Below, one piece after another: positions 1 through 64,000 of a stretch of DNA of 64,000 nt; position 1 is the stretch's first letter, and each line of letters starts with the position of its first letter. This DNA comes from Aquiflexum lacus (GTDB lineage: Bacteria; Bacteroidota; Bacteroidia; Cytophagales; Cyclobacteriaceae): assembly GCF_015476655.1 (NCBI RefSeq), contig NZ_JABFHF010000023.1, forward strand, positions 1 through 64,000, given 5' to 3'. The position numbers were made by a program, and so were the translations under genes. The notes under the pieces are model-generated. The model saw nothing but the letters and a program-made list of their open reading frames with translations, was not told where the DNA came from and did no database searches.

Positions 1-267
1 AAAGGCGAGGTTGGGATGGGCTCAGTATTTACCAAGAATCGTTTCATAAATGCAACCAATGACCAGGACTTTCTACATCATTTTGGTATTGGGGTTCAAA
101 GCGGTGTAGGAGTGGGTTATACTTTGACACCTTTCAAAAGTAAAAAGTTGGGACTCAACTTTGAAATGCAATATCAACTCTTCGCTACCAGAGTTGAAGT
201 AAGTGGAATAGGGGACGATCAATGGCGATTTGGATCATTGAACCTCAGTACCGGAATACAATTTTAA
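1..267 (+). CDS. Outer-membrane beta-barrel protein, C-terminal part (5' cut by window)
   Basis: The reading frame is open from base 1, so the gene starts upstream of the window and about 88 C-terminal residues are visible. They show alternating polar and hydrophobic beta strands, and the protein ends in Gly-Ile-Gln-Phe. A terminal aromatic residue is typical of outer-membrane barrels recognised by BamA. The exact family cannot be named from this fragment. It lies 87 bases upstream of another barrel gene on the same strand and may share a transcript with it. The first internal ATG is at 16, but nothing suggests it is the true start. Confidence 0.6.
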   Translation, partial: KGEVGMGSVFTKNRFINATNDQDFLHHFGIGVQSGVGVGYTLTPFKSKKLGLNFEMQYQLFATRVEVSGIGDDQWRFGSLNLSTGIQF

Positions 268-354
268 ATTTCATTATCATTTACCATAGTAATTGGATTT
301 CAAGTCATCCATTACTGGTTTCACTTTATCTGAACACTAAATATTATAATCCAA

Positions 355-939
355 ATGAAAAATTCAATCATATTATTGCTATCACTTTTAGTATCGTTCT
401 CAGCAGTCACCAGTTTTGCTCAGGCACAAAATAACCCTACAAAAAAGTGGGGAGCAGAAGTAAATCTACTTTGGCCAATCTTCCCCGGCAATATTTATAA
501 AGGCCAACTCACTTATGAAACATGGCGAAGAAATGAATTGACGGGTGATGTCATTGTAGGTTTTCATATCCGGCCCTTTGAGTTTCGGGAGGATGAAGGA
601 GATTTTTCCAACCTTGCTTTGACCTTCGGTTACCGTCAATATTTCTGGAAAGGCTTTCATATTGAACTATATAATGCTTTTGGTCCCGGCTTCAACCGCA
701 ACAATGTAATCACTGGAGAAGACTATAACAGTTGGGATTTTGAAGTAGGTCTATTGGCCGGCTATCGCTGGGAGTTTTTGAAAAAAGAAAAGCGGGAAAA
801 ATTGAAATTTATACCTTACCTCAGCATGCAATATGGGTTCTATTATTTAGCTGCCCAAAGTAATCAGCACCCTATTGTGGATTTTGAAGGGGAAAGGCCT
901 TTCTACGTAGGGACATTGAATCTTGGAGTAAGGTTTTAA
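355..939 (+). CDS. Outer-membrane beta-barrel protein
   Basis: The 194-residue product starts with a clear signal peptide: MKN, a hydrophobic stretch, then cleavage near AQA/Q at residues 23-25. The rest is made of amphipathic strands rich in Tyr, Trp and Phe, and the protein ends in Gly-Val-Arg-Phe, as expected for a barrel inserted by the Bam complex. No enzymatic motif is visible. It resembles the small uncharacterised barrel proteins common in Cytophagales (inference; the family was not confirmed). It lies between the C-terminal end of another barrel gene and a Crp-like regulator gene. Confidence 0.65.
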   Translation: MKNSIILLLSLLVSFSAVTSFAQAQNNPTKKWGAEVNLLWPIFPGNIYKGQLTYETWRRNELTGDVIVGFHIRPFEFREDEGDFSNLALTFGYRQYFWKGFHIELYNAFGPGFNRNNVITGEDYNSWDFEVGLLAGYRWEFLKKEKREKLKFIPYLSMQYGFYYLAAQSNQHPIVDFEGERPFYVGTLNLGVRF

Positions 940-1067
940 ACCTTCGGACTCAAATTTCATATAAAATTTAATTTTCAGTCTTTTAATTTCTGAAAAAAGT
1001 GTGATCAATAAGGAATATTGCTTATTCTTCTGATTGTAATTATCAAGCCTGCACTGTTGATGAAAAA

Positions 1068-1583
1068 ATGAATCTAGACCTTACAAAAATTAAAAGCATG
1101 GGGAAAAAGGTTTTCTACCCTAAAAACTTTCAATTGGTTCGAATGGAGGAGCAATGCCACGTTTTCTGGATCATCGAAAAAGGAATCGCAAGGTATATTT
1201 ATCAGGAAGGAGAACGTGAACTCACTGGCTGGTTTGATATGGAAGGAGATATTGTAGGCTCGGTATATTGTCTTCTGGGAATCGGGGGCGCTCGTGAGAA
1301 TATTCAATTATTGGAAGACTCGGAATTGATCGAAATTCAGCTTACTGATCTCCGGCAGGATGAAGCTTTTTTCCAAAACTTTAAAATGAAGGTTCTGGCC
1401 CATTATTTTATCGAAATGGAAAACAGGCTAAAGTTCTTTCAGGCTCTTGATGGTAAGGGTCGCTATTTGTATATTTTGGAAAACAAGCCACAGTTGCTTC
1501 AGCGGGTACCTTTGCATCTGATTGCTACCTTTTTGGGCCTAACACCTGAGTCCCTCAGCAGGATTCGAAGCTCGATTTCTTAA
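1068..1583 (+). CDS. Crp/Fnr-family transcriptional regulator
   Basis: The 171-residue protein has an N-terminal cyclic-nucleotide-binding-like beta-roll (about residues 10-110, with the typical WIIEKGIARYIY stretch). A dimerisation helix follows, and then a very short C-terminal helix-turn-helix whose recognition helix (LTPESLSRIRS) is almost at the C-terminus. This compact architecture, without the beta-wing end of classical Crp, is common in Bacteroidota. Whether it binds a ligand is unknown. The same-strand hydrolase gene at 1668 follows after a gap that carries a dyad and a TTTG element, so that gene is the likely target (inference). Confidence 0.85.
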   Translation: MNLDLTKIKSMGKKVFYPKNFQLVRMEEQCHVFWIIEKGIARYIYQEGERELTGWFDMEGDIVGSVYCLLGIGGARENIQLLEDSELIEIQLTDLRQDEAFFQNFKMKVLAHYFIEMENRLKFFQALDGKGRYLYILENKPQLLQRVPLHLIATFLGLTPESLSRIRSSIS

Positions 1584-1646
1584 CAAATATCAATTGCCTT
1601 CTTACCAAATGATAAGGCATGATATAAATTTTTCTAAGGAATTTTG
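1582..1646 (+). promoter_or_regulatory. Putative Crp-like operator and promoter upstream of the 1668 hydrolase
   Basis: A dyad CTTACCAAATGATAAG lies at 1601-1616 (arms CTTA/TAAG). Its centre is 34.5 bases upstream of the TTTG at 1643-1646, in the context GAATTTTG. A second site, AACAAATATC at 1582-1591, overlaps the stop codon of the regulator gene and resembles the motif at the other regulator-target gaps. The position would suit class II activation. Of the five sites this has the weakest match to the GACAAATGTC-like core. Confidence 0.45.
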
Positions 1647-1667
1647 TTGCAAACAAATTTCCATCTT

Positions 1668-2525
1668 ATGTTTTTTCCAAGTAGAATCTTACGGCTATCG
1701 TATCTATTCTTCATCCTACTTTCATCACCTCTATCTCTTTTTTCTCAGGAAAGAGGAAAAACCATCATCTTGATTCATGGTCTTTTTCAAAACAGCCATA
1801 GCTGGCACAATTGGATTACTTTTTTTGAGGAAAAAGGCTATACCGTTTACGCACCTTCCTTTCCTTACCACGATGGTGACCCTCAGGTTTTGCAAAAGGA
1901 AATTGATCCGGAATTGGTAAACCTGAACTTTCCACAAGTAATGGATTTTATGATAGCTTTTGTAGACAGTCTTCAAGAGAAGCCCATTGTCATCGGACAT
2001 TCCATTGGAGGCTTAATCACGCAGAAGCTAGTGGAAATGGATAAAGCAAGTATGGGCATTACCTTGGCTAGTGCCAACCCAAGGGGTATTTCAGTGCTGA
2101 ATTGGAAATACATCCGCTCTAATTTTCGCATGGTCAATCCGCTTCGCTCCAGGAATAAAGTTTGTCAACCACCGATGCGCTGGTTCAACTACACCTTTTT
2201 CAATACGATAATTGACTCGGCTGCGAGGGCTGAGCATCATACTTACTTTATACCTGAAAGCAGAATAATTGCCAAAACCAGTACACAGAAAGGCATGGAA
2301 ATCGATTTTGAAAAAGCGCATGTGCCTATGCTGTTCATTGCAGGCGAAAAGGACAATGACCTGCCTCCTCAATTGATTCGGAAAAATTATAAAGCTTATC
2401 ATCATAATGGATCGATCAGGCAATACCATTTATTTCCTGGAAGATCTCACTACATCGCCAGTGAACCTGGCTGGGAGGAAGTGGCTGGTTTTGTGGAAGA
2501 GTGGATCAAAGAAAGACTTGAGTAA
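1668..2525 (+). CDS. Secreted alpha/beta-hydrolase fold protein
   Basis: With the ATG at 1668 the product is 285 residues. A TTG at 1644 would add eight residues, but ATG gives a better signal peptide (hydrophobic run to about residue 25, then SQE). The fold is shown by the HGLFQN oxyanion strand near residue 36, the nucleophile elbow GHSIGG with Ser112, an Asp in EKDNDLPP near residue 229, and the His of GRSHY near residue 260. The triad is therefore complete. It is probably a periplasmic or exported esterase or lipase, and the substrate is not evident. The gene follows a Crp-like regulator and a candidate operator. Confidence 0.75.
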   Translation: MFFPSRILRLSYLFFILLSSPLSLFSQERGKTIILIHGLFQNSHSWHNWITFFEEKGYTVYAPSFPYHDGDPQVLQKEIDPELVNLNFPQVMDFMIAFVDSLQEKPIVIGHSIGGLITQKLVEMDKASMGITLASANPRGISVLNWKYIRSNFRMVNPLRSRNKVCQPPMRWFNYTFFNTIIDSAARAEHHTYFIPESRIIAKTSTQKGMEIDFEKAHVPMLFIAGEKDNDLPPQLIRKNYKAYHHNGSIRQYHLFPGRSHYIASEPGWEEVAGFVEEWIKERLE

Positions 2526-2674
2526 AAAAAATGTATACACTAAAAAACACGATAAACTCCTATTTAATCCAAACCTTAGGAAAAAGGCGAGAGGTTTTGA
2601 TTTTAGAATAGGTACCCTGCAAGTATTTAAAATTTCTATTCCATTTCGTATCATTATTCTAATTTTTTTGAGAA

Positions 2675-3937
2675 CTAATTCAGGTCTTGTTTTAAGCGTT
2701 CTAAAATAAATTCTAAAGCATCCTGATCTGTCAAAATATCAGGTGGAATACCCAAAGTGGCATTCTCTTCATTCTTTCCCGCATATTCATAGTATACAGT
2801 GCTAGTTCCACACAATAGTTTTGAATGGGGCAATTGGAAGTTAGTCACATCAATAAAACCAGAATAGGGTTGACCAATCGGTTGACCTACAATTTTGCCA
2901 ATATTGTTGAACTTAGCAGCAGCAATGATAGTGGCGGCAGAGGAATAGGTGTAGGAACCAGTCAGAAAATACACATCACCGGAATACTTATTCTTTTGAG
3001 ATTTTGGGCGAATGGGTTGAATCATTTTTTGGTTTACTTTCGTTCCCTGCATATCGTATTGATACTTTTGGTGCAGCGTATAAGGGTTTTCAGTAAGGTA
3101 GGACAGCAGCATTTCTCCAAAAAGGAAATTTCCACCTCCACTGTCCCGAAGATCAATGATCAGATTATCGATTTTTTTGTCTGATAACTCTTTAAAGGTG
3201 GTTTTGAGAAAACTGGAAAACTCACCTTTCTTTATCCCACTCATGTCAGAGAAAGTAAGAAGCCCTATTTTTCTATCCGTGATTTGAAAGTGATATTTTG
3301 GAATGTTGTTGAATTCGCTCAGGCTAAGCCATTCTTCTTTTTTGATCAGCTGAGGTGAGAGCTTGAATGTTTCATTTTCAATTAAAACTTCCATTTCTTG
3401 AACATCACCCAATAACCTGTACAAATAAAATGGAAAACTGTGTTCGATTCTTGACAAGCGATGTTCAACCGTTTCACCCCCGGCCATTTCTATTGCATTT
3501 TTTAGTATCAATGAAAAATCAATCGAGTTGATACTTTTGATTTCAGCACCTTCCAAATCAGGAAATGAATCCGGTAGAAAGGATTTAGATATGTAGGCTT
3601 TTGCATTTTTGATTTTGATTTCAAAAGAGAAAAACAAGGCATCTGCTGAGACTTCACTGTTTTGGACATAGGTATGACCGTCCTGAAATTTATTTGAATA
3701 TCCGGCAATCATTTTGGCAAAATTATTCATTGGCATCAACTCCGGAAAAACAGAAATTAAAGAATCGCAATATGCTTCAAAGTTGGGGAAGTGGCGTTCA
3801 GGTTGGGGGTGTTTTGATTGGAGGGTTTGGTTAAAAAAGCTGAGATCTGCTTTAGCTTGTGCTTTGGTAATGCTTTGGGCCATACCAATCTCATGACAGA
3901 ATAAAGTAAGCGTGATAATGGTAATAAGTACTTTCAT
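2675..3937 (-). CDS. S41-family (tail-specific type) serine peptidase, exported
   Basis: The open frame reaches 3976, but the ATG at 3937 starts a good signal peptide (MKVLITIITLTLFC to MAQS), giving 420 residues. The C-terminal half carries the S41 hallmark IDLRDSGGGNF and the segment TGSYTYSSAAT, which should hold the nucleophilic Ser. No clear PDZ domain was recognised between the two halves, so it resembles the retinol-binding-like S41 proteins of Bacteroidota rather than a classical CtpA processing protease. It is convergent with the hydrolase gene at 1668 and divergent from the Crp-like gene at 4083. The physiological substrate is unknown. Confidence 0.8.
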   Translation of the reverse strand: MKVLITIITLTLFCHEIGMAQSITKAQAKADLSFFNQTLQSKHPQPERHFPNFEAYCDSLISVFPELMPMNNFAKMIAGYSNKFQDGHTYVQNSEVSADALFFSFEIKIKNAKAYISKSFLPDSFPDLEGAEIKSINSIDFSLILKNAIEMAGGETVEHRLSRIEHSFPFYLYRLLGDVQEMEVLIENETFKLSPQLIKKEEWLSLSEFNNIPKYHFQITDRKIGLLTFSDMSGIKKGEFSSFLKTTFKELSDKKIDNLIIDLRDSGGGNFLFGEMLLSYLTENPYTLHQKYQYDMQGTKVNQKMIQPIRPKSQKNKYSGDVYFLTGSYTYSSAATIIAAAKFNNIGKIVGQPIGQPYSGFIDVTNFQLPHSKLLCGTSTVYYEYAGKNEENATLGIPPDILTDQDALEFILERLKQDLN

Positions 3938-4082
3938 TACTGGTAAATATGGTTTAAATACCTTAATTTCTGGCACTACTTCAAAGTTGTCAACCCAATT
4001 TTAATGTATTCTTGAAAACTAAATCAACATCGTAAAAATAACTTATTTGTAACAGTTTTGTGTGATTGATGTTAAGATTCCA

Positions 4083-4661
4083 ATGAAAACCTTGCTCATT
4101 TCCAGTATAAACAAACAAATCCAACTGAACCCACAAGAAGAAGCGGACGCCATTTTGGCTTTTGGCCAAACATTGACACTTCCTAAAGACCAGCTTCTCT
4201 ATCCAATCAATGGAGTTTGCAAGTACATTTACTTTATTGAAAAAGGTATTATTCGTCATTCATACAATTCTGAATCTGGGGAAAATATCACCTGCGATTT
4301 TTCAATGGAAGGTCAGTTTTTGACTGATTATGGGAGTTTTACAAAAAATGAACTAAGTCTTTATCAGTTTCAAGCGATGGAGGAAGTACTTTACTTGAAA
4401 ATCAATTTAAGTGATTTGTCAAAGTTATATGCCAGCTATCCCAAAATTGAAACTTTTGGCCGCCTGATAGCCGAGCAAACTGCCCAACGCATCACCCAAA
4501 TGGCCCGAAGCTTAATCAGCGAAAAAGCTGCTTACAGATACGAACGCCTCCTTAAAGAACGCCCCGACCTGCTACAACGTGTGCCCCAAAAGTACATAGC
4601 TGCCTATTTGGGCATCAAACCCGAATCGCTTAGCCGTATTCGAAAAACCTACTCCAATTAG
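4083..4661 (+). CDS. Crp/Fnr-family transcriptional regulator
   Basis: The 192-residue protein starts at the ATG at 4083; a GTG at 4062 is a weaker alternative. The cNMP-binding-like roll (ICKYIYFIEKGIIRHSY around residues 43-60) is followed by a dimer helix and a minimal C-terminal HTH, YIAAYLGIKPESLSRIRKTY. It is a paralogue of the regulators at 1068, 5579, 6800 and 57380. The beta-barrel gene at 4749 starts 87 bases after its stop, and a TTAACAATTGTCAA dyad lies between them. Control of that gene, possibly with feedback on the regulator, is inferred. Confidence 0.87.
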   Translation: MKTLLISSINKQIQLNPQEEADAILAFGQTLTLPKDQLLYPINGVCKYIYFIEKGIIRHSYNSESGENITCDFSMEGQFLTDYGSFTKNELSLYQFQAMEEVLYLKINLSDLSKLYASYPKIETFGRLIAEQTAQRITQMARSLISEKAAYRYERLLKERPDLLQRVPQKYIAAYLGIKPESLSRIRKTYSN

Positions 4662-4668
4662 TCGTTTC

Positions 4669-4712
4669 TTAACAATTGTCAACGTCCTATGATTTTCCTT
4701 TTCTGAATTTTG
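4669..4712 (+). promoter_or_regulatory. Putative Crp-like operator and promoter upstream of the 4749 barrel gene
   Basis: The near-perfect palindrome TTAACAATTGTCAA lies at 4669-4682 (core AACAATTGTC 4671-4680). Its centre is exactly 33.5 bases upstream of TTTG at 4709-4712, in the context GAATTTTG. The same spacing is found upstream of the genes at 6205, 7531 and 58047. This layout fits an activator site just upstream of the -33 region of a Bacteroidota promoter. Confidence 0.6.
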
Positions 4713-4748
4713 GTGGAAATAATTCATTTATCCAAAATTATAGAAATC

Positions 4749-5363
4749 ATGAAAAAATCAATTGTTCTTATCCTGATAGTTTGTGGCTTGACTAGCAAAC
4801 TGTTTGCCCAAGACCGTACCAAAGTAGGCACTCTTTTATTTGGTAATAAAGATGCCCCAAGCCCATTGATGCTGTCGGTGGACGCCTATCCCTTTTTGTT
4901 TTTGGCCAACGGAGGTGGGGGGTCCATAGGTCTGGAGTTTAACCACTGGCAGGTTGGTCTGATTGGGTTTTCGGTAGTGCCTCCTGATTTCATTAAGAAT
5001 ACCTTTTTCCAAAATGCTGAAGGTGTAAATATTAGAAGAAACTCGGCAGCTGAACTGTACGCCAGATATTACTTGCGGCCTGACAGAAAAGGAATTTACA
5101 TTAGTGTGTTGGGTGGTCCTGAGTGGTTTGTTATGGAAGATAACGACACCAAAGTGACCGAGTCATTGGTGAAATCTTATGTGGTACCCAACCTAGGATT
5201 TAGAGTATTCCCCTTCAAAGAGTATTTTTACTTCGATGCCAGTTTTGGCTATAGTTTTAATTTATCAGGCACGGAAGAAAGGATACTTGGAGCTGCCAGA
5301 TACAGTGCTTCAAAGGGAGGAATGATCTACTTCTTTCAACTGGGTGTACGGTTTAGGTTGTAA
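4749..5363 (+). CDS. Outer-membrane beta-barrel protein
   Basis: With the ATG at 4749 the product is 204 residues and starts with MKKSIVLILIVCGL and cleavage near LFAQ. An upstream TTG at 4710 lies within the putative -7 promoter element, so it cannot be the start if that promoter is real. The mature part is rich in aromatic and glycine residues with alternating strand patterns, and it ends in Val-Arg-Phe-Arg-Leu. It is probably a small barrel or porin-like protein of unknown cargo. The preceding regulator gene and the dyad in the gap suggest that this is its target. Confidence 0.65.
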   Translation: MKKSIVLILIVCGLTSKLFAQDRTKVGTLLFGNKDAPSPLMLSVDAYPFLFLANGGGGSIGLEFNHWQVGLIGFSVVPPDFIKNTFFQNAEGVNIRRNSAAELYARYYLRPDRKGIYISVLGGPEWFVMEDNDTKVTESLVKSYVVPNLGFRVFPFKEYFYFDASFGYSFNLSGTEERILGAARYSASKGGMIYFFQLGVRFRL

Positions 5364-5578
5364 GTAAAAAAAACACAGGCATCTTTTTACAATGGTTTAT
5401 TTTCTTTGCTGGAAGGTAAGTGTATAAAATCTGTTGGATTTGAAAGCTATCCAATGTATTCAATCATAATCCTACCGGTGGTGTTCTCAATTCAAAAAAA
5501 GTTTCCGATCAAAAGCTAATATAAAATTCGGACTAACTAATTTTAACAAATCGAATCAATCAAATATCAAAAAGTCAA

Positions 5579-6142
5579 ATGGAAAGATATCTCAAATCAT
5601 TTAACATACTTACGGATAAAGAAATTGAGCATTTTGTTCAATCCACGTCCCAAATGATGCTCAACAAAGGGGATTACTTTATTCAGGAAGGAGAGGTTTG
5701 TGATAAAGTAGCATTTGTAAAAAGCGGAACTTTACGTTCTTATTACGTTTCGGAAAAAGGTGAAGAAATCACCTATTGCATCATTTTTCCAAACAATTTA
5801 ATGGCAGCCTATTCTTCATTTATTTCCGGCAAAACCACCGAAGAAAACATGCAGGCGCTAACTTTCACGGAACTTTCAGTAATTCCCAAAAAAACCATCC
5901 TTGAATTTGCCAACAATAGTCACAATTGGGTTGAATTTTTAAAAGTCATGGCCGAACAACAGTATCTTGAACTCGAAAAGCGCATTTTTCAGATGCAGAA
6001 AAACCATGCACTTAACCGTTATACTGACCTGATAAATAATCAACCGGAATATGTGCAAAAAATCCCGCTACAGTATCTGGCTTCCTATTTAGGAATTACG
6101 CAAAGGCATTTAAGTAGAATCAGAAGAGAAATTTCTATTTAG
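5579..6142 (+). CDS. Crp/Fnr-family transcriptional regulator
   Basis: The 187-residue protein has the cNMP-binding-like domain (residues about 20-120, with GDYFIQEGEVCDKVAFVKSG) and a short terminal HTH, YLASYLGITQRHLSRIRREI. The sequence is closest to the regulator at 6800; both share the LGIT.RHLSRIR recognition helix, suggesting overlapping DNA specificity. The AT-rich gap of about 215 bases before it shows no clear palindrome. The flavodoxin-fold reductase gene at 6205 follows, with a GACAAATGTC site starting at the last base of the stop codon. Confidence 0.87.
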   Translation: MERYLKSFNILTDKEIEHFVQSTSQMMLNKGDYFIQEGEVCDKVAFVKSGTLRSYYVSEKGEEITYCIIFPNNLMAAYSSFISGKTTEENMQALTFTELSVIPKKTILEFANNSHNWVEFLKVMAEQQYLELEKRIFQMQKNHALNRYTDLINNQPEYVQKIPLQYLASYLGITQRHLSRIRREISI

Positions 6143-6183
6143 ACAAATGTCCTACAGAAACAAAGGCATTATGCCCACTTTTG
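6142..6183 (+). promoter_or_regulatory. Putative Crp-like operator and promoter upstream of the 6205 reductase gene
   Basis: The palindrome GACAAATGTC lies at 6142-6151, starting at the last base of the upstream regulator's stop codon. Its centre is 33.5 bases upstream of TTTG at 6180-6183 (context CACTTTTG). An identical decamer with identical spacing is found at 7462. The TTTG element is 21 bases before the chosen ATG at 6205, so a short leader is expected. Confidence 0.62.
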
Positions 6184-6204
6184 CTTGCGAATAAAGTCAA
6201 TTTA

Positions 6205-6789
6205 ATGATGAGCAAGAAAGTAGTTTTAATCAATGGACACCCCAACAAAGATGCCTTTAATTTTGCACTGGCAGAGGCTTACAAAAGGGGATGTGAATAC
6301 ACGGGAGCTGAAATCAAGGAGATTACAGTAGCAGATTTGAGTTTCAATCCTAATCTGCAATTTGGCTATCAGAAAAGAACAGAACTTGAGCCGGATTTAC
6401 TGGAAGCGTGGGAAAAAATCAAATGGGCAAACCATTTGGTTTGGGTCCATCCGGTATGGTGGGGAGGCCTTCCTGCCATAACCAAGGGTTTTATTGACCG
6501 GCTATTTTTACCCGGTTTTGCATTTCAATACCGAGAGAATTCTATCTGGTGGGATAAGCTATTGGTAGGTAAAACAGCACATATCATTACAACGTTAGAC
6601 CAACCGAAATGGACCTATTGGTTGTTATTTGGGAAAGCCAGTGTAAACCAATTAAGAAAGTCTACTTTAGAGTTTTGTGGCGTAAAGCCTGTAAAAGTGA
6701 CTTACTTAGGCCCTATAAGAAAGGCTGACTCTTCTAAAAAGGAAAGATGGTTGAAAAAGACCGAAGATTTAGGAAGGAAACTACAATAG
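6205..6789 (+). CDS. Flavodoxin-fold NAD(P)H:quinone oxidoreductase-like protein
   Basis: The product is about 194 residues. The N-terminal strand KKVVLINGHPNKDAFN is the phosphate-binding loop of the Flavodoxin_2 family, and VHPVWWGGLPAITKGFIDRLF is the conserved flavin and substrate segment seen in quinone reductases and MdaB/KefF-like proteins. It probably reduces quinones or similar electrophiles with two electrons, in the cytoplasm. The start is uncertain between adjacent ATGs at 6205 and 6208; the frame extends to 6181, which would overlap the putative promoter. It sits between two Crp-like genes, and only 10 bases separate it from the next one, so it may be co-transcribed with it. Confidence 0.8.
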   Translation: MMSKKVVLINGHPNKDAFNFALAEAYKRGCEYTGAEIKEITVADLSFNPNLQFGYQKRTELEPDLLEAWEKIKWANHLVWVHPVWWGGLPAITKGFIDRLFLPGFAFQYRENSIWWDKLLVGKTAHIITTLDQPKWTYWLLFGKASVNQLRKSTLEFCGVKPVKVTYLGPIRKADSSKKERWLKKTEDLGRKLQ

Positions 6790-6799
6790 AATTTAATTT

Positions 6800-7366
6800 A
6801 TGCAGCTTACCCTCGATATATTTTTAAGTAAAGGCTTTACAAAAGCCCAGGCAGAATTACTTTCAGAAAACTTTTCCCTTTCCAGGAAAATTTCAGAGGG
6901 AGAGTATTTTATACAAGAAGGACAAACCTGCCATCATATTGCCATCATACTCAAGGGGCAGTTTCGCTATTTTTACAATACGGAAGCTGGTGATGTTACC
7001 CGCTGGATTTCTCTTCAGGGGGATTTTATGACTTCTTTGTCAAGTTTTATTCAGGAAAAATCTGCTGTAGAAAATATCCAAGCCATCAAGGACAGTGAGT
7101 TGGTGATGATCCCTAAAAGTGCATGGAAAGAGCTTTATGCCAAGCACGAGTTTATTCGTCAATTTTGGTTGAGGACGATTGAATTGAATTATATAGGCAT
7201 GGAAGAAAGAGTCTTCAACCAAATCGCTTTGAGTGCTGAGGAAAGATACCGCTGGATGCTGGAGCATTATCCTCGGTTTAACCAAGAAGTGCCTGATAAG
7301 TATATTGCTTCTATGCTGGGTATAACTCCACGACACTTGAGTAGGATTAGGGCAGCGAAAAACTAA
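6800..7366 (+). CDS. Crp/Fnr-family transcriptional regulator
   Basis: The 188-residue protein has a cNMP-binding-like roll (EGEYFIQEGQTCHHIAIILK, residues about 33-52), a dimerisation helix and a minimal C-terminal HTH, YIASMLGITPRHLSRIR. It begins 10 bases after the reductase gene, probably in one operon with it, and is a close paralogue of the regulator at 5579. The next same-strand gene, a beta-barrel gene at 7531, has a GACAAATGTC palindrome and TTTG element in its upstream region, identical to those upstream of the reductase gene. Confidence 0.87.
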   Translation: MQLTLDIFLSKGFTKAQAELLSENFSLSRKISEGEYFIQEGQTCHHIAIILKGQFRYFYNTEAGDVTRWISLQGDFMTSLSSFIQEKSAVENIQAIKDSELVMIPKSAWKELYAKHEFIRQFWLRTIELNYIGMEERVFNQIALSAEERYRWMLEHYPRFNQEVPDKYIASMLGITPRHLSRIRAAKN

Positions 7367-7461
7367 AGCAAAAACCTTACTTAGCTCAATTCTCTACCAA
7401 TCTGCTGAACACCTTCTAAGATTCGTTTTGTATGAGCGGCAGATGGCTTTTTCATTAAATA

Positions 7462-7503
7462 GACAAATGTCATTTCTACCATCTCTTCCATACCCTTCCT
7501 TTG
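7462..7503 (+). promoter_or_regulatory. Putative Crp-like operator and promoter upstream of the 7531 barrel gene
   Basis: The palindrome GACAAATGTC lies at 7462-7471. Its centre is 33.5 bases upstream of TTTG at 7500-7503 (context TTCCTTTG), and the start codon is 28 bases after the element. Unlike the other four sites it lies about 95 bases from the end of the regulator gene, so the motif is not a by-product of conserved C-terminal codons. Confidence 0.62.
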
Positions 7504-7530
7504 TAGTGTACCATAAAACATTACAAAGCA

Positions 7531-8196
7531 ATGAAAAAATTACTCTTTACAATCGCATTATTTGTCATCGCTCATATCAGTATGGCGCAAGAACCTAAAA
7601 AATCAGCTCCTGAAGTGAGTCTGGTATTTGGGTTGACACAACCTATCTTTACCAATGGGTTTAATTTTGAAGTAGATTTTTGGTGGGAGCGGTGGATGAT
7701 TGATTATTCCCATGGGCTTGGTTTGGAATTTACCGGTGCCAATGTTCATCAGGAAGCTGCCGACCAGCGTTTGGCTTTCAACATTACTCATTCCACTGGC
7801 ATTGGCATAGGCTATCGGGTCACCAAAGGACTTAATATCCGGGTTGAACCCAAATGGCACATTTGGGAAATGTATTATGAGGATGCCTTCAAAACAGAAG
7901 CGGGTAAAATTACCCAATATAGCACCTATACTTTAGGGCTTGGTGCCTATTACAGATGGACTCCTTTTGAGAAAAAAGACAATACACTTAAAGGCCTCAC
8001 CATCGCTCCAAGCGCTAGGTGGTGGCCCAATGTGGGTAGCAGTTTGGAAAACAATGAATTCACCTACACCAACAGCCGTACCGAAAGAGTTGAAGTCCAC
8101 AGGGCAAATAATATCGGGATGGGCAATACCCCCTTCTTTGTGAATGTGAGTATTGGGTATACCTTTGGAATGGGAAAAAATAAAGTATATATGTAG
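7531..8196 (+). CDS. Outer-membrane beta-barrel protein
   Basis: The 221-residue product has a signal peptide (MKKLLFTIALFVIAHISMAQ) and a mature region of Trp- and Tyr-rich amphipathic strands, such as VEPKWHIWEMYYE. It includes GIGIGYRVTKGLNIRVE, typical of barrel hairpins, and an aromatic-rich end (SIGYTFGMGKNKVYM). No catalytic motif is seen. It is the presumed target of the regulator at 6800 through the palindrome at 7462. Confidence 0.65.
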   Translation: MKKLLFTIALFVIAHISMAQEPKKSAPEVSLVFGLTQPIFTNGFNFEVDFWWERWMIDYSHGLGLEFTGANVHQEAADQRLAFNITHSTGIGIGYRVTKGLNIRVEPKWHIWEMYYEDAFKTEAGKITQYSTYTLGLGAYYRWTPFEKKDNTLKGLTIAPSARWWPNVGSSLENNEFTYTNSRTERVEVHRANNIGMGNTPFFVNVSIGYTFGMGKNKVYM

Positions 8197-8529
8197 TAAG
8201 CTACTTATGCAAAATTAAACACTAATCAATTAATGAACATTCGTATATCCATGGTTTAAAAACTGAAAATAAGCATTGGTCAAATAGGTGCTGCGCTAAT
8301 CATTTCTAACGATTAAATATTACTGGAAATCAACAATTTGTAGTATGGAAAAGATAAATGAAGTACTAAAATATAAAAGAGTTTATCCTTACTTTTATTA
8401 AGGTTTGCTCTTTATAACTGCGTTTCATTGAATATTATTTAAGGATAAATTAAATGGAGCAATAGCATTTAATCTGGCATGGATTTAGTACCAAGAGTAA
8501 ACTTATAATAAAAATCTTCAAAGCCTATT
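8197..8529. other. AT-rich intergenic region at the left edge of the conjugation module
   Basis: About 330 bases with no credible open frame, RNA gene or strong repeat. It separates the last chromosomal-type barrel gene from the minus-strand genes of the mobile module. I compared it by eye with the region right of the module (26653-26967) and found no shared attachment-like repeat. Confidence 0.5.
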
Positions 8530-8566
8530 GCCGAAAATCCCTTTAACCGAAAAGGGATTTTACGGC
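8530..8566 (-). terminator. Hairpin terminator after the 8590 membrane-protein gene
   Basis: A perfect 11-base stem (AAAATCCCTTT / AAAGGGATTTT) with a six-base loop is extended by GCCG/CGGC with one bulged A. It lies just past the stop codon of the minus-strand gene and is flanked by A/T-rich arms, so it could act in both directions. Confidence 0.7.
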
Positions 8567-8589
8567 AAGTGGCTGAACCGAATGTCTTT

Positions 8590-8928
8590 TCATGCTGCCT
8601 GTTCCGAAGTATGAGGAAGTGGCAGCATGCCCTCCTTCAATCCTTTGTTAAAAACTTCTGTTTCCTTGGCTTTTCTTTCCCTTTCCCTTTTTTCAAAATA
8701 CTTTAAGCTATAATAATATCCAAGCATCAAAACACCTCCCCAAAGCATCAAAAATGCCAATAAGCTTAAAACCTTTTCAACACCAGTTATAATCATTCCT
8801 TTTTCAAAGGACCTGAAATGCTCCAATCCCCCAATACCCCTTCTATAAAACTTTCTTCTGGAAATGGCATACCTGATGGCCAATCCTATTACAACCATCA
8901 ACCATCCAAGCAATTTAAAATCTTCCAT
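8590..8928 (-). CDS. Small membrane protein of the conjugation module, unknown function
   Basis: The 112-residue product has two predicted membrane segments (about residues 7-22 and 52-72). Between them is a basic loop (RRKFYRRG), and the charged tail contains EKRERERKAKE. Similar small two-helix proteins are often found near tra genes of Bacteroidota elements, but no function is established that I can name. It is downstream of and co-oriented with the DUF932 and ssb genes, separated from them by a terminator and an 18-base palindrome. An AGAAGT-like codon bias is not evident. Confidence 0.6.
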   Translation of the reverse strand: MEDFKLLGWLMVVIGLAIRYAISRRKFYRRGIGGLEHFRSFEKGMIITGVEKVLSLLAFLMLWGGVLMLGYYYSLKYFEKRERERKAKETEVFNKGLKEGMLPLPHTSEQAA

Positions 8929-8943
8929 AAACCGGCCTACCAG

Positions 8944-8961
8944 TGGCTGCGCGCGCAGCCA
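8944..8961. repeat. Perfect 18-base GC palindrome
   Basis: TGGCTGCGCGCGCAGCCA is fully self-complementary and strongly GC-rich inside AT-rich sequence. It lies 16 bases upstream of the start codon of the 8590 gene. It has no T-tract, so it is not a classical terminator. It could be a protein-binding site, a cruciform or a transfer-origin part. Confidence 0.55.
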
Positions 8962-9036
8962 GTTTTGAAACTAATAACTTATTAAATTAATGATTTCCCC
9001 CAAAAAACCAAAGTTTTGGGTGATAAAAGAAATTTA

Positions 9037-9066
9037 AAAAAGGGGAGGGGCAAGACCTCCCTTTTC
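9037..9066 (-). terminator. Rho-independent terminator after the DUF932 gene
   Basis: Read on the minus strand, a GGGAGG/CCTCCC stem with a seven-base loop is followed by a run of six T. It lies about 30 bases past the DUF932 stop codon, so the ssb-DUF932 transcript probably ends here. Confidence 0.7.
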
Positions 9067-9093
9067 TAAATTTGAGTTTTCATTTACTTCCTT

Positions 9094-10152
9094 TCAGTTC
9101 AGAACCAGAGCATTTGAACCTGATTTTGCAAAGGCTTCACAGAGATCAAAAGCTTTCTGTGATCTTGCCTGTCCTGTGCCTACAAGCAAAAGGGATTTTA
9201 GTTTGGACTCTCCGTCCCTATACTTCCTGATATTCTGATAATAACCCGTAACTGCATTGTATGCCCCGAAAACCGTCCCTTTGGTGGTTTCTGCCTGTTG
9301 GCTGGGATTGGAAAAGGCATATTCATAAACCTCATTACAGGTATTTTTGAACAGGGTTGAGAGTTCCTCATCATTCCCTGCCTTAAGGTTCCCAAGGGTT
9401 TCCCTGTTGGGACACATGGCAAGCTGAATGAGTTTTTTTACTTCAGGATCGCTGATCCTGACTTTTGCCCACCTGTTGAAAATCCCTTCCAACTGCCCAG
9501 AGAAAATATTGCTCATGCCCATGACCCTATGGGCGGTTTCCAGCCTTTCCTTTGCGCCTGAGGTGTGGCGGATCCTGATGGCGTTGCTTTTGTTTTTCAG
9601 CGCAGCGTTGAGGGTGTTGTTGCAGACTATCCTGATTGGGGTAAATGCTGCGGTGATGCTCCCGCTTCCGTCGTGGCTGGTGGTCAGGAAAAGGTATTTT
9701 TCAATGACATCATCATTGCCCACTCGGATATAATCGGGAAGTTTGGCGGTGATGAAAATCCTTTCCCCATTGCCGAGCGCTCCCGCTGTTTCATAGAGTA
9801 TTCCCTCACCGCCCACAATACTGTCAAAGAATGCAAATGCATCGGTATTCTGTACCACCTGGTAATCCTTTCCTACTACGCCCAATACTGCATGGCTGTC
9901 CATGCGCATGGTTGCAAAGTGGGTATGGATTTGGATATCTTTTTCCTGTGAGATGCCCTCTGATTCCTGGGGGGCTGGTCCTGTGAACAAAGGTGTTTTA
10001 GCCACCTCAAAATCAAGTCCTGCAAACTGTATGGCCTCTTTGCTGGTGGGATAGTCAGAAACTATCTGTCCGAGTCCGTGCCATGCTTTTTCTTTAACCG
10101 AAAAGAAACTGTGTTTGCCTGTGATCTGGTCTAAATGGATATTATGTGCCAT
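9094..10152 (-). CDS. DUF932 domain-containing protein
   Basis: The 352-residue protein matches the phage/plasmid-like DUF932 family: N-terminal KAWHGLGQIVSDYPTSKEA, a central NDVIEKYLFLTTSHDGSGS, then IRIVCNNTLNAAL and IRIRHTSGAKER. These proteins accompany conjugative plasmids, integrative elements and phages in many bacteria; their biochemical role is unknown. It lies 37 bases downstream of the ssb gene and is probably co-transcribed with it. The length is typical for the family. Confidence 0.85.
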   Translation of the reverse strand: MAHNIHLDQITGKHSFFSVKEKAWHGLGQIVSDYPTSKEAIQFAGLDFEVAKTPLFTGPAPQESEGISQEKDIQIHTHFATMRMDSHAVLGVVGKDYQVVQNTDAFAFFDSIVGGEGILYETAGALGNGERIFITAKLPDYIRVGNDDVIEKYLFLTTSHDGSGSITAAFTPIRIVCNNTLNAALKNKSNAIRIRHTSGAKERLETAHRVMGMSNIFSGQLEGIFNRWAKVRISDPEVKKLIQLAMCPNRETLGNLKAGNDEELSTLFKNTCNEVYEYAFSNPSQQAETTKGTVFGAYNAVTGYYQNIRKYRDGESKLKSLLLVGTGQARSQKAFDLCEAFAKSGSNALVLN

Positions 10153-10189
10153 GATTTTTGAAATTTAAATGTGATGGATAATTGATTGA

Positions 10190-10594
10190 TCAGAATGGGA
10201 GGTCGTCTTTGGCTTCCTCCATTGAAATCCCTGTGGAATCCTCAGAAATCCTTTCCAGCGGCCTGTCAGAAAAGGAATCCTGTTTTCTTGCCCCTGCGAG
10301 CAATTTGATGTTGTTGACATGAAAATTGAGCCTGCCCACAGGGTTTCCTTCCCTGTCTATGTAGGCATCTGCATCGAGCCTCCCGAAGAGTTCCACCAGT
10401 GCGCCTTTTTTGAGAATCTGGGCCACTCCTGTACTGATCCAATAAGAGCAGCTTACAAAGCTTGTCAGCTCCATTGTTTCCCCGGATTTGGTCCGGTACC
10501 TGTCATTGATTGCCATGCGGAAGTTGACTACTTTCCTTCCGTCCTTGAGTTCGGCGGTCTCTGCATCCGCCGTCAGTCTTCCAGTGATTACCAT
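10190..10594 (-). CDS. ssb: Single-stranded DNA-binding protein (element-borne)
   Basis: The 134-residue protein has an OB fold beginning MVITGRLTADAE, the conserved FRMAINDRYR and VELFGRL strands, and the acidic C-terminal tip DDLPF that recruits replication and repair partners in SSB proteins. It should coat single-stranded DNA during transfer or establishment of the element. It is the first gene of the ssb-DUF932 unit. It is shorter than chromosomal SSBs of Bacteroidota only in its linker. Confidence 0.88.
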   Translation of the reverse strand: MVITGRLTADAETAELKDGRKVVNFRMAINDRYRTKSGETMELTSFVSCSYWISTGVAQILKKGALVELFGRLDADAYIDREGNPVGRLNFHVNNIKLLAGARKQDSFSDRPLERISEDSTGISMEEAKDDLPF

Positions 10595-10999
10595 AATAAA
10601 TGTGATTTAGGTTAAACATTTGTTCTGCTTCCCCTTTCCCGTAGTCCTCCATAAAAAACACTGTTTTTTAAAAGAAAAAACGGGAAAAAAGAAAGCAAAG
10701 AGACAGGTGTCTGGCAACAGCCAAAAGGAAACGGAATAAGTCCCGAAGGGTGCACGGACCGAGGAACGAGGGGCGGGCATTATGCCGTAGTCTTTTGGCC
10801 CCTTTAAAAAATCATGACAATCCGGACACCACTTTAGCTGCCTTTTTATCCGTTTTGTCTTAAAAAAAAGTAGTAACAGCTTAAAATCCTTTTGGCTGCT
10901 ACATCAGCATTTATGGAATTAAATAGGTATTAGGATATTCAGGCAGGCTAAAGGCATTATGAAATTTCATCTAAAAAAATACCAGCCTGAAAAGAGATA
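10595..10999. other. Intergenic region with GC-rich block flanked by inverted repeat
   Basis: No gene is seen in about 400 bases. Eight-base arms GCCAAAAG (10720-10727) and CTTTTGGC (10792-10799) enclose a GC-rich block (10741-10780) unlike its surroundings. The quasi-palindrome AGACAGGTGTCT lies at 10701-10712. A transfer origin, a structured RNA or decayed sequence are all possible, and none is demonstrated. Confidence 0.35.
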
Positions 11000-11836
11000 C
11001 TATTCCTTTAATTTCTTCGCCAAAATCTCTCTGTCCCACAGTTCAACATGATTGGCTTCAGCTAATCTCTGGGCAGCTTTGGTATATTTACTTGTAGTAA
11101 TCACCAGAGCTAGGTCACATTTGTAATATTTGACAGAAGCCACAACCTGTTGGATTGCATCATTTCCAATTGTCCCCATATATCTTTTTGCCTGCACACT
11201 GGTTTTTTCACCAAGTTTTGTCAGGATCAGATCACATCCCTGGTCATTTGAAATTTTGGTGGTAGTGACTAAAAATCCCCGTCTTTCAAAAAATGTTTTT
11301 AAAAAACGCTCAAATTCTACTCCGGTCATTTTATCCAAATCTTCTATCTGAGTCTTTCCCAAGGCAGGATTTTTTACCTTCAATTTAGACTCTAGCCTTT
11401 CCAATTTGATTTTATTACTTATTTCCTCCAGAAATTTCAACATAGACTTTTCTGACGAGTAGTAGTAGGATTTATCATATAGATACCTCTTGACCAAATC
11501 TTTCTTTTGAATATAATCATCACCCAAATAATCCAATATTACCCTGGCAATATTTTCCTCAGATCTGACTTTTGAGGAGGCAATCTTTTTTTCGAATATC
11601 CTGTATTCGGTTTCAGCCAATTCATTTGCCAGATATTTACCGAATTTTGAAGAGTTGATTTTTGAAAACTGTTTTTTTTCAATAACAGCCTTAAGTTTCC
11701 CGACCTCCTCAAAAATCCTATCAGAATTAATTTGCCAATCATTTAACTTTGCTCGTATATTTTCAACATTCAATTCCTGGAAATTCTGTTCAATGAATTT
11801 TCGGATGAGTTTTTCGTTTGAATCGCTTAAATACAT
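11000..11836 (-). CDS. Mrr-like restriction endonuclease domain protein
   Basis: In this 278-residue protein the last 110 residues form a PD-(D/E)XK fold of the Mrr_cat type: EFERFLKTFFERRGF, then Asp202 in GCDLILTK, then Gln215-Ala-Lys217 in SVQAKRY, followed by the helix NDAIQQVVASVKYY. The N-terminal 160 residues are charged and helical, perhaps a DNA- or partner-binding region. Mrr-type enzymes cleave modified DNA, so it may be a defence cargo gene. No methyltransferase is nearby. Its position between ssb and LytTR in the conjugation module suggests accessory cargo. Confidence 0.75.
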   Translation of the reverse strand: MYLSDSNEKLIRKFIEQNFQELNVENIRAKLNDWQINSDRIFEEVGKLKAVIEKKQFSKINSSKFGKYLANELAETEYRIFEKKIASSKVRSEENIARVILDYLGDDYIQKKDLVKRYLYDKSYYYSSEKSMLKFLEEISNKIKLERLESKLKVKNPALGKTQIEDLDKMTGVEFERFLKTFFERRGFLVTTTKISNDQGCDLILTKLGEKTSVQAKRYMGTIGNDAIQQVVASVKYYKCDLALVITTSKYTKAAQRLAEANHVELWDREILAKKLKE

Positions 11837-12012
11837 TTTAAATTTTTTTTAGCTGTACAAGATAAATCTTTCCATAAAATAAACTAAAGCCTCGGTTAAA
11901 AATACTTTTCAAGTGGAGCTGGAAAAATTTTTATAAATACAAAATCTGTTTCGTCTACTTAATCCAAATTCCTTAAAAACATTCAAACTGATAAAATCAA
12001 AAAGCACTTTTA

Positions 12013-12828
12013 TCAGGGCTTCCCTGCCCACTTCTTAAAATCCCTTGCCCTTTTCTGACTCACTATTATAGCACTCTCAAAATCTGGCCTGATTTCCAGT
12101 CTGAGTTTGCCGAATTCTATTGTTTCATAATGGCTGCATGCACTAATATTGATGATCATCTGTCTGTTTGCCCTGAAAAATTCGGTAGCTGGAAGCTTAT
12201 GATGCATATCGTCCAAAGTATGGCTGATCATAAAATCCTGACCTGAGAAGGTCCGCAGGTAATTGTACTGGTCTTTGTGAAATATATAAGCAATCTCCTC
12301 ATGGCTGATAGGAATGTTCCTACCGGATTTATGTACCCATACAAATGGTTTGATGTGTTCCTGCCCATCGTCTTCCAACAGGCTATTGACCAGATATGAA
12401 ATTATCAGCAACAGATTTAAAACAACCAAAAGAAGAAGAGTAACGGGAAATTTTATAACCAAAAACCCCGATTCCCTGATCCCTGTTCCAAGGAGATAAT
12501 GTACAAAGGCTGTCAGGACATAGACCAGAAATGCCGGAAGAATCAGCGCCAGGACAATCTGGTAAAACAGTCTTTCAAGGAATTTTTCCTTCCAATCATA
12601 AAACAGATTGAGGTTGCTGTCAATCCATGAAACATAAAATACAACAACAAACGCTGCTGCACCTATATATGCAAGGGAATTAAAGTATTCCCTGATCAAA
12701 ATCAGATCGAACAGGTTCCTCTCATCTCCTATACTGATGATAAGGTGTGCCGAAATGATGGAAGCATAAACTATCGAAAAGAATCCGGGCCTGAACTTAT
12801 TTCCTAGAGTACCATTGGAATTTACCAT
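12013..12828 (-). CDS. Membrane-anchored LytTR-family DNA-binding regulator
   Basis: The 271-residue protein has four hydrophobic helices in residues 15-155. A C-terminal LytTR domain follows (about 170-268): NIPISHEEIAYIFHKDQYNYLRT, then SHTLDDMHHKLPATEFFRANRQMIINI. Here the DNA-binding domain is directly tethered to the membrane, without a receiver domain. Signal sensing by the membrane part is likely but unproven. It is divergent from the rteC gene across a region with an inverted repeat and a 21-base-period direct repeat, so the two may control each other or the transfer operon. Confidence 0.8.
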   Translation of the reverse strand: MVNSNGTLGNKFRPGFFSIVYASIISAHLIISIGDERNLFDLILIREYFNSLAYIGAAAFVVVFYVSWIDSNLNLFYDWKEKFLERLFYQIVLALILPAFLVYVLTAFVHYLLGTGIRESGFLVIKFPVTLLLLVVLNLLLIISYLVNSLLEDDGQEHIKPFVWVHKSGRNIPISHEEIAYIFHKDQYNYLRTFSGQDFMISHTLDDMHHKLPATEFFRANRQMIINISACSHYETIEFGKLRLEIRPDFESAIIVSQKRARDFKKWAGKP

Positions 12829-12964
12829 GGGTTATTTGTTAAAAGATTTTTAAAAAAGAGGAGGCAAGGTCTTCAATGGGTGAAAACAGTTTAAAGTCCT
12901 TTCCGGCAGAACAAGGTGATCAAGATTTTAGGGTGTTAACCTCAATAATACGTTATTACGAATT

Positions 12965-13004
12965 ATTTACCAAAAACGATTAAAAATAAGGGTGTTTGGT
13001 AAAT
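12965..13004. promoter_or_regulatory. Inverted repeat in the lytTR-rteC divergent region
   Basis: Ten-base arms ATTTACCAAA (12965-12974) and TTTGGTAAAT (12995-13004) are separated by 20 bases, a centre-to-centre distance of 30 bases. The position between two divergent regulator genes suits an operator; a hairpin is less likely because of the AT-rich arms. Confidence 0.45.
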
Positions 13005-13142
13005 TTTGATCAATAATATGTGAAAAGCATAATTTTATATGGATAAACCAATTTTTTATTTCCAGTAAAATCATAAATATTACTGAAAATATGAGCACAT
13101 ACTTCAGTGGACCATCATTATACTTGATCACATTTTTCTAAT

Positions 13143-13170
13143 ATTCCGCTCATGTTTCCAACCATTCCGC
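13143..13170. promoter_or_regulatory. Direct repeat with 21-base period upstream of rteC
   Basis: ATTCCGC occurs at 13143-13149 and 13164-13170, two helical turns apart. LytTR proteins often bind two direct repeats with a period of 21-22 bases, and the LytTR gene is adjacent. The repeat does not match the classic LytTR consensus, so this is a spacing argument only. Confidence 0.3.
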
Positions 13171-13260
13171 CTAAATGTTAAGGTTCATTCTGTTAGATTG
13201 AGTTGTGATCTGAAATCATTAATTCGATCAATAAATTATGTGGGTTATGACAGCGATATA

Positions 13261-14091
13261 ATGGAAGATTTTATCAAAGCACTTCATGACAAAATGAAAG
13301 AATCTATCAGGCTCTCGGGTATGACTGCTGATAATGGAATTCAGTCTGCGCACTCTTGTCTTGAAGCTGTAAGGGAAATCCTTTCAGAATTGTACGCTTT
13401 TATGGACACCCAGGATTTTTTGGACAGAGAAACAGAAATTAGGTTTTATAAAGAATTATTGCCCCTGTTCCGATCGGAACAGCTTTATTATGCTGACCTG
13501 GTCTTTATAGAAACCAACAGGCCCCTTGGAACCAAAAAGCAGACCATCAGGTATTTTTCGGGGCTGTTGAAGGAAAAGGAGCTTTTTTTCAGAAGAAACA
13601 ATTTCCTGTACAGGTATTATTGTTTGGGAAGAAAAGACTTGGACGAAGAGCTGTTTTCAAAAACAGAAACACAGTTGTTTAAGTCCCCGCTTTTTGAAAC
13701 CGAAAAGGAATATTTGTCGGACTGCAGCACTACACTTTCCATGATCATGGCCAATGAAAGGATTTCTGCATTCCTCAAAAAAAGTATCAGGGAGCTTGAA
13801 ACAGGAAAGGATCAAACCTCAGTCCCTAATAAATCCCATATGCTATGGACGGATTCCAAGGCGGCCCTGATTGAACTGGCCTATGCCCTTCAGAGCAGGG
13901 GTTCGGTAAATCAGGGCAAAAGTGATGTCAAATCCATCATCCAGATATTGGAAGAAACCTTTAATGTGGAAACAGGGAATTTTTACAGGACTTTCCAGAG
14001 CATGCGCATCCGAAAAAAGAACCGGACTGTTTACCTGGACAACCTGAAGGACAGTCTGGAAAAACGCATGGATGAGGCCGATATGGAATAA
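13261..14091 (+). CDS. rteC: RteC-family regulator of conjugative element
   Basis: The ATG at 13261 gives 276 residues; a TTG 63 bases upstream lacks support. The C-terminal region HMLWTDSKAALIELAYALQSRG, ILEETFNVETGNFYRTFQSMR and RKKNRTVYLDNLKDSL match the RteC family. In Bacteroides CTnDOT-type elements RteC induces excision and transfer genes. It sits immediately upstream of the tra operon and is divergent from the LytTR gene, a good place for a switch controlling transfer. The rteA/rteB two-component pair of CTnDOT is absent here; the LytTR protein may take that role (inference). Confidence 0.8.
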   Translation: MEDFIKALHDKMKESIRLSGMTADNGIQSAHSCLEAVREILSELYAFMDTQDFLDRETEIRFYKELLPLFRSEQLYYADLVFIETNRPLGTKKQTIRYFSGLLKEKELFFRRNNFLYRYYCLGRKDLDEELFSKTETQLFKSPLFETEKEYLSDCSTTLSMIMANERISAFLKKSIRELETGKDQTSVPNKSHMLWTDSKAALIELAYALQSRGSVNQGKSDVKSIIQILEETFNVETGNFYRTFQSMRIRKKNRTVYLDNLKDSLEKRMDEADME

Positions 14092-14163
14092 TCAAGGAAA
14101 TGGAATTAAGGACAACATATAAATGTCAGGGATCCCAGCCTGAATTTTTTTCGATTTTATTTT

Positions 14164-14175
14164 TGGTAGCTACCA
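14164..14175. promoter_or_regulatory. 12-base perfect palindrome upstream of the tra operon
   Basis: TGGTAGCTACCA is a perfect palindrome 68 bases before the first gene of the tra operon. It may be an operator for the transfer genes; there is no direct evidence. Confidence 0.3.
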
Positions 14176-14243
14176 CCGCAGTGTAAAAAAACCAAGCCCT
14201 ATCCCACCAAATTTGCTTAAGTCAAATGTAAAACAATGCACAT

Positions 14244-14669
14244 ATGCTTGAAGCAATCAGTTGGAAGGAATACCTCATGGGTACAGGTATAGTTGCCCTT
14301 GGCTATTATGCGGTGGTGATTTCCATCTATTATAAAAATGATATCCGCACCCTGTTGTCAGGCAGATTTCCGGATCAGGCCGAAAAGAAAGGGAAAGTGG
14401 ATTGGTCTGATGAAGGGTCGAAAGATCCGATGGAAGAACTTGAAACAGTGGTGTCGGATATCAGGAGCATCCTGGAGGGGGCAGGCAAAAATGCAGGAAA
14501 GGCTGAGATTCTGGAAAGGACTAGCCGGATACTGCAAAACTATTCCGGGTTTCGGGAGCCTGCCTACCGGGTTGCCATCAGGAATTTCCTCATACAGCAT
14601 TCCGAGGAAATCTGCGGTCTTGATTTCTCGGATGGGGAACTGGAAGCATACTGGGAACACATGGGTTGA
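14244..14669 (+). CDS. Small membrane-anchored protein at head of tra operon
   Basis: The 141-residue product has one N-terminal membrane helix (about residues 12-28, GTGIVALGYYAVVISIYY) followed by a charged cytoplasmic-looking domain. No known motif was recognised. A gene of similar size and topology commonly precedes the DUF4134 (TraE) gene in Bacteroidota transfer clusters, so a role in assembly or regulation of the transfer apparatus is plausible but not shown. It is separated from traE by a hairpin. Confidence 0.6.
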   Translation: MLEAISWKEYLMGTGIVALGYYAVVISIYYKNDIRTLLSGRFPDQAEKKGKVDWSDEGSKDPMEELETVVSDIRSILEGAGKNAGKAEILERTSRILQNYSGFREPAYRVAIRNFLIQHSEEICGLDFSDGELEAYWEHMG

Positions 14670-14726
14670 AGGGGCCGGGCAGTGAAGCATGATATGGAGC
14701 GTATGGGAGGTGCACTGTTCCGGCCC

Positions 14727-14774
14727 TGCTCCCGGCCTTTATCCTTTCAGGGTACCGTGCCGGGAGCATTTTCT
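14727..14774 (+). terminator. Terminator-like hairpin before traE
   Basis: Ten-base perfect arms TGCTCCCGGC (14727-14736) and GCCGGGAGCA (14759-14768) enclose a 22-base loop and are followed by TTTTCT. It lies inside the apparent tra operon, between the first gene and traE, so it may end or attenuate transcripts there. Confidence 0.55.
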
Positions 14775-14806
14775 AAAAAAAATCTAAAATCAAAACAATA
14801 ACAAAA

Positions 14807-15127
14807 ATGAAAGGAAGAAAGAAAACAGGATTTGGACTGATGACAGTTTTGCTTTTGATGCTGCTGTTTGTGGTCAGTGAAGCACAGGCACAGGACGGAC
14901 TTGCTGGGATCAATGAGGCCAACAGGCAGGTAAGGAGTTATTTTCTGGCAGGCACCAACCTGATGTATGGTGTAGGTGCTTTGCTTGGCCTTATAGGGGC
15001 GGTAAAGGTTTACCAGAAATGGAATGCAGGGGATCCCGATACGGGTAAAGTTGCTGCAGCATGGTTTGGAAGCTGCGTATTTCTGGTGGTAGTGGCCACA
15101 GTCATCAGTTCATTCTTCGGAATCTGA
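14807..15127 (+). CDS. traE: DUF4134 family conjugal transfer protein TraE
   Basis: The 106-residue protein begins with a signal-like helix (FGLMTVLLLMLLFVVSEAQAQ). Two membrane helices carrying the DUF4134 features follow: GTNLMYGVGALLGLIGAVKVYQKW, then a GDPDTGKVAAAWFGSCVFL segment. TraE of Bacteroidetes elements resembles the VirB2 pilin subunit in size and topology. The stop codon overlaps the next gene's start by one base (TGATG), which indicates translational coupling. Confidence 0.87.
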   Translation: MKGRKKTGFGLMTVLLLMLLFVVSEAQAQDGLAGINEANRQVRSYFLAGTNLMYGVGALLGLIGAVKVYQKWNAGDPDTGKVAAAWFGSCVFLVVVATVISSFFGI

Positions 15128-15567
15128 TGAGTATCAGGGACAGGTTGACATGCCTCTTCAGGAATTACATCGCTGAGAACAATCCCGATCTGATAGTCAG
15201 GATGGAAGGCAATGAATCCATGAAACGATATATATCTGATAAGGTCAGTACTGCAATGGTGCTGGCCAAAAGGCTGAAGGAACAGGGGAGTTGGGAAGAT
15301 GAAATTCTGGATACCTGTCTGGAATCAATGGTCAGTGATCTCAAGCCCTCCAAATTCTGCTTTGTCAAAGACTTGATCGAAAGGAACTTCAAAAAGAAGT
15401 ACGATCAGCTATCTGAAACAGGTGTCCTGACTTATGAGATCATCAACATCATTGAAAACCATGACCACCTTTTTGAGAAGCATGGATTCAAAGACAAGGA
15501 AGGAAAAGATATACAATTGGAGTCCGAGTTTACAGCAGTTCTGTTTGACAGGTTTGAAAACAGTTGA
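15127..15567 (+). CDS. Conjugation-operon protein of unknown function
   Basis: The start at ATG 15127, overlapping the traE stop, gives 146 residues; the longer frame beginning at 15061 would run through traE. The protein is soluble and charged, with no membrane helix and no recognised motif, and is largely alpha-helical. Its coupling between TraE and TraF suggests a role in the transfer channel or a cytoplasmic assembly function. I do not know a counterpart in CTnDOT. Confidence 0.6.
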   Translation: MSIRDRLTCLFRNYIAENNPDLIVRMEGNESMKRYISDKVSTAMVLAKRLKEQGSWEDEILDTCLESMVSDLKPSKFCFVKDLIERNFKKKYDQLSETGVLTYEIINIIENHDHLFEKHGFKDKEGKDIQLESEFTAVLFDRFENS

Positions 15568-15570
15568 CCC

Positions 15571-15909
15571 GTGGCAGTAAGCATTTACAAAATCAATAAG
15601 GGTGTCAACAAGAGCATTGAGTTCAAAGGATTGAAGGCACAGTACATCTGGTACGTGGGAGGCGGAGTCATTGCATTGATGATCCTTTTTGCAGCGATGT
15701 ATCTGATCGGGATCAATCAATGGATATGTATAACCTTCATTTCAGTTCTGGGAGTATTTCTGGTCATGAAGATCTATTCCATGAGCTCAAAATACGGGGA
15801 ATACGGAATGATGAAAATGCTGGCCAGGAAAAGCCTTCCTGATTCGCTCAGATGCAATGGTAGGAAGGATTTTATCCTGACAGAAATGGAAAAGGAATCG
15901 GGAAGATGA
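15571..15909 (+). CDS. traF: DUF4133 family conjugal transfer protein TraF
   Basis: This 112-residue protein uses a GTG start three bases after the preceding gene. The DUF4133 pattern is clear: YKINKGVNKSIEFKGLKAQYIWY, then two adjacent membrane helices (residues 26-72), then KYGEYGMMKMLARKSLPDSLR. TraF of Bacteroidetes elements matches VirB3 in position and topology, an inner-membrane part linked to the channel ATPase. It directly precedes traG. Confidence 0.88.
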   Translation: MAVSIYKINKGVNKSIEFKGLKAQYIWYVGGGVIALMILFAAMYLIGINQWICITFISVLGVFLVMKIYSMSSKYGEYGMMKMLARKSLPDSLRCNGRKDFILTEMEKESGR

Positions 15910-15927
15910 AAGGAATATAATGCAGTT

Positions 15928-18390
15928 ATGGAAAAGTGGTTAAAGGAAATTATGCCGGTTATGGCCGTCGAAAACGGATGTCTGCTCTCCAAACAGGGAG
16001 ATGTGACAAGGGCATTTGATTTGGAACTGCCCGAGCTGTTCACACTCAGTGACAGGGATTACGAAGCTTTCCATCAGGCCTGGGTCAAGGCTTTGAAGGT
16101 GTTGCCAAGACATTCTGTTTTTCATAAGCAGGATTGGTTTGTGAATACCGGCCATCAGGGGGATTTTGGTAAAACCCCCGGATTTCTATCACAGAGCAGC
16201 GAGCGCCATTTCCATGAAAGGCCATACCTCGATCACCGCTGCCATGTATTTCTGACCAAAAAACCGGCAGATAGGAAAGCGGGAAGCAGCATGTTTTCCA
16301 GCCTGATCAGGGGAAACCTGATACCTGTTGATGTGCTGGATGCCGTGTCGGTCCAGGAATTCCTTGATTCCTGTGGGCAGTTCCAGAGAATATTGGAGGA
16401 CAGCGGATTTGTGAAACTGAAAGCTTTCGGGGACAGTGACATCCTGAGCAGTAAGGAAAGTTCTGGGCTGGTGGAAAAGTATTGCAGCCTGCAGGAACAT
16501 GAGGGAGAAAGATTTGTCTATGATATCAGTCTGAAGGACACACTGCGTATAGGAAACAAAAAATGCAGGCTGTTTACTTTGGGGGAGGCAGATGACCTTC
16601 CACTGCTCTGTGGCAGCAGGATAGATTATGACAGGTACTGCACTGATAGGACTAGATTCAGTGTGGGTTTTGCATCCACGCTCGGGCAGTTGCTTCCCTG
16701 TAACCATATTTACAATCAGTATATTTTTCTGGATGATCCTGCACAGACCATCAAAAAACTGGAAAGCAAGAGACTGAGGCTTCAGTCCCTTGCTGCATAT
16801 AGCCGTGAAAACCTTATTGCCAGGGATGCCGCCAATGATTTTCTCAATGAAGCCATAGGGGAACAGCGGTTGCCGGTCAAAGCCCATTTCAATGTCCTGA
16901 CCTGGACAGAAGAAAAGGATCAGTTGAAGGAAATCAAAAACATGGTTTCGTCCGCCCTTGCCCAGATGGATGCAGTGGCCAAAGAGGAGACCATCGGCGC
17001 ACCCCAGATATTCTGGGCAGGGATTCCCGGGAATGCGGCCGATTTCCCCATGAATGATACCTTTGACACCTTTTTGGAGCATGCCACCTGTTTTCTGAAC
17101 CTGGAAACCAGCTACAGATCTTCCCTAAGTCCCGTTGGCATCAGGTTGGGGGACAGGCTCACGGGAAGGCCCGTGCATGTGGATATTTCAGATGAGCCTG
17201 TCAAAAGAGGGGTATGCACCAACCGCAACAAATTCATATTGGGACCTTCGGGAAGCGGCAAATCCTTTTTCACCAACCACATGGTACGCTCATATTATGA
17301 ACAGGGAACACATGTGGTGCTGGTGGATGTGGGCCACAGTTATAAGGGGCTTTGTGATCTGGTGGGCGGCTATTATTTCACCTACAATGAAAAAAGCCCG
17401 ATCCGGTTCAATCCCTTTTATATAGGCAAAGGTGACAATCTGGATACGGAGAAAAAAGAAAGCATCAAGACCCTGTTGCTGGCCCTCTGGAAAAAAGATG
17501 ATGAGACCTTCAACAGGAGTGAATACGTGGCCCTGTCAAATGCACTTCAGCTTTACTATGAACACCTTGGAAAAAATCCACATATTTTCCCCTGCTTCAA
17601 CTCATTTTATGAGTTTTTAAGAGATTTATTTGTAAAGGTTCTGGAATCGGAAAAGGTAAAGGACAGGGATTTTGATATCGGCAATTTCCTGTATGTGCTC
17701 AGGCCATATTACAGGGACGGGGAATTTGATTACCTGCTGAATGCGACTGAAAATCTGGAACTGCTTCAGGAACGCTTTATTGTTTTTGAACTGGACAACA
17801 TCAAAGACCACCCGATCCTATTCCCTGTGGTGACCATCATCATCATGGAGGTTTTTATCAACAAGATGAGAAAGCTCAAAGGGATAAGGAAAATGATCTT
17901 GATAGAGGAGGCATGGAAGGCCATAGCCAAAGAAGGAATGGCCGAATACATCAAATATCTTTTCAAAACTGTGAGGAAATTTTTTGGGGAGGCCATTGTG
18001 GTCACCCAGGAAGTGGAGGACATCATCAGTTCCCCGGTGGTCAAACAGGCCATCATCAACAATTCGGACTGCAAGATCCTATTGGACCAGTCCAAATATC
18101 AGAACAAGTTTGACGGGATACAGGAGCTGTTGGGGCTAACCGAAAAGGAAAAGGCTCTTGTGCTTTCTGTCAACCGGGCCAATGATCCGGCAAGAAAATA
18201 CAAGGAAGTGTTCATCAGCCTTGGAGGGATGGTTTCCAAGGTTTACAGGACAGAGGTGTCACTGGAGGAATACCTGGTCTATACCACAGAAGAAAGCGAA
18301 AAGGTGAAGGTCAGCGAATATGCTGAACGGTTTGGATCAATCCAAAAAGGAATCGAAGTGTTGGCATCAGAACTCAGACAGGCAAAATGA
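15928..18390 (+). CDS. traG: TraG-type VirB4-like conjugation ATPase
   Basis: This 820-residue protein has a TraG N-terminal domain (MPVMAVENGCLLSKQGDVTR) and a C-terminal motor with Walker A GPSGSGKS at residues 439-446 and Walker B ILIEEAW near residues 657-663. A NNSDCKILLDQ arginine-finger-side segment follows. The length is normal for Bacteroidetes TraG. It energises assembly of the transfer channel at the inner membrane. Note that Bacteroidetes TraG is VirB4-like, not the VirD4 coupling protein. The last four bases overlap the next gene (ATGA). Confidence 0.92.
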   Translation: MEKWLKEIMPVMAVENGCLLSKQGDVTRAFDLELPELFTLSDRDYEAFHQAWVKALKVLPRHSVFHKQDWFVNTGHQGDFGKTPGFLSQSSERHFHERPYLDHRCHVFLTKKPADRKAGSSMFSSLIRGNLIPVDVLDAVSVQEFLDSCGQFQRILEDSGFVKLKAFGDSDILSSKESSGLVEKYCSLQEHEGERFVYDISLKDTLRIGNKKCRLFTLGEADDLPLLCGSRIDYDRYCTDRTRFSVGFASTLGQLLPCNHIYNQYIFLDDPAQTIKKLESKRLRLQSLAAYSRENLIARDAANDFLNEAIGEQRLPVKAHFNVLTWTEEKDQLKEIKNMVSSALAQMDAVAKEETIGAPQIFWAGIPGNAADFPMNDTFDTFLEHATCFLNLETSYRSSLSPVGIRLGDRLTGRPVHVDISDEPVKRGVCTNRNKFILGPSGSGKSFFTNHMVRSYYEQGTHVVLVDVGHSYKGLCDLVGGYYFTYNEKSPIRFNPFYIGKGDNLDTEKKESIKTLLLALWKKDDETFNRSEYVALSNALQLYYEHLGKNPHIFPCFNSFYEFLRDLFVKVLESEKVKDRDFDIGNFLYVLRPYYRDGEFDYLLNATENLELLQERFIVFELDNIKDHPILFPVVTIIIMEVFINKMRKLKGIRKMILIEEAWKAIAKEGMAEYIKYLFKTVRKFFGEAIVVTQEVEDIISSPVVKQAIINNSDCKILLDQSKYQNKFDGIQELLGLTEKEKALVLSVNRANDPARKYKEVFISLGGMVSKVYRTEVSLEEYLVYTTEESEKVKVSEYAERFGSIQKGIEVLASELRQAK

Positions 18391-19079
18391 TGAAGAAACA
18401 AATCAAAATCATAGTCGCCACCCTGGTACTTGTCTTTTCAACTGTGCCTCAGCAATACAGTGAGGCGGCAGTACCTGTTGCGATCTTAAAGATCATTGAA
18501 GCAGGGGTCAAAAAAGTGATCGTTGCGGTAGACCTACAGATACAGCGGCAGCAGAACAGGATCATCTGGCTACAGAATGCCCAAAAAGTGATAGAAAACA
18601 CCATGTCCAAACTCCGCCTTGATGAAATCAGCGAATGGACAGACAGGCAGCGGGACCTGTACAGCAACTATTTTGATGAACTGAACAGGGTGAAATCACT
18701 GATCGCATACTACCGAAGGGTAAAGGAAATCACAGAGATGCAGACAAGGATGGTGTTGGAATACCAAAGGGTTTGGAGGGTCATCGGTAAGGACGGGAAT
18801 TTTACGGACAGTGAAAGATTGTATATGGGAAAAGTGTACTCGGGAATGCTGGTGGAATCGGCCAAAAACATAGAGCAGATGCTAATGGTCGTCAATTCCT
18901 TCAGGGTCCAGATGAGTGATGCCCAAAGACTTGAGATCATCCATAAGGTAGGAAACAGTGTTGAAATCAACCTTTATGACCTGCTGGCATTTAACAGGCA
19001 GAACGCCATGATCAGTCTTAGCAGGAGCAGGGAACAGGCTTCCCTTGAAACCACCAAAGAGTTGTACGGAATCAAATAG
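18387..19079 (+). CDS. Exported helical conjugation protein, first of three paralogues
   Basis: The 230-residue protein has a signal peptide (to about residue 27, SEAA), then long amphipathic helices containing LQNAQKVIENTMSKL and YMGKVYSGMLVESAKNIEQM. It shares the pattern YMG-VY near two thirds of its length, followed by a Leu/Ile-rich helix and a -M-DAQRLEIIHKV- segment, with the genes at 19094 and 19719. The overlap with traG indicates translational coupling. In position and size it corresponds to TraI/VirB5-like minor pilus proteins of Bacteroidota clusters; this assignment is tentative. Confidence 0.65.
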   Translation: MMKKQIKIIVATLVLVFSTVPQQYSEAAVPVAILKIIEAGVKKVIVAVDLQIQRQQNRIIWLQNAQKVIENTMSKLRLDEISEWTDRQRDLYSNYFDELNRVKSLIAYYRRVKEITEMQTRMVLEYQRVWRVIGKDGNFTDSERLYMGKVYSGMLVESAKNIEQMLMVVNSFRVQMSDAQRLEIIHKVGNSVEINLYDLLAFNRQNAMISLSRSREQASLETTKELYGIK

Positions 19080-19093
19080 ACCAATAGTATAGA

Positions 19094-19735
19094 ATGAAGA
19101 AAACAGTATTGCTTATTGTATTGGCGGTTTTGTCTGCTGAAAGCCTTATGGCCCAGAACTTTGATGAATGGTGGAGGCAGAAAGAGACCAAGAAGAGGTA
19201 CCTCTTGGAGCAGATCGTTGCCCTGAAGGTGTATACCAATACAGCTTGGAAATGCTATGAGACCGCAAGGGCCGGGCTTGGTGTAATTGGGGAGATCAAA
19301 GAGGGGGATTTCAATATCCACAGTGATCACTTCGGAAAGCTAAGAAAAATCAGCCCAACAGTATCTGCCTATTCCAGGCTTGCCGAAATCATAAAACTTC
19401 AGTCCGGTATTGTCTCGCTTAAATCCAGGAATTCAGTAATGGACATGGAGTTTCTGGACAATAAAGAGAGGGACTTCGCAAGCGGATTTTTCAATAGAAT
19501 CATTACGGAGAGCATGGTGAACCTGTCCTTGCTGACCTCCCTGTTGACCGACAGTGCACTGGAAATGACAGATAGGGAAAGGCTCGATAGGATAGAGGGT
19601 ATTTATACTAAAATGCTGGAAACCTATTCATTTGCGCTGATTTTGGACAATGACCTGAGAGGGCTGTCAGCAGAAAGAAGAAAGGAACAGGAGGAAATTA
19701 AAAGAATGGAGGAAAATTATGGCATTGTACAATAA
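19094..19735 (+). CDS. Exported helical conjugation protein, second of three paralogues
   Basis: The 213-residue protein has a signal peptide ending in LMAQ (about residue 19) followed by a helical periplasmic domain. Shared features with the next gene are the sequence GDFNIH (here near residue 74; GNFNIH in the next gene) and the pattern MTDRERLDRIEGIYTKM near residues 157-173. It probably belongs to a VirB5/TrbJ-like group of periplasmic channel parts. The 3' end overlaps the next gene by 17 bases, a tight operon arrangement. Automated pipelines sometimes label such proteins TerB-like, but no tellurite function is supported here. Confidence 0.62.
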   Translation: MKKTVLLIVLAVLSAESLMAQNFDEWWRQKETKKRYLLEQIVALKVYTNTAWKCYETARAGLGVIGEIKEGDFNIHSDHFGKLRKISPTVSAYSRLAEIIKLQSGIVSLKSRNSVMDMEFLDNKERDFASGFFNRIITESMVNLSLLTSLLTDSALEMTDRERLDRIEGIYTKMLETYSFALILDNDLRGLSAERRKEQEEIKRMEENYGIVQ

Positions 19736-20378
19736 GTTGATCAACATAAGTCTTGCAATTGGTTTGGGTGCTTTTCTGATCTGCTTCAATCCGGTCAGGA
19801 CAGTTGCCCAAGTAGAGGAGGCGGCACAATTGCTTCTCAATGTGGAAAAACTGGCACAGTTGCAACAGATTCTAAGGGATCTTGAAAGAGGATATACAAT
19901 TATGAACCAGGGCCTTGGTAAGGTCAAGGACTTATCAGAAGGCAATTTCAACATCCACAGAATTTTTCTGGATGCACTGATGCAGGTCAGTCCCGCAGTA
20001 AGGAATTACCACAGAGTACCTGCCATTATTGATTATCAGCTCAGGTTGGTAAGGGAATACAGAAATGCATTTGATTTTTACCGGAGGTCAGGGGTTTTTG
20101 ACATCGATGAAATTGAATATATGGGCAGGGTATATAACAGGCTTTTTCAGAACAGTCTCCGGAATCTGGATGACCTGGTGATGGTACTGACAGCGAACAG
20201 TCTGAGAATGGGAGATGATGAAAGGATGCAATCCATAGACAGGATTTTCAGTGATATGGAAGATAAACTCAGTTTCCTGAGGGTCTTTAATGAAGGTGCC
20301 AGTTTGCTGGCTTTGCAGCGGGGAAAAGAGGTGAGGGAAAACAATCTGTTGGAGGACCTTCACGGTCTGCCAAAATAA
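19719..20378 (+). CDS. Exported helical conjugation protein, third of three paralogues
   Basis: The 219-residue protein has a signal peptide (LAIGLGAFLICFNPVRTVAQ) followed by helices EEAAQLLLNVEKLAQLQQIL, then GNFNIHR, and IEYMGRVYNRLFQNSLRNLDD. These align by eye with the two preceding proteins, suggesting tandem duplication followed by divergence. It starts inside the end of the previous gene and is followed 10 bases later by traJ. A VirB5-like role, as a tip or adaptor of the transfer channel, is inferred from size, export and position next to the VirB6-like TraJ. Confidence 0.62.
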   Translation: MALYNKLINISLAIGLGAFLICFNPVRTVAQVEEAAQLLLNVEKLAQLQQILRDLERGYTIMNQGLGKVKDLSEGNFNIHRIFLDALMQVSPAVRNYHRVPAIIDYQLRLVREYRNAFDFYRRSGVFDIDEIEYMGRVYNRLFQNSLRNLDDLVMVLTANSLRMGDDERMQSIDRIFSDMEDKLSFLRVFNEGASLLALQRGKEVRENNLLEDLHGLPK

Positions 20379-20388
20379 GAACGTAATT

Positions 20389-21609
20389 ATGTCCAGATAT
20401 TTGAAATATACTTTTGCCATGATGAAGGGACTGCTGCTTCCCATGGCAGCAAATGCCCAGCAAATTAATGTTGACATCAGGGGACTGAATGGGATACTGG
20501 ATCAACTGTATGCAGAAATGATCCCCCTTTCAAGTCAGCTTATCGGGGTCGGGCAGGGAATTGCGGGATTTGCCGCAACATGGTATATCGCATCCAGGGT
20601 TTGGAGGAGTATTTCCAATGCCGAACCCGTTGATTTTTATCCACTGTTCAGACCTTTTGTTATCGGTTTTGCCATTATGGTTTTCCCCTCGGTGCTTTCA
20701 CTTATCAACGGTGTAATGCAGCCCACGGTCCGTGGTACAGCATCCATGGTAGAGAATTCCGACAGGGCCATCAGGGTATTGCTGGAAAGAAAGCAACAAG
20801 CGGTAAAGGATAGCAGGTATTGGCAGATGTATGTTGGGGAAACTGAACACGGTGACAGGGAGAAATGGCTGAAATATACACAGGGACTTTCAGAAGATGC
20901 TCCGGTCCCAAACGAAGGTTTCTGGGAAAGTATCAGCAACGGTTTTGCATTTGCAGGAGCAAAGATGTCATATGGTTTCAGAAATTCCATCAAACAAGGT
21001 TTGAGTGAAATACTCAGGATTCTCTTCGAGGCAGCTTCCCTGTGCATCAATACACTCAGAACCTTCCAATTGGTGGTGCTGGCCATTCTTGGCCCTTTGG
21101 TCTTCGGGCTTGCTGTTTTTGATGGCTTTCAACATACCTTGACTGTCTGGCTTGCCCGGTATATCAATGTATTCCTATGGCTTCCGGTGGCCAATATTTT
21201 CGGGGCGATCATAGGAAAGGTTCAGGAAAAGATGCTGGAACTGGATATTTCACAGATAAACCAGGGAGGGGATACTTTTTTTACGGCAACCGATACAGGT
21301 TACCTGATCTTCATGATCATCGGGATCATCGGCTACTTTACCGTGCCTTCAGTTTCCAATTATATAGTCCATGCAGCTTCAGGAGGTGCTTTGCCCCATA
21401 AGGTTACCGGAATTTTCAGTGGCGGAACAATCAAAACATTGGCTATGGCCGGAACAGGGGCAGGACTGGCTGTAAAAGGAGCGGGAATGGTTGCCGACAA
21501 GTTCGGGGACGCAGGGAGAATATCCCAAAGCATGTCATCCCATGGGACCTCATCCGGATATTTCAGGGAAGGGGGATATATGGGCAATAAAATCCAGGGA
21601 AATCCATAA
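20389..21609 (+). CDS. traJ: TraJ, VirB6-like polytopic conjugation protein
   Basis: The 406-residue protein has an N-terminal signal-like helix, then five or more membrane segments, including IAGFAATWYIASRVWRSISN, LFRPFVIGFAIMVFPSVLSL, FQLVVLAILGPLVFGLAVF and FMIIGIIGYFTVPSVSNY. The sequence AEPVDFYPLFRPF and the conserved LGPLVFG segment mark the TraJ family of Bacteroidetes elements. The C-terminal Gly-rich tail is likely periplasmic or disordered. It forms the inner-membrane channel with TraG and TraK. Confidence 0.87.
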   Translation: MSRYLKYTFAMMKGLLLPMAANAQQINVDIRGLNGILDQLYAEMIPLSSQLIGVGQGIAGFAATWYIASRVWRSISNAEPVDFYPLFRPFVIGFAIMVFPSVLSLINGVMQPTVRGTASMVENSDRAIRVLLERKQQAVKDSRYWQMYVGETEHGDREKWLKYTQGLSEDAPVPNEGFWESISNGFAFAGAKMSYGFRNSIKQGLSEILRILFEAASLCINTLRTFQLVVLAILGPLVFGLAVFDGFQHTLTVWLARYINVFLWLPVANIFGAIIGKVQEKMLELDISQINQGGDTFFTATDTGYLIFMIIGIIGYFTVPSVSNYIVHAASGGALPHKVTGIFSGGTIKTLAMAGTGAGLAVKGAGMVADKFGDAGRISQSMSSHGTSSGYFREGGYMGNKIQGNP

Positions 21610-21624
21610 TTAAACAGATCCAGC

Positions 21625-22242
21625 ATGTTCACAAAAGCAAAAAACATAGAAACCACATTTAGGCAGATCAGGATTTTCACCATGATGGTGATCATGGGAT
21701 GTATGTTGCTCTGCGGGTTTGTTCTCTTCAAAAGCTATCAAACAGTAAGCAGCCTTCAGGATAAGATCTACATTTTGGCAGACGGCAAAGTGCTGGAAGC
21801 ATTTGCATCGGGAAGGAATGAAAACATCATCGTGGAGGCAAGGGATCATGTGATTACTTTCCACAGATATTTTTTCAGTCTTGATCCCGATGACAAAGCC
21901 ATTAGTGAAAACATCTCCAAGGCCCTGTATCTGGCAGACGGTTCTGCCAAAAAGCAATATGACAACCTGAAGGAGAGAAGCTATTTCAGCAATATCATCT
22001 CTGCAAATATCAGTCAGACCATCAAAGCTGACAGTGTTAACATTGAAATTGGCCAATACCCTTTCCATTTCAAATTCTATGGAAAGCAGACGATTACAAG
22101 GGCAAGTTCGGTGGTTGAGCGGATCCTGGTCACGGAGGGATACCTGAGGAATGTTTCGAGAAGCGATCACAATCCCCATGGGCTTTTGATAGAAAAATGG
22201 AGAACCCTAGAAAACAGGGACCTAAGCGTCAAAAACAGATGA
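21625..22242 (+). CDS. traK: TraK, VirB8-like conjugation protein
   Basis: The 205-residue protein has an N-terminal cytoplasmic stretch, one membrane helix (MVIMGCMLLCGFVLFKSYQ, about residues 23-41) and a periplasmic domain. It contains RDHVITFHRYFFSLDPDDK and IEIGQYPFHFKFYGKQTITR, both diagnostic of the TraK family. VirB8-like proteins nucleate the channel in the inner membrane. It is 16 bases from traJ and 8 bases from the next small gene. Confidence 0.9.
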   Translation: MFTKAKNIETTFRQIRIFTMMVIMGCMLLCGFVLFKSYQTVSSLQDKIYILADGKVLEAFASGRNENIIVEARDHVITFHRYFFSLDPDDKAISENISKALYLADGSAKKQYDNLKERSYFSNIISANISQTIKADSVNIEIGQYPFHFKFYGKQTITRASSVVERILVTEGYLRNVSRSDHNPHGLLIEKWRTLENRDLSVKNR

Positions 22243-22249
22243 GATTGAT

Positions 22250-22408
22250 ATGAAAGCTATGCAAAGGATAATGAATACAGTGGCAGGTTGGGTAGGGGTA
22301 AAGTTCAACAACCTGACCGTTCGGAGGAAGAAGCTCATCGTATTGCTTTTGACCCTTTTGATGGGCCTTTACTGGATCAGCATAGTGATTAAGGGTGAGG
22401 GGATTTAA
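22250..22408 (+). CDS. Small TraL-like single-pass membrane protein
   Basis: A 52-residue frame starts at ATG 22250. It has a basic N-terminal part ending TVRRKKL followed by one strongly hydrophobic helix (IVLLLTLLMGLYWISIVI) and a short tail KGEGI. The position between traK and traM is that of traL in Bacteroidetes elements, although TraL is normally longer and has more than one helix. The frame has good coding character and only seven bases separate it from traK. Confidence 0.55.
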   Translation: MKAMQRIMNTVAGWVGVKFNNLTVRRKKLIVLLLTLLMGLYWISIVIKGEGI

Positions 22409-22496
22409 GAAAAACAGGGATTGATCAAAGTCAGGTTTTGGCCAGAAAGGAAGGAACCATTTAAGGAAAAGAAATAATCAACAAACAATAAATTAT

Positions 22497-23789
22497 ATGG
22501 AACAGATGACAGAAAAATGGAAGCGGGACAGGAAGTTCTATACCATCATGCCTTTATTGGTTTTTCCCTTTCTGAGTATGGGCTTTTGGGCACTGGGAGG
22601 CGGGAAAGGTACGGATAATTTGGGCAAGGAAGAATTGGAGATTGGATTCAACACAGAACTCCCACAGGTTGCAGGAAACCCTTTATTGGAAACAGGAAAA
22701 CTGGCTTATTATGAAAAGGCCGCCCAGGATTCCCTGAAAAGAATGGAGCAGATCAAAAATGATCCCTACAGAAAAATGGCCTATATGATTCCTGATGAAC
22801 CGGATTCGGAATACGGAAACCCGGATAAGAAAAGCAGCATCGGAGCAAAGCAAGGAATATATACAGGTCCCGGTGAAATTGATCCAAATGAAGCAATGGT
22901 CATGGAAAAACTCAAACAACTGAACGAGGTGTTGGAAAAGGGAAGTGTTATGGAAGCTCCAAAGGAAAAGGAATATTTTAAACCAGAACCACTTTCCATA
23001 GACCATGACCTGGACCGGTTGGAGCAGATGATGTCGATGATGAACAGGGGAAATCAGGGAGAAGATCCGGAAATGAAAGAGATCAAAAATATCCTTGAAA
23101 ACATCCTGGATATTCAACATCCAGAAAGAGTTGCCCAAAGGATTAACGAAGCGAAAGAATCCAACATGAAAAATATCCATACGGTAATGAAAGATCAGGA
23201 CGAGGGTGTTTTTTCAGGATTGTCCAGAACATATCCGGACAACCATAGAATTCCCATTGAAGCTCTAAACCAAAACGGATTCTACTCGATGGAAAACGAC
23301 GGCACTGACCCAATGGGTGCCAATTCCATCCGTGCCGTTGTTCATGAAACCCAGACCCTGGTTTCAGGCACCACTGTCAAACTGAGACTGCTGGAGCAGG
23401 TCAGGATTGATGGCATGCTTATTCCCAAGGACCATTTTGTGTACGGCACAGCCTCCCTCAACGGGGAGCGTCTTAAAATCAACATCCAAAATATCAGGAT
23501 GGGGGAATACATCATGCCTGTTTCCCTGAACCTATTTGATTCCGATGGCCTGGAGGGGATCTATGTTCCCGGAGCCATTTCCAGGGATGCGGTAAAGCAG
23601 TCAGGTGATCAGGCCATTCAGGGATTCGGTATCAATACCTTCAATCCCACATTGGAAGCCCAAGCTGCCAGTTCGGGAATAGAAACCGCAAGAAACCTGC
23701 TCAGCAAAAAGATGAAGCTGATCAAAGTGACCGTCAAAGCAGGCTATCAGGTCTGGCTGCTGGATGAAAAACAACATGGGAAACATTGA
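22497..23789 (+). CDS. traM: TraM, VirB10-like conjugation protein
   Basis: The 430-residue protein has a basic N-terminus, one membrane helix (FYTIMPLLVFPFLSMGFWAL, residues 14-33) and a long charged linker. The C-terminal TraM domain contains RAVVHETQTLVSGTTVKLRL, GMLIPKDHFVYG and SDGLEGIYVPGAISRDAVKQ. VirB10-like proteins link inner and outer membrane parts of the channel. The start at ATG 22497 is supported by the upstream spacing; the next in-frame Met lies three codons later. The gap before it (88 bases) holds no other feature. Confidence 0.9.
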   Translation: MEQMTEKWKRDRKFYTIMPLLVFPFLSMGFWALGGGKGTDNLGKEELEIGFNTELPQVAGNPLLETGKLAYYEKAAQDSLKRMEQIKNDPYRKMAYMIPDEPDSEYGNPDKKSSIGAKQGIYTGPGEIDPNEAMVMEKLKQLNEVLEKGSVMEAPKEKEYFKPEPLSIDHDLDRLEQMMSMMNRGNQGEDPEMKEIKNILENILDIQHPERVAQRINEAKESNMKNIHTVMKDQDEGVFSGLSRTYPDNHRIPIEALNQNGFYSMENDGTDPMGANSIRAVVHETQTLVSGTTVKLRLLEQVRIDGMLIPKDHFVYGTASLNGERLKINIQNIRMGEYIMPVSLNLFDSDGLEGIYVPGAISRDAVKQSGDQAIQGFGINTFNPTLEAQAASSGIETARNLLSKKMKLIKVTVKAGYQVWLLDEKQHGKH

Positions 23790-23802
23790 AAAATAGGAAA
23801 TT

Positions 23803-24639
23803 ATGAAATGTAAAATATTTTGGTTTTGTGCCACTATCATGGTACTGACCATTTCAAATGGATTTGCCCAACAAAGTATTCAGGAAATCAAAAGTATCAA
23901 ACCGCTTGAACTGGCAATCACGGACAAAAAGACGACCAACCTGATATTTCCCTTTGCAGTCAGGAGTGTGGACCGGGGAAACAATGAGGTGTTGGTCCAA
24001 AAGGCAAATAAGGTAGAAAACATACTTCAGTTAAAGGCAGCTTCGGGGTATTTTGAAAACACCAATCTCACGGTTATTACCTCAGACGGAAAGCTGTATT
24101 CATTTCTGTTATATTATCAATCTGACCCTGTTTCGCTCAATCTTTCAATTGGAGAGCAAGATAAAAACACCCTGGCAAGTTTTACCGATCCAAAGGATGA
24201 TGATAGGCTTTCAAGGGCATTTATGGAAAGGATAGCAGTCAAAAAAAGGACAATCGGGGGAGTAAGGGATCACAGATTCGGTATGGATCTCACCCTGAAA
24301 GGAATATACATCCATGAAGACAGGCTCTTTTTTCAACTTGAAATCAATAACAGGACTTTCATCAAATACGATGTCGGTCAGTTCAGGGTGTATATCAGGG
24401 ATCTGAGAAAAACCAAAAGGACAGCTTCACAGGAGATTGAAATCATTCAGGAAAGGGTCAGCGGAAACACCAGGAATGTCCCCGGATTTTCGGATCGGAC
24501 AATTGTGTTTGAGCTTCAGAAGTTTACCATTCCTGACAAAAAATACCTAAGCATTGAATTTTTGGAAGACAACGGTGGGAGGCATCTCCATTTAAAAGTT
24601 AAAAACAGAAAACTCATTCAGGCACTTCCTGTCTGGTAG
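23803..24639 (+). CDS. traN: TraN, DUF4138 VirB9-like conjugation protein
   Basis: The 278-residue protein has a signal peptide ending FAQQ. TraN hallmarks follow: ITDKKTTNLIFPFAVRSVDRG, then LQLKAASGYFENTNLTVITSDGK, then GVRDHRFGMDLTLKGIYIHE. TraN is the outer-membrane-associated VirB9-like component. It is 13 bases from traM. The TraO, TraP and TraQ genes that normally follow it in CTnDOT are not found downstream here. Confidence 0.9.
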   Translation: MKCKIFWFCATIMVLTISNGFAQQSIQEIKSIKPLELAITDKKTTNLIFPFAVRSVDRGNNEVLVQKANKVENILQLKAASGYFENTNLTVITSDGKLYSFLLYYQSDPVSLNLSIGEQDKNTLASFTDPKDDDRLSRAFMERIAVKKRTIGGVRDHRFGMDLTLKGIYIHEDRLFFQLEINNRTFIKYDVGQFRVYIRDLRKTKRTASQEIEIIQERVSGNTRNVPGFSDRTIVFELQKFTIPDKKYLSIEFLEDNGGRHLHLKVKNRKLIQALPVW

Positions 24640-24687
24640 AAATACTGCATCCACTTTCCCGGATATCAAACATTAAATAACAAGATC

Positions 24688-25467
24688 ATGAATGAACAGA
24701 ATTATGATTACCTCAAAAACCAGGTTAAATACACAGGTTTTGGGGAGGGACTTGAAAATCAGCTCAAAGAGAAAATGGTGCAGGGTGAACCAACATTCAC
24801 AATCCGGCACAACACGGAGTTTGGGAATGACAAAATGACTTCAGACCTGCATTTCCGCAAATCGGATCAGACCGACATGTATTTTTTTAACAAGTATGAC
24901 ACGAGCCTGAAAAAGGGTAATGAGGATATCGAAATGAAGCAGACATTCTATATCGGAAAGGAAAACAACATTACCCTGAAGGAGGCTTACAACCTGATGG
25001 ACGGTAGGTCTGTAAACAAGGACCTTGTCAACAGAGAAGGGGAGAAATACAATGCCTGGTTACAGTTGAATTTCAAGGAAACCGATTCGAATGGAAACTT
25101 CAAGCCAAAGCAGTTCCATGAAAACTATGGATTTGACCTTGAGAAGGCTTTGGAAAAACACCCAATCAAGGAATTGTCAAGTCCAGAGGACAAAGACAGG
25201 CTGATGGATTCCCTGAAAAAAGGGAACAGGCAGTCCGTCACTTTCAAGGATGGGGATGATGAACAAAAGCGTTTTGTTGAAGCCTCCCCTCAGTTTAAGT
25301 CCATCAATGTCTATGACCAGAGCCAGAATAGGATCGGACGCAACAATAACCAAAAAGAATCCCAGAGTAAATCGGAAAAAAAAGGGATGAAAGAAGGAGC
25401 GTCCAATGATTCAGGGGATGGTCATGGGGCGAAGGTGAAATCCAGAAAAAAAGTTAAAGTAAGCTGA
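24688..25467 (+). CDS. DUF3945-like element protein
   Basis: This 259-residue soluble protein contains LVNREGEKYNAWLQLNF and QFHENYGFDLEKALEKHPIKEL, a signature I associate with DUF3945-type repeats in Bacteroidota plasmid and element proteins; the domain call is from memory. The C-terminal 50 residues are lysine- and serine-rich and disordered. Larger relatives carry topoisomerase or relaxase-associated domains; none is visible in this short protein. It has its own start 48 bases after traN and may belong to the same transcript. A role in DNA processing is a guess. Confidence 0.6.
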   Translation: MNEQNYDYLKNQVKYTGFGEGLENQLKEKMVQGEPTFTIRHNTEFGNDKMTSDLHFRKSDQTDMYFFNKYDTSLKKGNEDIEMKQTFYIGKENNITLKEAYNLMDGRSVNKDLVNREGEKYNAWLQLNFKETDSNGNFKPKQFHENYGFDLEKALEKHPIKELSSPEDKDRLMDSLKKGNRQSVTFKDGDDEQKRFVEASPQFKSINVYDQSQNRIGRNNNQKESQSKSEKKGMKEGASNDSGDGHGAKVKSRKKVKVS

Positions 25468-25528
25468 TATCTTATTCTTGGGTAGAAGGTTTAGTGCAAG
25501 GTAGGAAATTGACCAAATAGAGTAAGGG

Positions 25529-25765
25529 ATGTCAACATTGGATAAGTTAGAGGGAAAGCAGGAACATAGGATTGACCCGGATGCCAATCCTTTGCTTTCT
25601 GTGCATGATGAGGAATTTACAGATGCCCTGATTGAAGGAGTATGTAAAGAGGAGCCCAAAGATCAGACAGAAGAAAAAAGTCTGGATGGAAATTTGAAAT
25701 CAGGGCAAAGTGAGGATGAAGGAAAGAAAGTCCGGGTAAAGAGGAAAAGAAGGGGAATTCATTGA
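25529..25765 (+). CDS. Short charged protein, unknown function
   Basis: The 78-residue frame has a basic C-terminus (KKVRVKRKRRGIH) and is probably disordered. The two-base gap to the next gene suggests a shared transcript. Coding status rests on frame length and operon position only. Confidence 0.45.
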   Translation: MSTLDKLEGKQEHRIDPDANPLLSVHDEEFTDALIEGVCKEEPKDQTEEKSLDGNLKSGQSEDEGKKVRVKRKRRGIH

Positions 25766-25766
25766 G

Positions 25767-26081
25767 ATGGATCTGAAACAGTTTGATTGGAAATCAAAGG
25801 AGGCTAACATAAATCCCATAGATGGATTTATTAAATCAATCAGGAATGATCCACGGATCTGTATTTCCCATATAGGCCTGTTCACTGTACTTTATCATCA
25901 GCAGGTGGAGTATGGTGGACAGGCTCCTTTTCCAATTAATAGGGAAGAAATCATGGAGGCTTCCAAGATTTCAAGTACCGCGACTTACTTCAAAATCCTA
26001 AACCAGTTGGCGGATTTTGGATACATCAGGTACATGCCGACCTACAACCGTATGAAAAACAGTACAGTCCAAATAATATAA
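25767..26081 (+). CDS. Small winged-helix-like DNA-binding protein
   Basis: The 104-residue protein has the pattern ISHIGLFTVLYHQQVEYG, then REEIMEASKISSTATYFKILNQLADFGYIRY, which looks like a winged helix (helix, recognition helix SSTATYFK, wing). It is paralogous to the gene at 26368 (ATYHKCISDLVEWGFIIY). Such small proteins are common near mobilisation regions of Bacteroidota elements. A role in replication or gene control is inferred. Confidence 0.55.
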   Translation: MDLKQFDWKSKEANINPIDGFIKSIRNDPRICISHIGLFTVLYHQQVEYGGQAPFPINREEIMEASKISSTATYFKILNQLADFGYIRYMPTYNRMKNSTVQII

Positions 26082-26094
26082 GGGGAGAGGGGAA

Positions 26095-26349
26095 ATGAAC
26101 ATTGATTTGGTTACGAAGGAGGATTTGGAGAAGCTCAGGTTGAGATTATTGGAGGATATTGCAAGGTTGATGGAACCAAGGAAGGAAAAGTCTCATGACT
26201 GGTTGCGGAGTTCAGAGGTGAGGAAAATCCTTAAGATTTCCCCGGGATCCCTTCAGAATCTGAGAATCAGCGGAAAGTTGAACCCAAAGAAAATCGGGGG
26301 AAGCTATTATTATTCTTTGGAAGAGGTAAGGGGATTATTTGGGGAATAG
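26095..26349 (+). CDS. MerR/excisionase-like helix-turn-helix protein
   Basis: This 84-residue protein has a C-terminal HTH_17-type domain: WLRSSEVRKILKISPGSLQNLRISGKL followed by KKIGGSYYYSLEEV. This fold occurs in excisionases and in regulators of element mobility. The N-terminus is a charged helix. An Xis-like function would need an integrase, which is not in the window. It lies between the two paralogous small winged-helix genes. Confidence 0.7.
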   Translation: MNIDLVTKEDLEKLRLRLLEDIARLMEPRKEKSHDWLRSSEVRKILKISPGSLQNLRISGKLNPKKIGGSYYYSLEEVRGLFGE

Positions 26350-26367
26350 AGAGGAATTGTTGTTGAA

Positions 26368-26652
26368 ATGGATAGTGGGGAAATCTGGAAAATACTGAAA
26401 AGAATTCAGCAGGATAAAAGAGCATTGACCAGCCATATCTGTGTCTTTGCGGCAATATTACAACTCGTGATTGAAGAAAATGGATTAAACCATCTACAGG
26501 TTTCCAGGCAGAAGCTTATGAAAATGGCCCATATCAAAGGGATTGCCACTTACCACAAGTGTATATCAGACCTGGTTGAATGGGGATTTATCATTTATGA
26601 ACCAAGTTATCATCCCAAGGAGGGGAGTAGGGTTGGGTTGAAGTTAAGGTAA
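26368..26652 (+). CDS. Small winged-helix-like DNA-binding protein, paralogue of the 25767 gene
   Basis: The 94-residue protein has ALTSHICVFAAILQLVIEENG, then VSRQKLMKMAHIKGIATYHKCI and LVEWGFIIYEPSYHPKEGSRV, which match the layout of the 104-residue protein at 25767. It is the last gene that clearly belongs to the conjugation module; the sequence then turns AT-rich and non-coding. Confidence 0.55.
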   Translation: MDSGEIWKILKRIQQDKRALTSHICVFAAILQLVIEENGLNHLQVSRQKLMKMAHIKGIATYHKCISDLVEWGFIIYEPSYHPKEGSRVGLKLR

Positions 26653-26967
26653 TCAAAAGAACCATTAAATCAGGTTAAAATTTATAATGAACTCAACCCT
26701 TTAAAACAAACCTAAGTTTTTCCATATCCCTACTGATCTTGATATCTAGGATTTTCGCATAGTTGTTTTAGAAACTTTCGAATTTATGAGTCATTGAAAA
26801 TAAATATGATGTGATTTTACCCATTCATTCTCATTTTATTGTAACGAACTTGTTTTTAAACGTTAAGATCAAATTTTAGAGATTTCTTGAGAGTTTAAAA
26901 TTTAAGTGGTTGAAATTTCAATTTCAAAAAATACTAGGAGATAATCGAAATTAAGTATACTTATGAT
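26653..26967. other. AT-rich gap between the conjugation module and the lactonase remnant
   Basis: About 315 bases with no open frame, hairpin or repeat that I can support. If an attachment site of the module exists it may lie here, but none was recognised. Confidence 0.5.
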
Positions 26968-27192
26968 TTATAACTGATCCCTGCCTATATGGAACATATA
27001 ATATCCGCCTTCAGGGAGGATGTCCAAGCATGTTGGGCTAGCCCTGTCAGAGATAGTTTGAGCCAGCGTCAACTTGCCCTTAGCTCTATCAAATCCAAAG
27101 ACATAAATGCCTTTGCTGTCCCGTTCTGTATAGGTGCCAACAAAAAGCATTTCTATTTCTTTTTGTCTCTGTGTTTCATTCATGCAGATCAC
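26968..27192 (-). pseudogene. Truncated lactonase (6-phosphogluconolactonase-like beta-propeller) remnant
   Basis: A 74-residue frame encodes MLFVGTYTERDSKGIYVFGF and KGKLTLAQTISDRASPTCLD, which match the first blade of the YbhE/Pgl-type lactonase beta-propeller. Full proteins are about 350-400 residues. The frame ends after a degraded segment (GGYYMFHIGRDQL), and no further blades were recognised downstream on that strand. It is most likely a decayed gene fragment next to the right end of the conjugation module. Confidence 0.6.
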
Positions 27193-27423
27193 AAAAAACA
27201 GAGAAGTGAAGTAATTAGGTGTTTTGAAATAGATGATTTGCTCATGGCTGGATTGGTTTAATTTTTAGGTATTAAAAGGCTGGATTAGAAAATTAAAAAT
27301 ATTATCCTAAAAAGTTTGATGGATTTGTGAATACCGAAGTTATAAATGTATGATTTTTTTTCAAATGTATGTCGGCAATAAATGGCTCTAATTAAAAACT
27401 ATGAATTAAAATAACTGATTTTT

Positions 27424-27493
27424 TGCAAAAATTAATGAAGAATCTTCCTACCCGGCAATTATTGTTCAATTTCCTGCAAATTTAATGGAAGAA
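27424..27493 (+). promoter_or_regulatory. Repeated TGCAAA operator candidates upstream of susC
   Basis: TTCAATTTCCTGCAAA at 27465-27480 matches 15 of 16 bases of the site at 44555 and 14 of 16 of the site at 47153. A related upstream copy, TGCAAAAATTAATGAAGAA at 27424-27442, parallels TGCAAATTTAATGGAAGAA at 27475-27493. Two tandem copies 51 bases apart suggest binding of the AraC-type regulator encoded at 46127. Confidence 0.5.
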
Positions 27494-27692
27494 CCTGCTA
27501 AAAACTCTCTTTACTTTTACTTTCAATATATTCTGCTATACCTCCGAGAATTTCATAGGGCAGAAAGTTTCTGAAAATTAAGATTTGATGATTCTTTTTG
27601 AAACATTGAATTTCAGGTGTTTAGCAAAATTTTCAATATAAATTTTGAAATGAATATATAGATAATAATTATAAACAATAAACCCTTAAAGT

Positions 27693-30600
27693 ATGGAACA
27701 AGGTTTATCAAAACGAATCATGAGGATAGTTAGATTTGGATCAAAAGTGGTCTCGTTATCCATTGGTTTAATGACAATTGTATCGTTAGCATTTGCTAAT
27801 GGAAGTACCGAGTCCGAACACAGATCCAATAATGTAATGGAATTGGACGTTTTTGAAAAAATGATCACTGGTAAAGTTGAACTGACCAATGGGGAGCCCT
27901 TGCCCGGAGCCTCTATATTGGTGGAAGGCACATCTATTGGAACGGTGACCAATCTTGAAGGAGAATACCAGTTTACCGTTCCCGATGATGCGGTTTTGAT
28001 ATTTTCCTTTATTGGCTACGAATCCCAAAAAATCGTGGTTGGTAACAGAACGATCATCAATGTGGTAATGGTGGAGGACGCGGCATCACTTGAAGAAGTG
28101 GTTGTGGTAGGTTATGGTACACTGCGGAAGAAGGACATAACTGGTGCTGTTACATCTGTAAGCGGTTCACGTCTAATGGAAGTACCAGCTCTCAATGCTG
28201 TCCAATCCCTTCAGGGAATGGCACCAGGAGTTGATATTGCCATGCCCAGCCACAGTCCTGGGGCTGCTCCTTCAATAAGGATAAGAGGTAACCGTTCTTT
28301 TGCAGCATCAAATGAACCTTTATTAGTGGTCGATGGGATACCTTTGTTAGGGAATCTCAATAGCATTAATTCTATGGATATAGAATCTATGGAAATATTG
28401 AAAGATGCCTCTGCAACGGCTATATATGGATCAAGAGGTGCTAACGGGGTTATTTTGATTACCACTAAACGAGGAAAGGAGGGAGTTTCCCAGTTCAGCT
28501 ATAATTCATATTATGGAATTCAAAGGGAACTTAACAGACCCAATGTAATGAATGGTGCAGAGTTTGCCGAATTCAGAAGGGAGGCAAGAAGGGCAATTGG
28601 CCGATACCCATCGGATGTTCCCAATCAGGATTTGGATAGAGAAATGTTTTTTGTAGCAGACCCTGGAGTTATAGAATCCGTGATGATGGGATATGATGAG
28701 TCGGGTAGTTACAATCCGAATAATGTAAGATCTTTCAATTGGTTTGATGATGTGACGAGGACGGGCGTTATGCAGGATCATCAGTTAAGTTTCCAAGGCG
28801 GAAATCAAAAAACCCAGGTTTCAGTAAGTGGAGGTTATTTCGAAAATAAAGGTGTTGTTGAAGGGTTTGATTATAATAGGTTTACTGCAAGACTTACGAT
28901 TGATCATCAGGTAAACAAAATTCTCAAAGTAGGTGGTACCATGGCCAGTGCTTATAATGTAAGAAATGAGACAGGAAATCTTTACAGTGCAGGTGCAGCA
29001 GCTAACCCTTTGGCTCCTATTTTTGATGAAGAAGGCTTTCCTATTTTGTTTCCAGCTGGCGATAACACGATTTCCAATCCTATAAATCTACGGGACAATC
29101 AATTTATTGAAAATAGATTAAATCACTTTTTTGGAACCTTTTATACTGAGGTTCAAATATTTGATGGACTCAAGTACAGAGTTAATGTTGGTCCAGACTT
29201 CAGAACCAACAGAAGGGGAGCATTTACAGGCCCGCCTGCGAGATCCGGTGCGCCATCGACTGCTGATTATAGCACCGACCAAAGGTTTCACTATATATTT
29301 GATAACCTTTTGTATTTCGATAAGATCATTGCTGATGTCCATAAAATCAATGCTACATTTCTTTATAGCATAGAAGAGGATAGGTTTGAAAGGGTCAATG
29401 CAAGCGTTTTAGACCTTCCTTATGATAGCCAATTGTGGTATAATTTGGGTACTGGAAATAATATAACTTCTCTTGGGTCAAGGTTTGAAAGATGGGCGCT
29501 AAACTCTTATATGGGAAGATTCAATTACACCTTTAAGGGGAAATATATTTTTACTTTTACTGGAAGATATGACGGTTCCTCTAGATTGGCGGAGGGTAGG
29601 AAATTCAATTTTTTCCCTTCCATTGCATTGGGCTGGAATATCATTGATGAGCCTTTTATGGCTAATTCAGGAAGAGTTTCAGAACTCAAAATCAGAACAA
29701 GTGCAGGGAATACCGGAAACACAGCGGTGAGTCCATATTCAACTCTTGGATCATTAAGCAGGACAGTTTATTCCACAAATGACAATCCAGCTTTCGGTTT
29801 TCAACCCAACTTACTTTTCAATCCGCTTTTGGGATGGGAGAACACATTTCAATACAATATTGGAATTGATTTCGGTTTCTTTGAAAACAAAATACAGGGC
29901 TCTGTTGAGTTGTATCAACAAAATACCACTGATCTTATCTTGTCAAGACAGCTTCCAGCAGCCTCAGGCTTTACCCAAATAACTCAAAATGTAGGAAGCA
30001 CAAGAAATACCGGAATAGAAGCATCACTTAGTGCTGAAATCATTTCCTCTCCTAAAAGTTTTAATTGGAATATGGATTTGGTCTTTTTCAGTAACAAGGA
30101 GGAAATTATTGAATTGGCGCAGGGAAAAGTGGATGATGTTGGTAGTAGGTGGTTTATAGGTCAACCCATCAACACTTTTTTTGACTTCCGTTTTGACGGG
30201 ATTTGGCAAAATACAGAAGCTGACTTGGAGCAGATTGACATTTTCAATGCAACAGGGAGTTCTTTTGCTCCAGGGGAAATTCGAGTTGCTGATACAAATG
30301 GTGATGGGGTTATAAATGCAGATGACAGAGTTATTTTAGGTTCAACCGTTCCCAGATGGTCAGGAAGTATAACTAATCGGTTTAATTACAGAGGATTTGA
30401 TTTGTCATTTATGGTATTTGCCAGGATAGGCCAGATGCTAAGTGATGCTAATGCCATTCAATACGAAGGTCGGAGAAATTGGTTAAATGTGAATTATTGG
30501 ACCCCAGATAATCCAAGCAATGAATTTCCAAGACCTAGAGACGGTAGGCAGGTACCACTTTTTGCCCAAGCTTTAAATTATCAAGATGGTTCGTTTGTCA

Positions 30601-30806
30601 GAGTAAGGCAGATTACGCTTGGATATAATTTGCCTCCAAATCTGCTAAACACCTTAAAGATGAGTCAATGCAGGGTTTATTTATCAGCACAGAATCCATT
30701 TTTATTTACTTCTGACGACTTCAGAGGAATTGATCCAGAAGGAGCGACGGGACTCAGTATTCCTAGTGTGAAAACATATATGGTAGGATTGAACCTGACA
30801 TTCTAA
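27693..30806 (+). CDS. SusC-family TonB-linked outer-membrane oligosaccharide transporter
   Basis: The 1037-residue protein has a signal peptide, then a carboxypeptidase-regulatory-like domain (residues about 54-125, ITGKVELTNGEPLPGASILVEG), the TonB-box region EEVVVVGYGT near residue 135, a plug domain (SGSRLMEVPALNAVQSLQGM to GSRGANGVILITTKRG) and a long barrel ending YMVGLNLTF. It forms the uptake pore of a SusCD pair with the adjacent SusD-like gene. The size is normal. The gene begins the utilisation locus, and its upstream region carries two candidate operators. Confidence 0.95.
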   Translation: MEQGLSKRIMRIVRFGSKVVSLSIGLMTIVSLAFANGSTESEHRSNNVMELDVFEKMITGKVELTNGEPLPGASILVEGTSIGTVTNLEGEYQFTVPDDAVLIFSFIGYESQKIVVGNRTIINVVMVEDAASLEEVVVVGYGTLRKKDITGAVTSVSGSRLMEVPALNAVQSLQGMAPGVDIAMPSHSPGAAPSIRIRGNRSFAASNEPLLVVDGIPLLGNLNSINSMDIESMEILKDASATAIYGSRGANGVILITTKRGKEGVSQFSYNSYYGIQRELNRPNVMNGAEFAEFRREARRAIGRYPSDVPNQDLDREMFFVADPGVIESVMMGYDESGSYNPNNVRSFNWFDDVTRTGVMQDHQLSFQGGNQKTQVSVSGGYFENKGVVEGFDYNRFTARLTIDHQVNKILKVGGTMASAYNVRNETGNLYSAGAAANPLAPIFDEEGFPILFPAGDNTISNPINLRDNQFIENRLNHFFGTFYTEVQIFDGLKYRVNVGPDFRTNRRGAFTGPPARSGAPSTADYSTDQRFHYIFDNLLYFDKIIADVHKINATFLYSIEEDRFERVNASVLDLPYDSQLWYNLGTGNNITSLGSRFERWALNSYMGRFNYTFKGKYIFTFTGRYDGSSRLAEGRKFNFFPSIALGWNIIDEPFMANSGRVSELKIRTSAGNTGNTAVSPYSTLGSLSRTVYSTNDNPAFGFQPNLLFNPLLGWENTFQYNIGIDFGFFENKIQGSVELYQQNTTDLILSRQLPAASGFTQITQNVGSTRNTGIEASLSAEIISSPKSFNWNMDLVFFSNKEEIIELAQGKVDDVGSRWFIGQPINTFFDFRFDGIWQNTEADLEQIDIFNATGSSFAPGEIRVADTNGDGVINADDRVILGSTVPRWSGSITNRFNYRGFDLSFMVFARIGQMLSDANAIQYEGRRNWLNVNYWTPDNPSNEFPRPRDGRQVPLFAQALNYQDGSFVRVRQITLGYNLPPNLLNTLKMSQCRVYLSAQNPFLFTSDDFRGIDPEGATGLSIPSVKTYMVGLNLTF

Positions 30807-30831
30807 TTGAAAATCCAAAATTTAAGAAAAA

Positions 30832-32592
30832 ATGAAAAAATATATATTCATCCTAATTATGATTTTTGGCACTTCAGGTTGCGATGATTTCCTGATTGAG
30901 CAAAATGTTTCGGATATCAGTTATGAATTCTATGATACCGAAGATGGAATTGAGGCTTTGGTCTGGGCGTCCTATACCCACTTGAGGTCCTTTGGTGGTT
31001 CACAAGAGGGGCTTAAAGTCAGTAATCACGGAACAGACATTTGGACATTTACCAACGTTTCAGATGGGAATGAATTTCATACCTATACTACTGATATTAG
31101 TCCTGTAAATGGTAATTTCAACAACTTATGGAATGCTTTTTATAAAGGTATCAATTCCTGTAATATTGCCATTAATAGGATTCCCACTACACCTTCCAGT
31201 GGTGGTGTGTTGAGAACCGAGGAGGGAAGAAATGCAAGAATTGGTGAGGTCCGGTTTTTAAGAGCTTTTTATTATTTCACTTTAGTCCAGATGTTTGGAA
31301 AAATCCCCCTGCTTTTGGAAGAAAATATTGAGGTGTTGGATGAAATGAAAAGGGAAAGTGTAGCCAATGTTTACAATGCGATCATTGAGGATTTGAGAAT
31401 TGCTTCAAAAGTTCTTCCAAATTCCCAATCTGAAAATGCCAGACCAACTAAAGCCGCCGCTCAACACCTTTTGGCAAAGGTATATTTGACCCGCGGAAGT
31501 GCAGTATCCGACCAAAGAGGCCAGCAATCTTTTGATATGGATAGTGCTGCATTTTATGCTCAAAAGGTAATTACAGCAAGAGGACCATTATTGCCTGATT
31601 ATGATGAAGCAAGAAGATGGCAGAATCAGAGAAATAAAGAAGTTCTGTTTGCTGTTGAATATTCTCAAAATCGATTGGTCAATGGATCTGGTAATCCTTC
31701 TCATAGATTTTATGTCATACAATATGAAACCGTACCGGGTATGGCTAGGGATGTACCAAATGATGTTGCTTGGGTAAGGCTACGCCCATCTGATCTTCTA
31801 TATGACCTTTATGACAGAAAAAATGATTCAAGGTTTTATAAGTCTTTTAAAACTACCTGGATTGCCAATCGTGCTAATAATATTCCTTTATGGACTACAG
31901 AAAATGCTCCATCCCCTGAATTGGTGGGACAAAGAAGATTCACTGTGGGAGATACAGCACTTTATGTATCATTCCATAAAGATGTTCCCCCCTCGGCAAT
32001 CAACCAAACAAGGTACAGGTGGCTGCCAAGAGAAAGATTTACAGATAGGCTTTTTCCCCAATACCGATATTTTATGGATCCCAATCGATTGGCTCCTAAT
32101 GATAATGTTGGAACTTTGAATTTTAAACTCTTATGGCTGAGTGAAACTTATTTAATTGCCGCTGAAGCATTTGGAAGACTAGGTGATTTTGGTCAGGCTG
32201 CCGATTATATCAATCAGGTGAGGTTAAGAGCAGCATACAAAGAAGGAGAAGAAAAACCCGCACAATTTTTCCAAGTAGAAGGAGGAAGTATTGAAGAACT
32301 GACTAAAAGTACAGAAAATGAAATGCTTATATCAGCGGATATGATTTCTTCTCCTATATCATTGATCAATTTTATTCTTGAAGAAAGGGCTAGGGAAATG
32401 CCTGCTGATTATATGCGTTGGTTTGATTTGGTTAGAACAGAAACATTTTTTGAAAGAGTTACCAAATATAATCCATCTGCTGCACCTTTGGTCAGGCCTT
32501 TTCATAAGCTCAGGCCTATTCCTCAAAACCATATTGATAGGCTGAGAAATGCAGGGCCCATAGAGGAGGAGCAGAATGAAGGTTATTACTAA
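30832..32592 (+). CDS. SusD-family starch/oligosaccharide-binding lipoprotein
   Basis: The 586-residue protein has a lipobox (IFGTSGC, Cys17), so it is lipid-anchored and likely surface-exposed. The SusD/RagB fold is shown by helical repeats with EVRFLRAFYYFTLVQMFGKIP and by the C-terminal signatures LILEERAREMPADYMRWFDLVRT and HKLRPIPQNHIDRL. It is the substrate-binding lid of the SusC pore encoded 25 bases upstream. A strong terminator hairpin follows, so this pair can be transcribed without the later genes. Confidence 0.95.
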   Translation: MKKYIFILIMIFGTSGCDDFLIEQNVSDISYEFYDTEDGIEALVWASYTHLRSFGGSQEGLKVSNHGTDIWTFTNVSDGNEFHTYTTDISPVNGNFNNLWNAFYKGINSCNIAINRIPTTPSSGGVLRTEEGRNARIGEVRFLRAFYYFTLVQMFGKIPLLLEENIEVLDEMKRESVANVYNAIIEDLRIASKVLPNSQSENARPTKAAAQHLLAKVYLTRGSAVSDQRGQQSFDMDSAAFYAQKVITARGPLLPDYDEARRWQNQRNKEVLFAVEYSQNRLVNGSGNPSHRFYVIQYETVPGMARDVPNDVAWVRLRPSDLLYDLYDRKNDSRFYKSFKTTWIANRANNIPLWTTENAPSPELVGQRRFTVGDTALYVSFHKDVPPSAINQTRYRWLPRERFTDRLFPQYRYFMDPNRLAPNDNVGTLNFKLLWLSETYLIAAEAFGRLGDFGQAADYINQVRLRAAYKEGEEKPAQFFQVEGGSIEELTKSTENEMLISADMISSPISLINFILEERAREMPADYMRWFDLVRTETFFERVTKYNPSAAPLVRPFHKLRPIPQNHIDRLRNAGPIEEEQNEGYY

Positions 32593-32596
32593 TCAT

Positions 32597-32640
32597 AATA
32601 TGTTGGGGGGGATTGGAAATAACCTTCCAACATATTTTTC
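32597..32640 (+). terminator. Rho-independent terminator after susD
   Basis: Ten-base perfect arms AATATGTTGG (32597-32606) and CCAACATATT (32627-32636), with a 20-base loop, are followed by TTTC and further T-rich sequence. It separates the susCD unit from the large CBM3 protein. Confidence 0.75.
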
Positions 32641-32709
32641 TTATTATTTCAAATATTGTCTTTCATAGGTGTAAGCCAAAGTAATATCTTATTTAAAATT
32701 GAAATTATC

Positions 32710-35700
32710 ATGTTATCATATATATCAAGCTTTCTTTACCTATTAATATTTAATAATTATAGGGGAATAATTCCGGTTTCGGGAATTAAAAAAAACCATC
32801 AAAAATTTGCCTACTTTAAGATTCATATCCCATTGGTGAAATGGTCAATATTTAATCAAAAAGTAATTTTAGCTGACAAGCATTATTTTTTGTTTGTTTT
32901 ATTTCTATTGATAATTTCAATCAGCAATTCTCATTCACAATCTATAAAAGAAGGTGTTTACAATATCAGAAGTGTTGCGAATGAAAAAACACTTCATTCC
33001 TCCAATGAGGCTTACACACAAGAAATCTCCGGATTTTATACCATTACCTTTCCTGTCAGTAGCTCCGACGTAAGTCATGCTCAAAAATGGAAATTGATAA
33101 AACTAAATGATGGATCATTCAATATTGTGAACATCCGTTATTGGAAATCTGCTTTAACCAGTGTAGAAAGGCTTGTCGAAGATGGACCTGATAGTAAATA
33201 TGTAATTACATCTGAAATCAATGATAGTGATTTTCAGAGATGGGAATTCATTGAAGTGAAGGATGGCATTTACAATATTATCAATAAAGGTAATGGATTA
33301 AGTCTTACATCTACGGAATTGGTTTATTCCCCAAACCCCAACGGTGAGTATTTATTGGTAAGTCCACTCCAAAATGATGAATCACAACAATGGAGGTTGA
33401 ATGTGTTTTATACTGAAGACCAAGTTAATTCCATCGGATTACCTAATGTTCCTTACAAATTCATAAATATAGGAACTTCAAAGTTTCTTCATTCAACAAG
33501 CCAAACAAATAGTGCAACTGGTGGAGATTACTATCCTATAGTTTTTGAATTAAGATCAAGCCAAAATCAGGGTTGGTATTTTTTGAATAATATTGACGGA
33601 TCATTTAAGATTGAAAATCTGCTTTACAGTGGTAGGGTATTGACAAGGAGCAATAGAGATTTAGCGTCCGGTACTGAAGATAAATATGTCACCTTAGCGG
33701 TAAACAGCATTGATAGCCGGAAAAACTGGATATTCACACCCCAGGGAGGCAGTATTTATAAAATTTTCAATCAGTCTGATAATTCTGTATTTAGTGCTAC
33801 TGACTTACCCTTCACCTCAAATCCAATCGGAAGGTATGTAGGAACGAAGACCGATTTGGATGATGCAGATCAATTGTGGGCGTTTCAGATTTCAAATCAG
33901 TTTCCTGTTTCTGAAATCAGTTTGGACAGGCCTTCAATAGTCCTTGGAATTGGGGATACAGATCAACTTTTTACCTCGGTCCTTCCTGAGTATGCGACCT
34001 ATAAGGATGTTTTCTGGTCAAGTGAAAATCCCGAAATTGCAACAGTAGACAGAGACGGCAATATCACAGGGCTTTCTGTAGGAGTTACTAAAATACTTGC
34101 CACAACTCTGGATGGTAGACTCTTCGTTCACTCCGAGATAAAAGTTAAGGCCCAGATCTTTGAAAATACTACTTTTTACGTAAGCCTTGATGGAAATAAC
34201 ATAAATGATGGACTGTCTAAAGAAACGGCTTGGAAAACTTTGGATTTCGCAGCCTCTCAAGTTGATCCTGATAGGGGTAATTCCGTTGAGCTTTCGGCAG
34301 GAATTCATCTATTGAATTCAACAATTTATCTTCCTTCAGAGATCAGCTTGATCGGTCAAGGATCAGATAAAACTACTATCAGAGGAAATTGGGAGAATAA
34401 TGATGAGGATTTTAGGCGGAATATTGGAAAACTGATTGAAATAGTTGGAGGCAAAAGGAATCATTTAATTGCCAATATTTCATTTGATGGAAATGACAGA
34501 AAGATTAGCGGGGCCATTTCAAATGTTAATTCCGACAGTTTGGAAGTTGTAAATTGTTTGTTTAAGAATTTTGGAAGCAGTGCACTTAAAATCGAGAACA
34601 GTTCCTTTTCCAAGGTTTATGAAAGCGAGTTTATAGAATCCGGATACGAGGCAACAGATGGAACCAGTTGGGGATCGTTGGGTATGATCCACTTGTACAA
34701 GACAACGCATAATGATATTCATGATATTTATTTCGAATCTACTTTACCAGGGACAGGATATGCAATTAAATCCGGAAACAGGGGAAATCAAGGGACTCTG
34801 GAAAGGTATACCGACAATTATTTAAAAGATTCCAAATTCTATAGATTAAAAACAAGGTTGAAGCCCAGGCAAACTTGGAATAATGTTGCGAATTTTGCAA
34901 TTGAGCTTCATCATAATATTGTAGAAAGAAATGAGATTTTTGATTCTGATTTTGACCGTACAGTTTCTCTTTCAAATGAACATTTTCCACAGACTGCCCC
35001 TACTATCAGGTTCCATCACAACTATGTACATCCTAGCTCATTTGGGTTTGGATATTGGATAGAAGTTAAAACCAGTTATCTGGAGATAGACCATAATTTC
35101 TTTGATGGGGGGATAACAGGGTTTAATGATTTTTCGAGAGATTGTTGCCCCTTAAGAGATATTAAAATCCATCATAATATTGCGCAAAATGTTACAAGGT
35201 TTTTTGGAGATCAGGGAAGGTTTCAAAATCTTCAAATACATAACAATACTGTTGTATTCACAAACAATCCGTCTCCAAGTGTAAACCCCGATAGAAATAG
35301 ATTCTATTACAACGAGACCGCAGGTCAAGACAATGGAATATGGATTAAAAACAATTTAATCATTGCACCTGAAAGTTTACCAGGAAGGTTGTTTACGATG
35401 AGAGAAGGGGCCAGCTTTCCAAATGAAATTGAGTTCGAAAGAAATCTCATTTACAACATTGACACACTTGTAGCCTCTAATCTAGGTGTAAAAATGAAGG
35501 AGCATATTGTTGGATCCCCTTTATTACTGAAAGAAGGTGAGGTTCCCATTCCTTATTATGGTCTATCAATGGAAAGTCCTGCAATTGATGCTGGAGTATT
35601 AATTGAAGGGATAACGGACGACTTTAAGGGTTCATCCCCGGATATTGGAGCAGTAGAAAGTGAATATACTTTTGGTCTTAAGCTTCTGTACCTGAATGGC

Positions 35701-36861
35701 AACAAAAAAGGTTTAAATAACAACCAAATCCGTCCTGAATTTTCTTTGGAAAACATGGGAGATGTTCCGATTGACTTGTCTCAAATAACTGCCAAATATT
35801 GGTTTACTCCTGAAGAATACGCCCCTATTTTAACCTGGATTGATTATTCACCCTTGGGTAAGGAAAACATCTATACCCAATATGAGGAACTTTCCAACCC
35901 AAGACAAAAAGCATTTGGGTATTTAAGTTACAGTTTTGATAAATCAGCGGGAAAATTGGAGGCGGGTTTAAAATCCGGTTTGACCAAATCCAGAATTGCT
36001 AAATCAGATTTTACTACATTTAATGAGGAAAATGATTACAGTTATTTAAAAACTTCCTCAAAAACAGAAAATAACCGCTTTACCCTTTATAGAAATGGTA
36101 TTCTTGTTTGGGGCGAGGAACCAGAAATAGAGGATACTGAAAGCAGAGTGAGTATTCACTCCAGAACTATTGGCAATAATTCCAATACCAATCTAATTAG
36201 AACTCATTTAATATTGAAAAATGAAGGAAATTCTAAGCTCGATTATCAGGATTTATCATTTAGGTATTGGTTTAATTCCAACGGGAATTCTGAATTGAAA
36301 AATTGGATAGATTATGCGAAATTGGGAAAGGAATTTGTAATTACAGAGTTTTTTGAAGTTACCCCCCCTTTCATGGGAGGGGACACCTACTTAGAATTTA
36401 AAATTGACCCTGCGGCAAATACGCTTCATCCATTCAGTTCTACCGGAGAAATTCAATCTAGAACTGCCAAGGGTGATTGGTCCACCTTCGAACAATCCAA
36501 CCACCATTCTTACCTTGCTAATTCGGATTATCAAGAAAACGAACATATCACAGTATACTATAGAGGAGAGCTGCTTTTCGGAATAGAACCAAGTCAAATT
36601 GCTGATATATCAGAGGTGTTTAGCAATTCTGATGAAGAACTCATAATCTTCCCAAATCCGACAGAAAATTACATTCAATTCAATCTTGAACTTGATCCGA
36701 TTTCAGAAATAGTTATAATTGACTCCAGAAACCAGGTTGTTTTTCAAGGTTTTTTACCCAGAGATGGGATTCTTCCTATTGATAATCTACGAAAAGGCTT
36801 ATACCTGATTAAGGTCAATATGAGGGATAAAATATTTACAGGGAGGTTGCTTAAAAATTAA
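32710..36861 (+). CDS. Large secreted multidomain protein: two ricin-type trefoils, bacterial Ig, beta-helix, two CBM3, T9SS tag
   Basis: The start is uncertain (ATG 32710, TTG 32656, or GTG 32836, which gives the most compact signal peptide). From 32710 it has 1383 residues. A hydrophobic segment precedes SHSQ. Residues about 79-231 and 244-398 show six Q-x-W-like repeats (QKW, QRW, QQW, QGW, KNW, QLW), i.e. two ricin-type trefoils. About 401-481 is a BIG2-type domain and 488-984 a parallel beta-helix with a DUF1565-like start. About 986-1139 and 1144-1294 are two CBM3 modules (each ending with LVWGEEP or LLFGIEP). Residues 1310-1383 are a type A T9SS sorting domain (IIFPNPTENYIQF, RLLKN). 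Likely a cell-surface or secreted polysaccharide-active protein; the beta-helix catalytic activity is unproven. Confidence 0.8.
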   Translation: MLSYISSFLYLLIFNNYRGIIPVSGIKKNHQKFAYFKIHIPLVKWSIFNQKVILADKHYFLFVLFLLIISISNSHSQSIKEGVYNIRSVANEKTLHSSNEAYTQEISGFYTITFPVSSSDVSHAQKWKLIKLNDGSFNIVNIRYWKSALTSVERLVEDGPDSKYVITSEINDSDFQRWEFIEVKDGIYNIINKGNGLSLTSTELVYSPNPNGEYLLVSPLQNDESQQWRLNVFYTEDQVNSIGLPNVPYKFINIGTSKFLHSTSQTNSATGGDYYPIVFELRSSQNQGWYFLNNIDGSFKIENLLYSGRVLTRSNRDLASGTEDKYVTLAVNSIDSRKNWIFTPQGGSIYKIFNQSDNSVFSATDLPFTSNPIGRYVGTKTDLDDADQLWAFQISNQFPVSEISLDRPSIVLGIGDTDQLFTSVLPEYATYKDVFWSSENPEIATVDRDGNITGLSVGVTKILATTLDGRLFVHSEIKVKAQIFENTTFYVSLDGNNINDGLSKETAWKTLDFAASQVDPDRGNSVELSAGIHLLNSTIYLPSEISLIGQGSDKTTIRGNWENNDEDFRRNIGKLIEIVGGKRNHLIANISFDGNDRKISGAISNVNSDSLEVVNCLFKNFGSSALKIENSSFSKVYESEFIESGYEATDGTSWGSLGMIHLYKTTHNDIHDIYFESTLPGTGYAIKSGNRGNQGTLERYTDNYLKDSKFYRLKTRLKPRQTWNNVANFAIELHHNIVERNEIFDSDFDRTVSLSNEHFPQTAPTIRFHHNYVHPSSFGFGYWIEVKTSYLEIDHNFFDGGITGFNDFSRDCCPLRDIKIHHNIAQNVTRFFGDQGRFQNLQIHNNTVVFTNNPSPSVNPDRNRFYYNETAGQDNGIWIKNNLIIAPESLPGRLFTMREGASFPNEIEFERNLIYNIDTLVASNLGVKMKEHIVGSPLLLKEGEVPIPYYGLSMESPAIDAGVLIEGITDDFKGSSPDIGAVESEYTFGLKLLYLNGNKKGLNNNQIRPEFSLENMGDVPIDLSQITAKYWFTPEEYAPILTWIDYSPLGKENIYTQYEELSNPRQKAFGYLSYSFDKSAGKLEAGLKSGLTKSRIAKSDFTTFNEENDYSYLKTSSKTENNRFTLYRNGILVWGEEPEIEDTESRVSIHSRTIGNNSNTNLIRTHLILKNEGNSKLDYQDLSFRYWFNSNGNSELKNWIDYAKLGKEFVITEFFEVTPPFMGGDTYLEFKIDPAANTLHPFSSTGEIQSRTAKGDWSTFEQSNHHSYLANSDYQENEHITVYYRGELLFGIEPSQIADISEVFSNSDEELIIFPNPTENYIQFNLELDPISEIVIIDSRNQVVFQGFLPRDGILPIDNLRKGLYLIKVNMRDKIFTGRLLKN

Positions 36862-36871
36862 AGATATATTG

Positions 36872-36906
36872 AACCGATGTATTAAACCATGGTTCATGCA
36901 TCGGTT
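36872..36906 (+). terminator. Terminator-like nested hairpin after the CBM3 gene
   Basis: Outer arms AACCGATG (36872-36879) and CATCGGTT (36899-36906) enclose a second perfect palindrome AACCATGGTT (36885-36894). There is only a short T-run after it, so termination is plausible but not strong. Confidence 0.45.
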
Positions 36907-37061
36907 TGAATATAGATCAGGTAGGATTTTCCCTTTATGAATTTCGGAAAGACTAACCTCCTGCACGTCTGGAAGGTCTGAGGACAAATATAAGTTATAT
37001 AAAGATAAAATACCGATATCGAATGGGCAACACACAGGAGCATAATTATCTGGGGGTATTC

Positions 37062-37080
37062 TCCCGAATCAAGTTCGGGA
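37062..37080. repeat. Small GC hairpin upstream of the FAD oxidoreductase gene
   Basis: TCCCGAATCAAGTTCGGGA forms a seven-base stem with a five-base loop, ending 37 bases before the start codon at 37118. A similar compact hairpin precedes the uxuA gene at 52187. It may be a leader structure or a dispersed element. Confidence 0.45.
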
Positions 37081-37117
37081 TAGGCTATGAGACCGCTAAA
37101 AATCAAATCATAAACAC

Positions 37118-39130
37118 ATGAAATCAGATTTCCTTTTATTCATATTAATCTGTCAATTATTTTTCTTTTCATGTTTAGAAAAGAAGGAAGACAATATTTA
37201 CAATTACGATTTGGTAATCTACGGAGGAACTTCTGCTGGGGTAATGGCAGCATATGCTGCAAAAAATCAAGGTAAAAGTGTATTGTTAATAGAGCATGGG
37301 AATCATCTTGGAGGATTGAGTTCAGGTGGACTAGGCTATACAGATATCGGCAATAAATCCGCAGTTAAAGGATTGGCATTGGATTTCTATAGAAGGATTG
37401 GAAAACGATACGGCGTTTTTGAACAAAGTGTTTTTGAACCTCATGTGGCCGAGAGTATTTTTGATTCTTATATGGTTGAGTCCAAAGTAGATGTCTGGAA
37501 GCTATATAGGCTCATTGATGTAAAAAAAGAGGATTACCGAATAGCTGAGATTACATTAGAAAGTTCCAAGAGACCAATTCCTGAAAATAATAAAATTATA
37601 AAGGCGCAGGTTTTTATAGATGCAAGTTATGAAGGTGATCTGATGGCCAAGGCCAATGTTTCCTACACGGTTGGAAGGGAAGGAAATGATGTTTATAATG
37701 AAAAATGGAATGGGGTACAACTCTTGGATAAACATCAGTTTATAGATGGCATTGATCCTTATGTAATCCCCAAAGACCCTAAAAGTGGTTTGTTGTGGGG
37801 TATCAGTAATTCAAAACTTCCACCTATCGGTTCGGGGGACAAGAAGATTCAAGCCTATAATTTCAGGCTATGTCTGACTGACAGTGTTGAAAATAGAGTT
37901 CCCATCACAAAACCTGCAAATTATGATTCAACAAAATATGAGCTTTTTATTAGATTAATTGAAAACAATCAACCGGGAATTTTTTGGGAAAAGGGATTTT
38001 GGTTTGGTGAGATGCCAAACAGAAAGACAGATATAAATAATGATGGCCCATTTTCTACGGATTATATTGGGATGAACTATGATTATCCGGAGGGAGATTA
38101 TGCTTATAGAGCTAAGTTTATCAAAGAACTGGAAGAGTATACAAAAGGGTTTTTATTTTTTCTACAAAATGATGAGAGGATACCACTCGAATTGAGAGAG
38201 GTATTGATTCCATATGGTTACCCTAAGGATGAATACCTAGATAATGATCATTTTAGTCACCAACCTTACATAAGGGAAGCCAGAAGGATGGTAAGTGATT
38301 ATGTGATGACTGAGCACAATTGTTGGGGAAGAGAAAAAGTAAAGGATGGAGTCGCAATGGCTTCCTATGGTATGGATTCTCACAATGTGCAGCGGTTAGT
38401 TGTGAACGGAATGGTGAAAAATGAAGGGGATGTGCAGGTTCATGGGTTTGCTCCTTATGAAATTTCTTACAAGTCGATAGTCCCCAAAAAATCAGAGATT
38501 CAAAATCTAATAGTGCCTGTCTGTCTTTCAGCAAGTCACATTGCCTATGGCTCCATACGAATGGAACCTGTATTTATGGCTTTGGGTCAATCTGCAGGTA
38601 TTGCAGCAATTCAGGCTATCCAGAGTGGAGTAGCGGTTCAGGAAATTGATATCGAAAAATTGAAAGAAAGCCTTGAATTAAATCCTTATTCAGACAATAG
38701 GGCAGCTGATATTCTGATTGATGATAATGATGCTGAACTTGTAAGCGTTGAAGGGAATTGGAAAACTGATACAAAAGGTAATTTTGGAATTTCCTCTCTT
38801 TACACTGAGGGTTCCAAAAGAAACAGAATTATCTATAAGCCAAATATTCAAGTTTCTGGTAATTATGAAATCTATGTTTATTTAAAAAATAAACCAGGGT
38901 TATCTACAATTACGAGATATTATGTAAAGGTAGGAGAAGAGTTGAATACAATAGATTTTGACAACTCAAGAATTATTGTGAAAGGACAGACAGCAGGTAC
39001 TTGGATGCTATTAGGAGAATTTAATTTAAAAAGTGATGAAAAAAACTCCATAATAGTAACAGACGAGAATTCGAATGGAATAGTAATGGCCGATGCATTA
39101 ATTTTAATCAAGACCTCTACTGAGAAATAA
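37118..39130 (+). CDS. FAD-dependent oxidoreductase lipoprotein with golvesin-like C-terminal domain
   Basis: The 670-residue protein starts with a lipobox (FFFSC, Cys19) and a dinucleotide-binding segment YDLVIYGGTSAGVMAAYAA (residues about 30-48), matching the FAD_oxidored family (Pfam PF12831). The conserved LIEHGNHLGGLSSGGLG and GQSAGIAAIQA segments are present. Residues about 530-668 form a beta-sandwich (NYEIYVYLKNKPG) resembling golvesin C-terminal domains found on xanthan-lyase-like secreted proteins. A lipid-anchored, probably periplasmic or surface oxidase or dehydrogenase of sugar substrates is plausible, but the substrate is unknown. Confidence 0.78.
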   Translation: MKSDFLLFILICQLFFFSCLEKKEDNIYNYDLVIYGGTSAGVMAAYAAKNQGKSVLLIEHGNHLGGLSSGGLGYTDIGNKSAVKGLALDFYRRIGKRYGVFEQSVFEPHVAESIFDSYMVESKVDVWKLYRLIDVKKEDYRIAEITLESSKRPIPENNKIIKAQVFIDASYEGDLMAKANVSYTVGREGNDVYNEKWNGVQLLDKHQFIDGIDPYVIPKDPKSGLLWGISNSKLPPIGSGDKKIQAYNFRLCLTDSVENRVPITKPANYDSTKYELFIRLIENNQPGIFWEKGFWFGEMPNRKTDINNDGPFSTDYIGMNYDYPEGDYAYRAKFIKELEEYTKGFLFFLQNDERIPLELREVLIPYGYPKDEYLDNDHFSHQPYIREARRMVSDYVMTEHNCWGREKVKDGVAMASYGMDSHNVQRLVVNGMVKNEGDVQVHGFAPYEISYKSIVPKKSEIQNLIVPVCLSASHIAYGSIRMEPVFMALGQSAGIAAIQAIQSGVAVQEIDIEKLKESLELNPYSDNRAADILIDDNDAELVSVEGNWKTDTKGNFGISSLYTEGSKRNRIIYKPNIQVSGNYEIYVYLKNKPGLSTITRYYVKVGEELNTIDFDNSRIIVKGQTAGTWMLLGEFNLKSDEKNSIIVTDENSNGIVMADALILIKTSTEK

Positions 39131-39163
39131 AAAATGGATGTTCATTGATTTAAAACAACAGGA

Positions 39164-41350
39164 ATGACAAAGCAGATTGTAAATATTTTAATATTGATCT
39201 TTTCCATTGGCTTTGAGGGGCTATGTGACGGTTATAATAGGGAATTCGTCCTATTTTCTAGCCAAGAGCAAGCCTCAATTTTTTTGCATCCAAATGAGCC
39301 CGAGCATGTCAGGTTTGCTGTTCAGGATTTGGTCAATGATATCAGGAAAATTTCGGGAAAGGAATTAAAAGTAATTACCGAATTCAAGTCTTGTAGGGAT
39401 AATTGTATAGTGATTGGTTCATTGGCGAATGAAGCTTTCAATGGATTTATTCAAAAAATAGGAAGTGAGAAATCAGCCGGGCATCGGGGGCTTTGGGAAA
39501 GCTATCACATCGAAATTTTCAAATCTGATAGGAATTACCTACAAATTGTAGGATCAGATTCTCGAGGCACTATGTTTGGCATTTATCATTTTTTGGAAGA
39601 TTATTTAGGAGTTGATCCATTGTACTACTGGTCGGACCGTGAGCCTGCCAAAAGAAATGAGCTGATTTTTAAAAATATAAATTTCACATCCAGTACTCCT
39701 ACATTCAAATATCGAGGCTGGTTTATAAATGATGAGGATTTATTTACCGGTTTTATGCCTTCTGGGGGTAAGCGTAATATTGATTATCCCTATTATGGAG
39801 AAGTGGTCAACCCTAGACTTATGGAGCATGTGGTTGAGGCATTGGTTAGGTCAAAAATGAACTTGATTATTCCGGCAAGCTTTATAGATATTATGAATCC
39901 TGCCGAAGAAGAACTGGTTAAAATTGCCGCAAAAAGAGGGGTTTTCATTTCCCAACACCATGTGGAACCTGTCGGGGTCAGCGCCTTTGCTTTTTTCAAT
40001 TATTGGAAAGCCAAAGGGGAGGATAAACTGTTTTCTTATTATAGTAGCAAGGAGGAGTTGATAGAAGTATGGGAGGCATATGCCAAAAAATGGTCTACTT
40101 ACCCCAATGTGATCTGGCAAATAGGTCTTAGGGGTATCGGTGATAGACCGATGTGGATGGCAGACCCCGGGATTCCCCAAACAGAGGAAGACTTTGGAAG
40201 AATTATTTCTGAGGCTATGAAAGAGCAGATTAGAATTATTAAAAAATATGACAAAAGAAGCGATATTCCCCTGACTACTACGCTATGGGCTGAAGGAGCT
40301 GGTTTGTTTGCTGAAGGCTATTTGGAAATACCTCATAATTGTATGATCATCTTTTCTGACAACAGTCCAGGGTGGATTTTCACGCCTGATTTTTATCAGG
40401 TAGCACGTGAGGAAAATAGGAAATACGGTATATACTATCATCAACAAGTTTGGGGTTCAGGGCCTCATTTGGCACCTGCAGTCCACCCATCGCGTACCCA
40501 CCGTCTTATTGGAGAGGCTATAGAACGACAGAGCGGCGAATATGCCATCATCAATGTGTCCAATGTCAGGGAGTTTGTTTTTGGAATAGAGGCGACAAGC
40601 AAAATGTTGGTGGATTTTAAAAACTTCAGTTTGGAACAACATCTAAACCAATGGTTTGAAAACCGATACCCAAGTGTTCCTAAATTGGCTCGGGAAGCCT
40701 ATCAAAGTTACTATGATATTTTTGTTGAGCATGATGAAATAGGTGTGCCAATGCTTCTGGACGGTCAAACAAGAGGATCGGGAGGAAATCATCTCAGAAA
40801 AATCCAGGAGTATCTTAAGGATCCCGAAAAATACAAGGCTGAAAAACAGATTAAGTTACCTAACAAACTAAGTGTAGAAGCTGAATGGGCCAAAAAGCAC
40901 CTTTCTGCCCAATACCAACCTACGGTTCAGGCTGATGCCTATCAGCAAAAGGTCATTCAACAGAGGTTGGCCTTGGCCATTGCTATGAAAAGGGCTGAAA
41001 GTCTCCAACCACTGCTTAATCCAATCGAATTCGATTTTTTCAAGACAGATCTTTTGTCAAACGTATTGTTGATGTCAGGGCTGACCAAGTGGTTGGACCA
41101 TATCCTGAAAGCCCGGCAGTTCTTAGATTTAGGAGACGAAACTAGGGCACTCGAGAACTTGGAGATTGCCCATGCTTTTCTCTCTGAAGTGGATTTAGCA
41201 CGAAAACTTCGAACCCAAGGCAAATGGAAAGATTGGTACAATGGAGATACCAAAGTCAATTTGCCATATACAGAGCAACTCTCTGAACAAACTTTAAAAC
41301 TGTTAAGGGAAAAGGTACAAGTTGGAATAGATTGGACAAGTCCCCTGTAA
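39164..41350 (+). CDS. GH115-family alpha-glucuronidase
   Basis: The 728-residue protein has a signal-like N-terminus. The N-terminal GH115 accessory domain contains IVGSDSRGTMFGIYHFLEDYLGVDP, and the catalytic barrel begins with TPTFKYRGWFINDED. The family shares LTTTLWAEGAGLFAEGYL, FSDNSPGW and YHQQVWGSGPHLAP. GH115 enzymes cleave alpha-1,2-linked (4-O-methyl-)glucuronic acid from xylan and related polymers. It is shorter than many GH115 proteins because it lacks the usual C-terminal beta domain. It lies 33 bases after the FAD gene and is probably co-transcribed with it. The released glucuronate fits the UxaC pathway encoded downstream. Confidence 0.85.
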   Translation: MTKQIVNILILIFSIGFEGLCDGYNREFVLFSSQEQASIFLHPNEPEHVRFAVQDLVNDIRKISGKELKVITEFKSCRDNCIVIGSLANEAFNGFIQKIGSEKSAGHRGLWESYHIEIFKSDRNYLQIVGSDSRGTMFGIYHFLEDYLGVDPLYYWSDREPAKRNELIFKNINFTSSTPTFKYRGWFINDEDLFTGFMPSGGKRNIDYPYYGEVVNPRLMEHVVEALVRSKMNLIIPASFIDIMNPAEEELVKIAAKRGVFISQHHVEPVGVSAFAFFNYWKAKGEDKLFSYYSSKEELIEVWEAYAKKWSTYPNVIWQIGLRGIGDRPMWMADPGIPQTEEDFGRIISEAMKEQIRIIKKYDKRSDIPLTTTLWAEGAGLFAEGYLEIPHNCMIIFSDNSPGWIFTPDFYQVAREENRKYGIYYHQQVWGSGPHLAPAVHPSRTHRLIGEAIERQSGEYAIINVSNVREFVFGIEATSKMLVDFKNFSLEQHLNQWFENRYPSVPKLAREAYQSYYDIFVEHDEIGVPMLLDGQTRGSGGNHLRKIQEYLKDPEKYKAEKQIKLPNKLSVEAEWAKKHLSAQYQPTVQADAYQQKVIQQRLALAIAMKRAESLQPLLNPIEFDFFKTDLLSNVLLMSGLTKWLDHILKARQFLDLGDETRALENLEIAHAFLSEVDLARKLRTQGKWKDWYNGDTKVNLPYTEQLSEQTLKLLREKVQVGIDWTSPL

Positions 41351-41512
41351 TTCAGAATAAAAAATGGATTATTAATGAGATTTGATTTTCAGGTTAATTT
41401 ATCATTTACCAAATACTTGGGATCAACACATAGTGTTACTTAAATAAAAATCTCCTTTTTCTTTTTCTAATAATATTATAGACTAAGAAATGATTTTGTA
41501 AACTATATAATA

Positions 41513-42931
41513 ATGAAAATAAAAAGAAATTATCCATTGGGTTTATGTTTATTGTCAACTTTCTTTTTCAATTCCTGCAATAATCAGGATAAAGATTCCG
41601 GTTTTTCTTTATTAGGTAGAATTGAACCTAGACATGCCCGGGATATTTCTTCATCAAACTGGTCAATTGGTGCAGAAACCATGGATAGGGGATATACAAT
41701 TTATGACAACTGGAGAGATTACCTTGGGCCATTGGGTTTCAAAAAAGCAAGAATTCAGGCAGGATGGGCCAGGGTAGAAAAAGAAAAAGGTATTTATGAT
41801 TTTGAGTGGTTGGATGATATCATTTATGATATGAAAAATCAAGGTGTACAACCCTGGGTAAATCTTGGTTACGGAAATTCAATTTATGCAGATGGAGGAG
41901 GAACTACCTTGTTTGGTGCTTTGCCACGATCCAAAGTGGCATTGGAAGGATGGGACAATTGGGTTCTTGCAACTGTCTCAAGGTATAAAGACCTTGTAAA
42001 TGAATGGGAAATATGGAATGAGCCAAATTATAAAATTCCCGTGGAATTGTATGCAGACTTCTTGATAAGAACAGCCCAAAAGGTCAGAGGAATTCAACCG
42101 GATGCCCAAATTCTGGCTTTCGGCTTGGGGAGTGGTGTAGATTATGAATATGCTGATAAAGTGTTAACCATTGTGGCAGAAAAAGGTAAACTTGACTTAA
42201 TCGATCAGGTGTCTTTTCATAGACACCTGTTTGATCCGGAAGATTATTCTAATGTTGAAAAGCTTGATTCGATTGTAAAAAAGTTTGATCCAAGGATCAA
42301 AATCAGACAAACTGAATCCGGCGCACCTACAGCCAATCAAAAAACGAAAGCTCTCAATAATTATGATTGGAAAGAACACTCAGCCTCCAAATGGGCACTT
42401 CGTCGGTTAATGGGTGATTTGGGAAGGGATATAGAGAGTAGCTATTTCGGGATAATGGAAATGAAATATCCCGACGAAATGAATTCCAAAGGGATTTTAA
42501 AATCCAATGATGATCAAACAGTCGAGCGTCCTAAGCAAACATATCAGGTCCTCCAAAATGTAGCATCCATCTTTGATGATAAACTTATCAGAATCAAAGA
42601 ATATCCCTATACATTTGAGAAAGATACATTACACTCTTTTTTCGTTTACGAGGATCTGGAAACAAAAGAACAGCTTTTTGTTTATTGGATCAATAATAAA
42701 ATACCTCAGGATGATGACCTTAAAACTACTGTGGACATAACAGTTCAAAAAGGGCATTTTACAGAACCAGTTTATGTAGATTTACTTACAGGAGAAGTAT
42801 GGGCGCTGGGTAAGGAACAGCTTGAGGTGGAAAATGATACCTACAATTTCAAAAATATACCTATTTATGACTCGCCAGGTATTATTGCTGATAGAAGCCT
42901 TCTGCAAATTACCGCTACTGAAAAAAAATGA
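41513..42931 (+). CDS. Clan GH-A glycoside hydrolase, lipoprotein (first paralogue)
   Basis: In this 472-residue protein the lipobox FNSC gives Cys22. The TIM-barrel signatures are WARVEKEKGIYDFEWLDDII, the acid/base WEIWNEPN (Glu170), and RQTESGAP with the candidate nucleophile Glu268. The nearest family that I can suggest is GH39-like; the exact family is not certain. Its closest relative in the window is the protein at 44640, with the same motifs and the same length. It probably cleaves beta-linkages in the locus substrate. The last four bases overlap the next gene (ATGA). Confidence 0.78.
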   Translation: MKIKRNYPLGLCLLSTFFFNSCNNQDKDSGFSLLGRIEPRHARDISSSNWSIGAETMDRGYTIYDNWRDYLGPLGFKKARIQAGWARVEKEKGIYDFEWLDDIIYDMKNQGVQPWVNLGYGNSIYADGGGTTLFGALPRSKVALEGWDNWVLATVSRYKDLVNEWEIWNEPNYKIPVELYADFLIRTAQKVRGIQPDAQILAFGLGSGVDYEYADKVLTIVAEKGKLDLIDQVSFHRHLFDPEDYSNVEKLDSIVKKFDPRIKIRQTESGAPTANQKTKALNNYDWKEHSASKWALRRLMGDLGRDIESSYFGIMEMKYPDEMNSKGILKSNDDQTVERPKQTYQVLQNVASIFDDKLIRIKEYPYTFEKDTLHSFFVYEDLETKEQLFVYWINNKIPQDDDLKTTVDITVQKGHFTEPVYVDLLTGEVWALGKEQLEVENDTYNFKNIPIYDSPGIIADRSLLQITATEKK

Positions 42932-44421
42932 AAACATCCCTAATTAAATTTTATTCATTCTCATTAATTTTCATATACAATTTAACATCAATTGATGTTA
43001 TAGTTTGTCAACAAGTTGATGTCCATGGATACCAGACAATTGCTAGTCATCATCTCAATATTGAATGTAATGATGCTTCCACATTTGGCTTTTTGCCTAG
43101 TGCAACTGGCAAAGAAAATACAATTGCACTTCAGAAAGCTTTAGATCAGGGCGGGTCAATCCATGTCAATCGACCAGGAACCTATAAAATCGCCGGAACA
43201 GTCTATATTGGCAGTCATACTTCCCTGGTTTTTGGGAATGGAGTATTTCTCCAAAAAGTGGATGAAGAAGGCACATTTACCCACGTACTTTTAAACAAAG
43301 GTGCTCTTACTAAAAACTATGACGAACACATTTCCATTCAAGGGTTACACATAATTGTCAATGGAATTGATAAAGTATTTTCTGAAGTCTATGGATTACG
43401 TGGGCAGATTGCTTTTTTTTATGTCAAAGACCTGCGAATTGAACATTTCAGGATGATGGATCTTGAAAAAGCCCAGTTTGGAATACATGTATGTACATTT
43501 GAAGACCTGATCATAAATGATGTTATCATCAAAGGTAAAAAAGATGGAATACACCTCGGGCGGGGCAAACGATTTGCGATAAGTAATGGGGTTTTCGAAA
43601 CCTTTGATGACGCCCTAGCATTGAATGGCCATGATTATGCTACTTCCAATCCGGAAATGGGATGGATAGAAGACGGAGTAGTTGAAAAATGTCATGATTT
43701 AAATGCTGAAAATACTACTGGTTATTTTTGTCGTATTCTTGCCGGTGCATGGGTTGATTGGAAGCCTGGTATGGAGGTACAACAGTCAGACGCTGTAGTT
43801 TCCGATGGAAAAATTTACAGGGTGCAAGCCCAACCGGATGGTAAACTGTATACCTCATATACCAGACCTGTCCATGATACCGGTAGTCAAGAGTTAGACG
43901 GTATCAATTGGGGAGTGGTTCAGGAAGAAGTAATCCATACAGCGGGAGTTAGGAATGTGGTTTTTAGGGATATATTTTTGGAAAAGCCAAGAATAGCGTT
44001 TTCAATACATTTTGACAACGACCGATACAGCAGATCTTATTACCCCGGCGCTGAGATTCCCATTCAGGAAAATCTTTTGTTCGACAACATCTTCATAAAA
44101 CACCAAGAAAAAAAAGATTTTATCTCAATCAACACACCCATTGATGTAATCCGGATAACCAATTCAACTTTTAAAGAAAACCGCATCCGTTTCCATTCCA
44201 ATGAAGCAATGTCCAATTACTTGTCTACCACAATCAGTATTTCAAATAGTGATTTCGCTCATAATGGACATATGGAACTGTTGATCAATGAAGTTGAAAA
44301 TAAAGTCATTCTTTTTAAGACAATTTTCAACACTTCATTAAACAATTCATTCATAGGGATTATTGATGAAGGTCCCGGAAAGGTTACAATAGAAACAGAC
44401 CTTCCATGGAAACTACCTTGA
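42928..44421 (+). CDS. GH28-like right-handed beta-helix protein, exported
   Basis: The 497-residue protein has an N-terminal hydrophobic segment and a pectate-lyase-3/GH28-type start (FGFLPSATGKENTIALQKALDQ). Beta-helix rungs follow, including KKDGIHLGRGKRF and TFDDALALNGHDY. The Asp residues of DGIH and DDAL sit where GH28 enzymes hold catalytic acids, but the canonical G-H-G and R-I-K motifs are not obvious, so another activity on uronate or rhamnose linkages is possible. The start overlaps the end of the upstream GH-A gene, suggesting translational coupling and joint action. Confidence 0.72.
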   Translation: MKTSLIKFYSFSLIFIYNLTSIDVIVCQQVDVHGYQTIASHHLNIECNDASTFGFLPSATGKENTIALQKALDQGGSIHVNRPGTYKIAGTVYIGSHTSLVFGNGVFLQKVDEEGTFTHVLLNKGALTKNYDEHISIQGLHIIVNGIDKVFSEVYGLRGQIAFFYVKDLRIEHFRMMDLEKAQFGIHVCTFEDLIINDVIIKGKKDGIHLGRGKRFAISNGVFETFDDALALNGHDYATSNPEMGWIEDGVVEKCHDLNAENTTGYFCRILAGAWVDWKPGMEVQQSDAVVSDGKIYRVQAQPDGKLYTSYTRPVHDTGSQELDGINWGVVQEEVIHTAGVRNVVFRDIFLEKPRIAFSIHFDNDRYSRSYYPGAEIPIQENLLFDNIFIKHQEKKDFISINTPIDVIRITNSTFKENRIRFHSNEAMSNYLSTTISISNSDFAHNGHMELLINEVENKVILFKTIFNTSLNNSFIGIIDEGPGKVTIETDLPWKLP

Positions 44422-44554
44422 ATCAGGAATTCGGATACCTTTTCGATTCCATTCTAATCCGCTCGTCAGAACTTGAAGACAAAAATTTATTGAATACATA
44501 ATATCTTTGAAATTTAATTTTAAATAACATCAAAGTCTGAAATAGTAAATTCTG

Positions 44555-44570
44555 TTCAATTTTCTGCAAA
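44555..44570 (+). promoter_or_regulatory. AraC-type operator candidate upstream of the 44640 hydrolase
   Basis: TTCAATTTTCTGCAAA differs by one base from the site at 27465 and by two bases from the one at 47153. It lies 70 bases before the start codon in a 218-base gap that follows the end of the beta-helix gene, so this hydrolase gene likely has its own regulated promoter. Confidence 0.52.
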
Positions 44571-44639
44571 GATAAGATTATTGCTAATTATCATTTTGCT
44601 TTACTTTAGTAACAAACAATAACTTAAAATGTATCAAAA

Positions 44640-46064
44640 ATGAAATTCATAAAATTAGGGTTTTTAAGTAGTGTTTTTCTTTTAGCAGGGTATGGATTTG
44701 TATATGCGCAAGACATTCACTCCTTACCAAATCTAGGGAAATTACAAACTTTATCAGCCAAAGAAATTGAATCCTCAAGGTGGTCCATCGGTGGAGAGAC
44801 ACTTGATAGGGACTATGCAGACTATCATGCCTATAAAGAATATCTTGGTCCATTGGGTGCAAAACGTATTCGATTGCAGGGCGGCTGGGCCAAGTGTGAA
44901 AAAGAAAAAGGAAAGTATGATTTTGAATGGCTTGATATAATTGTTGATGATGCTTTATCCCAAGGTGTAAATCCTTGGCTTCAAACCTCTTATGGGAACC
45001 CCATTTATGAAGGTGGCGGGGACGCCGCACTTGCTGGGGGGATTCCTACAACTTATGAGGCCCTTCAAGCTTGGGATAGGTGGGTGGAAGCTTTGGTATC
45101 AAGGTATAAGGATAAGGTAATCGAGTGGGAGATATGGAATGAACCGGATATAAGTAAGAAATTTACTCCCTTGGAATTTGCCGAATTCCATGTAAGAACT
45201 GCCGATATCATAAAAAAAGTCCAACCTGGGGCAAGAATCATTGCCCTAGGGTTGGCCGGACCTGGTAATGTCAAATATGTACAGTCGATTCTGGATATCC
45301 TCAAATCCAAAAATAAGTTGGAATATTTTGATGCATTAAGTTTTCATGGATATACTCCTGTGCCTGAGACTTCCTATGTAATTGTAAGTAAACTAAGGGT
45401 ACTGTTAAATAACTACAATTCTGGAATAGAACTCTGGCAGGGGGAAAACGGTGCCCCAAGTACTCCCAAAGGTCAGTCTGTTGGTGCTCTTAGGCAGTTT
45501 GATTGGTCTGAAATTTCACAGGCCAAATGGGTTCTGAGAAGAATGCTGGGGGATATGGCCAACGGCGTAGATGTGACCAGCATTTTTCAGATTTCCGATA
45601 TGTACTACGGTCAGGGAGACCACATGGAAGGCTATAACTCCAAAGGACTGCTGCTGACCAACCCGGACAAGTCCATAGAAAGACCCAAACTGTCCTATTA
45701 TACATACCAAACCGTAGCCACCCTTTTTTCAGGCGAAATAAGTAAAACAGAGGTTGGGGTAAAAACAATGTCCGAAGAAAACCTGAAGGTATTTGCTTTT
45801 AAAAGAACAGGGAAAAAGGGTGATGCCATCACTATCTGGAACGGTTTAGCAAAGCCAGAGGATTCCATGGAGACCGTCCGTGAAGATTTTGTCATAAGGA
45901 ACATCAAATTGTCTAATCCTGTTTTGTTGGATCTGTTTGATGGTACCATATATGAATTGCCAAAAGGCAGTTTTCAAAGAAAGGGCAAAGATCATATCTT
46001 TAAAAACATTCCCATTGGGGACTGGCCTATTGCAATCGTTGACAGGAGCTGGGTGAATTTGTGA
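44640..46064 (+). CDS. Clan GH-A glycoside hydrolase, exported (second paralogue)
   Basis: The 474-residue protein has a type I signal peptide (LLAGYGFVYAQD), unlike its lipoprotein paralogue at 41513. The barrel signatures WEIWNEPD (acid/base Glu168) and ELWQGENGAP (candidate nucleophile Glu269) are intact. The two share SIGGETLDRDYADY-type and EYLGPLGAKRIRLQGGWAK-type segments, so they are duplicated with different localisation. A GH39-like class is my best guess. The C-terminal 90 residues form a beta-sandwich. Its promoter region has a candidate AraC operator. Confidence 0.8.
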   Translation: MKFIKLGFLSSVFLLAGYGFVYAQDIHSLPNLGKLQTLSAKEIESSRWSIGGETLDRDYADYHAYKEYLGPLGAKRIRLQGGWAKCEKEKGKYDFEWLDIIVDDALSQGVNPWLQTSYGNPIYEGGGDAALAGGIPTTYEALQAWDRWVEALVSRYKDKVIEWEIWNEPDISKKFTPLEFAEFHVRTADIIKKVQPGARIIALGLAGPGNVKYVQSILDILKSKNKLEYFDALSFHGYTPVPETSYVIVSKLRVLLNNYNSGIELWQGENGAPSTPKGQSVGALRQFDWSEISQAKWVLRRMLGDMANGVDVTSIFQISDMYYGQGDHMEGYNSKGLLLTNPDKSIERPKLSYYTYQTVATLFSGEISKTEVGVKTMSEENLKVFAFKRTGKKGDAITIWNGLAKPEDSMETVREDFVIRNIKLSNPVLLDLFDGTIYELPKGSFQRKGKDHIFKNIPIGDWPIAIVDRSWVNL

Positions 46065-46126
46065 TTTGATCAAAGAATGGATTTAAGGGAGATAGCTTTT
46101 AACTTTCACAATTCCTAGGGTATGTT

Positions 46127-47056
46127 TTAATTATGTATATGTGGATATTTTTCTTCAAGCATCATGAAATTAAGGTTTTTTTGACTAGTGGCACAGGCAG
46201 ACTTTTGATACTGTTGAGGAGTAATTCCTAAAGTACATTTGAATACCCTGTTGAAATAGGGAATGTTTTTAAATCCGGATTCAAAACCAACTGACGCCAC
46301 GTTAAGGTCTTCATTTAGCAAAAGTTTACAGGCATAGCCAATACGTACTTCGTTCAGAAATTGGGTGAAAGTTTTCAGGGTGGAGTTTTTGAAAAAGCGG
46401 CAAAAGGCAGTTTCGTTCATGCTGGCAATTTCAGCAGCCTGGGCCAGGGAAATATCTTCCATAAAATTGTTCATAATAAAATCGTGGACTTTATTGATTC
46501 TACTGGAACCTCTGGATTGATAAGTATTTGAAAAACCAGAAGTAGTTAGTTTTCTATAGGACTTACTGCTGGCCAGGTCTGCAAGTAAAGATATAAATGC
46601 CATGAGTTTTTGGCTACCATGAAGGTTTAAAATTTCAAAAAGACGTTCTGAAGCCATTTCTCTTGTTGTTCCAATAATTTGTACACCCTGGTTGGCATCT
46701 TCGAGAAAAATTTTGAGTTCATGCATTTCAGAGAGGTTCAAAAAATCCTTTCCCAAAAAATCGGGAAGAAATTGGGTCAATATCACTTCCACCCTGATCT
46801 GAGGATCGGAATCGTAATAACATTTATCAGATCTCCAAACGTGTGGCAGGTTTGGCCCGACCAGTACCAGGTCTCCATCGGTAAAGGATTCAATACTGTC
46901 ACCGATAAATCTTGTCCCGCTACCTTTTACAATATGTAAAAACTCAAGTTCTGTATGATGGTGCCAGATGTCATAAGTGTGAGGGACGGTGAATTTTTCG
47001 ATCAAGAAAGAGTGGCCAAGTGAGGTGGTATTTTTCTTTAGAAACAAAGGCATCAT
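46127..47056 (-). CDS. AraC-family regulator of the utilisation locus
   Basis: The ATG at 47056 gives 309 residues; the open frame extends to 47167, but those residues are not typical. The N-terminal cupin (HHTELEFLHIVKGSGTRFIGD) is expected to bind a sugar, and the C-terminal double HTH ends with IPYFNRVFKCTLGITPQQYQ, the AraC signature. It is divergent from the symporter gene, across a region carrying TTCAATCATCTGCAAA and TGCAAAAA direct repeats. It probably activates symporter, susC and hydrolase genes in response to an uronate-derived sugar (inference). Confidence 0.87.
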   Translation of the reverse strand: MMPLFLKKNTTSLGHSFLIEKFTVPHTYDIWHHHTELEFLHIVKGSGTRFIGDSIESFTDGDLVLVGPNLPHVWRSDKCYYDSDPQIRVEVILTQFLPDFLGKDFLNLSEMHELKIFLEDANQGVQIIGTTREMASERLFEILNLHGSQKLMAFISLLADLASSKSYRKLTTSGFSNTYQSRGSSRINKVHDFIMNNFMEDISLAQAAEIASMNETAFCRFFKNSTLKTFTQFLNEVRIGYACKLLLNEDLNVASVGFESGFKNIPYFNRVFKCTLGITPQQYQKSACATSQKNLNFMMLEEKYPHIHN

Positions 47057-47141
47057 GACTGGTATTATTTTGGGTTTATGGGATTTAATCCAATCTAATT
47101 TGATAGATTTTTGCAAGAAATGAAAGTTTTTTCTGAAAATG

Positions 47142-47170
47142 TGCAAAAATAATTCAATCATCTGCAAAAA
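47142..47170. promoter_or_regulatory. AraC operator candidate between araC and the symporter gene
   Basis: TGCAAAAA occurs at 47142-47149 and 47163-47170, a 21-base period typical of AraC-type direct repeats. The second copy is part of TTCAATCATCTGCAAA (47153-47168), which matches the sites at 27465 and 44555. A third variant, TGCAAGAA, lies at 47112. Confidence 0.5.
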
Positions 47171-47280
47171 ATGGTGAAGGTAGATTTACAATTCTGAAAT
47201 AATTTAGTGGAATTGTTCAATGATAGATTTTTCCGAACTGGAAAAATGGACAAAAGATAAAAATAACAATAAACCCACCT

Positions 47281-48939
47281 ATGGAAAAACTCCAACAGCT
47301 CGACTACATTGCCTTTTTGATCTACATGCTTTTGATGGCTGGGATCGGGGTGTTCTTCGGGTGGTTTATCAAAGACATCAAAGATTACTTCAAGGGTGGC
47401 AACACCATACCGTGGGTTATTGGCGGTATAAGTAATTACATGGGGCTGTTCAGTTCTTTTGTATTTGTAGCCCATGCCGGTATTGCATATCAATATGGAT
47501 TGATCGGGGTGTTGATCCTTTGGAGTACTGTATTTCCCTGTCTTATTGCGGCCAGGTTTCTGGCAGAAAGGTGGCGAAGATCCGGCATTATTACACCTGT
47601 AGAATATCTGGAAACAAGATTCAACAGCGGGGTCCGACAGACTTTCAGTTGGATAGGGTTGGGCATGAGGTTTTTGGATAACATGGTAAGGTTATATGCC
47701 ATTGGAATTTTTATAAGTACCGCTACCCATTTCAGTTTTATGGAATCTGTCCTGATTTCAGGATTTGTGATAACCATGTTTACGATTGTCGGAGGAGTAT
47801 GGGCAGTTGTAGTGATGGACGCCATCCAATTTGTGATATTGATTTTTGCTTCCATCATTATGGTGCCACTTTCTTTGGATGCAGTGGGAGGTTTGGGCAA
47901 CTTGATGGCCAACCAATCAGATCATTTTGGTTTTATGAATGGTCCCAACGGCAATTTCTTCTGGATTCTGGTTTATTTTCTTTTAATAAGTCTCAAGTAT
48001 AATGGAAACTGGGCTTTCATCCAGCGTTTTTATAGTGTCAAGGATGAGGCTTCTTCTAAAAAACTCGGATATTTTACAGCCATCCTGTTCTTTGTATTTC
48101 CTGTTTTCTTTTTGTTGCCTGCCATTGCAGCCACAGAGATTTTTCCTTTACTGCCCAATCCGGAAATGGCTTACGTGGCAACGGCAGTAAAATTGCTTCC
48201 ATCAGGAATAATGGGTTTGATGCTTGCGGCCATCTTCTCTGCAACCATGTCTTCGCTTAATTCCGAATTCAACATCATGTCCGGGGTTTTGACCAATGAT
48301 ATTTACAAAAGGTTATGGAATCCATCTGGTACCGACAAGCATTATCTCTGGGTAGCGAGGATCAATATCATATTGGTGGGAATGGTAGCTACAATTGGTG
48401 CTTTATATGTAGGGCAGTTAGGTGGGGCTTTTGAGGCAAATAAACTGTTAACTGGATTGTTTGCGATTCCTCTGGCCATTCCTTTGGTATTTGGGATTCT
48501 ATTCAAAAAACCGAATTCCATTGGTGCATTGGCTACAGTGCTTGTTGGAATATTGGCCGGGTTCCTGCTTAACAGCCATCCTGAAATTTCATGGGAATTG
48601 GCAACCTTCATCGAAATAGTAATTTGCTTTGCAATATTCTTCTCCTCAGGTTGGTGGGTTCCCAAATCCATCGGATACAAAGAAAGTGTCGACCGGTTTT
48701 TTAAGTTGATCAATACACCCTTGAGACCTGACGAAATCCCAACTATATCCGGTAAATTCAAAAAAATGCTTTCCAATGTATTTGTGATAGCCTTGGCATT
48801 AAGCGGCTTGTTGATCATTACAATGGCGTTGTTTTCATTAGGAACCAAAGGAAGCAACATCGCCATAATAGGTGCCCTGTTTTATTTCTTATTTGCACTT
48901 GTGGTTTTTTTGGTAGGCAAAAAGACTTCTCAAACTTGA
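47281..48939 (+). CDS. SSS-family sodium:solute symporter
   Basis: The 552-residue protein has about 13-14 membrane helices and begins with LDYIAFLIYMLLMAGIGVFFGW. The conserved segment GIITPVEYLETRFN and the FSATMSSLNSEFNIMSGVLTNDIYKR region mark the SSS family of sodium-coupled sugar, uronate and nucleoside transporters. As the first gene of the uxaC operon it probably imports glucuronate or a related uronate (inference). It is divergent from the AraC gene. Confidence 0.9.
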   Translation: MEKLQQLDYIAFLIYMLLMAGIGVFFGWFIKDIKDYFKGGNTIPWVIGGISNYMGLFSSFVFVAHAGIAYQYGLIGVLILWSTVFPCLIAARFLAERWRRSGIITPVEYLETRFNSGVRQTFSWIGLGMRFLDNMVRLYAIGIFISTATHFSFMESVLISGFVITMFTIVGGVWAVVVMDAIQFVILIFASIIMVPLSLDAVGGLGNLMANQSDHFGFMNGPNGNFFWILVYFLLISLKYNGNWAFIQRFYSVKDEASSKKLGYFTAILFFVFPVFFLLPAIAATEIFPLLPNPEMAYVATAVKLLPSGIMGLMLAAIFSATMSSLNSEFNIMSGVLTNDIYKRLWNPSGTDKHYLWVARINIILVGMVATIGALYVGQLGGAFEANKLLTGLFAIPLAIPLVFGILFKKPNSIGALATVLVGILAGFLLNSHPEISWELATFIEIVICFAIFFSSGWWVPKSIGYKESVDRFFKLINTPLRPDEIPTISGKFKKMLSNVFVIALALSGLLIITMALFSLGTKGSNIAIIGALFYFLFALVVFLVGKKTSQT

Positions 48940-48952
48940 CAAACTCAAACTT

Positions 48953-50374
48953 ATGGATTCTTTTACAAACAAAAACTGGCTGATCAAAAACAAAACGGGA
49001 GAAAGGCTGTACCATGAGGTTGCAGCCCAACTTCCTATTATTGATTACCACAACCACCTCAATCCACAGCACATTGCTGAGGACAAAAAGTTTTCAAATC
49101 TAACTGAGCTTTGGATAGCGCATGATCCTTACAAACACAGGGCAATGCGGATCAATGGAATCCCAGAAAATGGCATTACAGGATCAGTGTCAGCTTTTGA
49201 AAAATACCAAAACTGGGTGAACACGATTTCCAAAACATTGGGCAATCCACTTTTTCATTGGAGCTTTTTGGAGCTGAAAAGGATATTTGACATCGATGAA
49301 ATGCTAAACCAAGACAACGCTAAAGCAATCTGGGAAACCTGTAACCATAAACTCCAACAGGAAGAATTCAAAACATGCAGCTTGATCCAAAAATGGAAAG
49401 CTGAAATTCTGATTACCTCAGACGATTTGTTGGATAACTTGGATTCCCATAAAAAGATAGCTTTCTCACAAAATTCGGTCAAGGTTTTACCTTCATTGAG
49501 GGCGGATTCTATTTTGGATTTCGGAAATCCAAAATATCTGGATTGGATCCAAAAACTGGAATTGGAAATTAATGGGATCATTTCTAACCTGTCGGATTTC
49601 AAGGAAGCAATCAAAAAACGGTTGGATTTTTTTGCAGAGAACGGCTGTCTTTTTGCTGACCATGCCCTTGATTCCGGATTTTCATTCAAACCAATCGATG
49701 AGCAAGAAGCAACTGCTATTTTCAAAAAAGTTATCCAAAATCAGCCCTTGGAACCAAGGGCATTTGTCAGGTTATATTCCTTTATGTTAAACTATTTGGG
49801 GGATGAATACGGGAGACGTGGCTGGATCATGCAGTTGCACATCGGTGCACAAAGGAATACAAGCAGTAGGTTAAGAAAATTGGTTGGTCCAGCAGGTGGA
49901 TTTGCAAGTATTGGAAAAGCATGTGAAATCAATTCCTTGACCTTGTTTTTGGACAGTTTGGACAAAGCAGGAGTTCTTCCTGAGACAATTCTTTATACCT
50001 TAAATCCTGCTGACAATGCAGCTTTGGCAAGCTTGACAGGCTCATTTACCGAGGATGGCCTGGTAGGAAAAATCCAATTTGGACCTGCATGGTGGTACAA
50101 TGACCATTATGCGGGAATCCGAAAGCACCTCAATGACATATCCTCCTACGGTCTTCTGAGCACTTTTATAGGCATGACTACTGATTCCCGAAGTATCCTG
50201 TCGTTATCGAGACATGAATATTTCAGAAGAATCCTTTGTGACCAAATCGGTGGCTGGACGGAAGAAGGTAAGCTTCCGAAAGACATGGCTTTACTCGAAC
50301 AATTGATCAAGGACATCTCCTATTTCAACATCAAAAACAAAATCCTCAAAAGAGAAAAAATATGGCAGGAATAA
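48953..50374 (+). CDS. uxaC: Glucuronate isomerase
   Basis: The 473-residue protein matches UxaC: DYHNHLNP with metal-binding His33 and His35, then FADHALD, LHIGAQRN and a C-terminal GMTTDSRSILSLSRHEYFRRILCDQIGGW signature (shown in short pieces). It converts D-glucuronate to D-fructuronate (and galacturonate to tagaturonate) in the cytoplasm. The length is typical (about 470). The last 13 bases overlap the next gene, the dehydrogenase, consistent with a coupled operon with the symporter. Confidence 0.95.
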   Translation: MDSFTNKNWLIKNKTGERLYHEVAAQLPIIDYHNHLNPQHIAEDKKFSNLTELWIAHDPYKHRAMRINGIPENGITGSVSAFEKYQNWVNTISKTLGNPLFHWSFLELKRIFDIDEMLNQDNAKAIWETCNHKLQQEEFKTCSLIQKWKAEILITSDDLLDNLDSHKKIAFSQNSVKVLPSLRADSILDFGNPKYLDWIQKLELEINGIISNLSDFKEAIKKRLDFFAENGCLFADHALDSGFSFKPIDEQEATAIFKKVIQNQPLEPRAFVRLYSFMLNYLGDEYGRRGWIMQLHIGAQRNTSSRLRKLVGPAGGFASIGKACEINSLTLFLDSLDKAGVLPETILYTLNPADNAALASLTGSFTEDGLVGKIQFGPAWWYNDHYAGIRKHLNDISSYGLLSTFIGMTTDSRSILSLSRHEYFRRILCDQIGGWTEEGKLPKDMALLEQLIKDISYFNIKNKILKREKIWQE

Positions 50375-51207
50375 ATCAAGAAAGGGTGGCTGTGGTCACG
50401 GGAGCAGGAGGAACATTGTGTTCGGAGATGTCCCGTGCCTTGGCAAAACAAGGTGTCAAAGTAGCGATGTTGGGCAGGGACATTGGCAAACTCAAATTGG
50501 TTGAGGCTGAAATCATCGCAAATGGAGGCATTGCCATTTCCATCAGCACAGATGTCATCTCCGAAACGGAAGTCCTGAAGGCAAGAAATGAGATCTACGA
50601 GAAACTTGGACCTTGTTCCATATTGATCAATGGAGCAGGTGGAAATCAAATGGAAGCAGTGACGACATTCACAGCTTTTGATGAGAAAGAACTTAAAATC
50701 GAAGATGGCAATGAAAGGGGATTTCTGAATCTGAACATGGATACTTTTCTAAGTGTACTACAGGTCAACACGATGGGTACGGTGATTCCTTGCAAGGTAT
50801 TTGCCAAGGATATGGCCCATAACAGGGGCGGGACAATTATCAATATTGCCTCGATGAACAGCTATCGACCGCTTTCAAGAGTCGGGGCTTATGGCATGGC
50901 AAAAGCCGGTATCGCCAACTTTACCCAATGGCTGGCAACCTATCTCGCCCCGGCCAATATCCGGGTCAATGCCATTGCACCGGGGTTTTTTATCAATGAT
51001 AGGAGCAAAAAAATCCTGTTCAATCCTGATGGAAGCAAAAGTGCCCGGGGAGAAAGCATCTTAAGACAGACGCCTTTAAAGCGGTTTGGCGAAGCCAAGG
51101 AACTGATCGGCTGTATGAATTGGTTGATCAATGACAATGATGCCGGTTTTGTGACGGGTACAGTCATTCCCATTGATGGTGGATTTATCGCCGATTCCGG
51201 GATTTAA
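50362..51207 (+). CDS. SDR-family D-mannonate oxidoreductase (fructuronate reductase)
   Basis: The 281-residue protein starts inside the 3' end of uxaC. It is a short-chain dehydrogenase: nucleotide-binding TGAGGTLC (residues 13-20), SMN Ser, then YGMAKAG with the catalytic Tyr-x-x-x-Lys, and PGFFINDRSKK at the C-terminal lid. The GG-x-LC variant of the glycine motif is seen in the SDR-type mannonate oxidoreductases (UxuB-like of the YjmF type), which reduce D-fructuronate to D-mannonate with NADH. Position between isomerase and dehydratase genes supports this. Confidence 0.88.
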   Translation: MAGINQERVAVVTGAGGTLCSEMSRALAKQGVKVAMLGRDIGKLKLVEAEIIANGGIAISISTDVISETEVLKARNEIYEKLGPCSILINGAGGNQMEAVTTFTAFDEKELKIEDGNERGFLNLNMDTFLSVLQVNTMGTVIPCKVFAKDMAHNRGGTIINIASMNSYRPLSRVGAYGMAKAGIANFTQWLATYLAPANIRVNAIAPGFFINDRSKKILFNPDGSKSARGESILRQTPLKRFGEAKELIGCMNWLINDNDAGFVTGTVIPIDGGFIADSGI

Positions 51208-51285
51208 AAGGTCTTTGAGGTAGACTTTTGAGTGTACATCAAAGAAATCTAACCTGAAATAATAATAAACCAAACATAATATACC

Positions 51286-52029
51286 ATGAGCGTAGATCAA
51301 TATAAAAAGGAAGTTGGGATGATGAATCTTGAAAAGCTGATTGAAGTTAGAGAAAGCATTTCAAAAGTTGCTTTTCCTGTTTCAGATCAAGAGATTCTTT
51401 CCAGATATGAGAAAATTTATACCGGTGCCATCAATGATGTGCTTCGTGAATTCACTTATCTCAACCAAGCCCTTCCGTTCAGAATCAAACCCTTGAGGGA
51501 ATACAGCACTGTTGCAGGTTTTGCTTTTACCGTAAAGAGTTCTTCCAGTACCCGTGTAAGTGGGGAAATGGAGTTCAGGACGAAAATGCTGGATGAAATG
51601 CATCCCAATGCTTTTGTCATCTATGACACAAGTGGGGATGAGGAATCCACCTCATGGGGAGGTGTCATGACCGCTACTGCCAAAGGTAAAGGCGTAAAAG
51701 CCGCTTGCATCGATGGCGGTATCCGGGATACCCATCAGATTTTGGAGGCAGATTTCCCTGTCTTTTATAAATATAGATCCTCCAATGGAAGTTTGGGAAG
51801 ATGTCTGATCACCGACTATCAGGTCCCCATTCAGATTGGTAATTGTTTCATTAAACCTGGTGATGTGGTCATGGGTGATGTGGATGGGGTTTTGGTTGTG
51901 CCAAGGGATATTGCTTATGAAGTTCTTGTAAGGGCCGAGGAAATTAAGGTGAATGAGAAGAAGATTTTTGGTTGGGTGAAGGAAGGGCAAAGTGCCAAGG
52001 ATATCTCTGATAAGGGGGGTTATTTTTGA
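51286..52029 (+). CDS. RraA-like protein (HMG/CHA aldolase family) of the uronate operon
   Basis: This 247-residue protein contains ACIDGGIRDTHQILEADFPVFYKY, the conserved RraA-fold segment (Asp-Gly-Gly-x-Arg-Asp) of the class II aldolase/oxaloacetate decarboxylase family, and the glycine-rich end GDVVMGDVDGVLVVPRD. RraA-like proteins range from RNase E inhibitors to aldolases. Placement between uxuB- and uxuA-type genes suggests a metabolic role, perhaps cleavage or decarboxylation of a keto acid in this pathway, but no reaction can be stated from sequence. The start ATG at 51286 is one of several possible; MMNLEKL follows 33 bases later. Confidence 0.75.
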   Translation: MSVDQYKKEVGMMNLEKLIEVRESISKVAFPVSDQEILSRYEKIYTGAINDVLREFTYLNQALPFRIKPLREYSTVAGFAFTVKSSSSTRVSGEMEFRTKMLDEMHPNAFVIYDTSGDEESTSWGGVMTATAKGKGVKAACIDGGIRDTHQILEADFPVFYKYRSSNGSLGRCLITDYQVPIQIGNCFIKPGDVVMGDVDGVLVVPRDIAYEVLVRAEEIKVNEKKIFGWVKEGQSAKDISDKGGYF

Positions 52030-52030
52030 A

Positions 52031-52120
52031 GGTAGATTGTAGAGGGTAGATTTTAGATTGGAGAAGGATGAAAAAAGGATGAAGGTGGCAAAAGAAGGTA
52101 GATCTTAGATTTTAGATTTA
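52031..52120. repeat. Tandem GGTAGATTTTAGATT-like short repeats
   Basis: GGTAGATTGTAGA (52031), GGTAGATTTTAGATT (52045-52059) and GGTAGATCTTAGATT (52097-52111, with a further TTTAGATT) form degenerate AT-rich repeats in the rraA-uxuA gap. Such repeats are common in Cytophagales intergenic DNA and may be sequence drift rather than a functional site. Confidence 0.5.
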
Positions 52121-52186
52121 TGAATAAGGAAAGATAAACGATTAGGGATAGAGAATATGGGAGAAAGTCTAATTTATAATCGATTT

Positions 52187-52203
52187 CGACTCCTTTGGAG
52201 TCG
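52187..52203. repeat. Compact GC hairpin upstream of uxuA
   Basis: CGACTCCTTTGGAGTCG forms a perfect seven-base stem with a three-base loop, ending 40 bases before the uxuA start codon. It is similar in position to the hairpin at 37062. It could be a leader structure or a dispersed repeat. Confidence 0.5.
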
Positions 52204-52243
52204 CATGAAAAAAGGTTTTCTTACTTATTAATGAAATGAAATT

Positions 52244-53260
52244 ATGAAATTTTCGATGCTATTGCCGGCAAAGTACGATGAAAGGAAGTGGACATTGGCC
52301 AAGCAAATTGGGGTGGATTATGCCATCACCAAGGCAGCGCCCGAATTGACAGGTAAGCTACCTCCTTATGATTTTGGAGTATTGAAATCTGTATCCGATA
52401 ATTTCCGGGAGAAAAGGTTCAAACTGTATGGATTGGAGGGAGATCAATTTGACATGTCTCCAATTAAGCTTGGCTTACCTAACAGGGATGAACTTATTGA
52501 GAAATACATCCAAATGCTGCAAAATATGGGCAGGCTAGAAATCCCTTTGTTGTGCTATAATTTTATGGCAAGCATAGGTTGGTATCGAACCAGAGTGGAT
52601 ATCTCCGAAAGGGGAGGTGCCCAAGTCAGTGGTTTTTATCTGGATGATGTCAGGGATCAATTGGTTTCTGAAGATCAGCGTATTTCCGAAGCCAAACTTT
52701 GGAAAAACCTGTTTTACTTTCATGATGCCGTATTGCCGGAGGCTAAAAGTGCCGGAGTAAAGATGGCACTCCATCCCGATGATCCTCCGGTCAGTCCGTT
52801 GATGGGTGTGGGGAGAATCTTAACCAGTTCAACTGCATTTGAAAAAGTTTGGAATCACAATCCTATTGAGAGCAATGCGATCACTTTTTGTCAGGCATCT
52901 TTCCTGACCATGGGCGAAGATATTCAGAAATTGGCGAAAAAATGGTTGCAGGAAAATAGAATTGCCTTTTTGCATGTACGTGATGTAGAGGGGGATCGGG
53001 AAAATTTCAGGGAGACTTTCCATGACAATGGACCCACCGATATGGTCGAGATGTTCCGGATTTATCAGCAACATGGATTTGATGGGCCAATTCGGCCTGA
53101 CCATGCTCCGGCGATGTATGGGGAAACCCAAGGGAGTTTCGGAGGAAGCACCACTGTCGGTTATGAGATCACAGGGAAAATATTTGCCATTGGGTATATG
53201 AAGGGGATATTTGAAGCTTTGAATTCAGCCAGTCAAGATTTCAAAAAAGAGGTTGATTAG
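52244..53260 (+). CDS. uxuA: Mannonate dehydratase
   Basis: The 338-residue protein matches UxuA, a TIM-barrel metalloenzyme that dehydrates D-mannonate to 2-keto-3-deoxy-D-gluconate. Signatures: HPDDPPVSPLMGVGRI, FCQASFLTMGED, and FLHVRDVEGDRENFRETFHD, which include the metal-binding His, Cys and Asp residues, and the C-terminal RPDHAPAMYGE. It completes the uronate pathway within this operon. Kinase (kdgK) and aldolase (kdgA) genes are not in the window. Confidence 0.93.
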   Translation: MKFSMLLPAKYDERKWTLAKQIGVDYAITKAAPELTGKLPPYDFGVLKSVSDNFREKRFKLYGLEGDQFDMSPIKLGLPNRDELIEKYIQMLQNMGRLEIPLLCYNFMASIGWYRTRVDISERGGAQVSGFYLDDVRDQLVSEDQRISEAKLWKNLFYFHDAVLPEAKSAGVKMALHPDDPPVSPLMGVGRILTSSTAFEKVWNHNPIESNAITFCQASFLTMGEDIQKLAKKWLQENRIAFLHVRDVEGDRENFRETFHDNGPTDMVEMFRIYQQHGFDGPIRPDHAPAMYGETQGSFGGSTTVGYEITGKIFAIGYMKGIFEALNSASQDFKKEVD

Positions 53261-53272
53261 ACCGCCGAATAA

Positions 53273-53851
53273 ATGAATAGAAGAAAATTTTTGGTTAAAA
53301 GAGCTATTGATGGTTCCGCTTCTTTGGCATTCAACAAGGATGGACTTTCATTAACCTATATGGAGTTACAACCGGATGATATGCGTCAACTTGGGATTGA
53401 CTTGGATTTTCCTTTCAAACCGGTGAATCCAGCAAAAAGGATTCCATTGGGGTGGAATGCTTTTCCGATTGTGACAAAAGATGAAAATTCACCGACGGTA
53501 ATTTCCTTTTCAAAGTCAAGAAAGAAACCAAAAACCAGTTCAATTTTCCTCCGGCTCACTATAGCTTTGGATATAAGGGAACATGTAAGGATGAGGGCTT
53601 TTTTATTTAAATCGAAAACAGAACTGGGTATTTTTGATTTACAATATGCTCATCCCTTTCAACCTTTTGAGCTGGAAATTGCTGCGACTAATTACAAACT
53701 GATTCTCTTAGAAGGTATTGGATTGGACCTGATCCAAGGTGATAAAGAAGCTTGTTTTTATGGTTTGGATGCGCTGCGCCAAGACAATTTCGGCTTGCAG
53801 CCACATTTGTTCTTACCTGAAAAAACAAACAAGGAAGCTGCTTTTTTTTAA
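53273..53851 (+). CDS. Uncharacterised protein after uxuA
   Basis: A 192-residue frame begins MNRRKFLVK. The start looks like a twin-arginine signal, but no hydrophobic stretch follows, so I do not call it exported. No domain was recognised. Predicted strands in the second half (FELEIAATNYKLILLE) suggest a beta-sandwich fragment. It lies 12 bases after uxuA and 12 bases before the broken GH105-like gene and may be a fragment of the same decayed region. Coding confidence is moderate. Confidence 0.45.
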   Translation: MNRRKFLVKRAIDGSASLAFNKDGLSLTYMELQPDDMRQLGIDLDFPFKPVNPAKRIPLGWNAFPIVTKDENSPTVISFSKSRKKPKTSSIFLRLTIALDIREHVRMRAFLFKSKTELGIFDLQYAHPFQPFELEIAATNYKLILLEGIGLDLIQGDKEACFYGLDALRQDNFGLQPHLFLPEKTNKEAAFF

Positions 53852-53863
53852 AATCTTTATTCC

Positions 53864-54804
53864 ATGAACTATTTCAAACCATTTGGTTGGATGAGTGGTA
53901 GTGTACAAGATGGCCTGCTTGAGCTACACAATCAGGGAAAGTCAGCCGCCACAGCAACGCTTAAAACCCAATTGAATTCTTACTTGGACCCTAAAAAGGG
54001 AATTATTTTCGAAAGTCCTCAAACTTCTCCCATGGATGGGAAATTCAATAGTTTGGAGGATTTTTTATCTTTTTCGGCCATCATTAATTTTTATCCGGAC
54101 CACATTTCAATCTCGATTGCGCTGGAATACATCCAAAAACTAAAAAAACCTACTGAAAAAGATTTCACCGGTCATGTTACCACAGATGTTGTTACACTTT
54201 GGCCTATCCGCTTTCAGTAATAGCTTGCCAAAGGGAGGACCGAAAATTGGCGGAATTGGCTGTTAACCACCTAGTGCTTCGAAAGGAATTTCTTTCCGAG
54301 ACAAATGGCATATACCAAAGGTCTACTGCGAATAGACAAAAATCATATGGGAATTGGGGGCGGGGAGTGGCTTGGTATTTATTGGGAATTGTAAAGACCC
54401 TGCGGGAATTTGAAAATACCGATTTTGGGGATTTGAATGAATTGGAAGAAATCTGGAAAGACTTTCTGAAACAGGCTGGTTTTGTTTTAGGGCTTCAAAA
54501 TGAAAAAGGGTTGTTTTATTCCTATATCGATATTCCTGAAACGGGTGTGGACACCTCCGCCACTGCAGGTATCACAGCAGCATTTGCTTGGGGATTTTGC
54601 ATGGAGATTTTGATCGAAGAATTTGTCAAAGCAGCATCTTTGGCTTACCATGCCCTACAGGAATATATTTCCGAAGATGGATTTCTTAGATCGGTTTCCC
54701 AGATTAATAGGGGAGGAGAAGAACTCCAAAAAGGCGGATACAGGGTTATTTCCCAATTTGGGATGGGTTTAGTGGCACAACTTTACGCGGGGTTAAAAGA
54801 GTAA
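53864..54804 (+). pseudogene. Frameshifted GH105/GH88-like unsaturated uronyl hydrolase
   Basis: Two frames together span the gene: 53864-54220 (N-terminal, ends IRFQ) and 54199-54804 (C-terminal, starts MAYPLSVIAC). They shift by one base within 54199-54220. The C-terminal part has SYGNWGRGVAWYLLGIVKTL and VDTSATAGITAAFAWG, the W-G-R-G and D-x-S-A motifs of (alpha/alpha)6 GH88/GH105 hydrolases. Combined length is about 310 residues, slightly below the family. It is either a pseudogene or a sequencing error. Confidence 0.72.
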
Positions 54805-55314
54805 TTGTCGGTAAATATTGAATCTTTGCTATGTTGAAAAGGCTAATACGGTACGGTTTGTGTCCTCACGCCCTGACTTCGAAAAGCGGACCAAAGAAAA
54901 AGGGAAGAAAGAAGGACATGTCAACGAAGGCACCGTACCATGGGTCATCAACCCTCTTGAAAAAGTTGATCTTTATGTAACAGAGGATTACTCAAACCAG
55001 CACTGTGAACAATCATTAATTCCAATCTTATAAATGGTGTAATTACTAAAACAGGAAATGGCATTTTTTTTCTGTTATGTTTATGACCTTGGATTTTGTA
55101 AGGGAAAGATTTTTGGAATAGAAGCTAGACCCCTGCTAATTTTTTAAAATTGCACATTACCTTTGAGTGGTTAGTATTATGAAGAGCCCCCGTAAAAACG
55201 AGGAAGGCTTGGTGAAGGGTGTCTTCACGCACAGCCATTCCCGATTTGCGAGAATTCTGTGGGAACCTGGGAGCGAAATTCCCTTGCGTGACCTGATTGT
55301 AAGCCAGCAAAAAA
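54805..55314. other. Intergenic region with no supported gene
   Basis: About 510 bases. A 71-residue open frame at 54818 has no recognisable domain and starts at a weak codon context, so I did not call it. No RNA gene or strong hairpin was recognised. Confidence 0.4.
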
Positions 55315-56013
55315 ATGAAAAAAAGCTTAATTATATCCTTTTTAGCAATTTCATGGCTTTGGTCTTGTGGACAGAGTAGTAATTCAAAAACAGGAAAAGT
55401 AGCTATTGATCGAGAGATAAAAGCCTCCACAAACAATTACAACAAGCAACCATCACAAAACCATGATTTAGAAAGGTATATCTATACAGATACTACATAT
55501 GCGTCTCCCACCGGAAAAGGGATAACTATACAAAACAGTTTTCCAAAAGGTGGAAGTATTGCCCCTGACGGAATGCAATATGTTAATTCATCGGGAAAAA
55601 GTTACGCATTTGCTGTATTTTGGACTCGGATAATCAATGAAACTAATACTCCATTAGAACTTAATATTAATTTTCCTGCTGATTCATTTGCAATATTTAC
55701 GCCACCTGACTCCTACTTAAAACTGTTTCTACCAACAGATAAATTGACATATGATAAATTATCATCGTATAACTATGGTCTAACTGGAATAAAATCCTTT
55801 TTAGATACCAATTTTGACAAGGCTACCAAGTTGCAAATAACGATTAATTCCAATGAGGAGCATATTTTCTATGTAGCAACGCTCTCTTATCAGGCATCGG
55901 GTACTCCAAGAGCAGCACTTATCTTGAAAGATCAAGACCTTTATTACAGAATGAGCATTTCACCAAATGGATCTGGAACAATTCCCTGTGGAAAGATCGT
56001 GTTTAAAAAATGA
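55315..56013 (+). CDS. Uncharacterised lipoprotein
   Basis: The 232-residue protein starts with a clear lipobox (SWLWSCGQ, Cys18), so it is probably lipid-anchored. The mature part is beta-rich with Tyr/Thr-rich segments and no recognised motif; it may be a surface or periplasmic binding protein. The start ATG lies within a run of AAAAATGAAAAAAAG, a usual ribosome-binding context for this genome. Confidence 0.65.
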   Translation: MKKSLIISFLAISWLWSCGQSSNSKTGKVAIDREIKASTNNYNKQPSQNHDLERYIYTDTTYASPTGKGITIQNSFPKGGSIAPDGMQYVNSSGKSYAFAVFWTRIINETNTPLELNINFPADSFAIFTPPDSYLKLFLPTDKLTYDKLSSYNYGLTGIKSFLDTNFDKATKLQITINSNEEHIFYVATLSYQASGTPRAALILKDQDLYYRMSISPNGSGTIPCGKIVFKK

Positions 56014-56174
56014 AGCAGGTGATTAAAATGGTTTAATGTTCTCTTTAAAATTTTGTCTTATGTTTTGATGACAAATGACCTTGAAATAGAGTGAACGGTA
56101 CAAAAAAAGAAAAGCCAGCTCACAAACGAGTAGCCGACCTGATCTAATTGGCTCAGGTTGAAGGTAATCATTTA

Positions 56175-56435
56175 ATGAAACAGGATCTCTTTACCTTTTA
56201 CTACATCAATCAATTCACTAAAGAAATTTCCTTTCCAAAAAGGGTCTTTATAAATTACAGAAGTATCTATGAATATGTTCATTTCTCAAATGTGTGGCAA
56301 ATTATATTTACGTCTGGAAAAACCAGATTAATTCACCTAATAATAAGAAATAAACATGGTTTTTTTATTCATATAAATTTAGATCTTCAAGTGGGCTTTT
56401 TAATTGACCAAAATGTGAAATCACTTTTCAAATAA
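56175..56435 (+). CDS. Short protein, possible LytTR-domain remnant
   Basis: An 86-residue frame with ATG at 56175 contains FPKRVFINYRSIYEYVHFSN and WQIIFTSGKTRLI. The spacing resembles the first strands of a LytTR domain, but conserved residues are missing and the identification is weak. It may be a remnant or not coding at all. It is convergent with the gene at 56507. Confidence 0.3.
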   Translation: MKQDLFTFYYINQFTKEISFPKRVFINYRSIYEYVHFSNVWQIIFTSGKTRLIHLIIRNKHGFFIHINLDLQVGFLIDQNVKSLFK

Positions 56436-56506
56436 TCGAAATATAGTTTTCTATGAGAAAATACCTAATTGAATTTCCAAAACGAAAATCATAACTACAA
56501 AAAAAA

Positions 56507-57154
56507 TCACCATTTATTAAATTTGAATTTAGCCTTATATAAAAGGTCAACTTTTGAAGAATCTCTTTCCGTGTATTGAAAATCAGTTGGCAGTTCGTAG
56601 TTTTGCCGGAGTTCCTTGAACAACTGTGGGATCCCTCCTCCACCTGAAGTAAAGAAATTTACACCACCAGACCCATTGGGTATCACACGCTCCAAAAAAC
56701 TGGAATATGCCCCCTTTCCCGCACTGGGAATGTATCGGTAGACGGATTTTATAACAGCTGTGTTTTTTCTCATGTTATACTCCATTTGGGACAGCTGACC
56801 TGAAGTGTTCAAAATCATTCTTTTCAAATGAGCTTCTGATGGCAATGGTCTGACATCGATTGTTTCTAATTCTTCCTCTTTAGGTATCAGGTAAATAATT
56901 TCAGGCAGGTTTTTAAGATCAATAATTGATTTCATGGTTTCATAAGCGACATGACTTATCGTAACGATTTGCCCATCTTCAACCAAAAGTGAAAACATTC
57001 CTGTTTTATCGGTTACGGCCTGACCATTTTTAAAATACACATGGACGTTTTCCAAGGGCAGTCCAGTCGTTACGTCTACGATTTTAGCTTTCCAGACACC
57101 CTGATTGCGGTAATTGCTAAAAATAAAAATCAAAAAGAATAAATACTTGGACAT
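56507..57154 (-). CDS. Carboxypeptidase-regulatory-like domain protein, exported
   Basis: The 215-residue protein has a hydrophobic N-terminal segment (YLFFLIFIFSNY) and a carboxypeptidase-regulatory-like beta-sandwich (residues about 22-100): KAKIVDVTTGLPLENVHVYF followed by TDKTGMFSLLVEDGQIVTISHVAYE. Such domains also begin SusC proteins, but no TonB box or barrel follows. The C-terminal half is unrecognised. The gene is divergent from the Crp-like gene at 57380. Confidence 0.6.
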   Translation of the reverse strand: MSKYLFFLIFIFSNYRNQGVWKAKIVDVTTGLPLENVHVYFKNGQAVTDKTGMFSLLVEDGQIVTISHVAYETMKSIIDLKNLPEIIYLIPKEEELETIDVRPLPSEAHLKRMILNTSGQLSQMEYNMRKNTAVIKSVYRYIPSAGKGAYSSFLERVIPNGSGGVNFFTSGGGGIPQLFKELRQNYELPTDFQYTERDSSKVDLLYKAKFKFNKW

Positions 57155-57379
57155 AGATAAATAGAAGTTTCTATGAATTTGGAAACTTCCTTATCAAAAA
57201 TAAAGGAACTGATTGATGGCTTAGGGTTTATTAACTAAAGTGCTATTGGTTTGAGGTTTTTTAAGAGAAACTGTAATGAAATCCGAAAAAATACTTGAAG
57301 AAACCTGAAAATCTTCTATAGTTATTTTTTTGTTTAGATTGCGTTTAAAACACATTACATTGGTACCAAGCTAGAAAAT

Positions 57380-57973
57380 ATGGAGAAAGAGTTTCAATTC
57401 TATTCTGATTTATTTATGGAACAATTTCCATTATTGAGCCTGGAGGCAAAAAAATTCACACGTTCTATTTTAACCCTTAGAAAATATGATAAAAAAGAGT
57501 ACTTATTTAAAAGCGGCGGAATACAAAAAGAAGTCTGCTACGTTTGTCAAGGCCTTTTAAGAAAGTATTATATCAATGAAAAAGGGAATGAAATAATCAC
57601 AGGTTTCATCAGTGAGAAAGGATATGCCACCGACTATCCTTCCTTTTCAAGACAAAAACCCTCTAAGTATCATATAGAATGTCTCGAACCTTCTATAATT
57701 CTTTTCATGCCTTATGATAAACTACAAGAGGCTTATCGGACTTATAAAGACAGCGAAATGTACGGTAGGCTAACAGCGGAAATGGTTTTAACAAGAGAAA
57801 CAGATAGAGTCGAAAGTTTTTTATTTGAGAATGCAGAAGAGAGATATCTCAAATTTATATCTGCTAACAAAGACCTTATGAATAGGATAAGCTTATCCCA
57901 TTTGGCTTCCTATCTAGGAATTGAGCGACAATCACTGACCAGGATACGAAGTAAACTTGCCAAGAAACAATAA
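57380..57973 (+). CDS. Crp/Fnr-family transcriptional regulator
   Basis: The 197-residue protein has a cNMP-binding-like roll (KKEYLFKSGGIQKEVCYVCQG, residues about 37-58), a dimerisation helix with the usual ETDRVESFLFENAEERY region, and a terminal minimal HTH, LASYLGIERQSLTRIRSKLA. It is the fifth paralogue of the set in region 1 but lies 50 kb away. Downstream, after a dyad and a TTTG element, is the carbon-nitrogen hydrolase gene at 58047, its presumed target. The region upstream (57155-57379) has no clear operator. Confidence 0.86.
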   Translation: MEKEFQFYSDLFMEQFPLLSLEAKKFTRSILTLRKYDKKEYLFKSGGIQKEVCYVCQGLLRKYYINEKGNEIITGFISEKGYATDYPSFSRQKPSKYHIECLEPSIILFMPYDKLQEAYRTYKDSEMYGRLTAEMVLTRETDRVESFLFENAEERYLKFISANKDLMNRISLSHLASYLGIERQSLTRIRSKLAKKQ

Positions 57974-57976
57974 TGA

Positions 57977-58019
57977 AACATAGGTGTCAGGTTCAACAAA
58001 GAATTGCTGCCCATCTTTG
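57977..58019 (+). promoter_or_regulatory. Putative Crp-like operator and promoter upstream of the Lnt-like gene
   Basis: AACATAGGTGTC lies at 57977-57988 (arms ACA/TGT with a four-base spacer, unlike the two-base spacer of the other sites). Its centre is 33.5 bases upstream of TTTG at 58016-58019 (context CATCTTTG), exactly as at 4671, 6142 and 7462. Confidence 0.5.
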
Positions 58020-58046
58020 GGGTATTCGTATCAAATTACTTCAATA

Positions 58047-59537
58047 GTGAAAAACAATATCTTACAAAAAGTCCTTTTAGTCATCCTCTTGATTTTTTTC
58101 TCTGTAATTTCTAATGGGCAATACGCTGTCTTTTATGCTATTTGGATTTTTACAACAATGCTGCTTTTTGCGGTAAGAAAATTACCGAGGTGGCAGGGTT
58201 TCTTATTGGCGTTCTTGGTTACAGGTATAGTTTATTATATTGGCTTTGATGTAGTCCCTTTTTTACCCATTTCTATCTCAATTATTATTGCTATAATTTT
58301 TAGTTTACTCACCTCTTTACCCTACTTAATTGATTCATTTTTTTCAAAAAATCGAAAATCCTTTCAAAGCACCTTAATATTTCCATGTGCCTTTGTTTTA
58401 ATAGAATATGCTTACCATCAATTTAATCAATATGGCTCTTGGGGGCATTTTGCCTACACCCAACAAACACAACATATTTTACTTCAATCTATCTCTGTTT
58501 TTGGGATGGGTTATATTACCTTTTTAATTGCCTGGTTTGCCTCTGTTAGCAATTGGGTTTATGATCAAAGATATGAAGGGAGAAATGTAAAAAAGGGAGT
58601 TCTCATTTATGGCCTTGTTTTGGGTTTGACATTAATGTATGGTGCTTATCGTGTACAATTTCAAAATTCCAATTCTGAAACGATTCGGATAGCTTCTATT
58701 TCCGCATTGGATAGTCTTAAAGTTGGGATTGACCTTCAGGGAATAAATAATAAAGAAACTGAAAATGAAGCTATAATTGAAACTAAAAGAAATACATCGA
58801 AATTAAATCAATATTTATTTGACATAAGTATCAAAGAAGCAGAAGCTGGGGCAAAAATAGTTTTTTGGGCGGAAGGCAATGGTGTAATTTTAAAAGAAGA
58901 CGAAAGTGAATTATATGATCAAGCCAGGGAAATAGCTTATACCCAAAATATATATTTAGGTTTGGGCATAGCGGTAATAGACCCAGCAAATAGCAGATTT
59001 CTTGAAAATAAATTTGTTTTATTTGACCGAAATGGTAAAAAGGTTATGGATTATTGGAAGGGTATTTCAGTACCTGGTGCCGAAGCCCCGATTAGCAATA
59101 ATAAAACTACCGGAATCCAAAAAATAGAAACAGACTATGGTACCATTGCAGGAGCAATATGCTTTGATTTAGATTTTCCAAATTATTTAAAAGAGGCTAA
59201 AGGTTCAGACATACTGTTGGCACCAAGTAATGATTATAAAGAAATTGACCAATTACACACTAATATGGCTAAGTTTAGAGCCATAGAACAAGGTTTTAAT
59301 TTGATTAGACAAGCTAGCTTAGGCCATTCTATAGGGACAGATTATACAGGAAAGGTAATTAGTGAAATGAATCATTTTACGGATACCAGTAAAGTACTGA
59401 TTACGCAACTTCCGACAAAAGGAACGAAGACAATATATGCTGTCATTGGAGATAGTTTCATTGTATTTTGTATATTCTTGCTGGGTTTGGTTATTATAGT
59501 TCTTAAAAGGAAAAGAATAGGTAGGAAAGCTAGTTGA
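58047..59537 (+). CDS. Apolipoprotein N-acyltransferase-like carbon-nitrogen hydrolase membrane protein
   Basis: The GTG at 58047 gives 496 residues, after the proposed promoter; a GTG at 57984 would start within it. The N-terminal half has about six membrane helices and the C-terminal half is a CN-hydrolase domain. The catalytic triad is visible: Glu276 in WAEGN, Lys338 in DYWKG, Cys372 in GAICFD. Full Lnt proteins have this architecture, so a lipoprotein- or amide-modifying acyltransferase is likely, although whether it replaces or duplicates the essential Lnt cannot be told. It ends with a C-terminal membrane helix. Confidence 0.8.
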   Translation: MKNNILQKVLLVILLIFFSVISNGQYAVFYAIWIFTTMLLFAVRKLPRWQGFLLAFLVTGIVYYIGFDVVPFLPISISIIIAIIFSLLTSLPYLIDSFFSKNRKSFQSTLIFPCAFVLIEYAYHQFNQYGSWGHFAYTQQTQHILLQSISVFGMGYITFLIAWFASVSNWVYDQRYEGRNVKKGVLIYGLVLGLTLMYGAYRVQFQNSNSETIRIASISALDSLKVGIDLQGINNKETENEAIIETKRNTSKLNQYLFDISIKEAEAGAKIVFWAEGNGVILKEDESELYDQAREIAYTQNIYLGLGIAVIDPANSRFLENKFVLFDRNGKKVMDYWKGISVPGAEAPISNNKTTGIQKIETDYGTIAGAICFDLDFPNYLKEAKGSDILLAPSNDYKEIDQLHTNMAKFRAIEQGFNLIRQASLGHSIGTDYTGKVISEMNHFTDTSKVLITQLPTKGTKTIYAVIGDSFIVFCIFLLGLVIIVLKRKRIGRKAS

Positions 59538-59587
59538 AATTGAGTGGGAGCTTATTTTGGTTATTGGTGGAAATTAAATAAAACGAC

Positions 59588-60625
59588 ATGAGAAGAATTA
59601 CGACATTTTTAATACTTCTATTGATTGTTAGCAATGCTATTGCCCAAAATAAAAGGGAAATTATGGATTTTGAATTTGAAGGTGTATTGCTAAATGGAGT
59701 CTTGAATATTCCTGAGGACAATAGCCCAAAAGGCATCGTCTTGATTGTCCATGGTTCAGGCCAAACCAATGCTGTGGCCCAAGAATGGTACAAGGATGTA
59801 CGGGAGTCGATTCTTAAATCGGGATTTGCTACCTATATGTGGGATAAGATGGGTTGCGGCAATAGTGGCGGAACTTTTAATTACAATCAACCTGTCCAAA
59901 ACAGTGCCTTGGAAGTAATAGCTGCTATCCATGCCTTAAAGGAAAAGAAAATACCAGGATCAGATGCAATTGGACTTTGGGGGATTAGCAGAGCTGGCTG
60001 GATAAATCCAATCGTCATCAACAAATATAAAGACATCAAATTTTGGATTTCTGTAAGTGGTGTAGATGATAAAGAAAACTTCAAATACCTGCTAGCGCAG
60101 AACTTAAAAATCAATGGTCATCCACAAGACTCTGTTAAATTAATTGTAGATGAATGGATGAAGGGTACAAAAATATCACATTCCGGGGGAAGTTTTGAAG
60201 AATACCAGTCAGCCACAAAAAATCTCGCCAAGAATGCTTTTTGGTTAAGATTTACCAATGGGGGAATCACTCAAGAGGGGTACTACAATTACCAACCAAC
60301 TTTTATGAAAGAAGAGCTGGACGAAGAGTCCGGTTTACAGGTATACATTGAGGATTTTGACTCCCTCCTATCGGGTATAAACTGCCCTGTTTTGGCGGTG
60401 TTTGGAGAAAATGACATGAACGTAGATTGGATCAAAACCAAGCTCTTATATGAGAATACCTTAGGTCAAAATACCGATTTAACTATCAAATCATTTCCGA
60501 ATTGCAATCATAATCTAATCCAATGTGAAACGGGAGGTTTTTATGAGCTGCAGGATAACAATTTACCCAATAAAAGGTGTGGTGATTTTCTTGATGCAAT
60601 GGTAGAATGGTTAGATAAAATTTGA
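59588..60625 (+). CDS. Alpha/beta-hydrolase fold protein, exported
   Basis: The 345-residue protein has a signal peptide (FLILLLIVSNAIAQN) and an alpha/beta-hydrolase domain: GIVLIVHGSGQTNA oxyanion strand, GISRAGW nucleophile elbow (G-x-S-x-x-G variant), Asp in FGENDMNVDW, and His in NCNHNL. It resembles serine-aminopeptidase-like or dienelactone-type hydrolases. The substrate is unknown. The gene lies 50 bases after the Lnt-like gene on the same strand. Confidence 0.72.
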   Translation: MRRITTFLILLLIVSNAIAQNKREIMDFEFEGVLLNGVLNIPEDNSPKGIVLIVHGSGQTNAVAQEWYKDVRESILKSGFATYMWDKMGCGNSGGTFNYNQPVQNSALEVIAAIHALKEKKIPGSDAIGLWGISRAGWINPIVINKYKDIKFWISVSGVDDKENFKYLLAQNLKINGHPQDSVKLIVDEWMKGTKISHSGGSFEEYQSATKNLAKNAFWLRFTNGGITQEGYYNYQPTFMKEELDEESGLQVYIEDFDSLLSGINCPVLAVFGENDMNVDWIKTKLLYENTLGQNTDLTIKSFPNCNHNLIQCETGGFYELQDNNLPNKRCGDFLDAMVEWLDKI

Positions 60626-60740
60626 TTTTGTACTCAAAATGAGTAGGTGACCATGAGATACCAGTTCACTGATCAGAGCCTTTATTGGCCCCTGCCCTGC
60701 ATCCTGGCACTCCTTAATAAAACGGAAAACATACTAAAGC

Positions 60741-61493
60741 ATGGAGAATGATTTAAAACCCTTTTGGAATAAGATTTTCAGTTTTAACTGGAAATTAGGG
60801 CTTTTTTTAATTCTTCTAATTTGTATTCCTCGTTTTATTTTAGTCTTGCACGGCAATGAAATAGCCAATATGCAGTATGTAGGAATACTGATGCTTACTA
60901 TGGCATTTACACCGTTCGTTTTTTTAAGCAAGAATGGCAGAAGAAAAATCGGAATTAAAAAGCCTACAAATAATGGCTGGCTAATTATTGCATTAATTAT
61001 TGGTATAGTCTTTAGCGTTTTACTATACTTCTTGGGTGATGTACTTTACGGCAACTCTCACAAAAATTGGTATAGCTATATTGGAAGATCTTATAATATT
61101 CCGCAAGAAATTGACGAGCAAAGTAGGCTTATCATGTTCGCAATTTCATCTTTGATTGGAATGACATTTAGCCCGATTGGAGAGGAACTTTTTTTTAGAG
61201 GGATAGTGCATTCTAGTTTTGCAAATTCCATAGGAAATATCAAAGCATCTTTAATTGATAGTTCGGCTTTTGCACTTGTTCATATTTCACATTTTGGACT
61301 GGTTATCCATAAACAACAATGGGAATTCCTGTTCGTACCAACTCTGATATGGGTGCTGAGTATGTTTACAATAAGTATTTTATTTTATGTTTGCAGAAAA
61401 CGCTCCGGCTCAATTTTAGGAGCAATTATTTGTCATTCAGCTTTCAATTTAGGAATGACTTATTGTATCTTTTTTCTAATTGGTGGAAATTAA
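60741..61493 (+). CDS. CPBP-family intramembrane metalloprotease
   Basis: The 250-residue protein has about seven membrane helices. The CPBP motif EELFFR (Glu148, Glu149, Arg153) is followed by HISHFG and ICHSAFN, which supply the further conserved His residues. The family includes Rce1-like prenyl-protein proteases and bacteriocin-immunity proteins; the specific substrate cannot be told. It may be linked to a membrane-stress role of the neighbouring Lnt-like gene, but this is conjecture. Confidence 0.8.
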   Translation: MENDLKPFWNKIFSFNWKLGLFLILLICIPRFILVLHGNEIANMQYVGILMLTMAFTPFVFLSKNGRRKIGIKKPTNNGWLIIALIIGIVFSVLLYFLGDVLYGNSHKNWYSYIGRSYNIPQEIDEQSRLIMFAISSLIGMTFSPIGEELFFRGIVHSSFANSIGNIKASLIDSSAFALVHISHFGLVIHKQQWEFLFVPTLIWVLSMFTISILFYVCRKRSGSILGAIICHSAFNLGMTYCIFFLIGGN

Positions 61494-61651
61494 AACTGTC
61501 ATTAACTCTATGGCAATGCCATGAGGCAGTCCGGCTTGTAGGTCAGGCTGTTTCTCTTTATCTTGCTTCTTTGCTGCGATATAGTGAGAGTACTAAAATG
61601 TCCCAATTTTCATTTACTAAGCGTTGGATGCAAACAAAAACCCTATAAGGT

Positions 61652-62626
61652 ATGAAAGAAAAAAAACTAGTATTCATGGAACATGATGGTGCAATTGATG
61701 ATTTACTTTCTCAATTGTTGCTACTAACCATGAAAGAAGTAGAGGTAATTGGAATAAATGTTACACCAGCTGATTGCTTTATTGAGCCTGCAATTGAAAG
61801 CACTTTTAAGTTATTACAGCTTTTTGGGAATGAGAATATTCCTATAGGGCGCAGTGATAAAAATGGAATTAATGCTTTCCCAAATGAATGGAGAGCAAGA
61901 CCAGAAGTGATTAATGCGTTACCTTCTTTAATAAATTGTACTTATAACTTAGACCCTTATTCCCTTCCAGAAGCTGTTGATTTACTTATTGATCAATTGA
62001 CATTGGCCGACAGACCCGTAACAATTTTATTGACCGGGCCATGTTCAAACTTAGTGGAAGCCATTAGAAAAGCACCACACATAAGGGGTAAAATTGAGCA
62101 AGTAGTTTGGATGGGAGGTGCATTCAGAACACAAGGAAATGTACAGACTTACCAACATAATGGAACCGCTGAATGGAATGTATATTGGGACCCACAAAGT
62201 TCAAAAGAATTATTTGTGATGGAGCTTCCGTTGGTTTGTATTCCATTGGATGTTACTAATAATGTACCTGTAAATAAAGAATTTTTGTCAACGTTAGCAT
62301 TTCAATCGGATTACTTTTTATCTAATTTGGCTGGTCAATTATGGGCATTAACTATTGACACTATTCCTAGCTACCACTATGTATACTTTATGTGGGATGT
62401 GCTGGCAACAAGCTTTATATCCCTTCCTAATGAGTTTGCCTTAGAAGAAGTCAAAGCTGTTGTGAGTGATAGACCACCTAATGCGGGTCAAACGCAATTA
62501 ATCGAAAGAGGGCACCCTTTAAAAATAGCAGTTGATGTAAATAGGAAAGTATTTTACGAGTATGTTTTGAATCAGTTAAAAACAGAGATTAGTCTGCAGT
62601 CAACCGCAACTGCTTTAAAGGTATGA
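61652..62626 (+). CDS. Inosine-uridine-preferring nucleoside hydrolase family protein
   Basis: The 324-residue protein has the nucleoside-hydrolase fold. Its N-terminal metal-binding motif reads EHDGAIDD (residues 10-17) in place of the usual D-x-D-x-x-x-D-D. Other family segments are present: ILLTGPCSNLVEAI, VVWMGGAF and AEWNVYWDPQSSKELF. These enzymes hydrolyse nucleosides to base and ribose in a calcium-dependent reaction. Replacement of the first Asp by Glu may alter metal binding or specificity, though Glu may still coordinate calcium. Confidence 0.8.
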   Translation: MKEKKLVFMEHDGAIDDLLSQLLLLTMKEVEVIGINVTPADCFIEPAIESTFKLLQLFGNENIPIGRSDKNGINAFPNEWRARPEVINALPSLINCTYNLDPYSLPEAVDLLIDQLTLADRPVTILLTGPCSNLVEAIRKAPHIRGKIEQVVWMGGAFRTQGNVQTYQHNGTAEWNVYWDPQSSKELFVMELPLVCIPLDVTNNVPVNKEFLSTLAFQSDYFLSNLAGQLWALTIDTIPSYHYVYFMWDVLATSFISLPNEFALEEVKAVVSDRPPNAGQTQLIERGHPLKIAVDVNRKVFYEYVLNQLKTEISLQSTATALKV

Positions 62627-62792
62627 TGATAATAATATAATATTATACAAATTGAAAAACATTTATTTTTATTATCCATGCTGTTTTCAATCACCCTCTT
62701 CATATCAAAAAACTAATGATTAGCCTTAATTTAATTCGCTTTTATGCTGCTTGGGCATACTGTAATTTTGTGTAAATCAAATTTGAATTTTC

Positions 62793-63188
62793 ATGGAAGA
62801 GCAAATTAAACATTACGAAGCAAAATTAAAGTATGAAATAGATTCAGCTGATCTATTTGCTGCATTAAAAGCAGAAGAAAAAATCATAGTTATAGATGCT
62901 AGGAAAAAAGAAGGTTATGAAATTGAGCATATCCCAGGTGCTATGAATTTGCCTCATAGAGATATGAACGAAACCAATACAACAAAGCTTGATAAAGATT
63001 TACAATATGTAACTTATTGCGATGGAATTGGGTGTAATGCATCTACTCAGGGTGCTTTAAAAATGGCCAAACTGGGTTTTAAAGTACAAGAATTGATAGG
63101 AGGTTTGGACTGGTGGAAACGTGATGGTTATTCTACTGAGGGGAAAGAATCGGTGACTACAGACCAAATGGTTAGATGCTTTTGTTAA
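62793..63188 (+). CDS. Rhodanese-like domain protein
   Basis: The 131-residue single-domain rhodanese contains IIVIDARKKEGYEIEHIPGAMNLP and the active-site region TYCDGIGC (Cys76, second Cys81), followed by GLDWWKRDGY. The catalytic loop C-D-G-I-G-C has an additional Cys, unusual but seen in some rhodanese relatives. It may transfer sulfane sulfur, or may act as a redox-sensing protein paired with the LysR-type regulator that starts 24 bases later. Confidence 0.82.
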   Translation: MEEQIKHYEAKLKYEIDSADLFAALKAEEKIIVIDARKKEGYEIEHIPGAMNLPHRDMNETNTTKLDKDLQYVTYCDGIGCNASTQGALKMAKLGFKVQELIGGLDWWKRDGYSTEGKESVTTDQMVRCFC

Positions 63189-63191
63189 AAA

Positions 63192-63217
63192 ATCATCCCT
63201 GCATTTGTGGGGATGAT
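63192..63217 (+). terminator. Hairpin covering the LysR start codon
   Basis: Eight-base arms ATCATCCC (63192-63199) and GGGATGAT (63210-63217) form a perfect stem around a ten-base loop. The ATG of the LysR gene at 63213 lies within the right arm. It may act as a terminator for the rhodanese gene (AT-rich sequence follows) or reduce LysR translation. Confidence 0.5.
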
Positions 63218-64000
63218 AATTATTATTGAGAATAGGCATTTAAAATTGATCAAGGAAGTATATGAGTTGGGCACCTTAGCTGCTGCTTCTGAAGTACTGT
63301 ATTTAACTCCGGGCGCATTAAGTCAACAACTCAAAGAAGCCGAAAGTCTGGCTGGGACTAAAATATTTAATCGTTTAAATAAAAAAATGATCCCAACAAA
63401 AGCTGGCACTCATATTTACCAAACAGCTTGTAAGATTTTGAAGGAATTAAATCAGTTGGACAAAAGTCTTAAGGAATTAGCTTCTGGGGAAAAGGGTTCA
63501 ATTTTACTGAGTACAGAGTGTTATACAAGTTATCACTGGCTTCCCGCTATTTTAGCTAAATTTAAAATTGATTTTGAGAATATAGATGTAAAAATTGTTT
63601 TTGAAGCTACTCACAAACCTATTCAAAAATTATTGCAAGGTCATATTGATTTGGCAATAACCAGTGATCCAGTACCCAATGAAAATATTGATTATTATGA
63701 ATTATTTGAAGATGAAATGGTGGCTATTGTGAATTCCGAACATCCCTGGGCCTTAAAGAAATTTATTGATGCAGTGGATTTCATTAGTGAAAATTTAATA
63801 ATTCATTCTGAACCATTGGAAACGGTGACCATTTACCAAAAATTACTTCAACCTAATAAAATTCAACCTAAATCTTTTACAATTCTTCCATTGACAGAAG
63901 CATCAATTGAATTGGTAAAAGCAGATATGGGTGTAATGGTGATGGCCAATTGGGCCATAAATCCAAATTTTAGGAATGAGAATATTGAAATTGTGAAGAT
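63213..64000 (+). CDS. LysR-family transcriptional regulator (3' end cut by window)
   Basis: About 262 residues are visible from ATG 63213 to the window edge. The N-terminal HTH (LGTLAAASEVLYLTPGALSQ, then AGTKIFNRLNKKMIPTKAG) is the LysR signature, and the remainder is the effector-binding domain with IDLAITSDPVPNENI. Full length is about 290-300 residues, so perhaps 30-40 C-terminal residues are missing. The promoter appears to overlap the end of the rhodanese gene; the start lies within a hairpin. The rhodanese may be its target or partner. Confidence 0.85.
   Translation, partial: MIIIIENRHLKLIKEVYELGTLAAASEVLYLTPGALSQQLKEAESLAGTKIFNRLNKKMIPTKAGTHIYQTACKILKELNQLDKSLKELASGEKGSILLSTECYTSYHWLPAILAKFKIDFENIDVKIVFEATHKPIQKLLQGHIDLAITSDPVPNENIDYYELFEDEMVAIVNSEHPWALKKFIDAVDFISENLIIHSEPLETVTIYQKLLQPNKIQPKSFTILPLTEASIELVKADMGVMVMANWAINPNFRNENIEIVK

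Follow-up and report, generated by a model that had tools for sequence, protein, structure and literature searches.

A fixed operator-to-promoter spacing behind short Crp/Fnr-type regulator genes suggests adjacent-gene activation in Bacteroidota

Five short Crp/Fnr-like regulator genes lie in a 64,000-nucleotide stretch of Aquiflexum lacus DNA (assembly GCF_015476655.1, contig NZ_JABFHF010000023.1, positions 1 to 64,000, forward strand; hereafter the window). Another gene comes next on the same strand in all five cases, and each intervening gap holds a dyad close to a promoter-like TTTG. Do these dyads serve the regulators as operators for the genes next door? An earlier note on this DNA had proposed that the regulators are adjacent-gene activators binding in a class II position. 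The fixed spacing between dyad and promoter, the dependence on neighbour orientation, and the conservation in orthologues support that proposal and make adjacent class II activation the best reading. Judged from the sequence, the short regulators are very likely Crp/Fnr-type activators that bind their own dyads and drive the adjacent genes.

A gene check confirms all five regulator genes and their same-strand followers; all genes and -7 elements described here are on the forward strand. The gene for regulator 2 (4083..4661; helix IKPESLSRIR) is followed by the putative operator TTAACAATTGTCAA (4669..4682), which recurs letter for letter at locus L093 and is centred 33.5 bases before the TTTG at 4709 in the -7 element GAATTTTG (4705..4712). 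Target 2 (4749..5363; 204 aa) has no Pfam match. Behind the gene for regulator 3 (5579..6142; helix ITQRHLSRIR), the stop codon ends in the G that opens the putative operator GACAAATGTC (6142..6151), the TTTG at 6180 is again 33.5 bases away in the -7 element CACTTTTG (6176..6183), and target 3 (6205..6789, starting at 6205 or 6208) is Flavodoxin_2 / NAD(P)H oxidoreductase-like. Regulator 4 (6800..7366; helix ITPRHLSRIR) has the same putative operator GACAAATGTC at 7462..7471, 33.5 bases before the TTTG at 7500, a -7 element without A in the second place (TTCCTTTG, 7496..7503), and a 221-aa target without a Pfam match (target 4, 7531..8196). For regulator 5 (57380..57973; helix IERQSLTRIR), the putative operator GAAACATAGGTGTC (57975..57988, centre 57981.5) and the -7 element CATCTTTG (58012..58019) precede target 5 (58047..59537), which is apolipoprotein N-acyltransferase / CN-hydrolase-like by Pfam. 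The earlier note placed four dyads 33.5 bases before TTTG and one at 34.5. The dyads are real; because orthologues of regulator 5 (L152-L155) carry GTCACATATGTGAC or close forms, its dyad is the one at 57975-57988 and its distance is 34.5, which leaves the window with three dyads at 33.5 alongside two at 34.5. The nAnn pattern described before TTTG in four of the five cases holds, the exception being TTCC at 7496-7499.

The gap behind regulator 1 (1068..1583; helix LTPESLSRIR) is the weakest of the five, and its true operator is ambiguous. Dyad B (CTTACCAAATGATAAG, 1601..1616), centred 34.5 bases before the TTTG at 1643, occupies the class II place, yet its sequence resembles the sites of QQS/QVS helices. 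Dyad A (TTAACAAATATCAA, 1580..1593) overlaps the regulator stop codon and is centred 56.5 bases before TTTG; it matches the PES helix class of regulator 1 better than dyad B and is also retained in the single close orthologue (L122). The -7 element GAATTTTG (1639..1646) and target 1, an alpha/beta hydrolase by Pfam (1668..2525), complete this candidate unit.

PF00027, representing the N-terminal cyclic-nucleotide-binding-like beta-barrel, matches all five regulators, four of them above the cut-off (regulator 1 scores 25.9 bits against 27.5). A CRP/FNR superfamily beta-barrel is also seen in the AlphaFold model of regulator 3 (pLDDT 95), which also has a predicted C-terminal helix-turn-helix with helices 164-170 and 175-186; PDB searches match CRP/FNR structures as well. 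Pfam reported no HTH family for any of the five regulators, and among 8 proteins compared with NCBIfam none came close to a cut-off. The cyclic nucleotide binding regulatory protein of Cytophaga hutchinsonii, known as a structure (PDB 3dn7), is a member of this short family: the match has E 1e-50, spans profile positions 3-188 of 189, and shares the terminal SYLG-TPEYLS-IRKK. The model predicts no wing: the chain ends at the recognition helix, and aligned relatives and 3dn7 end there or nearby. On this model the short regulators are a wingless subfamily of the CRP/FNR superfamily, with a predicted CRP-like way of working.

The spacing was examined at loci comprising the best matches of each search (at most 30) and 120 places hand-picked from match lists with their gaps unseen beforehand; records with fewer than 90 bases behind the regulator gene were excluded, and a redundancy filter reduced 292 records to 281. 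Once the window's own five genes are set aside, the gaps downstream of short Crp-like genes number 276 after redundancy filtering and contain 643 TTTG; at 87 of these, against 5.1 expected, a dyad with 6 or more of 8 pairs has its centre 33.5 bases upstream. Among the 50 offsets tested in these gaps, 34.5 gives 14 and the remainder at most 12, and six alternative tetramer anchors give 2-7 dyads at 33.5, near background. Gaps behind other open frames, which are mechanical frames unchecked as genes, are also near background (10/873). The TAnnTTTG element is recovered at the same place from strong dyads alone: 96 dyads selected without reference to TTTG have A at 30.5 bases (0.56) and T, T, T, G at 33.5-36.5 (0.59-0.70), with T at 29.5 weakly raised (0.39 vs 0.30). 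By excess over control offsets (178/281 against a mean of 43.8, at least 5/8 pairs), only about 57% of gaps hold the arrangement; elsewhere in the A. lacus genome, 10 of 20 members among the matches listed reach 5/8 pairs. The pattern is real and general, beyond chance.

The arrangement depends on the orientation of the next gene. A dyad-TTTG site is found in 101 of 233 gaps with a co-directional neighbour, in 0 of 19 with a convergent one (Fisher p 4e-5), and in 3 of 25 where orientation is unclear, 4 of the 281 records lacking the 450 bases used. Divergent targets give 10/462 against about 3.6 expected, and of these ten dyads only that of L109 clearly fits its own helix class. Gaps upstream of regulators show no excess that would indicate autoregulation at the same geometry (5/479 at 33.5 and 7 at 34.5; background 0.8%). 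A Pfam scan of 100 of the 101 co-directional targets places some of them in the SDR, MFS, and small multidrug resistance families.

Orthologous loci conserve both the dyad and its distance to TTTG. A first set of regulator 3 orthologues, gathered with that single protein as query, has GACAnnTGTC exactly 33.5 bases before TTTG in 17 of 17 cases, and a second set from the same family in 7 of 11. The four departures are TTTA for TTTG (L036), GACAAAAGTC (L038), a distance of 34.5 (L042), and no site (L043). The spacer varies among these orthologues. Lineages also differ in target, some having Flavodoxin_2 and others a partly Epimerase-like protein unrelated to it, yet motif and spacing are largely kept. 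Orthologues of regulators 2, 4, and 5 likewise retain dyads; the operator of regulator 4 is kept in L064 and L065, and the Pararhodonellum orthologue (L063/L331) has a different sequence behind the gene, with no GACAnnTGTC in the sequence examined.

The earlier note also assumed one RACA-N2-TRTC site for all five regulators, and here it was wrong, since operators differ with the recognition helix. Only regulators 3 and 4 have GACAnnTGTC; regulator 2 has TTAACnnnnGTCAA, regulator 5 a site of the GTCACATATGTGAC type, and regulator 1 is ambiguous. The main link of site sequence is with the three helix residues that correspond to CRP 180-182. Among the 178 of 281 records whose TTTG-anchored dyad reaches 5/8 pairs, roughly 44 of them expected by chance, and with relatedness controlled in part only, residue 180 is linked to site position -8 (z 29), residue 181 to -5 (z 25), and residue 182 to -5 and -3 (z 23 and 21). 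CRP R180 contacts position -7; residue 180 is thus linked most strongly to a position one base outside this contact, with z 8 at -7 itself. Between regulators less than 30% identical outside the DNA-binding end, operator agreement for pairs with a common triplet exceeds that for pairs with wholly different triplets by 0.21 (200 shuffles gave a null maximum of 0.05). In a leave-one-out test, distant relatives predict 74% of bases correctly against 65% for a fixed consensus (n=104 of 178), a modest gain. No more than 6 bases from the stop codon, TGTGA or its complement is present for 6/7 RETLSR proteins; for RESLSR proteins, which also have R180 and E181, the figure for TGTGA is 0/5. Counting TGTGA half-sites more broadly in R180+E181 proteins (9/13 vs 23/268) proved over-generous, three of the nine being 22-23 bases short of the gene end.

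How these parts would work together can be proposed as follows. The regulator, by analogy a dimer, would bind its own dyad just past, and often overlapping, its own stop codon. The dyad is in class II register, fixed at 33.5 (or 34.5) bases before TTTG with position counted from the -7 element; its centre lies 30.5 bases before the A of TAnnTTTG, and TA at -12/-11 would place it at -41.5, across the promoter's upstream edge. The bound regulator would contact an RNA polymerase engaged at the Bacteroidota -7 element; through this contact, transcription of one downstream gene would start. Computation shows the genes and dyads, their fixed spacing, the effect of neighbour orientation, the conservation among orthologues, and the helix-operator link. 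We infer the binding, the polymerase contact, activation over repression, the start site, and a signal.

Repression released by a signal is an unlikely alternative. Dyads near -41 can overlap an upstream promoter element, and repressors are common among the locally encoded regulators of efflux and detoxification genes, which suits the SDR, MFS, and small multidrug resistance proteins among the targets. Yet a repressor has no need of exact spacing, and 33.5 stands far above the other offsets, with 34.5 slightly raised; the lack of a site excess in front of the regulators also speaks against it. Since 88 of 101 dyads are centred within 30 bases past the regulator stop codon, they could instead act in the regulator mRNA as terminators or hairpins, but this is very improbable: their arms are short and mostly A+T-rich, their spacing to TTTG is fixed, none was found in the 19 gaps with a convergent next gene, and their sequence tracks the recognition helix. 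That the eye was drawn to palindromes arising by chance in A+T-rich gaps is scarcely credible, even though short dyads are as common at control offsets as the mean of 43.8 indicates, given the 87 sites against 5.1 expected outside the window and the motif and spacing kept throughout the first set of regulator 3 orthologues.

As putative adjacent class II activators, the short regulators resemble E. coli CRP/FNR (-41.5) in protein fold, dyad register, and place relative to TA, and TTGA for E181 and TGTGA for RETLSR helices accord with the E. coli rules. In contrast to the E. coli proteins, the short family is without a wing, its consensus (alignment A1) is without the phosphate-binding Arg-Ser cassette (R-S-A cAMP motif), the promoter has the Bacteroidota -7 element, and there is apparently one adjacent target rather than a global regulon. 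The TAnnTTTG found here is the published Bacteroidota -7 element (PMC7366714, PMC6414381); the accessible parts of these papers give no Crp-type activator position. Within the phylum, Bacteroides BT4338 (Crp) is described as a Crp-family activator with a palindromic site (wwwTATGTTnTAnAACATAwww), up to 30 genes per genome, and possible autoregulation (PMC3878776), unlike the adjacent gene and the absence of a site excess before the regulator at this geometry. CrpPg, PgRsp, and HcpR of Porphyromonas gingivalis share phylum and superfamily with the short regulators; CrpPg is described as a global regulator with binding at its own promoter and no need of cAMP for binding (PMC12040651). The component parts are already known, and a search of mainly open-access literature found no paper recognised as describing the regulator-operator-promoter layout and no published binding site for the short family.

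We lean toward the view that these units are portable cassettes, many per Bacteroidota genome, in which a wingless Crp-type gene holds at its 3' end an operator and a ready promoter that could control any downstream gene. Regulator and operator would stay joined while targets swap, and the linked pairs would be a natural record of the code by which the CRP fold recognises DNA, letting operators of unstudied regulators be predicted. If so, the target, operator, and promoter of many short regulators could be read from the regulator 3' end, the CRP-fold code could be approached through linked pairs instead of a few model proteins, and Bacteroidota would gain short activator-promoter parts of differing specificity. 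The finding also positions a putative activator relative to the unusual -7 element. Several genomes of the group have at least 24 matches each to the short family.

For comparison with a global Crp regulon, one motif was followed through the A. lacus genome. GACANNTGTC followed after 13-43 bases by TTTG occurs at 20 places, against 25 for a reversed-pattern control, so the motif as such is unenriched. The correctly spaced 28-base gap (equal to 33.5) occurs at two of the 20, both in the window behind the two RHLSR regulators; one further place has a 27-base gap and one a gap of 29.

Five short Crp/Fnr-type regulator genes (171-197 residues) lie in the window, at 1068, 4083, 5579, 6800, and 57380. 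As the earlier note described, each has a separate gene of a different type behind it on its own strand: an alpha/beta hydrolase (behind 1068), a protein without a Pfam match (behind 4083 and again behind 6800), a Flavodoxin_2 oxidoreductase (behind 5579), and an apolipoprotein N-acyltransferase-like protein (behind 57380). The dyads and distances described for the intervening gaps are also present, except that the distance at 57380 was misplaced; orthologues put this dyad's centre at 57981.5, 34.5 bases before TTTG. Clusters of three or four regulators within 6-20 kb are seen at window 1068-7366 and at another collected locus, L289 (G097:C26:48500-68400). The predicted structure of the 5579 regulator (pLDDT 95) consists of a barrel, a long helix, and a helix-turn-helix; by fold it is most similar to Thermus CAP, GlxR, M. 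tuberculosis CRP, and A. fischeri FNR, and by sequence the closest protein of solved structure is 3dn7 of Cytophaga hutchinsonii. In CRP the long helix makes the dimer contact; the 5579 chain ends with the recognition helix and has no wing.

The spacing between dyad and TTTG is fixed well beyond the window. The genome has 28 PF00027 matches, and those outside the window were also retrieved; across 24 gaps of this genome, including the window's five, with all TTTG and all offsets counted, dyads with at least 6/8 matching pairs occur seven times at 33.5 and three times at 34.5 bases, and no other offset has more than two. Searches of 148 family genomes and 198 phylum genomes yielded 281 non-redundant gaps (276 without the window's five). 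In these 276, a dyad of this strength lies at 33.5 before 87/643 TTTG versus 5.1 expected (Poisson p 6e-74) and at 34.5 before 14/640 versus 5.0 expected, and the highest count at any other offset is 12. With GTTT, CAAA, AAAC, TTTA, TTTC, or TTTT as the anchor instead of TTTG, the counts are 2-7 at 33.5 and 1-6 at 34.5; the gaps upstream of the regulators give 5/479, and those behind 505 other open frames 10/873. Conversely, when 96 dyads with at least 7/8 pairs are selected blind to TTTG, an A stands out 30.5 bases from their centre and T, T, T, G at 33.5-36.5, along with a weak signal for T at 29.5. These bases recover TAnnTTTG, described as the Bacteroidota -7 element in PMC7366714 and PMC6414381.

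Sites with at least 6/8 pairs occur in 101/233 gaps when the next gene is co-directional and in 0/19 when it is convergent (Fisher p 4e-5), with 3/25 for genes of unclear direction. Start codons, predicted mechanically, follow TTTG at a median of 26 bases with a wide spread. By excess over control offsets (178/281 versus a mean of 43.8, at 5/8 pairs), the arrangement is present in ~57% of members. Judged on small numbers, it extends past one class (six sites in 27 genes of other classes of the phylum versus 0.69 expected). Of four MERESLSR regulators from another class (L205, L215, L217, L223), all except L215 have TGTAAC-N4-GTCAAT at or behind the stop codon and no TTTG at the usual spacing within the examined stretch, perhaps a different promoter type.

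Dyad and distance are also conserved among orthologues. GACAnnTGTC lies exactly 33.5 before TTTG in 17/17 orthologues of the 5579 regulator (54-88% identity; Pararhodonellum, Galbibacter, Flavobacterium, Chryseobacterium, Flavihumibacter, and a Bernardetiaceae MAG), and its first G doubles as the final base of the stop codon; an eighteenth locus, a 30% relative, is without it at that place. The nearest named genome by the 5579 protein is Pararhodonellum marinum (88%). The arrangement is identical in 7/11 further same-family relatives (48-88% identity), one of which, L033, is probably the same gene as the P. marinum locus L331; in the others, TTTA replaces TTTG (L036), GACAAAAGTC is found instead (L038), the dyad is at 34.5 (L042), or there is no site (L043). 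Both spacer and target gene have diverged: among six targets scanned, Flavodoxin_2 is found in L331, L333, and L344, a weak Epimerase match in L332 and L334, and no match in L341. Close orthologues likewise keep their own dyads for 4083 (L093), 6800 (L064, L065), and 57380 (L152-L155); the exception is the 6800 orthologue in Pararhodonellum, with different sequence behind the gene. There (L331, 5324-6250), repeated GGAACCATATAAGG-type stretches accompany other sequence, and in L030 repeats with CCTTTGGGGTTTCCAAAAACCCC stand where the operator is expected behind a QVSLSR regulator.

The finding is real and wider than the earlier note claimed; its main error was a single RACA-N2-TRTC-like motif for all five regulators, since operator classes appear when the 178 regulators with a TTTG-anchored dyad are sorted by recognition helix (residues matching CRP 180-182). 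Half-site consensuses are TTGAT or TTGAC for PET (n=32), TTAAC/GTCAA for PES (18), TTTAAC for QVS (15), TTTACC for QQS (13), GACA for RHL (10 with preceding Q, 10 with preceding P), TTGAAC for HEF (5), TTTACAT for PTQ (3), and TTTGCC for QSS (3); three RQS orthologues have TGTCACAT. By mutual information, the strongest links join the residue equivalent to CRP 180 with site position -8 (z 29) and residue 181 with -5 (z 25); for 180 and -7, z is 8. Position -5 is where E181 and R185 of CRP touch DNA; CRP R180 contacts -7, so that the strongest link of residue 180 falls one base outside. TGTGA or its complement lies within six bases of the stop in 6/7 RETLSR proteins, matching the CRP-based prediction, but in 0/5 RESLSR proteins. 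With relatedness lessened (pairs below 30% identity outside the DNA-binding end), operators agree by 0.21 more when the triplet is shared, against a maximum of 0.05 among 200 null shuffles. Judged from sequence, the helix-operator code is real and incomplete, because distant relatives alone predict 74% of bases versus 65% for a fixed consensus, with 104/178 predictable.

The weakest of the five cases is 1068, whose gap holds two dyads of different types (1580-1616), both kept in the orthologous locus L122. At the class II position is a dyad similar to those found with QQS/QVS helices, while the dyad that suits the PES helix of the regulator itself is centred 56.5 bases upstream of TTTG. The former may be used by another regulator, or the code may be less strict than it appears; possibly the two dyads are sites of two different paralogues.

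With the TA of TAnnTTTG at -12/-11, the dyad would be centred at -41.5, where CRP and FNR bind at class II promoters, and a regulator bound there would contact RNA polymerase and activate transcription. A spacing held exactly across many unrelated targets points to such contact, and so to activation. The components are already known; no description of the layout was found in the literature searched. Correctly spaced GACANNTGTC sites number only two in the genome, both behind the window's RHLSR genes, so the regulators at 5579 and 6800 appear to act locally; sharing a helix type, they might also act on each other's site. Among 100 targets, related loci included, the frequent families (adh_short 17, Polyketide_cyc2 11, MFS_1 8) suggest, by inference only, detoxification or redox tasks. 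Upstream of the regulator at L109, on the reverse strand, a TTGATCTACATCAA dyad that fits its own helix class lies 33.5 before TTTG and maybe marks a divergent target. The regulators L014 and L015 are 95% identical and share the core dyad TTGACTTTGGTCAA; they sit at contig ends (the end of C22 and the start of C66), where the assembly may have been interrupted by a recent duplicate.
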